Shown: in pieces, positions 1 to 64,000 of the stretch
Layout of the letters: each line of letters starts with the position of its first letter
How positions within the stretch are numbered: position 1 is the first letter of the stretch
The notes under the pieces: model-generated
Databases searched by the model: none
Seen by the model: the letters and a program-made list of their open reading frames with translations, nothing else
Told to the model about the DNA's origin: nothing
Program-made: the position numbers and the translations under genes
Assembly (NCBI GenBank): GCA_024760905.1
Contig: CM045729.1
Coordinates: 54,088,080 to 54,152,079, forward strand
Source: Plotosus lineatus
Lineage: Eukaryota > Chordata > Actinopteri > Siluriformes > Plotosidae
Length of the DNA stretch: 64,000 bases
Direction of reading: 5' to 3'

Positions 1-195
1 TCACTGAGCAAACTTCTTATACATGTATTCTTGCGAGTTAAAATAAAAAACAATAAAACCCCCATAACAACATGAGCTGTGGTTGATTAAACTAAGCTTG
101 GTGATATATATGATATTAAAACTCCAGTGGGCTTTTAATGATGATATTTGACCACACAACAGCAAAAACTGAACTATAATCTGATTATTATCATT

Positions 196-520
196 ATTAA
201 TTAATTCATTCATTCATTTCTGAACCACGTAATCCTAATTAGGGTCGAAGGGAGGCTGGTGCCCTTCTCAGCCCACTCTGGCGAGGGCGGGGTAAAACTT
301 GGTCAGCTCGCTTTGCCATTGCAGGGCAAACACTCACACATATGGGTGATTTGGAACATACAATTAACTTACTGTGCATGTTTTTGGACTGTGGGAAGAA
401 ATCAGAGCACCCAGAGGAAACCCACGCAAGCACGGGGAGAACACGCAAACTTTGCACAGAAATGCCCTGCATGGGTATCGAACCAAGGGCCTTCTTGTTG
501 CTGACTTGCTAACCTAATCA
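196..520 (-). repeat. V-SINE-type SINE with L2-like tail
   Basis: On the minus strand this is a tRNA-like head, a central block resembling fish SINEs of the V-SINE type (the GTTTGCGTGTTCTCCCCGTG and GGTTTCCTCTGGGTGCTC stretches), and a 3' tail containing CCTAATTAGGATTA followed by AATGAATGAATGAA repeats. The class name is from memory. Confidence 0.7.
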
Positions 521-527
521 ACCTTGT

Positions 528-779
528 CATTATTATTATTATTGTTGTTGTTGTTGTTAGCAATAATAATCATGATGGTAGAGATGATGATGATGATGAT
601 GATGATAATAATAATAATGATTGATAATGATGTAGTTGTTGTGGTTGTTATTTATAACAACAACTACAGCAACAATAATGATGATGATGATGATGATGAT
701 GACGATATTAACAATAGTAATAATGATGATGACGATAATGGTAATGAGGATAATTATGATAATAATGACGATGATGATG
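528..779. repeat. Imperfect trinucleotide repeat (TTA/TTG/GAT/AAT)
   Basis: About 250 bases of interrupted TTA, TTG, GAT and AAT triplets. A frame through it reads as Leu, Met and Asp/Asn runs, an artefact of the repeat. Confidence 0.9.
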
Positions 780-781
780 CA

Positions 782-905
782 GGGGTAGTGATGGCTTAGT
801 GGTGAAGAGAATGGGTTACTGATCCAAAGGTCAGTGCTTCAATCTCCACTGTCACCACTGTTGGGCCCTTGAGTAAGGGCCTTAACCCTCCTTTGCTCAG
901 TTATA
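782..905 (+). repeat. tRNA-derived SINE fragment
   Basis: GTGATGGCTTAGTGGTGAAG resembles a box A region, and GTGCTTCAATCTCC a decayed box B. CACTGTTGGGCCCTTGAGTA follows, a block I associate with ostariophysan-type fish SINEs. Only the head and the start of the body are present. Confidence 0.55.
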
Positions 906-998
906 TATAGTAAGGATAATTGTAAGTAATTTCAAAAATGAATAATATTTTTAATGTAGAAATGCACACACAAACACTACAACCCCAAAATATCTGTT

Positions 999-1000
<2 letters not shown>

Positions 1001-1040
<40 letters not shown>

Positions 1041-1043
1041 TAT

Positions 1044-1122
<79 letters not shown>
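1001..1122. repeat. (AC)n then (TA)n microsatellite
   Basis: Roughly 35 bases of AC repeat are followed by 78 bases of TA repeat, directly abutting the hammerhead unit at 1123. Confidence 0.95.
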
Positions 1123-1124
<2 letters not shown>

Positions 1125-1205
1125 ATTTTCTGAGTAGATCCTTCCGTAGGAGAGTGCTCAATACTTTTTGGTAGAGCAAATAAACAAAAGGACAGGACAA
1201 AGGCT

Positions 1206-1286
1206 TTCTATTGAAACTCCATTTATCACTACAGATCTGTTTCGAGGGGTGGTGAAACCATCCTCTCTCTTCAGGTGATTATAGAA
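1206..1286 (-). ncRNA. Hammerhead ribozyme motif (type I), minus-strand copy
   Basis: On the minus strand: an outer helix TTCTAT/ATAGAA, inner stem I ATCAC/GTGAT, the core CTGAAGA, stem II, GAAA, then a three-pair stem III (ACA, loop GATC, TGT) and the cleavage-site A. Stem II has one mismatch compared with the other two copies. Cleavage would fall on the 5' side of GTGAT. Inferred from sequence and pairing only. Confidence 0.75.
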
Positions 1287-1300
1287 GAACTATACTATTC

Positions 1301-1381
1301 TTCTATAATCACCTGAAGAGAGAGGGTGGTTTCACCACCCCTCGAAACAGATCTGTAGTGATAAATGGAGTTTCAATAGAA
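1301..1381 (+). ncRNA. Hammerhead ribozyme motif (type I), plus-strand copy
   Basis: Stem I pairs 1308-1312 with 1358-1362, and an outer helix pairs 1301-1306 with 1376-1381. The core CTGAAGA is at 1313-1319. Stem II has GAG/CTC and GGGTGG/CCACCC pairs over 1320-1343. GAAA is at 1344-1347. A minimal stem III (ACA/TGT, loop GATC) is followed by A1357, giving a GTA cleavage triplet. All conserved hammerhead core positions are present. The short stem III is typical of Penelope-type hammerheads, which often need to act as dimers. Confidence 0.8.
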
Positions 1382-1407
1382 AGTCTTTGTCCTGTCCTTT
1401 TATTTTT

Positions 1408-1411
<4 letters not shown>

Positions 1412-1462
<51 letters not shown>
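1412..1462. repeat. (TA)n microsatellite
   Basis: About 50 bases of TA repeat abut the plus-strand hammerhead unit, as on its other side. Confidence 0.95.
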
Positions 1463-1464
<2 letters not shown>

Positions 1465-1665
1465 CAATTTGGAACAGCCAGTTAGCTTAAAGTGCATGTC
1501 TTTGGGCTGTGGGAGGAAACTGGAATACTTTGTGGAAACCCATGCAAGCATGAGAGAGACATACAAACTTCACACAGAAATGGCCTCAGCAAGGCTGGGA
1601 CTCGAACCTAGGACCTTCTTGTTGTGAGGCAGGCATGCTAAACACAATATCACCTGCATGTGAAA
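1463..1665 (-). repeat. V-SINE-type SINE fragment
   Basis: The minus strand contains a box-B-like GGTTCGAGTCCCAGCC and the central block with TTTCCTCCCACAGCCCAAAG. The 3' tail is missing, replaced by the (TA)n repeat. Confidence 0.6.
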
Positions 1666-2012
1666 CAAATTATAATAATGAATAAATTAAAAATATGTTA
1701 ATAATTATGACTAATTTTTAAGAAACTCTAGATAACTCATTTCTAAACTAATTTCTTAGCAATATCTCTGTTTTTATTGTTATATATTTATTTGGTTTTG
1801 GAAAAAATGACAGACAAAATGATTAATCACTGATCAAGATCACATGATAGCCCAATGTAAAAGAATGGTCAACAGTTTTTGTTATTCAAATACACTGGAT
1901 ATCAAGTCTACACACCCAAATGAGACCAAGATAAATAATTTAAAAACCTTTCCACCATACACGTGACCTGTAACCTGTACAACTAAAAAAAAAAAAAAAA
2001 AAATCTTTGAAG

Positions 2013-2155
2013 GCCCACAATGGCTTAGCGAGCCCTGCGATGGCATGACGAGCTGTCCATGGTGTACCCGCCCTCGGCTGGAGTCGGCCGAGATGGGCGC
2101 TAGCCTCCCCGCCACCCTAATTAGGATTAAACGGTTCTGAAAATGAATGAATGAA
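2013..2155 (+). repeat. L2-type LINE/SINE 3' tail
   Basis: CCCTGCGATGGCATGACGAG, GGTGTACCCGCCCTCGGC, GATGGGCGCTAGCCTCCC and CCCTAATTAGGATTAAACGG are followed by TGAATGAATGAA. An A-run precedes it. This is the same tail carried by several SINEs in the window. Confidence 0.7.
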
Positions 2156-3582
2156 ATCATTTAAGGAAAAAAATTTAAAATACTATATAGTTATGTTATA
2201 TTAGTCTGAAATTTTGTGAATTAAATTCATCTTTTCATAGAAACTTACACATTACTGTCATTAGTCGATTTCCTGGATAATCTTCACAGAACACAAATCA
2301 AACTGATGTGTACTATGCAGGAATGTTTGCCTGAGAAATAAGCAACTAATTCCCACTGTGAAAAAGTTGGAAAAATGTAATTGCCATGGTCAAGTGGGGG
2401 TCATTGAGGCAGACAAAAAGCATCTAGAGGCGAACGAGCCACACTGCCAACTGACATTTTCTTGAGAATAAAGTTAATTCTGATCAAAAGTTAACTGTTA
2501 AAACATAAAACATTGCAGGTCATGGAGACAGGGAAAATAATAGCAGGCACTTTTAAAAAAAATAGCATCTAAATAATGACATGGCACATGAAAAATTGCA
2601 TGGCTCTGACATAAAAGCATAGCCTTGCGCCTTTCTAAAACAACCCAGCTGAAAAACTACAGCAATCAGTCTTTTTGGGGAGAAGTTTATCAGCATGGCC
2701 TATCTTGACGTGGCAGCATTTGCTCATTCTTCTTTGGAAAGATGCTGCAAATCTGTCAGATTGCAAGTGTATCTCCTGTTTACAGCCCTCTTCAGACCAC
2801 CCCACAGATGTTTGAACTGAAGTCATTCTTTTGTCGATTTGAATGTGTGCTTTGGGTCACTGTAGTACTGAAAGATGAAAGTTCCTCTTTCTTTGAAGGT
2901 CTTGTGCAAATAGTGACTGGTATTTTGAAGTCTTCATAATTCTATCCTCCTTGATTAAGGTCCCAGTCCTAGCCGAAGCTGAACAACCTCAAAGCATAAT
3001 GCTGCCACCATCATGCTTTACTGGAGGTAGGGCGTTCCTATGATGATGAACAGTGTTATGTTTGTCTTATGTTTGTTCCTTTTGGAATTATGGCCAGAAA
3101 GTTCAACTTGGTTTCATCGGACTACAACACATTTTCCTACTTGTGTTTGGGAGATTTCAAATGTGTTTTTGCATAATATAGGTGTGCTTGGATGTTTTTA
3201 CCTGACCCAATTACCCAGACTTATGAAGAAGATTATAGATTGTTGTTACATGGCACTAAACAGCCAGTACGTTCCAGAAATTTCTGCGTCTCCTTCAGTG
3301 TTGCTGTCAGCCTCTTGGCAGCCTTCTGACCAGTTTTCTTCTCGTATTTTGATCAGTATTGCAGGGACAGCCAGTTTTTGGTAATGCCAATGTTATGACA
3401 TATTTTCCTTACACTTGATGATGACTGTCTTCACTGTGTTTCTTGGTATAGTTAATGCCTTGAACATTCCTTTTTATCCTTCTCTTGACTGATATCTTTA
3501 AACAATCAGATCCTTTGAAGCTCTCTGTGTACCATGGTTTGTGCAGCTGAACTTTGGGTTTAATTAAAGTCAATTTAAATTG

Positions 3583-3878
3583 TGGCATGTGTGTGGTTAG
3601 GGTGCTGGGCTCATGATCAGGAGGTTGGGTGTTCGAATCCCAGTTAGACCCCCACTGTGCTAAGACCCCTGGGCAAGGTCTTAACCACAAGTGTGCCCCT
3701 GTTCACCCAGGAGTATAAATGGGTACCAGTAAAAATAAACCGGGAAGATAACCTGCAATGGACTAGCGTCCCATCCAGGAGGAGTTGAACTCCTAGTCGC
3801 TTCACGCTACGGAAACCGGATAAGCACCGGCCTGATGAGTCACTATGACTTCGGTGTAAAAGCGGACTCCCATTTAAC
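3583..3878 (+). repeat. tRNA-derived SINE, second family (copy 1)
   Basis: The head GTGTGGTTAGGGTGCTGGGC and box-B-like GGTGTTCGAATCCCAG are followed by a body with AAGACCCCTGGGCAAGGTC, and a tail with ATGGACTAGCGTCCCATCC and ATAAGCACCGGCCTGATGAG. Other copies are at 43878-44165 (minus) and 52830-53108 (plus), so it is a dispersed family. This copy lies inside the Tc1-like element. Confidence 0.75.
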
Positions 3879-4136
3879 ATGAGATTGAATTCCATCTGAA
3901 TAGTGCCTCTTTCCCAGTTATTAAAGGGTACAGTATTCCCACTTCTGCAACCACATTATCTCAGTTGTTTATTTTCAATTCCTCTCCTTAAAAGATTTCT
4001 GTTTGTTTTTCAATTGAGTTGTACAGGTTATAGGTCACATTAATGGTACAGTATATATAATTCATCTCGGTTTCAGTGTTTCATATCACAAAGCCTGGCA
4101 TTCGAACAGGGGTTAATAGACTTTTAATACCCACTG

Positions 4137-4636
4137 TAAGTCCACAAAAGTTCAGATATTACAAAGTAGTGTTTCTAAATTCCTGTAGTCTGTGATCTTT
4201 CCAGTATAAAAAACCTAATTACAATTGTGTTAGACTGCATTATTAACAGTGCAGTTCATTGTGACATTGCATTGCTTGACAATTAAAAATGTTTTGTTGG
4301 CTGTACTGTACAGCAGTGAATCATACTCGGCGTCTGCATTCTTCTGACTGTTTAATTCAGATGCACTCTGGCATTTTAAGGTTTTCGGTTACAGGAAACT
4401 AACGGTAATGACAACGGTGTCTCAAAAATAAGGTAACACAACGCCAGCAGTTTGTTCATGAAATGATTTTCAGTGAAGAGCATGAGGATAAAGTTTGTAT
4501 GCTGAGCTCTGTGTATTTTTTTGCCCAATAAAGACTTTGGTTGGTTATTAAAACAAAAGTTGTCAGTCAGCTGCAGTGTAGAAAACAGATTAGAATGTAA
4601 TTTTTATTCCTTAGTGTTGATGTTTTTAAAGGCTTT
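4137..4636. other. No feature recognised
   Basis: AT-rich noncoding sequence between the Tc1-like element and the RTE-like LINE. I see no gene, SINE or inverted repeat in it. Confidence 0.5.
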
Positions 4637-4782
4637 GTGTTGCGATGTTTTTTTTTTTAAAATGCAGCTGTGAGGGGGGGGCACAAACCAGTGTCTCTCC
4701 CTCACGCCGGTCCCAAGCCCGGATAAATGCAGAGGGTTGCGTCAGGAAGGGCATCCGGCGTAAAACAAATGCCAAATAAACT

Positions 4783-5367
4783 ATGCGAATCACAAGAAAG
4801 AACCACATACCGGATCGGTCGAGGCCCGGGTTAACAACGACCGCCATCAGTGCCGTCAACCAACAGGGTGCTGATGGAAATTGGACTACTGTTGGTCGAA
4901 GACGTCGAAGAAGGAGAGGCGGGAGGCGTGTCCGTTGCCAGAGAGAGAAGAGGAAAGGCATGAGTCTAGGACTGAAAGTAGGGACTTTGAATGTTGGAAC
5001 TATGACAGGAAAAGGTAGAGAGCTGGCTGACATGATGCAGAGGAGGAAGGTGGACATACTGTGTGTTCAGGAGACCAGGTGGAAAGGTCGCAAGGCTAGA
5101 AGCATAGGAGCAGGGTTTAAGCTGTTTTATCACGGTGTGGATGGGAAGAGAAATGGAGTCGGAGTCATCTTGAAGGAGGAGTTTGCCAGAAATGTTCTAG
5201 AAGTGAAAAGAGTGTCAGACAGAGTGATGAGTCTCAAGTTAGAAATTAAAGGTGTGATGGTCAATGTTGTTAGTGCTCATGCCCCACAGACAGGATGTGA
5301 GCGAGAAGAGAAGGAGAGATTCTGGAGGGAGTTAGATGAAGTGATGCAGGGTACCCCCCAGAGGTGA
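4783..5367 (+). CDS. RTE-like LINE copy A: endonuclease, N-terminal part
   Basis: An Arg-rich leader is followed by the endonuclease/exonuclease/phosphatase fold: GTLNVGTMT (Asn about residue 70), then CVQETRW with the catalytic Glu (about residues 95-100), and SAHAPQ. The frame ends at a stop after a six-C run that has five Cs in copy B, so this is a frameshift. The true start is uncertain because several in-frame Met codons exist. The enzyme nicks target DNA to prime reverse transcription. Confidence 0.75.
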   Translation: MRITRKNHIPDRSRPGLTTTAISAVNQQGADGNWTTVGRRRRRRRGGRRVRCQREKRKGMSLGLKVGTLNVGTMTGKGRELADMMQRRKVDILCVQETRWKGRKARSIGAGFKLFYHGVDGKRNGVGVILKEEFARNVLEVKRVSDRVMSLKLEIKGVMVNVVSAHAPQTGCEREEKERFWRELDEVMQGTPQR

Positions 5368-5371
5368 AAGA

Positions 5372-6043
5372 GTGGTCATTGGGGCAGACTTCAATGGACA
5401 TGTTGGTGCAGGAAACAGAGGGGACGAGGAAGTGATGGGTAGGTTTGGTATCCAGGACAGGAACGCAGAAGGACAGATGTTGGTAGATTTTGCAAAAAGG
5501 ATGGAAATGGTTGTGGTGAATACTTTCTTCCAGAAGAGAGAGGAGCATAGGGTGACTTATAAAAGTGGAGGTAGGAGCACACAGGTAGACTACATCTTGT
5601 GCAGGCGATGTAATTTAAAGGAAGTCAGTGACTGCAAAGTAGTAGCGGGTGAGAGTGTTGCCAAACAGCATAGGATGGTGGTGTGCAGGATGATGCTGAT
5701 GGTGAGGAAGGTGAAGAAGGCAAAGGCAGAGCAGAAGACAAAGTGGTGGAAGTTGAAAAAGGAAGGGTGTCGGGTTGTCTTCAAGGAGGAGTTGAAACAG
5801 GCGTTGGGTGGTCAGGAAGTGCTTCCAGATGACTGGACAACTACAGCTAATGTGATCAGGGAGACAGGTAGGAGAATACTTGGTGTGTCATCTGGAAGGA
5901 AAGTAGATAAGGAGACTTGGTGGTGGAATGAGGAAGTGCAGGAGTGTGTACAAAGGAAGAGATTAGCAAAGAAGAAGTGGGACATTGAGAAACCGAAGAG
6001 AGTAAACACGAGTACAGGGAGACACAGCGTAAGGCAAAGGTAG
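5372..6043 (+). CDS. RTE-like LINE copy A: endonuclease C-terminal part and linker
   Basis: This continues the endonuclease after the frameshift: VIGADFNGHVG (catalytic Asp/Asn), QVDYILC, and AKQHRMV at the usual SDH position. A basic linker rich in Lys and Trp follows. It ends at a second frameshift, where copy C has one more A. The 5372 boundary is an artefact of the first frameshift and not a real start. Confidence 0.75.
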   Translation: MVIGADFNGHVGAGNRGDEEVMGRFGIQDRNAEGQMLVDFAKRMEMVVVNTFFQKREEHRVTYKSGGRSTQVDYILCRRCNLKEVSDCKVVAGESVAKQHRMVVCRMMLMVRKVKKAKAEQKTKWWKLKKEGCRVVFKEELKQALGGQEVLPDDWTTTANVIRETGRRILGVSSGRKVDKETWWWNEEVQECVQRKRLAKKKWDIEKPKRVNTSTGRHSVRQR

Positions 6044-6045
6044 CA

Positions 6046-7779
6046 GTGTCAAAGGCCAAACAGAGCGCGTTTGATGACTTGTATGCTCGGTTGGAAAGTA
6101 AGGAGGGAGAAAATGATTTATACAGGTTGGCACAGCAGAGAAATAGAGATGGGAAGGACGTGCAGCAAGTTAGATTGATAAAGGACAGAGAGGGAAATGT
6201 ATTGACTGATGACAGAAGTGTGCTGGGAAGATGGAAAGAGTACTTTGAAGAGCTGATGAATGAGGAAAATGAGATAGAAAAAAGAGTAGAAGAGGTGACT
6301 GTTGAGGACCAGGAAGTAGCAAAGATTAGTAAGGGTGAAATGAGGAGGGCATTGAAGAGGATGAAGAATGGAAAGGCAGTTGGTCCTGATGACATACCGG
6401 TGGAGGTATGGAAGTGTCTAGGAGAGGTAGCAGTAGATTTTCTGACAAGAACATTTAACAAGGTCTTAGAGAGTGAGAGGATGCCAGAGGAATGGAGGAG
6501 AAGTGTGCTGGTGCCCATTTTTAAGAACAAGGGAGACGTGCAGAGTTGTGGCAACTACAGAGGGATAAAGTTGATGAGCCATACGATGAAGTTATGGGAA
6601 AGAATAGTGGAAGCTAGACTAAGGGCAGAAGTCAGCATTTGTGAACAACAGTTTGGTTTCATGCCAAGAAAGAGCACCACAGATGCAGTGTTTGCCTTGA
6701 GGATGTTAATGGAGAAGTACAGAGAAGGTCAGAGGGAGCTGCATTGTGCCTTTGTGGATCTGGAGAAAGCATATGACAGGATGCCGAGAGAAGAACTGTG
6801 GTATTGCATGAGGAAGTCTGGAGTGGCAGAGAAGTATGTTAGAGTGGTGCAGGACATGTATGAGAGATGTAAGACAGTGGTGAGGTGTGCTGTCGGTGTG
6901 ACAGAAGAGTTCAGGGTGGAGGTGGGACTGCATCAAGGGTCAGCTCTCAGCCCCTTCTTGTTTGCTATAGTGATGGACAGGCTGACAGACGAGGTTAGAC
7001 AAGATTCCCCATGGACTATGATGTTTGCAGATGACATTGTGATCTGTAGTGAAAGCAGAGAACAAGTGCAGGAAAATCTAGAGAGGTGGAGGTATGCCCT
7101 GGAACGGAGGGGAATGAAGATTAGCCCCAGTAAGACAGAATACATGTGCATGAATGACAAGGACCAAAGAGGAACGGTGAGATTACAGGGAGCAGAGATA
7201 AGGAAGGTGGAGGATTTTAAGTACTTAGGCTCAACAATCCAGAGCAATGGAGAGTGTGGAAAACAGGTGAAGAAGCGTGTGCAGGCAGGTTGGAATGGTT
7301 GGAGAAAAGTGTCCGATGATGTGATGTGTGATAGGAGGGTATCGGCAAGAATGAAAGGAAAAGTGTACAAGACGGTGTTGAGGCCAACGATGTTGTATGG
7401 GTTAGAAACAGTGGCCCTGGGGAAAAGACAGGAGGCAGAGTTGGAGGTAGCAGAGATGAAAATGTTGAGGTTCTCTTTGGGAGTAACGAGGATGGATAGG
7501 CTTAGGAATGAGCACATCAGAGGGACAGCACATGTAAGACGTTTTGGAGACAAAGTCAGGCAGGCTAGATTGAGATGGTTTGGACATGTACAGAGGAGGG
7601 ATAGTGAGTATATTGGTAATAGGATGCTGAGGCTGGAACTACCAGGCAAAAGGCCTCGAGGAAGACCAAAGAGACGATTCATGGATGTGGTGAAGGAGGA
7701 CATGAAGGTCGTTGGTGTAAGAGAAGATGCAAAGGATAGGGTGAGATGGAGGCAGATGATTCACTGTGGCGACCCCTGA
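6046..7779 (+). CDS. RTE-like LINE copy A: reverse transcriptase
   Basis: A 577-codon open frame with reverse transcriptase blocks in order: VLVPIFKNKGD, NYRGIKLMS, EQQFGFMPRKST-type block, FVDLEKAYDRMPRE, GLHQGSALSPFLF and the catalytic FADD at about residues 327-330, then DFKYLGS. A C-terminal domain with GWNGWRK, LYGLETV and RPRGRPKRRF follows. It stops at WRQMIHCGDP, where coding sequence runs into the conserved 3' tail used by SINEs. All catalytic residues are present. It would be translated as the C-terminal half of one EN-RT protein. Confidence 0.9.
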   Translation: MSKAKQSAFDDLYARLESKEGENDLYRLAQQRNRDGKDVQQVRLIKDREGNVLTDDRSVLGRWKEYFEELMNEENEIEKRVEEVTVEDQEVAKISKGEMRRALKRMKNGKAVGPDDIPVEVWKCLGEVAVDFLTRTFNKVLESERMPEEWRRSVLVPIFKNKGDVQSCGNYRGIKLMSHTMKLWERIVEARLRAEVSICEQQFGFMPRKSTTDAVFALRMLMEKYREGQRELHCAFVDLEKAYDRMPREELWYCMRKSGVAEKYVRVVQDMYERCKTVVRCAVGVTEEFRVEVGLHQGSALSPFLFAIVMDRLTDEVRQDSPWTMMFADDIVICSESREQVQENLERWRYALERRGMKISPSKTEYMCMNDKDQRGTVRLQGAEIRKVEDFKYLGSTIQSNGECGKQVKKRVQAGWNGWRKVSDDVMCDRRVSARMKGKVYKTVLRPTMLYGLETVALGKRQEAELEVAEMKMLRFSLGVTRMDRLRNEHIRGTAHVRRFGDKVRQARLRWFGHVQRRDSEYIGNRMLRLELPGKRPRGRPKRRFMDVVKEDMKVVGVREDAKDRVRWRQMIHCGDP

Positions 7780-7989
7780 AGGGAAAAGCCGAAAGGAAAA
7801 GAAGAAGAAGAGTGTTGCGATGTTTTTGTATTGGTTTATTTCATGCTCAGTGTTAAGTGAAAATGGGCACTTGCATACTTTATAACTGTTTCTTGTTTAT
7901 TGTTTTATAGAGGAAGAGTGTCCCAGAGAACTCATATCCCTCCACTGTAGCAAAAATAATGGCTTTTGACCCAACAAAATTCTGAATTT

Positions 7990-8313
7990 GGGGCAGTGGT
8001 GGCCTGATGGTAAGGTGCTGGATCATTGATCCCAAGGGTGGGATTCAAGCCCCACTATGAACGGGTTGTCACTGTTGCCTCAGTGCAGCTAACTGGGTTA
8101 TCAAAGTCTGGCCATGTCTCTCACTGTCTACACTGTCCATTGCTGACTTTCATGAAGAGCAGGCTGCATAGCTGTCAGCGTGTTTCTGCCCTGCGATGGC
8201 CTGGTGAGCTGTCCAAGGTGTACTCTGCCCTCGCCCAGAGTCAGCTCAGCTGGGCGCCAGCCTCCCTGTAACCCTAATTAGGATTCAGAAGATGAATGAA
8301 TGAATGAATGAAT
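7990..8313 (+). repeat. Chimeric SINE: shared head with L2-type tail
   Basis: The tRNA-like head GGCAGTGGTGGCCTGATGG and body AGCTAACTGGGTTATCAAAG lead to TGTCAGCGTGTTTCTG, then switch to CCCTGCGATGGCCTGGTGAG and the L2-type tail CCCTAATTAGGATT with TGAA repeats. Similar copies are at 29424-29757, 32815-33135, 34469-34745, 45170-45512 and, on the minus strand, 60853-61190. Confidence 0.8.
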
Positions 8314-8633
8314 CGTGAATTGCACTCCTAATTACAAACTGACTTTTATTTTTTGAGGGATCCTTTCATACCATCTAGAAAGGTGTTCTGCTGCTTGTAA
8401 GGTCTATTTATAATATAAGTTGTTCGTGAAGATCCTTTGCTTGTCAGAAAGGTCTTGCCTGGAAAGTAAACATTACATGTGGAGGAAAGATGTGCTTTTT
8501 TCAGATATTAATTGCTTTTCTACTTAGAACTGTATATCTTGATGAAAAATGTAATTGGGATTTTATGTGAAATACTTTTGGTTCAGAGTTCCACATCAGC
8601 TTGATAAGCAGTCTGTCAACAAGTGTCTTTGAT

Positions 8634-8973
8634 CTTCTTTTCTTTTCGGCTTTTTCCGTTCTCAGGAGTCACCACAGCGAATCATCTGATTCGCTCGCAC
8701 ATTTGATTTGGCATAGGTTTTTTACGTTGGATGCCCTTCCTGTCACAACCCTTTAGCAAGGGACAGAAACACGCTGACGGCTTTGCAGCCTACTCTTTAC
8801 GAAAGTAAGTCAGCAATGGTTCTTTTACGTGCCTCTCACCTTAGACAGTGAGAGACTTGGCCCGCCTTTGATAACCCAGTTAGCTGCACTGGGGGGACAG
8901 TGACAACCCTGTCTGGACTTGAACCCCAAACTCTAGGATCAGCGATCCTGCACCCTATCCACGAAACCACCAC
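8634..8973 (-). repeat. Chimeric SINE: shared head with RTE-derived tail
   Basis: A perfect 17-bp duplication, CAACAAGTGTCTTTGAT, flanks it at 8617-8633 and 8974-8990. On the minus strand the head and body match the SINE at 7990. After GTCAGCGTGTTTCTGTCCC the tail has GACAGGAAGGGCATCC (the RTE leader motif) followed by ATTCGCTGTGG, ending in the RTE LINE's 3' sequence. Long duplications fit RTE-type machinery. Confidence 0.85.
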
Positions 8974-9039
8974 CAACAAGTGTCTTTGATATACTGTATT
9001 AATTCCATAAGGGATATCTGCATTTATCCCATTCCAAGT

Positions 9040-9245
9040 GAGCACACACACTCGAACAGTGGGCTGCTAAATTGCCACACACAGCAGTTGGGGGTTAGGT
9101 GCCTTGCTCAACGCCATTTCAGATATTTATGTGGAGGAGGGAAAGATGCTGCTCACGCCCCCACCTCCACACTCAGAAATTGAGCCAGCGACTATTTGGC
9201 CCCAAAGCCGTGTCGTTAAACATTACGCTACGGCTGTCTTCTCTG
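9040..9245 (-). repeat. Probable SINE-like fish repeat
   Basis: GGTGCCTTGCTCAACGCCAT and TTAAACATTACGCTACGGCT resemble a common fish SINE read on the minus strand, with a tRNA-like head at the right end. Recognised from memory only. Confidence 0.4.
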
Positions 9246-9249
9246 GAAC

Positions 9250-9900
9250 AATACAATAATTGTCATTACTGCTGTTGTTACTGCAGCCAATAATACATAG
9301 AACTAATGTTGCATGAAACCTGCTCAGATAATGTGTTTGGTGAGCTTTTATTCTGAATGCTGTGAATTCTTTACAAGTGGTACTTGATTGTAGATTCTAA
9401 ATTCTACTTATTCTGGAGATCCGACACCTGTACTTTTACCCAGTGCAATTTAGATACGTACCATTATTCCAGCAGCTCTGATACTTCACACAAAATATTC
9501 TAGTCTCTTGGAGTTGACTGGTAACAAGAAAAGAATAAAACCAGGAGTTTTATTTTTGAGCTACTGTGAACCCCCAAAAAATATACTGTACTGTACTCTG
9601 ATTGTGAAACAGCAGATGGAGTCACTGTAAAATTATCAGATTCTACTAATGTTTATTAGTTTATTCTACACTGGAATAGCATGATCTGATTGTTTTGCTA
9701 TATAGGAGTTAAAAATACATTTTCCCATGTGGTTTATTTTTAAACCAAAACAATGTACTCTGATGGTTTGTCGCAGTAACTTTTGGTGATGTCATCGGCA
9801 TACTTTAGAAGAAGAACGATCAACAGAAACATCTTTGTTTTAGTTGGCTAAAACACTCAAGTTGCAGATCTACTGGCATTATTTAATTTTCTGTTTTAGT
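9250..9900. other. No feature recognised
   Basis: AT-rich noncoding sequence. I see no gene or clear repeat. Confidence 0.4.
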
Positions 9901-9902
9901 TA

Positions 9903-10985
9903 TTGACATACCTGTTTTTAAATTTAGGGAGCCAATTTTTACCCGATATTTTCAATTTTGTGGTTTTCGTCTTGGCCGCGGCACTCTCGACCAACTCTGT
10001 ATGCTCTACAGGATCCTGGAAGGGGCACGGGAGTTTGCCCAATCTGTCGACCTGTTTTGTGGATTTGGAGAAGGCTTTTGACCGTGTCCCTCAGGCTATC
10101 TTGTGGCGCATGCTTGTACAGTGTTCTGGACTCGTTGCTACGAGCCATTCAGTCACTGTATCATCGGCGCCAAAGCTTGGTCCATATTGGGAACAACAGG
10201 TTGAATTAATTTCCAGTAAGGGTTGGAGTCCACAAAAGCTGTCCTTTATCACCAATTCTGTTCCTAATTTTTATCGACAGAATTTCTAGGCATAGCCTAG
10301 AAGTTGAGTGGTTCTGGCTTGGTGGCCATAGGATCTCTTCTCTGCATTTTATGGGTTGACGTCCTTTTGGCTTTATCAATCCAGGACCTTCAGCTCTCAT
10401 TGGAGCGATTTACAGTCGAGTGCAAAGCAGCCAGGATGAGAATCAGCACCTCCAAGTCCAATGCCATGCTTCTCAGTCATAAAAGAGTGGAATACACCCT
10501 CTGGGTCTGGAATGAGGTTCTGCTCCAAGTGGAGGAGTATCTCTGGGTCTTGTTCACAAGTGAGGGAAGGATGGACTGGAAGATTGACAGGCGGATTGCT
10601 GCAGCCTCTGCTGTAAAGCGGAGCCTGTACCGGTCCTTCATGGTGAAGAGGGAGCTGAGCGCAAGGCAAAGCTCTCAATTTACCAGTGGATCTACGTTCC
10701 AATTCTCACATATGGTCACGAGTTTTGGGTAATGAGCAAAAGAACAAGATTGCGGATACAAGTGGCTGAAATGAGCTTCCTTTGCGGGGTGCTGGGGCTC
10801 TCCCTTAGAGATAGGGTGAGAAGCACAGTCATCCGGTGAGAGCTCGGAGTAGAACCGCTGCGCCTCCTCGTTGAGAGGAACCAGTTGAGGTGGCTCAGGC
10901 ATCTGGTTAAAATGCTTCCCGAACACCTCCCTGGTGTGGTGCTTTGGGCATGTCCAATCTGGAAGAGACCCCAGGTTCGACCTAG
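9903..10985 (+). pseudogene. Decayed LINE reverse transcriptase, same family as 49975-51972
   Basis: Broken frames give CFVDLEKAFDRVPQAILW (RT palm motif A region), then LSLERFTVECKAARMRISTS, EEYLWVLFTSEGRMD and AASAVKRSLYRS. All have counterparts in the minus-strand LINE at 49975-51972 (for example LSLERFAAK and VEEFKYLEVLFTSEGSM). The catalytic block is missing, and several stops and indels occur. A 5'-truncated, old copy. Confidence 0.75.
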
Positions 10986-11089
10986 AATAATAGTATTATG
11001 TCTCTCGGATGGTATGGTAGCGACCCAACACGCAGCTAGGAGATGCTCGGATTAGCGTGTTTGTCTGCTTTTTGGCCTTGGATTTGGAT

Positions 11090-11348
11090 AGTCACTGACT
11101 GACTAGTTCTGTTCTTAGACTATGTGTTAAGCCAAAAGAAACGAGAGTAGCACCTTCCCGAGTGGATACCGTCCCGCCCTATCAGGCCATGTTTACCCTC
11201 AAAAGTATTCCAGGTATCAATAAAGACCACTTCATTTTTGGAGCACCACGTGGACATCCAGCAGTTCAGCGATCATAGCCTGTTGTAAGCTACATCACCA
11301 TGCCGTATTGGGATGGGGCCACAGCATATTACAGCATCGGACATTACC
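11090..11348 (-). pseudogene. LINE ORF1 SGNH-esterase remnant, C-terminal part
   Basis: The minus strand reads CCGPIPIRHGDVAYNRL, then [19 protein letters not shown] and [12 protein letters not shown]. The DGIH motif is the Asp-His pair of the SGNH hydrolase fold found in ORF1 of CR1/L2-type LINEs. There is at least one internal stop. It continues, across the LINE inserted at 11349-14209, into the part at 14210-14780. Confidence 0.65.
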
Positions 11349-11355
11349 TACTTAC

Positions 11356-12150
11356 TTACTTAGTCCTCTTCGTACTGATTGTACATAAGGCCGTCAGCTT
11401 AGAGCTCCAATGCTGTCTGTCTTGTGCCCATCTCTGCACCTCTCCCCATGTCCATCCTACTTCCTTCATTTCTTTCTCCACTGATCGCCTCCAGGTTTCC
11501 TTAGGTCGACCTCTCCTTCTCTTCCCCGGTGGTGTCCATCTCATAGCTACTCTTGGGATGGAATCTGGTTTCATTCTGCAGACGTATCCTATCCATCTCC
11601 ATCTTCTCCTCTTTATCTCTTGGGATCGTGGGCAGGTGTTGCTTTGTTGGTACAGGTCTTCGTTTGAGATGCTATTTGGCCAGTATATACGGAGTATTCT
11701 CCTGAGGCATTTGGTCTGAAATACATCTATCATATTGCAGATGGTCTGTGTAACTTTCCAAGATTCTGATCCATAAAGGAGGACTCCAAGAACATTGCTT
11801 TTATATATCCTCAATTTGGTGGTAACTGTAATCTTGTTTGACTTCCAAATGTTCCTCAGAGAACAGAAAGCTCCTCTGGCTTTAGCTAATCGCGATCTTA
11901 CGTCAACTTCTGAGTCTCCACTGGCATGGATCTTTCTGCCCAGGTAAGTGAATTCTTGGACCTCTTCGATGTTCTTGTCTCTCAGTCGCACCACTTCTGT
12001 AGACATGGCATTAATCTTTAGGAGTTTGGTTTTATCTGTATTGATCTGTAAGCCAATCTGTCTTCCTATTGTGTCTAGATCATCGGTTTTCGTCTGGATA
12101 CGTCTGGATATCCTGAAAACGGTGTGAAAGAAGGGATATGTCATCCGCAA
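11356..12150 (-). CDS. LINE reverse transcriptase, C-terminal part (element 11349-14209)
   Basis: The frame begins just after the FADD block: GLQINTDKTKLLKIN, EEVQEFTYLGRKIHASG (RT thumb start), LLYGSESWKVT and CLRRILRIYWP. It ends with a basic GKRRRGRPKETWRR stretch. It is shifted relative to the 12080-12595 frame. Confidence 0.78.
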   Translation of the reverse strand: MRMTYPFFHTVFRISRRIQTKTDDLDTIGRQIGLQINTDKTKLLKINAMSTEVVRLRDKNIEEVQEFTYLGRKIHASGDSEVDVRSRLAKARGAFCSLRNIWKSNKITVTTKLRIYKSNVLGVLLYGSESWKVTQTICNMIDVFQTKCLRRILRIYWPNSISNEDLYQQSNTCPRSQEIKRRRWRWIGYVCRMKPDSIPRVAMRWTPPGKRRRGRPKETWRRSVEKEMKEVGWTWGEVQRWAQDRQHWSSKLTALCTISTKRTK

Positions 12151-12595
12151 AGTCTAGATTTTCTAACTTTTCTGTGAACGTCCAACTGAGTCCTCTTGTG
12201 TTATTCCGGGTGATTTCCTTCATCAGCCAGTCCATGCATAGTGTGAAGAGGATAGGAGATAGAAGACAGCCTTGTCTTACGCCTGTTCTTATGGGGAATT
12301 CTTCTGTAACACTGGATCCACAGATTACTCTGGCGCTGAAATTTGTATACAACATCTGTATGATTGAGATGATCTTAGCTGGGATTCCGTAGTGTCTCAG
12401 TATGTTCCACAGGGCTGTCCTGTTGATGCTGTCGAATGCCTTTGAGAAGTCAATGAAGTTGCTGTACACTGTGGCATTCCATTCGTTGCTTCGCTCTACA
12501 ATCTGTCGGAGAGCAAAAATTTGATCCGCACACGATCTTCCTTTCCTAAAGCCTGCCTGTTCTTTGCGAAGTAGTGGATCCACTGCTCTTGACAT
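12080..12595 (-). CDS. LINE reverse transcriptase core (element 11349-14209)
   Basis: RT blocks in order: EQAGFRKGRSCADQI, FIDFSKAFDSINRTALW, TGVRQGCLLSPILF and LDFADDISLLSHR. The catalytic FADD is intact, at about 12137-12165. It is out of frame with the preceding endonuclease frame, so at least one indel separates them. Confidence 0.8.
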   Translation of the reverse strand: MSRAVDPLLRKEQAGFRKGRSCADQIFALRQIVERSNEWNATVYSNFIDFSKAFDSINRTALWNILRHYGIPAKIISIIQMLYTNFSARVICGSSVTEEFPIRTGVRQGCLLSPILFTLCMDWLMKEITRNNTRGLSWTFTEKLENLDFADDISLLSHRFQDIQTYPDENR

Positions 12596-13965
12596 TCTGT
12601 TCTTATAGCCTTCTTTACTTCAGCACTGTCTCGTAGTTCTGTACTGATGTCTAGCTTTTCCACTGCTGGCACAATACTTGCTTCCTCATCCGGATCTTCC
12701 CCGTTCAACACTCTCTTAAAATGCTCTTTCCAACACTCTAGGATTTCCTCTTTGTTGGATAGTATGTTTCCCTGTTGGTCTTTAATTGGGGAGTCAAATA
12801 CTTGGTTCTTTCCTGCCAGGGTCTTTGTCAGCTTGTCGAGCGTTCCCATGTCCTGTTTGGCTGCAGCTGTTTCTGCTTCCTCTGCAATACTATCGATATA
12901 AGTGCTCTTGTCTACTTTAGCACTTTTCTTGACCTCTTTGTCTGTGGCTTTGTATTCTGCTCTCAGTTGTTTCCTCCGCCTCTCAGATTTCGTGCTGAGG
13001 AGTGTCTTTTTCTTAGTCTTTCTTTCCTCTATCTTCTTCCAGGTTTTCTCCGATATCCATTCCTCCTTCTTTCTTTTCTTTGGCCCTAGCAGCTTATTGC
13101 CCGTTTCCAGGAGTACCTCATTGAACTCTTGTAGTTCAATTTCATGATCTTGTAGTGCCATAAATCTGTTCTTAATTTCTATCTGGAAGGCTCTGTTCAC
13201 CTCTTTGTTTTTCAGCATTTGTATGTTTAGTGCTGGTGATCTTTGGGCTTTCTGTTTTGCCTTGCGGAGCTTCAGCTTGTCCTTTGCCAACACCAGTGTG
13301 TGGTCACTTCCTACATCTGCCCCTCGCCTTGCCACTACATCCTGTAGGCTTCCCCCCCACCTGCTATTGATGATGATATGATCAATTTGGTTTTCTGTAT
13401 GACCATCGGGAGAGCTCCAAGTTGTTTTGTGGATGTCTTTATGTTTGAATAGGGTGCTACCTATTACCATGTGGTTCTCTTGGCAAAATGCTATTAGCCT
13501 CTCACCATTGCTGTTGCATATTCCTATACCTTGTCTACCCATGATGTTCTCCACTCCACTATTTTGGCTACCTATTTTTGCATTCTGATCACTCATGATG
13601 AGAAGTACATCGTGCACTGGTGTTTTGTCCACTTGCTTCTGTAGTGAATCATAGAAGGAGTCTTTTTCTTTTTCATCTGCTTCTTCCGTTGGTGCATAGC
13701 TGATTATTGTTGTGAGCTTGGCAAACAAAGAGTTATATCTTGCCTGTATGATTCTTTCACTGATAGGTGTCCATTCAAGCAGGCAGTTGTGTATCTCTCT
13801 TGTTGTTATGATAGCAACTCCTTGGCTGTGATGGTCATCTGATCTACCGGAAAAAAGCATATGGTGTCCTGATTCAGTAACGCCCAGGAGTTTGATGTTG
13901 TAGTTGTCCATTTCACGTATTGTTTGGCTAGCCTTCCTGTCTGGTAGAATGTCCGTACATTCCAA
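12496..13965 (-). CDS. LINE endonuclease and linker (element 11349-14209)
   Basis: An open frame of 489 codons containing TTRE, ISYAPTEE, LLIMSDQNAKIGSQNSG (the GDFNA position, here with SDQNAK) and NQIDHIIINSRW, then GSDHTLV, the SDH motif of the apurinic-type endonuclease. A charged, Lys-rich linker follows, up to about residue 450. The N-terminal part, with RVGCWNVRTF, is in another frame at 13806-14162, and the region between shows a frameshift. The catalytic Glu block reads VTESGHH. Confidence 0.75.
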   Translation of the reverse strand: MECTDILPDRKASQTIREMDNYNIKLLGVTESGHHMLFSGRSDDHHSQGVAIITTREIHNCLLEWTPISERIIQARYNSLFAKLTTIISYAPTEEADEKEKDSFYDSLQKQVDKTPVHDVLLIMSDQNAKIGSQNSGVENIMGRQGIGICNSNGERLIAFCQENHMVIGSTLFKHKDIHKTTWSSPDGHTENQIDHIIINSRWGGSLQDVVARRGADVGSDHTLVLAKDKLKLRKAKQKAQRSPALNIQMLKNKEVNRAFQIEIKNRFMALQDHEIELQEFNEVLLETGNKLLGPKKRKKEEWISEKTWKKIEERKTKKKTLLSTKSERRRKQLRAEYKATDKEVKKSAKVDKSTYIDSIAEEAETAAAKQDMGTLDKLTKTLAGKNQVFDSPIKDQQGNILSNKEEILECWKEHFKRVLNGEDPDEEASIVPAVEKLDISTELRDSAEVKKAIRTECQEQWIHYFAKNRQALGKEDRVRIKFLLSDRL

Positions 13966-14209
13966 CAGCCAACTCTACAGGTTGTTTTTGGATGAAGGGC
14001 GTTGGTTCTCAGGGTGTCAGCTTCCTTTCGGGTTTTGCTGTCATCTGTCATATTCCTTGTTGTTCGGGTAACCTCTTCCCTTCTTCCAGCATTGGTTTCT
14101 TTGGTTTCGGTTTTTATAGCGGCTTTTCTTTTACGTGGTGAGGTTGCTGGCCCCACGCACAACCTTCCTCCTTTCTCATCCGGGCTTGGGACCGGCCAAT
14201 GGCGGAGTT

Positions 14210-14780
14210 AGCATCGGACATTGCCTTCACTAATTTCCACACCTCTATAAAGTTACTCTTAGTAACCTCTGACTGCCGAAGGCGTACTGTACGTATATCA
14301 TTAAGTTTAGCATGCATGACTATCTTACAGAACCTGTGCTCATCTAAGATAACCTGCTATGTCTGGCGCTCTGGCTCCCTGGATACACCTAACAAGCTGG
14401 TGCCCCTAAATGACTTGCTAATTTCACGTGCCTTAAAATAGAGCTTCCTATACCCAGAGCTCTTTCAGGTTTCTCAGTGGGTGTCTCATTAAGGAGAGCA
14501 AACCTGTTCGACAAGTGAAGCATGGATGAGTGGTGCTCCCGTCGGTGAGCCTCAGTGTTAGCTTTGGGTTTATGAGTATGCCACCGAGTCGTCACCCATT
14601 TGACCTGCTGCGAAGGCTCTGATGCTGGAGGAGGGGGGGGGTTACTATCTCTGCCTGAGACACCCAGACTACCGGCTACAGGAATGCTACTCTCGTTCTC
14701 ACTAGTTTTCTATAAAGTCTGGATGTGCACTTCTAATGTTAGTCTTCTCCGTCAGAGAATTAATGTCATTCTGGAGGTTT
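14210..14780 (-). pseudogene. LINE ORF1 SGNH-esterase remnant, N-terminal part
   Basis: The minus strand has GIGSSILRHVKLASHLG, matching the nucleophile-Ser block of SGNH esterases, then NDIRTVRLRQSEVTKSNFIE, matching the G-x-N-D block, with stops between. Upstream is a basic, low-complexity segment. Together with 11090-11348 it forms one ORF1 relic cut by the 2.9-kb LINE. Confidence 0.65.
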
Positions 14781-15962
14781 CTTGCATTTCCTTGTAATGT
14801 ATGCTAAAACGCTTAACTAAGTTAAAAGATGCTATCAGCTTCACAGTGCTTGGTCCGACATACTAAGCTCTCCTGTTCTGTCTTTGTCATGGTTAAAATA
14901 TTTGAAATAATTATACAAATGTTGATTTACTTTGCTTTTATATTTTATATTTTTATATTTTTGTGGAGAATATACTAAAACAAATACAGTGGTACCTTGA
15001 CTTACGAGTGTCTTTTATAACAAATTTTCCATGATACGAATTTTGGTCCCATCAAAAATCAGTATAATTAACAAAGAATAACAATCAGTATAATTTGAAG
15101 GCATTTGAACCTTTATATAATGGTCGAAAACATACGTACTGATCTTATTGGAATAAACAGAAATGAAAAATTTTTTTTTGGGGGGTTACCACGGTGACTG
15201 ATGGGTTTAAAAAGGGCCTGTCAGATTAAAATGAGGATGATTTCTCTGATCATCTCTTCCTAAAACTCTTCCTAGACATGTTTTCCAAACGTTTATATGG
15301 CTGAAGTGCATAAAAATGTTTGGTTGCTAAGGACTAATGATCTAGGAAAAAGTGCAATCTTTGCTCATTTTTCTCTAAAACGTCTTTTGAAATTTTTATC
15401 TGAATGCTGACACAAGAAATGGCATAGCTTGCTCAGTTTTCAATGTATTGACAAACCTTTTGCTGCATTTTGCAGCTTTGGGCCTCCTCTATCTGTGTAA
15501 AAAAATCTGACTGTGTAAAAAGCTAATTTTTCATTTTTGGACACAAGAGCCTACTTTTGGTGGAGTGGCTCACAAATAGTGTTTAGTGCCCCTTCCACCT
15601 AGTGTAACTATAGTGAACACAGTGAGAGCACCACTGCCACCTACTGTAGCGGATGCGCAATTAACTTAATTCTAGTGGCCAAAAAGCATGCTCCTCATAC
15701 TCACTGGGGTGCACCTCACTATTTGAGAAGCACTAGCCTTGTGGGAACTCACCATGAGCCTTTCCTCTCTGGCATTCGTAATGTGCACATGTACAAAATT
15801 CTTCTCCTCCTCTGTTATGCACCACCTCATGCCTGCCCACATGACATCTTCGCGCCTACATGACATCTTTGCCACAGTTGATGACCAGAAGGGTTAGTTG
15901 ACTTATTTTTTCTTGATTTATTATTATTTATTATTATTAATGTTAATGTACATTTATTATTA

Positions 15963-16971
15963 CAGTCGGCCCCCAATTTACGAAATGAATCGTTCCAGAG
16001 CCCTTTTCGTATTGCGGGGATTTCGTCAGTAGGGGTCGCATCTTACATGTTAAACGCCTAATTCGTTCCAAGGCTCCAGTCCTTGGACTGTATAAACCCC
16101 ATAAACCCTTTAAAAATGATAAAAGTACACCAATTTTGTATGAAATATGTGTTAAAAGTAAAAGAAAGTTATTTATTAAACCGTTTTATTAACATATTTA
16201 TTAATTAAACCATTATTAAACATTTTTATTAACACACACACACACACACACACACATCTCTCTTTCTCTCTCTCTTTATCTCCTTCTCTCGCGCGCTGCT
16301 GGCCATGCCCACAAGACGTGGAATTCAAAGCGCATTCCCTGCTTGACAAATTCAACTTTAATTTGATTCCTTGAGGGATCGGGATTCCAGATAAGCGCAA
16401 ATGCGCCCACATTTATTAAACATTTACTGAATTAAACAACTTAAAAAAGCTAAAAACTAAAGCGTTATTCCTTCTCTCTCTCTCCCCCTCTCGCTCTCTT
16501 TCTCCCGCGCGCTGCGGGCCACGCTCACAAGACATGAATTCAAAGCGCACTGCTTGATCATTTACTGAATAAATCAACTTAAAAAACTAAACTAAAAACT
16601 AAAGCGTTATTCTCTCTCTCTCTCTCTCTCTCTCTCGTGCGCGCACTGCAGACCACGCCCGCAAGACGTGAATTCAAAGTGCATTCCCTGCTTGACAAAC
16701 TCAACTTTAATTTGATTCCTTGAGGGATCGGGATGCCAGATAACCTCAAATTCACCCACATTTATTCATAATTTACTGAAGCCGTCAGCGTGTTTCTGTC
16801 CCTTGCTAAAAGGGTTGTGACAGGAAGGGAATCCGACGTAAAAAACCTCTGCCAAATCAAACATGCGAATCAAGATGATTCGCTGTGGCGACTCCCGAGT
16901 AAAAGGGAAAAAGCCGAAAGGAAGACAGACTGAATTAAAACAACTTAAAAAACTAAACTAAAAACTAAAGT

Positions 16972-17019
<48 letters not shown>

Positions 17020-17380
17020 CGCGCACTGCGGACCACGCCCACAAGACGTGAATTCAAAGCGCATTCCCTGCTTGACAAACTCACTTTAATTTGATTCCTT
17101 GAGGGATCGGAATTCCAGATGAGCTCAAATGCGCCCACATTTATTAAACATTTACTGAATTAAACAACTTAAAAACTAATCTAAAAACTAAAGAGTGAAA
17201 CTGTCTCTATCTGGGTGGCCAGCGGGACGAGACAGCCAATGAGAGAGCAACTCCCCCGTCTTTTGAATTTCTTTTCGTAAGAGGGGGGATGCTTCATATT
17301 TCAGGGACGGAAACTCAAGAAAACGTTTTTCGTAATCGGGGGATTTCGTACAAAGGGGTCTTTAAACTGGGGGCCGACTG
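15963..17380. mobile_element. Tigger-like nonautonomous element with internal tandem repeats
   Basis: Ends read CAGTCGGCCCCCAATTTACG and, reversed, CAGTCGGCCCCCAGTTTAAA, with TA on both sides. Inside are four units of about 150-210 bases (from about 16256, 16467, 16613 and 16975). Each starts with a (CT)n run and GCGCGC, followed by CCACAAGACGTG-like and GAGGGATCGGGAT-like motifs. A SINE tail fragment (16779-16932) interrupts the third unit. It also shares the (A)CAGCCAATGAGAGAGCAACT stretch near 17238 with other Tigger-like elements here. Confidence 0.8.
16779..16932 (+). repeat. Fragment of RTE-tailed SINE
   Basis: It begins GCCGTCAGCGTGTTTCTGTC and runs through GACAGGAAGGGAATCCGACG and GATTCGCTGTGGCGACTCC to AAAGCCGAAAGGAAG. 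Only the region around and after the tail junction is present, without a head. Confidence 0.8.
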
Positions 17381-18006
17381 TATCATTATTATTATTATTA
17401 TTGTTTTGCAGTTGTTATTATTATTAATAATAATAATAATAATTGTAATTATAATAAATATTTATTGTTTTTACATGTTTATCCTTAATATATTAGGTGA
17501 AATATACGTGTTTGTGTCAGGTTATATGATTTTGGAGTTAGAAGGACTATGGGAAGAAGATGGAGGAGAAGCTGGCTCAGAACAACGTGCAGGTCGTCTG
17601 GAGAGGACTAAAGACCATGTCTGGATTTGGGCAAAGTGTCAGAGGATTAAACTGTTACTTCAACAGGTTTGATTCTCCCCTCTCCCCCTCTGCCCCCTCC
17701 CCCCTTCACACGTCTCCAGATCAGCAGACACCTCCCCCCTCCCCAGGCCAAGTTCACTTGACTGCTACAGCTGGACAGACACATCCCCCTCCCTCTGCAG
17801 CCCACCCCAGCCCCCCCCTCACCCTCAAGTCAGACCAGGTGAGGAGACAGCTGAGGTGACTAAATCAGCGGAAATCTGAAGGACCAGATGGCATCAGTCC
17901 CAGACTGCTGAGGACTTGCGCGAACCAGCTCTGTGAGGTACTATGCTACCTGTACAACCTGAGCCTCAGCCTAGAGAAGATTCCTGTCCTGTGGAAGACC
18001 TCCTGT

Positions 18007-18624
18007 GTGGTTCCGGTTCCCAAAACAGCTCAAGTGAAGGAACCGGCCCACTACAGACCTGTTGCCCTGACCTCCCACCTCATGAAGACCATGGAAAGGC
18101 TCCTCCTCGAACACCTCCGCTCTATGGTGAGCCCCACCCTAGACCCGCTGCAGTTTGCCTACAGGTCCAACATTGGGGTAGAAGACGCCATCATCTACCT
18201 TCTGCAGCGGGCGCTCACCCACCTGGAGATCGCTAGTAGCGCTGTGAGGGTCATGTTCTTTGATTTCTCCAGCGCCTTCAACACCATCAGGCCAGCGCTT
18301 CTGCGGGGGAAGCTGGAGGACGTGGGAGTGGACGGACATCTTGCTGCCTGGATTATCGACTACCTCACTGACCGTCCACAGTACGTGCGGCTGCGCGGCT
18401 GTAAGTCAAAGGTGGCAGTCTGCAGCACGGGGGCACCGTCCTCTCACCCTTCCTTTTCAACATTTATACCTCGAACTTCATCTATAGCACAGACAGCTGC
18501 CACCTCCAGAAGTTCTCGGACGACTACGCCATCGTGGGCCGTGTATCAGAGGGGAACGAGCTGGAGTACCGGTCGGTCATCGTTGACTTCGTGGACTGGT
18601 GTGAGCGCAACCACCTGTGCTTGA
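18007..18624 (+). CDS. Rex1-like LINE reverse transcriptase, first part
   Basis: Blocks: VPVPKTAQVKEPAHYRPVAL, QFAYRSNIGVEDAI and FFDFSSAFNTIRPALL (motif A Asp present). The natural frame is lost at about 18430, just where the G-A-P-Q-G-T motif should follow STGAP. The remainder of this open frame is therefore not real protein. Confidence 0.75.
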   Translation: MVPVPKTAQVKEPAHYRPVALTSHLMKTMERLLLEHLRSMVSPTLDPLQFAYRSNIGVEDAIIYLLQRALTHLEIASSAVRVMFFDFSSAFNTIRPALLRGKLEDVGVDGHLAAWIIDYLTDRPQYVRLRGCKSKVAVCSTGAPSSHPSFSTFIPRTSSIAQTAATSRSSRTTTPSWAVYQRGTSWSTGRSSLTSWTGVSATTCA

Positions 18625-18672
18625 ACACTAGGAAGACAAAGGAGATGGTGGTCGACTTCAGGAGAAGCACTC

Positions 18673-18732
<60 letters not shown>

Positions 18733-19256
18733 TGGTGATCATCCAGGGACAGGACATTGAGACAGTGGACAGTTTCAAGTACCTGGGCGTTCACCTTAAC
18801 AATAAACTGGACTGGTTCCACAACACCAACGCCCTGTACAAGAAGGGCCAGAGTCGCCTCCACCTTCTGAGGAGACTTAGGTTCTTCGGAGTATGCAGAC
18901 ATCTGCTCAGGACTTTTTATGACTCTGTGGTAGCCTCTGCAATCCTCTACGTTGCCATCTGCTGGGCCCCGGGCAGCACAGAGCGGGACAGAAAGAGACT
19001 GAACAAGCTTGTCAGGAGGGCCAGCTTTGTCCTAGGCTGCCCACTGGACTCTGTGGAGGAGGTGGGTGAGAGAAGGATGGTAGCAAAGCTCACATCCATC
19101 ATGGTCAACAGCTCTCACCCACTGCACCAGACTGTAGAGGAGCTGAGCAGCTCCTTCAGTGGACGACTGAGACATCCTCAGTGCAGGAGTGCTACCGCAG
19201 GTCGTTCATTCCAACCGCTGTCAGACTGTACAATGCCACTTTGTAACTGTCTGTGA
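18534..19256 (+). CDS. Rex1-like LINE reverse transcriptase, second part with Thr-His repeat
   Basis: The same frame upstream of this first Met carries FSDD, the catalytic block, at 18513-18524. Then come RNHLCLNTRKTKEMVVDFRR, a run of about 13 Thr-His pairs encoded by (AC)n at 18673-18727, DSFKYLGVHLNNKLDW and CGW-type RT thumb sequence, to a stop at 19254-19256. The microsatellite keeps the frame open on both sides. Confidence 0.75.
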
Positions 19257-19466
19257 AAATACCGGTTATGTGCAATAAAAACCCCGTGCACTTTAATCAA
19301 CCACATCTACCCCACTGACTGTGACCCATATCAACCCATCTACTCTGCCCTCAGATACATGTACACTTGAATATAGGCCAGTCTACAAAGTTGTTCCTTT
19401 CTTTTTCTTTTTTATTGTATATTACTTTATACTATTTATGTATCTATTCATTTATTTACTTATATA

Positions 19467-19501
<35 letters not shown>

Positions 19502-19662
19502 TATGTATTATTGTATTGTATATGTATCCATTTTTGCACCCCCTACTGATGGTACCTCAAGAGCCTGTAACAGTGAATTTCTCCATTGTGAGATTAATAA
19601 AGCTGTATCTTATCTTATCTTATCTTGGGAGGGAGTTGAAGCAGATTAATTGGTTTTCTATA

Positions 19663-19971
19663 AGTCGGCCCTCTACTTACGAAATTAATCCGTTCCAGAG
19701 CCTTTTTTGTAAGCTGGAGTTTTCGTAAGTAGAGGCGCATTTTACATGTAAAATGCGTGATTCGTTCCAAGGCTCCTAAGACTACCCCATAAACCCTTTA
19801 AAAATGATAAAAGTACACAAATTTTGTATGAAATATGTGTTAAAAGGAAAAGAAAATTATTTATTAAACCATTTAAACATTTTATTAACATATTAAACCA
19901 TTTTATTAACATATTTATTAATTAAACCATTATTAAACATTTTTAATTAATGCACATACACACACACAACA

Positions 19972-20024
<53 letters not shown>

Positions 20025-20066
20025 ACACACACAAACACAGACAAAACTCACTCTCTCTCTCTCACG

Positions 20067-20099
<33 letters not shown>

Positions 20100-20757
20100 G
20101 CGCTCTCTTTGAATGTGCGCTCTGCCGAATGCGGGCTATGCGCACACGCAGCGCGCAGCTCACGGAGCTTGTGAAATGGGGTGTTGTATTTAAAGCGGAA
20201 TTACCTGTTTGAAAGATCTGATGTCCGGATTCAATATTAACTTGCTTCCTCAAGAGATCAGAGGTCCGGATTCAATATTAACTTGCTTCTTACAAGATCG
20301 GAGGTCTTGTGGCGCCACCCACTTCTGTGCACAAAAATGCTTCTGGCCGAATGCGGAGATTTTGATACAGGGCGCGGCTCGTCCGGACCTCTTCAAATAA
20401 GCTGCAATGAGTACTGTACTCTCAAAACTCTCAAAACCCACGAAACTCACGAACCAATAGTACATCTCTCCTTTACACGTGTGACAAACAAGCTTATGGG
20501 TACAGTACTATAGAGATTCAGCTCCCTCCTGGCCAATGGGAGGCCAGTGGGGGCGGGATGTTAGGAGACAGCCAATGAGAGAGCAACTCATGCATTGTTT
20601 GAATTTTTGAATGGCGCATTTGAATTTTTGAATGGCGCATTTGGCGCTTTTCGTAAGAAGAGGTTGTTTCGTATACAGAGGGCGAAAATTTAGGGAAATA
20701 TTTTTCATAACCTGCATTTTTCGTATTGAGAGGTTTTCGTAAGTAGAGGGCCGACTG
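19663..20757. mobile_element. Tigger-like nonautonomous element
   Basis: The left end AGTCGGCCCTCTACTTACGA lacks the first C. The right end, reversed, is CAGTCGGCCCTCTACTTACG, with TA beside it at 20758-20759. Inside are (CT)n runs and a CCAAT/GC-box module at 20528-20590. A near relative of the element at 45760-49588. Confidence 0.8.
20528..20590 (+). promoter_or_regulatory. Promoter-like CCAAT/GC-box module of a Tigger-like element
   Basis: CCAAT at 20533-20537, GGGGGCGGG at 20549-20557 and a second CCAAT at 20572-20576 lie within 45 bases. The same arrangement recurs at 49381-49443 and, inverted and doubled, at 26334-26465. NF-Y and Sp1-type sites are known to pair in vertebrate promoters; activity here is inference. 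Confidence 0.5.
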
Positions 20758-21174
20758 TATTTCCTATACTTTTTGTTTTATCTAACAAACATTTTGACTT
20801 ACGAGCTTGCCCTCAGAATGGACTAATTTCATAAGTCAAGGTACCACTGTATTTGGCTTGGGAGACATCCACCTTACCTTCAGAAAATTATTGTTAATTA
20901 TTCCAATATTATGAGCCAATCAGGGTGCGTCATTTCTTTCCAGTATCTACTGTCTGTCTGTCTGTCTGTCTGCCTGCCTGTCTGCCTGCCTGCCTGTCTG
21001 TTTGTTTGCCTGCCTGCTTGTATATCTACGGTTTATATTTCTATAAACTAGAGGCTAGAGTAGCCTCTGGGGATGGGGTTTGCACCCCCGCCCTCTTAAA
21101 AACGCCAGCAAAACACACAACTAAAAGCTGGAGTCCACTCCGGGGAGTAACCCCAAAGCCTGTCTCAGGCGGCT

Positions 21175-21843
21175 TTGTATCATGGTGGTGGGGCAAAGCC
21201 TCTGGACCCCCACTCCATGATAGGGGTGAAATCCTGGAGCAACCAAGTCGGGCGTGATAGGGTGAGCGACGCAGGCGGTGCAAAGGTGTCGGACACCGGC
21301 TGCTTTCGGTCGCCTTGGTTGAATCTGAGGCTGACGGTCCGGGTCGGCGCATGGAACGTGACTTCCCTGCGGGACGACTCTCACCTGCCGCTGGTATCAA
21401 GGGAGCTTAGTCTGCTTGGCGTCGGCGTTGCGGCCCTCTCTGAGGTGTGGAGGCCTGGGTCCGGCGAGACAAGTGTCGATGGGTACACCTACTACTGGTC
21501 TGACTGGGCCGACGGTCTTCACACTCAGACAGTGGCCGTTGCTGATCGATTGGCTTCCTTGGTATCGGAGGTGGTCCCGGTCAACGAGCGTATTATGCGA
21601 CTGAGGGTGACTCACACAGTGGGGACACTTTCTATCGTCGCAGTGTACGCTCCGACCGGGGTGAGTGATCGAACCACGCAGGAAACCTTCTACGACCAGC
21701 TCAACTCAGTGGTGTCGGGGGTTATGGGAATTGACACCCTGATCGTACTGGGGACTTCAGTGCGACCACTGGCACTAACCGGGATGGCTACGAAGCACGT
21801 GTCGGTCCTCACGGCTCTGGACGCCGTGATGAAAGCACCTTAA
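21175..21843 (+). CDS. LINE endonuclease fragment (element 21040-24105)
   Basis: VRVGAWNVTSLRDDSHLPLV and LSEVWRPGSGE (Glu block) are followed by IVAVYAPTGVSDRTTQETFY. The GDFN motif is broken: the reading passes from LIVLG straight into a shifted frame. The start chosen is simply the first Met of the open frame. Confidence 0.7.
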   Translation: MYHGGGAKPLDPHSMIGVKSWSNQVGRDRVSDAGGAKVSDTGCFRSPWLNLRLTVRVGAWNVTSLRDDSHLPLVSRELSLLGVGVAALSEVWRPGSGETSVDGYTYYWSDWADGLHTQTVAVADRLASLVSEVVPVNERIMRLRVTHTVGTLSIVAVYAPTGVSDRTTQETFYDQLNSVVSGVMGIDTLIVLGTSVRPLALTGMATKHVSVLTALDAVMKAP

Positions 21844-22386
21844 TGCTTCTTGGCTTCGCAAAAAGTCGGGGCTTAAGGATTGCTGGCTCATGGTTCCAGA
21901 GATCAGATCCAAGATGCTGGACTTGGTACTCCCGACGACGACGTCACTAGGAAGGAGATTTACCATGCCATGTTTTCGTAGGTAGTCGCTGGCGGCTGGT
22001 CCAGAACTGCTGTGTCTTCAGAAGTGCCCAGCTCTTCTCGGGAGATCACTGGCTTAAGGTGGTGACTCTGAAGATCCGATTCAGGCGCCTGAGTAAAGCC
22101 CTGGCTCATCAAATGCGACTTGACGTGAGCTGACTCGGGGACCCTGATGTGACATCGGACTTCGCCAGTAGGCTTGGGGAATCCCTGGAGGATCTGGACG
22201 CGGGTGCAGGCACAGAGGACTTCTGGGCTGGCTTCAGAGACCGCATCCTGGAGGTGTCCCGTGGCTGCATACCAGGGTCGCGCAGACGACCGGGAATGGC
22301 CATCTCCTCTGAGACCATTGACGTCATCAAGAGAGCGAGACAGGCTCACCTCGATGGCAGAGCTGGACTGGCAAGGGACCTGAAGC

Positions 22387-22869
22387 GTGATGCAGGCAGT
22401 GAAAGCTGCAGACGGTAGTGTCCTTACTGAGGAATCTGAAGTGAGGACTCGTTGGGCCGAGTACTTTGAGGAGTTGTATCGTGCTGACCCTCCCGCCCGG
22501 AGCCTGGCCGTCAGGGATCCTGAAACTCTTGTTGCCGACCCTCCCCCAGGCTGCGACCTGCCAACTCTTGAGGAAACTCCGAGGGCGGTGTGGTGCTTGG
22601 CGGATGGCATATCTGCGGGAGTTTGTGGTATCCACGTGGAAATGCTTAAGGCGGGAGGTAAGGCCGTCTTCAGGTGGCTGTTCGTTCTCGTGTGCTCCGT
22701 GTGGCGCACTGGTGTCATCCCAACTGACTGGAAACTGGGCATTGTCCCGATCTGGAAGGGGAAGGGTGATATCCAAGAATGCAACAGTTACCGGGGGTTA
22801 CTCTCCTCTCAGTTCCTGGCAAGGTCTTCGCACAAATTCTATTGGACAGGATCCGACAGCAGCTTCTAG
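22387..22869 (+). CDS. LINE linker and start of reverse transcriptase (element 21040-24105)
   Basis: VRTRWAEYFEELYRADPPAR, ETPRAVWCLADGISAGVCGI, IPTDWKLGIVPIWKGKGDIQ and CNSYRGL are the N-terminal RT fingers. The frame then shifts to that at 22779. Confidence 0.72.
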   Translation: MMQAVKAADGSVLTEESEVRTRWAEYFEELYRADPPARSLAVRDPETLVADPPPGCDLPTLEETPRAVWCLADGISAGVCGIHVEMLKAGGKAVFRWLFVLVCSVWRTGVIPTDWKLGIVPIWKGKGDIQECNSYRGLLSSQFLARSSHKFYWTGSDSSF

Positions 22870-23090
22870 TGCACCAGCGCCCTGAACAGTCCGGGTTTAC
22901 ACCGAAGAGGTCCACCATTGACCGCATCCTGGCGCTCCGTGTCCTATCTGAGCGCTTGCGGGACTTTGATAGGGGGTTCCTTACCGCCTATATAGACTTT
23001 CGCAAGGCGTTCGACTCGGTGGATAGGGAGGCCCTCTGGGGCATACATCGTCTACGTGGGACCCCGTCGGCTCTGGTCGGTATCGGCTGA
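22779..23090 (+). CDS. LINE reverse transcriptase, middle part (element 21040-24105)
   Basis: PGKVFAQILLDRIRQQL, PEQSGFTPKRSTIDRILALR and TAYIDFRKAFDSVDREALWG include motif A with its Asp. The frame ends before the LYSG-type block. Confidence 0.75.
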   Translation: MQQLPGVTLLSVPGKVFAQILLDRIRQQLLVHQRPEQSGFTPKRSTIDRILALRVLSERLRDFDRGFLTAYIDFRKAFDSVDREALWGIHRLRGTPSALVGIG

Positions 23091-23122
23091 TATCATCGCT
23101 GTATTCTGGGACAGAGAGTGCT

Positions 23123-24103
23123 GTGAGGTGTAGGGGCTCCACCTCTGACTTCTTTTCGGTCGAGACCGGAGTGAGGCAGGGGTGTGTTCTGGCCCCCACT
23201 CTCTTCAGTACTGCAATGGACTGGATCATGGTGGCGGTATCGGGTGGATCGGCCTGTGGTGTGTCGTTCGGTGAGGTTCGAATTATTGATCTGGACTTTG
23301 CCGTTGACGCAGTGATCTTCGCGAAGACGGTGGATGTCCCGACGGAGACTCTCTGTTCGCTGGGTGAGGAGGCGGAACCACTTGGTTTGCGAGTCTCCTG
23401 GATCAAAACCAAGATCCAGGCTTTCGGCGACCTCTTGGATGCTGATGTTGACTTGATCACTGTGGGTCGTGAAGGAGTAGAGATAATGGAGTCTTTCACT
23501 TACCTTAGCAGCGTGGTTCATCATTCCACTGATTGCAGGGCCGAGATCAATCGTCGACTTGGCCTAGCCTACGGGGCGATGAGCTCGGTGGACAGGACTG
23601 TGTTGCGGTCGAGGTATCTGAGCAGGCGGACGAACGCCCGAGTCTTTTGCTCCCTTGTGCTCCCATTCTTGCTCTACTCGAGCGTGACATGGACGCTCAC
23701 GGTTGAGCTTGGACGACGACTGGACTCCTTCATTACGACTTCCCTTCGCCGCATCTTCGGATACCGCTGGTGGGACTTTGTTACCAACCGGAAAGTGCTT
23801 GGGAATGCGGGGATGGTAAGAGTAACCTGCTTGATCTGCGACCTTCAGCTGCGCTACTACGGGCACTTGGCGCGTTTCCCGTTTTCAGACCCAGCATACC
23901 GGATCCTGTTCGTTCGGTATCCTAGGGGCTGGAGCCGATCGTGGGGACGGCCGCATGCGACGTGGTTGTGGCAGCTGAGGGCTGCCGTGCTGGGGGGTAT
24001 GGGCCCTGCGCAGGCCTGGTCGATCGCCAAGAGATGGCCGGATGAGTGGAGGCGGCTGGTGGACGCAGCGAAGTGCCGTCCGGGCGCATGCCCTTATACC
24101 TGA
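23123..24103 (+). CDS. LINE reverse transcriptase, C-terminal part with altered catalytic motif
   Basis: ETGVRQGCVLAPTLFSTAMD is followed by LDFAVDAVIFAKT, where FADD is expected, so one catalytic Asp is replaced by Val (23297-23308). Then come GLRVSWIKTKIQAFGDLL, SFTYLSSVVHHST and a long C-terminal domain with GYRWWDFV, to the stop. An inactive polymerase is inferred. Confidence 0.8.
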   Translation: MRCRGSTSDFFSVETGVRQGCVLAPTLFSTAMDWIMVAVSGGSACGVSFGEVRIIDLDFAVDAVIFAKTVDVPTETLCSLGEEAEPLGLRVSWIKTKIQAFGDLLDADVDLITVGREGVEIMESFTYLSSVVHHSTDCRAEINRRLGLAYGAMSSVDRTVLRSRYLSRRTNARVFCSLVLPFLLYSSVTWTLTVELGRRLDSFITTSLRRIFGYRWWDFVTNRKVLGNAGMVRVTCLICDLQLRYYGHLARFPFSDPAYRILFVRYPRGWSRSWGRPHATWLWQLRAAVLGGMGPAQAWSIAKRWPDEWRRLVDAAKCRPGACPYT

Positions 24104-24553
24104 CCTGACCTGTTTCTATTCATGGATATATTTGTTGATATATTTGGCCGACAGTACAGAAAGGTGTTGCAGGTTTGCTTTGGTTCTGTTAGGCTTTTCA
24201 AGATAGAAGGTTGCTGCAGCTTCTTCAAAGTTGGTGCTGAGAAAATAAAAATATCAATGACGCACACCCTTAAGCTGTACAGTATAACTACTGTCTACTG
24301 CAGAAAAAAAATCTTTAGGTCATAAGCAACAAAAACCGTCAAGCCCAAGGCTGAATGTTCTTACTAACAATATATTCTTGGGAGTACATTTTGACATTGA
24401 AGAGACTCCTGTGTTTCTTATTATTTACCTATTCCTACAAAATCTGTTTTTCCAGTTATAAATCAAGATTCTCATCTCTACAGGCATTTTAGCAGGAAGT
24501 CATGATCCCAAACATATTCAGGACTTAATAACGCTGAATGAACCCTTCATATA

Positions 24554-25245
24554 CAGTGAGTCGTCGACTTACGACCGCGTTTGGTTCCGGCAGACCGGTC
24601 GTAACTTGATCTGGTCGTATGTCGACTTTCCATCCAAATACACTCACGCCAAACAAAAATAGATGAATAAATCTCACGCATTTAAATCTATACATCTATT
24701 TTCAATTTTACATCACTGTGACACGCAGCGGAGAGCCAATCCTTTCTGTTCTCCACTGTGTCGGCGGGTCCGATAGCTTCAAACTCCAATTTTATTGGAT
24801 TATAACAACAGCCACAGACTGCGCGTGTTGTTTGAGTAAAGAGATAAATTTCCTTCGTTTTTGATCAGCTCATTTCCACGAAGTGGAAGCACAAATGGAC
24901 AGACATGAAAAAACTTCAACTGTCACTTAAACACTGCAGCGTGTGAGTCCAATAAAATTAGAGTTTCAAGGTATCGGACCTGCCCACACAGAAAGGATTG
25001 GCTCTCAGCTTCACGCCACAGTGACGTGGCATTGAAAGTAGATGAATAGATTTGCTCTGCGCAGTTAGAAAGTGAGGCTGCATCATCTCCTGCTTGGCCT
25101 TTTAAGATGCTGGCGCTGCCGGCAGCGCAAACAACTGTCGTAAGCAACACTCGCACTGCACTGCCATGAATCATGCTTCACCACTTTTGCGGTCGTAAAG
25201 TCGATCAGACGTAACTTGCATAGGTCGTAAGTCGACGACTCACTG
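24554..25245. mobile_element. Tigger-like palindromic MITE
   Basis: Its 23-base ends starting CAGTGAGTCGTCGACTTACG are perfect inverted repeats with TA on both sides. Internal arms at about 24680-24790 and 24946-25060 are themselves complementary (both carry GAGAGCCAATCCTTTCTGT on one strand), so the whole 692 bases can fold back. The same core is found at 27905-28390 with different ends. Confidence 0.85.
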
Positions 25246-25249
25246 TATT

Positions 25250-26180
25250 TGAATTCTTTATGTATTTCTAGTGATTTGTAATTGCAATAGGTGTCAAGTC
25301 TTGTTTTATTTGTGTCCAATGGTCAGTGGACAGTGAAGGCCCATCCATGCAGATGGCTGCTCTGATAACTGCATCTCTAGCAGAGATTCTGGCCTATGGC
25401 ATGACTGGTATAAAATAAATAAATAAATAAATCACACAGTGCTGGTCAACCAGCAGATGGCCAGAAAAACAGTCACTGTCCAATTTGAAGGCTCAGTTTG
25501 AATGTGAGAGAGTGAGAGAAAGAGGTGTGCTTGAGCTTTGAGGTTGTGTTCATTGCATGTATCTAAGTGTGTTTAGGAAAAAGTCTTCTGCTATTAGCAT
25601 TCAATGTTGGAATGCACTGAGCCTATTTCATTTTGTTAGAGCAGATAGTGAGATAAGAGAACACTTGAGAAGTGAATGACGGATGGAAATAACATTATTT
25701 GATTTACCTCCAGGGTGTCTGGAAGTGGTGCAGGAAAGATGGTCCATTCTGACAAGCTCTATCATGCACATATCTCTGACTATTCTATCACAATTTCATC
25801 TTTTGATTTATTCAGCATTAAATCCTTTTGAAATACAAAATGTTTGAAATGCTTCCACTTGCCAAGACAGATCAGAATATGATCACTAAGTGCGAGATGG
25901 TGAATATAGAGAAATAGCTTTACTGTACGGCTGTGTATCGCTGCCACTTGGGAAAAATAAAGGTCAGTATCACATTTTTTTTCATGTTATTATGACACAC
26001 ATTTTTCAAGTTATAACAATATAATATCTATCATGTTATAACCTCAACATTTTCAGGTTTGAACAATCTATTTTCATGTGATGTTAACTTGCTTTATTAT
26101 TACAATAAGATTATTGTTATAAGTTTGTTTGTCAAAATAACATGAAAACACTACTACTAAGACGATTACTGTTATCTGAA
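25250..26180. other. No feature recognised
   Basis: AT-rich noncoding sequence with a short (AAAT)n near 25410-25432. Nothing else seen. Confidence 0.4.
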
Positions 26181-26182
26181 TA

Positions 26183-26750
26183 CAGTGGTACCTCTCCTTA
26201 CGATAGTCCCAGGAAATGAAATCCAGTTTACGAAAAACATTTTCCTAAATTTTTTGTCTCTGTATATGAAACAAGTTCTCTTTACGAAACGCACCATACG
26301 CGCCATTCAAACATTCAAACAATGCACGAGTTGCTCTCCCATTGGCTGTCTCCCAACATCCCGCCCCGCTGGCCTCCTATTGTCTAGGAAGGATGACGCA
26401 GCTCCCTCCCATTGGCTATCTCCCAACATCCCGCCCAGCTGGCCTCCCATTGGCTAGGAGGGATGACACAGCTCCCTTGAGCAGCAGTTTGTTTCATAAG
26501 TTTTTCGAGTGTGCTCATTGCAATTTTTTTGGCTCATACTTTTAACATGGCATAAACATTTGTAAGATTATAACTCTGCTAAGAAGACATGGTCAACACG
26601 ACGTAAGTACCTTAAAAGGTATGCTTTTATAATTTTTAAAGGGTAGTATTAGGGACCTTGGAACGAATCACGTGTTTTCCATGTAAAATGCGGTTCTACT
26701 TACAAAAAATCCAGGTTACGAAAAAGGCTCTGGAACGGATTAATTTGTAT
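26183..26750 (+). mobile_element. Tigger-like element, 5' end with promoter-like module
   Basis: The left end CAGTGGTACCTCTCCTTACG follows TA at 26181-26182. The right end is eroded, though GGCTCTGGAACGGATTAATT resembles the subterminal part of related elements. A 65-base unit with inverted CCAAT and GC boxes is present twice in tandem (about 26334-26402, 26403-26465). Downstream, ATGGTCAACACGAC is followed by GTAAGT, which could be a short first coding exon with a splice donor; that is speculation. Confidence 0.6.
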
Positions 26751-26928
26751 TTTGATGTCATAATGTGATAAATGTTGTTTTTATGATGTAATAGTTTTGT
26801 CAGAATAACATGAAAATATATTATGATAACAGAAGTTTAGGTGTCATAATAAATGTATATAAACTTTTTATGTTACAATGTGATGCTGGTCTACTCTTAC
26901 TTGAATGCCGGCAATCTCTTATTCTATT

Positions 26929-27258
26929 CTTTTCGGCTTTTTCTCGTTCTCGAGAGTCGCCATAGATAATCATCTAATTCGCACATTTGATTTGGCATGG
27001 ATTTTTACGTTGGATGCCTTTCCTGTCACAACCCTTTTAGCAAGGGACAGAAACACGCTGACGACTTTGCAGCCTATTCTTTACGAAAGTCAGCAGTGGT
27101 TTTTTTACATGCCTCTCACCATAGACAGTGAGAGACATGGCCCGCCTTTGATAACCCAGTTAGCTGCATTGGGGGGACAGTGACAACCCTGTGGGGGCTC
27201 GAACCCCCAACCTTAGGATCAGCGATCCTGCGCCCTATCCACTAGACCATCAGTGCCG
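26929..27258 (-). repeat. Chimeric SINE: shared head with RTE-derived tail
   Basis: The same layout as 8634-8973, on the minus strand: head with GGTTCGAGCCCCCAC-like box B, the CAGCTAACTGGGTTATC body, GTCAGCGTGTTTCTGTCCC, then GACAGGAAAGGCATCCAACG and the RTE 3' end. Confidence 0.8.
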
Positions 27259-27341
27259 GCAGTATATATTTGCTATTTTATTGTCTCAGTGAACTTTCAG
27301 GAATCATTTATCTTTATTAGGAACTTCGGAACTTTATGCTG

Positions 27342-27414
<73 letters not shown>

Positions 27415-27519
27415 CATCCATCCATCCATCCATCCATCCATCCATCCATCCATCCATCCATCCATCCATCCATACATACATACATACATACATACATACA
27501 TACATACACACACACACAC
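27342..27519. repeat. Compound microsatellite TATC, CATC, CATA, CA
   Basis: Four tetranucleotide/dinucleotide blocks follow one another with single-base shifts of the unit, about 178 bases in all. Confidence 0.95.
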
Positions 27520-28535
27520 CTCGGTTAAATGGACTAATGGGGGGAGCACTGGTCCGAAGTACCCGATTGTCTCAAGTTTCCGATTCCATATATTTCAACG
27601 ATTATGTCATGAAAAACTTTTACTTAAGAACACTATGATATCTGCAAATGTAAATACTGTATACTCTGTAAATGTAATAAGATCAGGGGTCAGGAACCTT
27701 TTTGACTAAGAGAGCCAAAAAAAAGACATATTTTAAAATCTAATCCTCGGAGAGCCATATACAGCATATACAGTATATATACACTAGTAGTATGTCAGGG
27801 GTGGCTGTTTTCATGACTGTATCTGGCTCTCAGATAAATCAGGTGGCCTTTCTTAACAGATTAACGAATACATAATTTCACTGTCATTTAAATAAAAATA
27901 CAAAAAAGCCATCAAATAAAACAAAAACAGATGAATAAATCTCCCGCATTTAAATCTATACATCTAGTTTCAATGCCACGTCACTGTGGCGCGCAGTGGA
28001 GAGCCAATCCTTTCTGTACGCCAGTATGTGGACGTGTCAGATACCTTCAAACTCTAATTTTATTGGATTTTAACAACAACCACAGACTGCGCGTGTTGTT
28101 TTTGAGTAAAGAGATAAAGTTCCCTTGTTTTGATCAGCTCATTTCCACGAAGCCAAGCACAACTGGCAAGCAAACACAAATGGACCTATACGGAAAAACT
28201 TCAACCCGCAGATCAGCTGATTGCCAAAACTTATGGCACGCTTACTGTCACATAAACACTGCAACGTGTGAGTCCAATAAGAGTTTCAAGGTATCGGACC
28301 CGCCCTCATACAGAAAGGATTGGCTCTCCGCTTCGCGCCACAGTGACGTGGCATTGAAAATAGATTAATAGATTTAAATGCGCAAGATTTCTTCAAGCCA
28401 GTCTGGTCATCTGGTGGTCACTTTCTGAAACAACGGCCCGTGTCCGGACCATCCGAACTAGTTGGGAGCTGCAGATTTTGTCTGTTGCATCCGAAATCCG
28501 TTAAAGTGACGTCCATAAAACCGAGGAATGAGTGT
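27520..28535. mobile_element. Palindromic DNA element related to 24554-25245, with a hAT-like insert
   Basis: The left end CCTCGGTTAAATGGAC and right end GTCCATAAAACCGAGG are imperfect inverted repeats. The core at about 27930-28380 repeats the palindromic core of the element at 24554, including GAGAGCCAATCCTTTCTGT in both orientations. At 27684 a hAT-type end, CAGGGGTCAGGAACCTTTTT, begins an insert whose right end I could not place. Confidence 0.6.
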
Positions 28536-28559
28536 ATATACTAGTATATGTAGTTAGAG

Positions 28560-29180
28560 AGAGAGAGAGACTATCCTTGAAACAAAGGGTGTGAGGTGTT
28601 AATAAACCCAGGATGGGATGCCAGTCAATCCCAGGGTGCTACATACATGCACACTCACACACACTCACACATACACGCACACACGCACACACACACGCAC
28701 ACATTTCTCTCTATGAGCATTGTTTTGGAGTTGGGTGGAAATTGACTTAAGTAGTTCTTATTTCTACTGTACAAAGCTGCAAATCCTCAAAACATTTGCA
28801 ACCTCACCCCCATCCCTGTGGTCTTTTTCTAAATTGCATTACAGTAACCTTTGTTTTACATTGCTGAGACTTGCTGTGTCATCCAATCCAGGTTTTAACA
28901 TTGCTTCCTTCGCTGCCAGACTTTGCTTGTTCAAAATTTATCCTTCACAACTATAAAAAGTGCAGAAGCGCATTACTTTTCTTCATTTCTGCAGAAATAC
29001 AGCTAGAAAAACAACTGGCAATTTTGGATATGCAGCACTGTCCATTTCACACTAGAAGAATATTTTCCACACAGTTTCTTTCAGCTTATAATGACAATGC
29101 ATGTATATACCTGTAATGATATTTTTAGAAAAGAAAAAATCTTTCAATATTTTTAAAATATCTTACCAAGAGAAAAGTGG
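28560..29180. other. Mostly unassigned sequence
   Basis: Contains a short (GA)n at 28556-28570, a TGGGATGCCAGTCAATCCC fragment that may be an old LINE tail, and an (ACAC)n-rich stretch at 28650-28705. No gene seen. Confidence 0.4.
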
Positions 29181-29184
29181 GCAG

Positions 29185-29395
29185 CTGAATGGCATAGTGG
29201 TTAGCAAGTCTGCTTCATAGCCAGAAAGGACGGGTTCTAGTCCTGGGCTTCACGAGGGAGTTTCCTCCAGGTACTCTGGTCTCCTCCCACAGTTCAAAGA
29301 TGTGCAGAGAAGGCACTGGCTTTTGCAAATTGCCTTGAGTTGTGTGTGTGTGTGTGTGTTGGTTAAGTGGTTTGGAAAATAAGTGCATGAGTGAG
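29185..29395 (+). repeat. V-SINE-type SINE fragment
   Basis: AATGGCATAGTGGTTAGCAA (head) and GGTTCTAGTCCTGGGCTTC (box B) are followed by GTTTCCTCCAGGTACTCTGG and CTCCCACAGTTCAAAGATG. It ends in a (GT)n run and a short tail. Confidence 0.65.
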
Positions 29396-29423
29396 TAATA
29401 AAGAAGGAAAGTGAGAGGAATCC

Positions 29424-29757
29424 TGGGCAGTGGTGGCCTGGTGGTAAGGTGCTGGATCACCGATCCCCAGGTTGAGGGTTCAAGCCCCACTATCAATGAG
29501 TTGTCACTGCCCCCCACCCGGGCAGCTAATTGGGTTATCAATCGCCAGCCATGTCTCTCATGGTCTATGATGTGAGGCACATAACAGAACCATTGGTGAC
29601 TTTGATCAAGCGTAGGCTGCATAGCCATTAGTGTGTTGATGGCCTGGTGAGCTGTCCAGGGTGTACTCTGCCTGCCCTCGCCCAAAGTTGGCTGAGATGG
29701 GTGCCAGCCTCCCTGCGACTTTAATTAGGATTAAATGGTTCAGAAAATGAATGAATG
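29424..29757 (+). repeat. Chimeric SINE: shared head with L2-type tail
   Basis: GGCAGTGGTGGCCTGGTGG and GGTTCAAGCCCCACTATC, then the CAGCTAATTGGGTTATCAA body and the tail GATGGCCTGGTGAGCTGTCC to TAATTAGGATTAAATGG with TGAA repeats. Confidence 0.8.
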
Positions 29758-30233
29758 AGTGACGCAAATTATTTTTAGTTTAATTTTGAAATTTGTTATG
29801 CAAAATTATACACTGAGTTTGTAATAATTGTTTTTCTTCACATTATCACTGACTTATGTGTTTTAAAAGGTTTCTTTATGGTCTATCCAATTATTGGTAT
29901 TTTTAACGAGATAAAAATTTCGAACCCTTTATGGGGAATAAAACATTGAGTCTCTTACTAGCTGCATCAGTGAGGGTTTCCTGCTCAACCATCACCAAGT
30001 TTATTTTTTTTAAGCTTTGTGTCTGAGCCAGATACACTAATGCATTTAAATACATTAACTTACATTAAGTGTGCTTCTGCTTTCAGTATACTGTATCTGC
30101 AATTGTTCTTCTTTTCTCTTCCTAGTGGGATGACTGCATCTTTTGTGTTATGCTGCATCGCCACTGTGCTGCCTGGTCTCTCCTCTCTCGCTGTATCTGA
30201 TCTCACACTGACCTCCTGACATCTGTAAGGCTC

Positions 30234-59848
<29,615 letters not shown>

Positions 59849-60850
59849 GTAAGTCAAAGCTTTCCCCATGTAATACATTTTTCAGCCTTTTAGCATAATC
59901 ATTTATTATTTCTAGAATAAATGTTTTGCATTTTGCTGCCTTACATTAGAGCACTGTGTTGTGTTATTTATAAATAGAATAGTTGGCAAATTTGCATCTG
60001 TTGCAGTGCTCTTGCGGAAGAGAGTAATTATGTTAGTGTTTAACCTCCTGGAGCAATGCGAAGCCTGCATCATAAGACTTCAATCAGATTTGTTATCATG
60101 GTCCAGTGGTATTCCTGATTAGCATCCGAGCAGATGTTTCCCCTTCATTTCAGTAACTTTCTTTTGGATGGGTTCATGTTCTATTTAGGTGCTCAGTGTA
60201 GCTTTTTTCATATAATTGACCGTCACTTTCAGATGCAGATGCAGCAAAAACTATAGTTTGGATGATTAAAAAGAAAGAAAAAACAAAACAAAAACATTAA
60301 CTGGTACATTGTTAGCATCAGATTGTTTATTTAAATTTGTCTCATCACTCTGGAAACCTTGATGATGTCTGTCGATATATGATGGTGGTGGTACCTTGTT
60401 GTAGCCGGTACTCCATTTATATTTTGGACAGGTATATTCAGGACTCTGTTGGCTATTTCTGGCATTTTCTGCTGCCAGCTCTGCTTTTTTGGCGAGTTTT
60501 CTCGATTGCCAAGTGTTTTCCCAAGTGGCATCTTGGGATCGCACTTATTGATAAATAAATAAATTAGTTTATTATTAAACAATTTTAAACAATGCGACTA
60601 TTTTTTCATTTTGACATGTTTTCTTTAATGTCAAATGTCTACATTTGTACACAGGAAGCAAAAAGAATGTGTTGTTATAAAGCACTACGCTGCTCCCACC
60701 ATTGAATGGCGCAGCCGGATACAAAAACCAGTCCACCCCATTACTACAAAAAACTCAAAATAGTTGTATGCCAAAATTACACTTAATGCATCTGAGTCAA
60801 TATTTGAATAAAGGAAACCCCGGGCAACAGTCCTATCATCTGCCTCACAG
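59849..60850. other. Unassigned sequence in the last intron
   Basis: Mostly AT-rich. The stretch 60330-60545 is more complex and has short open frames on the minus strand, but none resembles a known protein to me. It may be an old repeat. Confidence 0.35.
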
Positions 60851-60852
60851 TC

Positions 60853-61190
60853 ATCATTTAATTTCATTTTCTGTAACCGCTTAATTCTAATTATGGTCGC
60901 GGGGAAGCTAGCGCCCATCCCAGCCGACTACGGGCGAGGGCAGGGTACATCCTGGACAGCTCACGCAGGGCTGAAACACACTGACGGCTTTGCAACCTAC
61001 TCTTGGCGAAAGTCAGCAATGGTTCATTTACATTCTTCACACCATAGACAGTGAGAGACATGACCAGCCTTTGATAACCCAGTTAGCTGCACTGGGGGGG
61101 AGGACGACAACTCATGGAGAGTGGGGCTTGACCCCCCCAACCTTAGGATCAGTGATCCAGCACCTTTACCACTAGGCCACCACTGTCCGT
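60853..61190 (-). repeat. Chimeric SINE: shared head with L2-type tail
   Basis: On the minus strand: head CAGTGGTGGCCTAGTGGTAA, CAGCTAACTGGGTTATCAAA, AAAGCCGTCAGTGTGTTTC, then TGAGCTGTCCAGGATGTACC and CATAATTAGAATTAAGCGG. It lies next to a copy with the other tail. Confidence 0.85.
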
Positions 61191-61199
61191 TCTGCTTTG

Positions 61200-61555
61200 A
61201 GATTTCCTTTCGGCTTTTTCCCTTTATCAGGGGTCGCCACAGCGAATGATTGACACATTTGATTTAGTATAGGTTTTTACGTCGGATGCTCTTCGTGACA
61301 CAACCCTCTAGCAATGGACCGAAAAACACGCTAACAGCTTTGCAGCCTACTCTTTACGAAAGTTAGCAATGGTTCTTTTACATGAACCTCTCACCATAGA
61401 CAGTGAGAGACATGGCCGGCCTTTGATAACCCAGTTAGCTGCACTGGGGGGACAGTGACAATCTTGTGGATAGTGGGACTCGAACCCCCAACCTTAGGAT
61501 CAGTGATCCAGCGCCCTATACCACCAGGCCACCACTGCCCACTGCCCAGCCTGCT
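61200..61555 (-). repeat. Chimeric SINE: shared head with RTE-derived tail
   Basis: On the minus strand the head and body match the neighbour at 60853, but after AAAGCTGTTAGCGTGTTTTT it goes on with CATTGCTAGAGGGTTGTGTC, GAAGAGCATCCGACGTAAAA and ATTCGCTGTGGCGACCCCTG, the RTE tail. Confidence 0.85.
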
Positions 61556-61559
61556 TTAC

Positions 61560-62590
61560 AGTATATAAATTAATTTCCTGAATGGTCTCATTAGACCCGA
61601 ATCCAGTTACATCATTAGAGACGTTAAGTCAGAGAGTCTGTGCTCACACATTAAAAAAAAATGCTTTTCTTAAGTTAGATTAATGAAGTAACCATGACTT
61701 CTACAAAAATTAAACATTGATGACAATGGTGTTTAAATATATCAAGATGAATAGACAGCAAGCCTTTTTATTCTACATGCATTCGAACTGATGCCTCATC
61801 TGATTGCTACAATTGTACTTTTACAAATATGAATCATGACCACTCTGATAGGCGTGAGCTTATCACTAGATTTACCAATCAAAATCCATTAAAATAAAAA
61901 AAAACATTCAGTAAACCTGTTACATGGCCGCTATTTGTGAACGAGAAATTTGAGATGGGTGGCATTCATAGATTTCACTGGAATGCTTCTGATGTATTCT
62001 GACCCACGCAAGAGCCTGTTATAGATTAGTGTGGTGTGTCTCTCCGGTTCTGTGGCTGTGTGACCTGATGTGGCACATCTTTGTGTTGACTATGATAAAT
62101 TAGAGCACTTTATCAGCTGTAGGTCTGACAGTGTCCCCCTAGATGTTCTTTGTTATTCAGCATCTTTCAGTAGCACATCACCTCAAATACTTTCACTGAA
62201 GATCACGGCCATCAATCACAGAAACTTTTGCTGACATGGATGCTTAAAAAAAACTCTGCAGGATCTCACTCTGCTGCTGTATCTGCCATCTTTTATTCAT
62301 TCCTGGCTTTGTACTAAGTGCCACTCAGCATTCACAGTATCCCTCAGTTCTGCTGTGCCGCTTTCGTATTCATGAGCAGTGTACTCCTGCTCCCGTGGGA
62401 CATGTGGGTAGCGTAGTTGTTCAAAAACCAACCCATGCTGCATTGTCTTGTAAGGCAAGTACTGTAGTATGATTTGTTCATGACTGTTAGCTCTCCTTTC
62501 CACTGCTTCATATGGACACAGGAGGTATTTAGGGCGTGCTTGGAGTGTAGGGTTGTATTGTTGATGGTGCAAGAGAGGTGTGGGGACAAG
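61560..62590. other. No feature recognised
   Basis: AT-rich intronic sequence, presumably still within GALNT13. No exon seen. Confidence 0.4.
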
Positions 62591-62595
<5 letters not shown>

Positions 62596-62646
<51 letters not shown>

Positions 62647-62660
62647 GTGTGTGTGTCTGT

Positions 62661-62741
<81 letters not shown>
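62596..62741. repeat. Long (GT)n microsatellite
   Basis: About 145 bases of GT repeat with a few interruptions. Long frames through it encode only Val-Cys or Thr-His runs. Confidence 0.97.
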
Positions 62742-62745
<4 letters not shown>

Positions 62746-63419
62746 GTGGAGGGGAATGAGAGGTTGAGGGATTACTGTAAATATATCCCATTGGAGGATT
62801 CTTCTGTGCAGAAATGATAAATGAGCTTCTAGGTTGGGGTCAGGAGCGCCCTGTGGGTCACATACAGTGTGGAGTTACAGCTCGTGAAAAGAAGAGAAGA
62901 AGGTGAGGTGTTAGCTGGTTCTCGTCTTACCTAACAGAAAATCCCTTTGACTTGGCTTGCCATCTTGGACCTTGTGAAACATTCAAGCGCCATACTCATG
63001 TTGCTTTAAGAAGGTGGGTGATGAGCAGTGTCACTGAATGATATAAAACATAAAACAGAGATTTTTGGGTCCGATAGAAGCAGTGTTCCCATTAAGTAGA
63101 ACTGAGCTTGCTCCAGTACTGTGTTCAGATGAGTCAGATGCTGAAGGCATTGGCTATAAAGCAGCTAATCTTGATGGCGTAGCTTGCTTGATGGCAAGTA
63201 GTGTGGGGAGTGTACGGGAGGGGGTATCCCTTCCTGCAGGGGTTGGGGTGGGTTTCTATTTCCGATAGATGCCGAACATTTTGACAGATCTTTAAAATTA
63301 TTTTCGAGCAAGTTGTAAATTGTGGAACTTAAGACAAAACAAAGATGGAAAAAAATTACTGGTGCGGTGCCAATAATTTCTGACGCCAATCTAAAATTAT
63401 TTGTGCCACTGTTGCGCCA

Positions 63420-63570
63420 ATTTAGACTCCCGCAGTCCACAAACATGCACAGTAGGTAACTTGGCTCTTCCAAATCAGGCCTAGGTGTGAATGGTTGTGT
63501 GAGTGTTGGCCCTGCGATGGCCCTGCAAGCTGTCCAGGGAGTGCACCGCCCTCGCACAGAGTTGGCTGAG
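63420..63570 (+). repeat. SINE fragment with L2-type tail
   Basis: GACTCCCGCAGTCCACAAAC, ATGCACAGTAGGTAACTTGG and GGCCCTGCGATGGCCCTGCA, then GCTGTCCAGGGAGTGCACCG: a V-SINE-like central block and the start of an L2-type tail. Confidence 0.55.
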
Positions 63571-63624
63571 GAACACTGGGTAGAAGTAATTAGCTTACAT
63601 TGATCGACTGAAACCCTTAAAATC

Positions 63625-63760
63625 ACTTCCTCTTCTTCTTCTTTTTCTTCTTCTTCTTCTTTTTTTACTTTCGGTTGTCCCCTTTTTCTCAGGGGTCACC
63701 ACAGCGAATCATCACATGTTTGATTTGGCACAGGTTTTCATGTCGGATGCCCTTCCTGAA
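63625..63760 (-). repeat. RTE 3' tail fragment with (CTT)n
   Basis: On the minus strand: GGAAGGGCATCCGACATGAA, GCCAAATCAAACATGTGATG, ATTCGCTGTGGTGACCCCTG and AAGAAGAAGAA repeats, the RTE-derived tail without the SINE head. Confidence 0.7.
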
Positions 63761-64000
63761 ACCCTTAAAATCACTATTATTTAGTTACTCATTATAAGCT
63801 AGGTCTAAACTACCAGGGCAAAACCCATGCAATTTACCTGAGGCTTGCAATCTAGGTGGCTCTGAATGCTGATGCCTCTATGTGGATAAATGCTTCCACC
63901 GAACTCATGATGCACAGCTTATAGTGCTACCCAGCACGAAATTACTGTACTCCATTTAACTCGATCCTTCCTGATTTTGCAAGTAGACAAGGCAGTGGCG

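Follow-up and report, generated by a model that had tools for sequence, protein, structure and literature searches.

The window, a 64-kb stretch of DNA from a fish genome, contains three copies of a small unit with a hammerhead ribozyme (HHR) motif. Two of them face each other between (TA)n tracts, and the third stands alone. Positions in the unit are given as q numbers for a full length of about 173 nt, with the predicted cut at q60|q61. The features are as follows.

1047..1122, (TA)n tract beside the full arm
1123..1289, minus strand, full arm of the head-to-head pair, 167 nt, with the HHR in its 5' half; the 3' end reads ...CAGAAAATCC and is followed by (TA)n
1206..1286, minus strand, HHR core including the outer stem I as first drawn, with an A.C mismatch in stem II
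1229..1230, minus strand, predicted cleavage site GUA^G (q60|q61), the GTA ending at 1230; genomic pile-up at q60|q61
1290..1297, spacer at the head-to-head junction, 8 nt
1298..1410, plus strand, short arm of the pair, about 113 nt, with a T-rich stretch at its end, followed by (TA)n
1301..1381, plus strand, HHR core, stem II fully paired with one bulged A
1347..1356, plus strand, 10-nt palindrome ACAGATCTGT, predicted to form a 3-bp stem III with a GATC loop in the monomer and a 10-bp stem III in the dimer
1357..1358, plus strand, predicted cleavage site GUA^G
1411..1462, (TA)n tract beside the short arm
49675..49849, minus strand, full arm of 175 nt standing alone, with (TC)n and then (TA)n after it
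49766..49846, minus strand, HHR core, 81 nt, the same as 1301..1381
49789..49790, minus strand, predicted cleavage site GUA^G

In the full arms of the window, the distance from the predicted cut to the 3' end is 107 and 115 nt.

Hammerhead cores in the window

The initial annotation had placed HHR cores at 1206–1286 (minus), 1301–1381 (plus) and 49766–49846 (minus), and all three places and strands were borne out. As it had described, every copy carries CUGAAGA, stem II, GAAA, a 3-bp stem III and GUA; stem III consists in each case of A-U, C-G and A-U pairs closing GAUC. The copies at 49766–49846 and 1301–1381 are indeed identical over 81 nt, and that at 1206–1286 has the annotated mismatch in stem II, which turned out to be the norm in the family, its base being present in 35 of 39 genomic arms. 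The two-part stem I that had been drawn stood only in its inner half: the 5-bp helix AUCAC/GUGAU is retained, and the outer 6-bp helix UUCUAU/AUAGAA is unfavoured (pair probabilities 0.03–0.07), UUCUAU being paired with AUGGAG rather than AUAGAA in the best fold of the monomer. By sequence the motif is a type I HHR: the core and all three stems are present, the cleavage site has UH and the open end is in stem I.

We scanned both strands of the window with a descriptor (CUGANGA, GAAA, stem I of at least 5, stem II of at least 4 and stem III of at least 3 pairs, UH) and found these three cores only. Shuffled windows gave any match at all in 0 of 300 cases in one run and in 80 of 15,661 in a larger run; when stem II was required to be at least 9, as it is in two of the three real copies, 1 of 8,276 shuffles matched. 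The three copies are homologous and thus count as one independent occurrence. They are real hammerhead cores, beyond what chance produces.

The Rfam hammerhead models, named by the initial annotation as a check, gave no match at the gathering cut-off over the window and none at E ≤ 10 on two of its sub-regions, which is one of the outcomes that the annotation had named as a refutation; miRNA-type Rfam matches at 1182–1405 were discarded as artefacts that the 108-nt inverted repeat produces. As controls, we used phage contigs gathered by a canonical HHR pattern (at least 120 stretches, IMG/VR loci L006–L125), in which the structure scan found textbook hammerheads. Eight phage loci with such hammerheads likewise gave none at the Rfam gathering cut-off, and the four hammerheads of L014 scored 25.1–30.2 bits against a cut-off of 34; the E-value mode recovers these four and not the fish copies. 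Since the gathering cut-off also drops canonical phage hammerheads, we rejected Rfam alone as arbiter. A custom covariance model built from 23 phage hammerheads gave 89 matches at E ≤ 1, of 12.0 to 70.3 bits, on 42 loci outside its training set. It placed the core of the fish copies correctly at 11.4 bits each (E about 0.2, ranks 2–4 of 32), a score that taken alone is not significant. Given this score and the Rfam miss, covariance models lend weak support at best, for which the short stem III and the long, bulged stem II are plausible reasons. Textbook hammerheads of type I, and some of type III, are frequent in the phage contigs themselves (L006–L125), often with several on one contig.

Genome-wide architecture and the search for a coding partner

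A search of the 1.33-Gb assembly with the unit returned at least 68 match rows, with 40 of 180 candidates scored. Our main sample comprised 39 rows selected by HHR match, namely the window pair and, of the 40 near-full rows, all 38 from outside the window. Thirty-six of the 39 loci are head-to-head pairs of one full and one short arm. None of these 36 joins two full or two short arms, and if the start site were chosen at random on each side, 36 mixed pairs out of 36 would have a probability of about 1.5e-11. The full arm is about 173 nt long, with its outer end at q168–173, and the short arm is 104–118 nt long, with its outer end at q104–118, 17 of them at q116. The junction spacers measure 0–34 nt, are distinct in 34 of the 36 pairs and in many cases duplicate pieces of the 5' end. 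At the inner ends, 63 of 72 arms begin at q1–5 and the other nine are shortened; among the partner arms, which lie outside the HHR selection, the count at q1–5 is 27 of 36. Elsewhere in the sample, L178 is also head-to-head but has a spacer of 140 nt, L135 combines a short arm with part of a full arm that stands apart from it, and L179 is a lone full arm, as is the third copy in the window.

These insertions lie mostly in (TA)n: in the 60 nt beyond the outer end, a run of (TA)≥6 occurs for 34 of the 41 full arms and for 35 of the 40 short arms, whereas random 60-mers from the window contain one in 42 of 5,000 cases. The unit thus shares the AT-rich target of Penelope-like elements (PLEs), as well as their inverted pLTR-like arrangement with a 3' tail and a weak stem III. 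Variable (TC)n runs stand between the 3' end of the unit and (TA)n at about 49648–49674 in the window and in the right flanks of several copies, such as L134, L138, L146 and L149; they may reflect slippage at the initiation of reverse transcription or later growth of a microsatellite.

Extended by A, C or G, the tail occurs at no fewer than 421 sites in the assembly, and a second sample of ten loci was picked by this tail, not by the HHR. Eight of the ten are head-to-head and two are lone full arms (L193, L195). Six of the eight pairs are full plus short, L201 is full plus full, and the partner in L198 ends at q81; the pairing rule thus holds strongly, though with exceptions. Only 4 of the 10 tail-bearing arms reach q1–5, the others starting at q33, 54, 61, 79, 104 and 112, so early stops are common. 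Private variants common to both arms of a pair were not found, a result that does not separate one template from two. In the tail-selected loci, the HHR is not better conserved than the tail (22 substitutions in 1,153 against 10 in 874, p 0.21), and recent selection for cleavage is therefore not shown. Two apparent conservation signals (c1 versus c3, p 0.034; an excess in the first loci) were rejected, because those loci had been picked by HHR match and the tail-selected loci show none.

The initial annotation had suggested looking for the unit next to a Penelope reverse transcriptase (RT). This neighbourhood was not found: past the tail, all ten loci of the second sample run into TA or TC/TA repeats, with no ORF. 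Elements with RT and GIY-YIG domains do occur elsewhere in the assembly (25 GIY-YIG matches, one ORF confirmed as RT plus GIY-YIG). The unit has no significant similarity to 20 of the GIY-YIG match loci and one upstream stretch, most of them 3-kb pieces that may miss a pLTR, and no hammerhead was found in 20 scanned RT plus GIY-YIG loci. The GIY-YIG matches are peculiar in their position. Twenty-one of the 25 are no farther than about 100 kb from the end of a contig (C3, C4, C5, C6, C12, C13, C14, C17, C18, C19, C24), at least one of these contig-end loci (L155–L173) being in an RT plus GIY-YIG frame, and 18 of the 20 fetched loci hold at least eight TTAGGG/CCCTAA words, which reads as endonuclease-bearing Penelope-like copies at telomere-like sites of a fish genome.

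Within the window, Pfam found no GIY-YIG domain in 19 of the 62 listed ORFs; the domains present are RT, APE-type endonuclease, one DUF6451 and one zf-piccolo, the last below the cut-off. The RT frames belong to LINE-type elements or are without GIY-YIG. With no RT/GIY-YIG ORF found in it, the element is at most a non-autonomous relative of PLEs. A protein search with the two open frames across the unit gave no match, and because the database includes fish proteins these frames are probably not coding. A simple pattern for Pol III boxes found none in two arms, ARAGORN called no tRNA gene, and exact unit patterns were absent from viral and prokaryote contigs. A vertebrate-PLE-like pattern matched viral contigs five times, with no visible hammerhead and no Rfam match, and was dropped. 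Our searches of an open-access literature library listed no description of the fish element, which may have been named before in papers beyond that library or in repeat databases.

Other repeats of the window include one LINE in three copies (4661–7818, 35342–38708 and 46513–48999) with Exo_endo_phos and RVT_1 domains, 87–96% identical in pieces. One copy keeps an open RT frame of 596 aa, and the ORF at 5989–7776 resembles LINE proteins of Hemibagrus, Lucifuga (88–90% identity), Channa and other fish, which marks the host as teleost-like. At 27185–27256 (minus), an Rfam tRNA match of 33.8 bits that ARAGORN does not call lies within a dispersed repeat and is probably a tRNA-derived SINE.

We read the unit as a small element with an RNA of its own. 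It might instead come from an ordinary autonomous PLE, the arms being truncated 3' tails and inverted pseudo-LTRs (pLTRs) templated by a long mRNA, with no separate small RNA. In the parts of PMC3846280 and PMC8969392 available to us, PLEs are described as 5'-truncated, with inverted pLTRs and a short 3' extension in some cases. The scattered inner ends of the tail-selected loci would suit such an origin, and our sampling covered 40 of 180 candidates and 10 of the 421 extended-tail sites. Truncation of a long RNA should scatter the starts, whereas in the main sample they cluster at q1–5, partly through HHR selection but also in the unselected partner arms, and the loci that we read have no ORF extension. 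We consider the autonomous-PLE origin unlikely, though by no means negligible, and continue with the small RNA as the favoured template.

Inner ends at the predicted cut

In the tail-selected locus L195, the single full arm is joined to (TA)n at q61. A first pattern search gave 29 listed loci on the first two contigs, ten of which were left out as divergent or ambiguous; 8 of the 19 starts classified by eye fit q61, one with an extra G (p 0.0017, uniform model). With a fixed pattern, we then found 62 genome sites that have eight A/T immediately before q61. Twenty of these loci were read, three of them (L203, L204 and L205) picked because both arms were listed, and in these three both arms begin at q59–61. 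In six other head-to-head q61 loci, four partners start in q57–64, one at q3 and one at q112; the share in q57–64 (4 of 6) compares with 1 of 36 partners in the general sample (p 6e-4). All nine head-to-head loci in this cut-site sample are full plus short.

A final pattern yielded 91 rows, listed in full, with 81 starts within q48–q70. Starts at q59–61 account for 29 of the 81 rows, against 10.6 expected if starts were uniform; counted per locus, one having been listed twice, the figure is 28 of 80 (p 5e-7, uniform model). We read this pile-up of inner ends as probable genomic traces of self-cleavage, and we conclude from the sequences that template RNAs ending at q61 existed, their source most simply being hammerhead cleavage. 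Most arms of the main sample, in which loci were picked by HHR match, begin at q1, i.e., would stem from uncut RNA.

The same pile-up could arise without cleavage, from a stop of the reverse transcriptase at q59–61 or from joining at (TA) microhomology. The bases q59–60 are TA, microhomologous to (TA)n, and the apparent start is q59 in 20 of the 29 cut-site rows; in addition, the final pattern, by requiring TATA four bases ahead of the junction, favours TA joins. The other TA site, q65–66 (apparent starts q64–65), however, accounts for only 8 of the 91 rows. Of the flanks at the 62 fixed-pattern sites, 34 end in TA and 28 do not, and TA microhomology cannot account for the latter. Partner arms of the same insertion, moreover, halt at the same place. 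A stop or a microhomology join is in our view a rather unlikely source of the pile-up, and self-cleavage is the reading that we retain. Together with the genome-wide pairing and the (TA)n targets, the pile-up supports the annotated placement of the HHR cores within small retroelement-like units.

Predicted dimer folding, related elements and a proposed model of mobilisation

For the monomer, the HHR structure is less stable than the best fold by about 6 kcal/mol, and the probability of stem III is about 0.01. The stem III region forms a perfect palindrome of 10 nt. Through it, two copies join in their best predicted co-fold, an exact double hammerhead whose core bases are unpaired. The co-fold energy is −59.0 against 2 × −24.2 kcal/mol for the fully paired form and −45.6 against 2 × −17.5 kcal/mol for the common form. 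A palindromic tetraloop has a chance of about 1 in 16 given a 3-bp stem III, and the palindrome is thus modest evidence. Folded as one transcript, the mirror-image pair gives a long hairpin of −196 kcal/mol, so a read-through transcript of the locus would not be expected to form the ribozyme.

A 10-bp dimer stem formed by a palindromic loop III has been described for repeat-type hammerheads, which the parts of PMC3088659 available to us name for Aedes and others, with no fish among them. In the axolotl, a weak helix III goes together with cleavage as a dimer (PMC7229834, in the sections accessible to us). That system belongs to the metazoan non-LTR retrozymes, small circular RNAs made by HHR cleavage of tandem repeats, and the fish unit could be taken for one of them. 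According to the same sections, retrozymes have a type I HHR with a weak helix III and a palindromic tetraloop, act as dimers and measure 170–400 nt, a range near the size of our unit, for which the dimer is a predicted co-fold. The fish unit is mostly inverted, a head-to-head pairing that those sections do not describe for the tandem retrozymes, and its full units span q1 to q173 with ends that do not lie at the cut. Within 60 nt, we saw no head-to-tail pair among the 39 loci of the main sample or the 10 tail-selected loci, and one among the 20 cut-site loci, hence 1 in 69; the sole case is L209, whose second member begins at q61, as a retrozyme would have it. Two tail-to-tail neighbours (L139 and L217) were also seen in the three samples. 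A retrozyme is an improbable identity for this unit, and the Penelope side would seem to fit better, and the annotated short stem III was, on our analysis, the right clue. That the motif is a chance look-alike in a non-catalytic repeat, as the lack of a significant covariance match might suggest, is very improbable in view of the shuffled windows, the double-hammerhead co-fold and the traces at the cut site.

On the Penelope side, the closest comparison available to us is part of a study of the Anolis carolinensis PLE (PAc, Poseidon; PMC11167929). There, the cut lies 26 bp and RT initiation 111–118 bp into the ORF, i.e., 85–92 nt apart by our own subtraction; the fish counterpart is the distance of 107 and 115 nt from cut to 3' end in the full arms of the window. 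The fish unit resembles PAc in having an HHR upstream of putative internal RT starts, two such start sites and AT-rich targets, and in the extension of both strands that its pairs suggest; the PAc protein in vitro prefers AT-rich DNA and extends both strands, starting internally. In PAc, an RT-GIY-YIG ORF begins at stem II, whereas no ORF was found in the fish unit. The systems also differ at the cut: in the portion of the study available to us, no PAc reads begin or end there and insertion in vitro proceeds without the need for cleavage, whereas some fish copies start at the cut. A second likeness is with Penelope families of Adineta vaga, in which a shorter inverted pLTR stands head-to-head with a direct one, with palindromic junctions and an optional 3' tail (PMC3846280, in the parts at hand). 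The Adineta elements border a coding or captured region, and solo pLTRs are mentioned as well; the fish unit differs in being just the pair, set in (TA)n and with stuttered spacers.

We propose the following model. A Penelope-like reverse transcriptase/endonuclease would probably mobilise an RNA of about 173 nt. The enzyme would cut a (TA)n tract, and each of the two DNA ends would then serve as primer for reverse transcription from an internal RNA site, at q173 in one case and within the U-rich q104–118 stretch in the other, a both-strand priming that resembles what has been reported for the PLE in vitro (PMC11167929, as far as available to us). Both cDNAs would grow toward the RNA's 5' end, in many cases stuttering there, and be joined to form the head-to-head pair, with a fresh spacer at each insertion; two cDNAs meeting from both sides of a cut are expected to leave clustered outer ends together with variable inner ends and new junctions. 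The HHR, weak as a monomer, would pair through the stem III palindrome into a double hammerhead and cleave GUA^G, so that some inserted copies would derive from cleaved RNA and therefore start at q61. The model builds on what can be read from the sequence (the motif, the architecture, the target, the clustered outer ends, the variable spacers and the pile-up at the cut) and on the dimer predicted by folding; cleavage in vivo, priming from both strands and a PLE enzyme are its presumed parts.

As a whole, this model of a small ORF-less retroelement with a type I HHR, PLE-type mobilisation, dimer cleavage and insertion of cut RNA is one that we hold to be probable, if well short of secure. Within it, the use of one start site of each kind is unexplained by the literature cited; for the Anolis PLE, the available part of the study gives the same start site for both strands (PMC11167929). 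That the ORF-less RNA integrates by priming from both (TA)n ends, with one of each start site at nearly every insertion, and that RNA cleaved in vivo is also a substrate, we put forward more tentatively, its chances being close to balanced.

If this is true, ribozyme cleavage stays recorded in the genome, at the inner ends of the inserted units. With many like insertions in one genome, the inner ends would show where the template RNA stopped, the predicted cut included. Likewise, mirror-image pairs that combine both kinds of start site would make priming from both strands testable from genome sequence alone.
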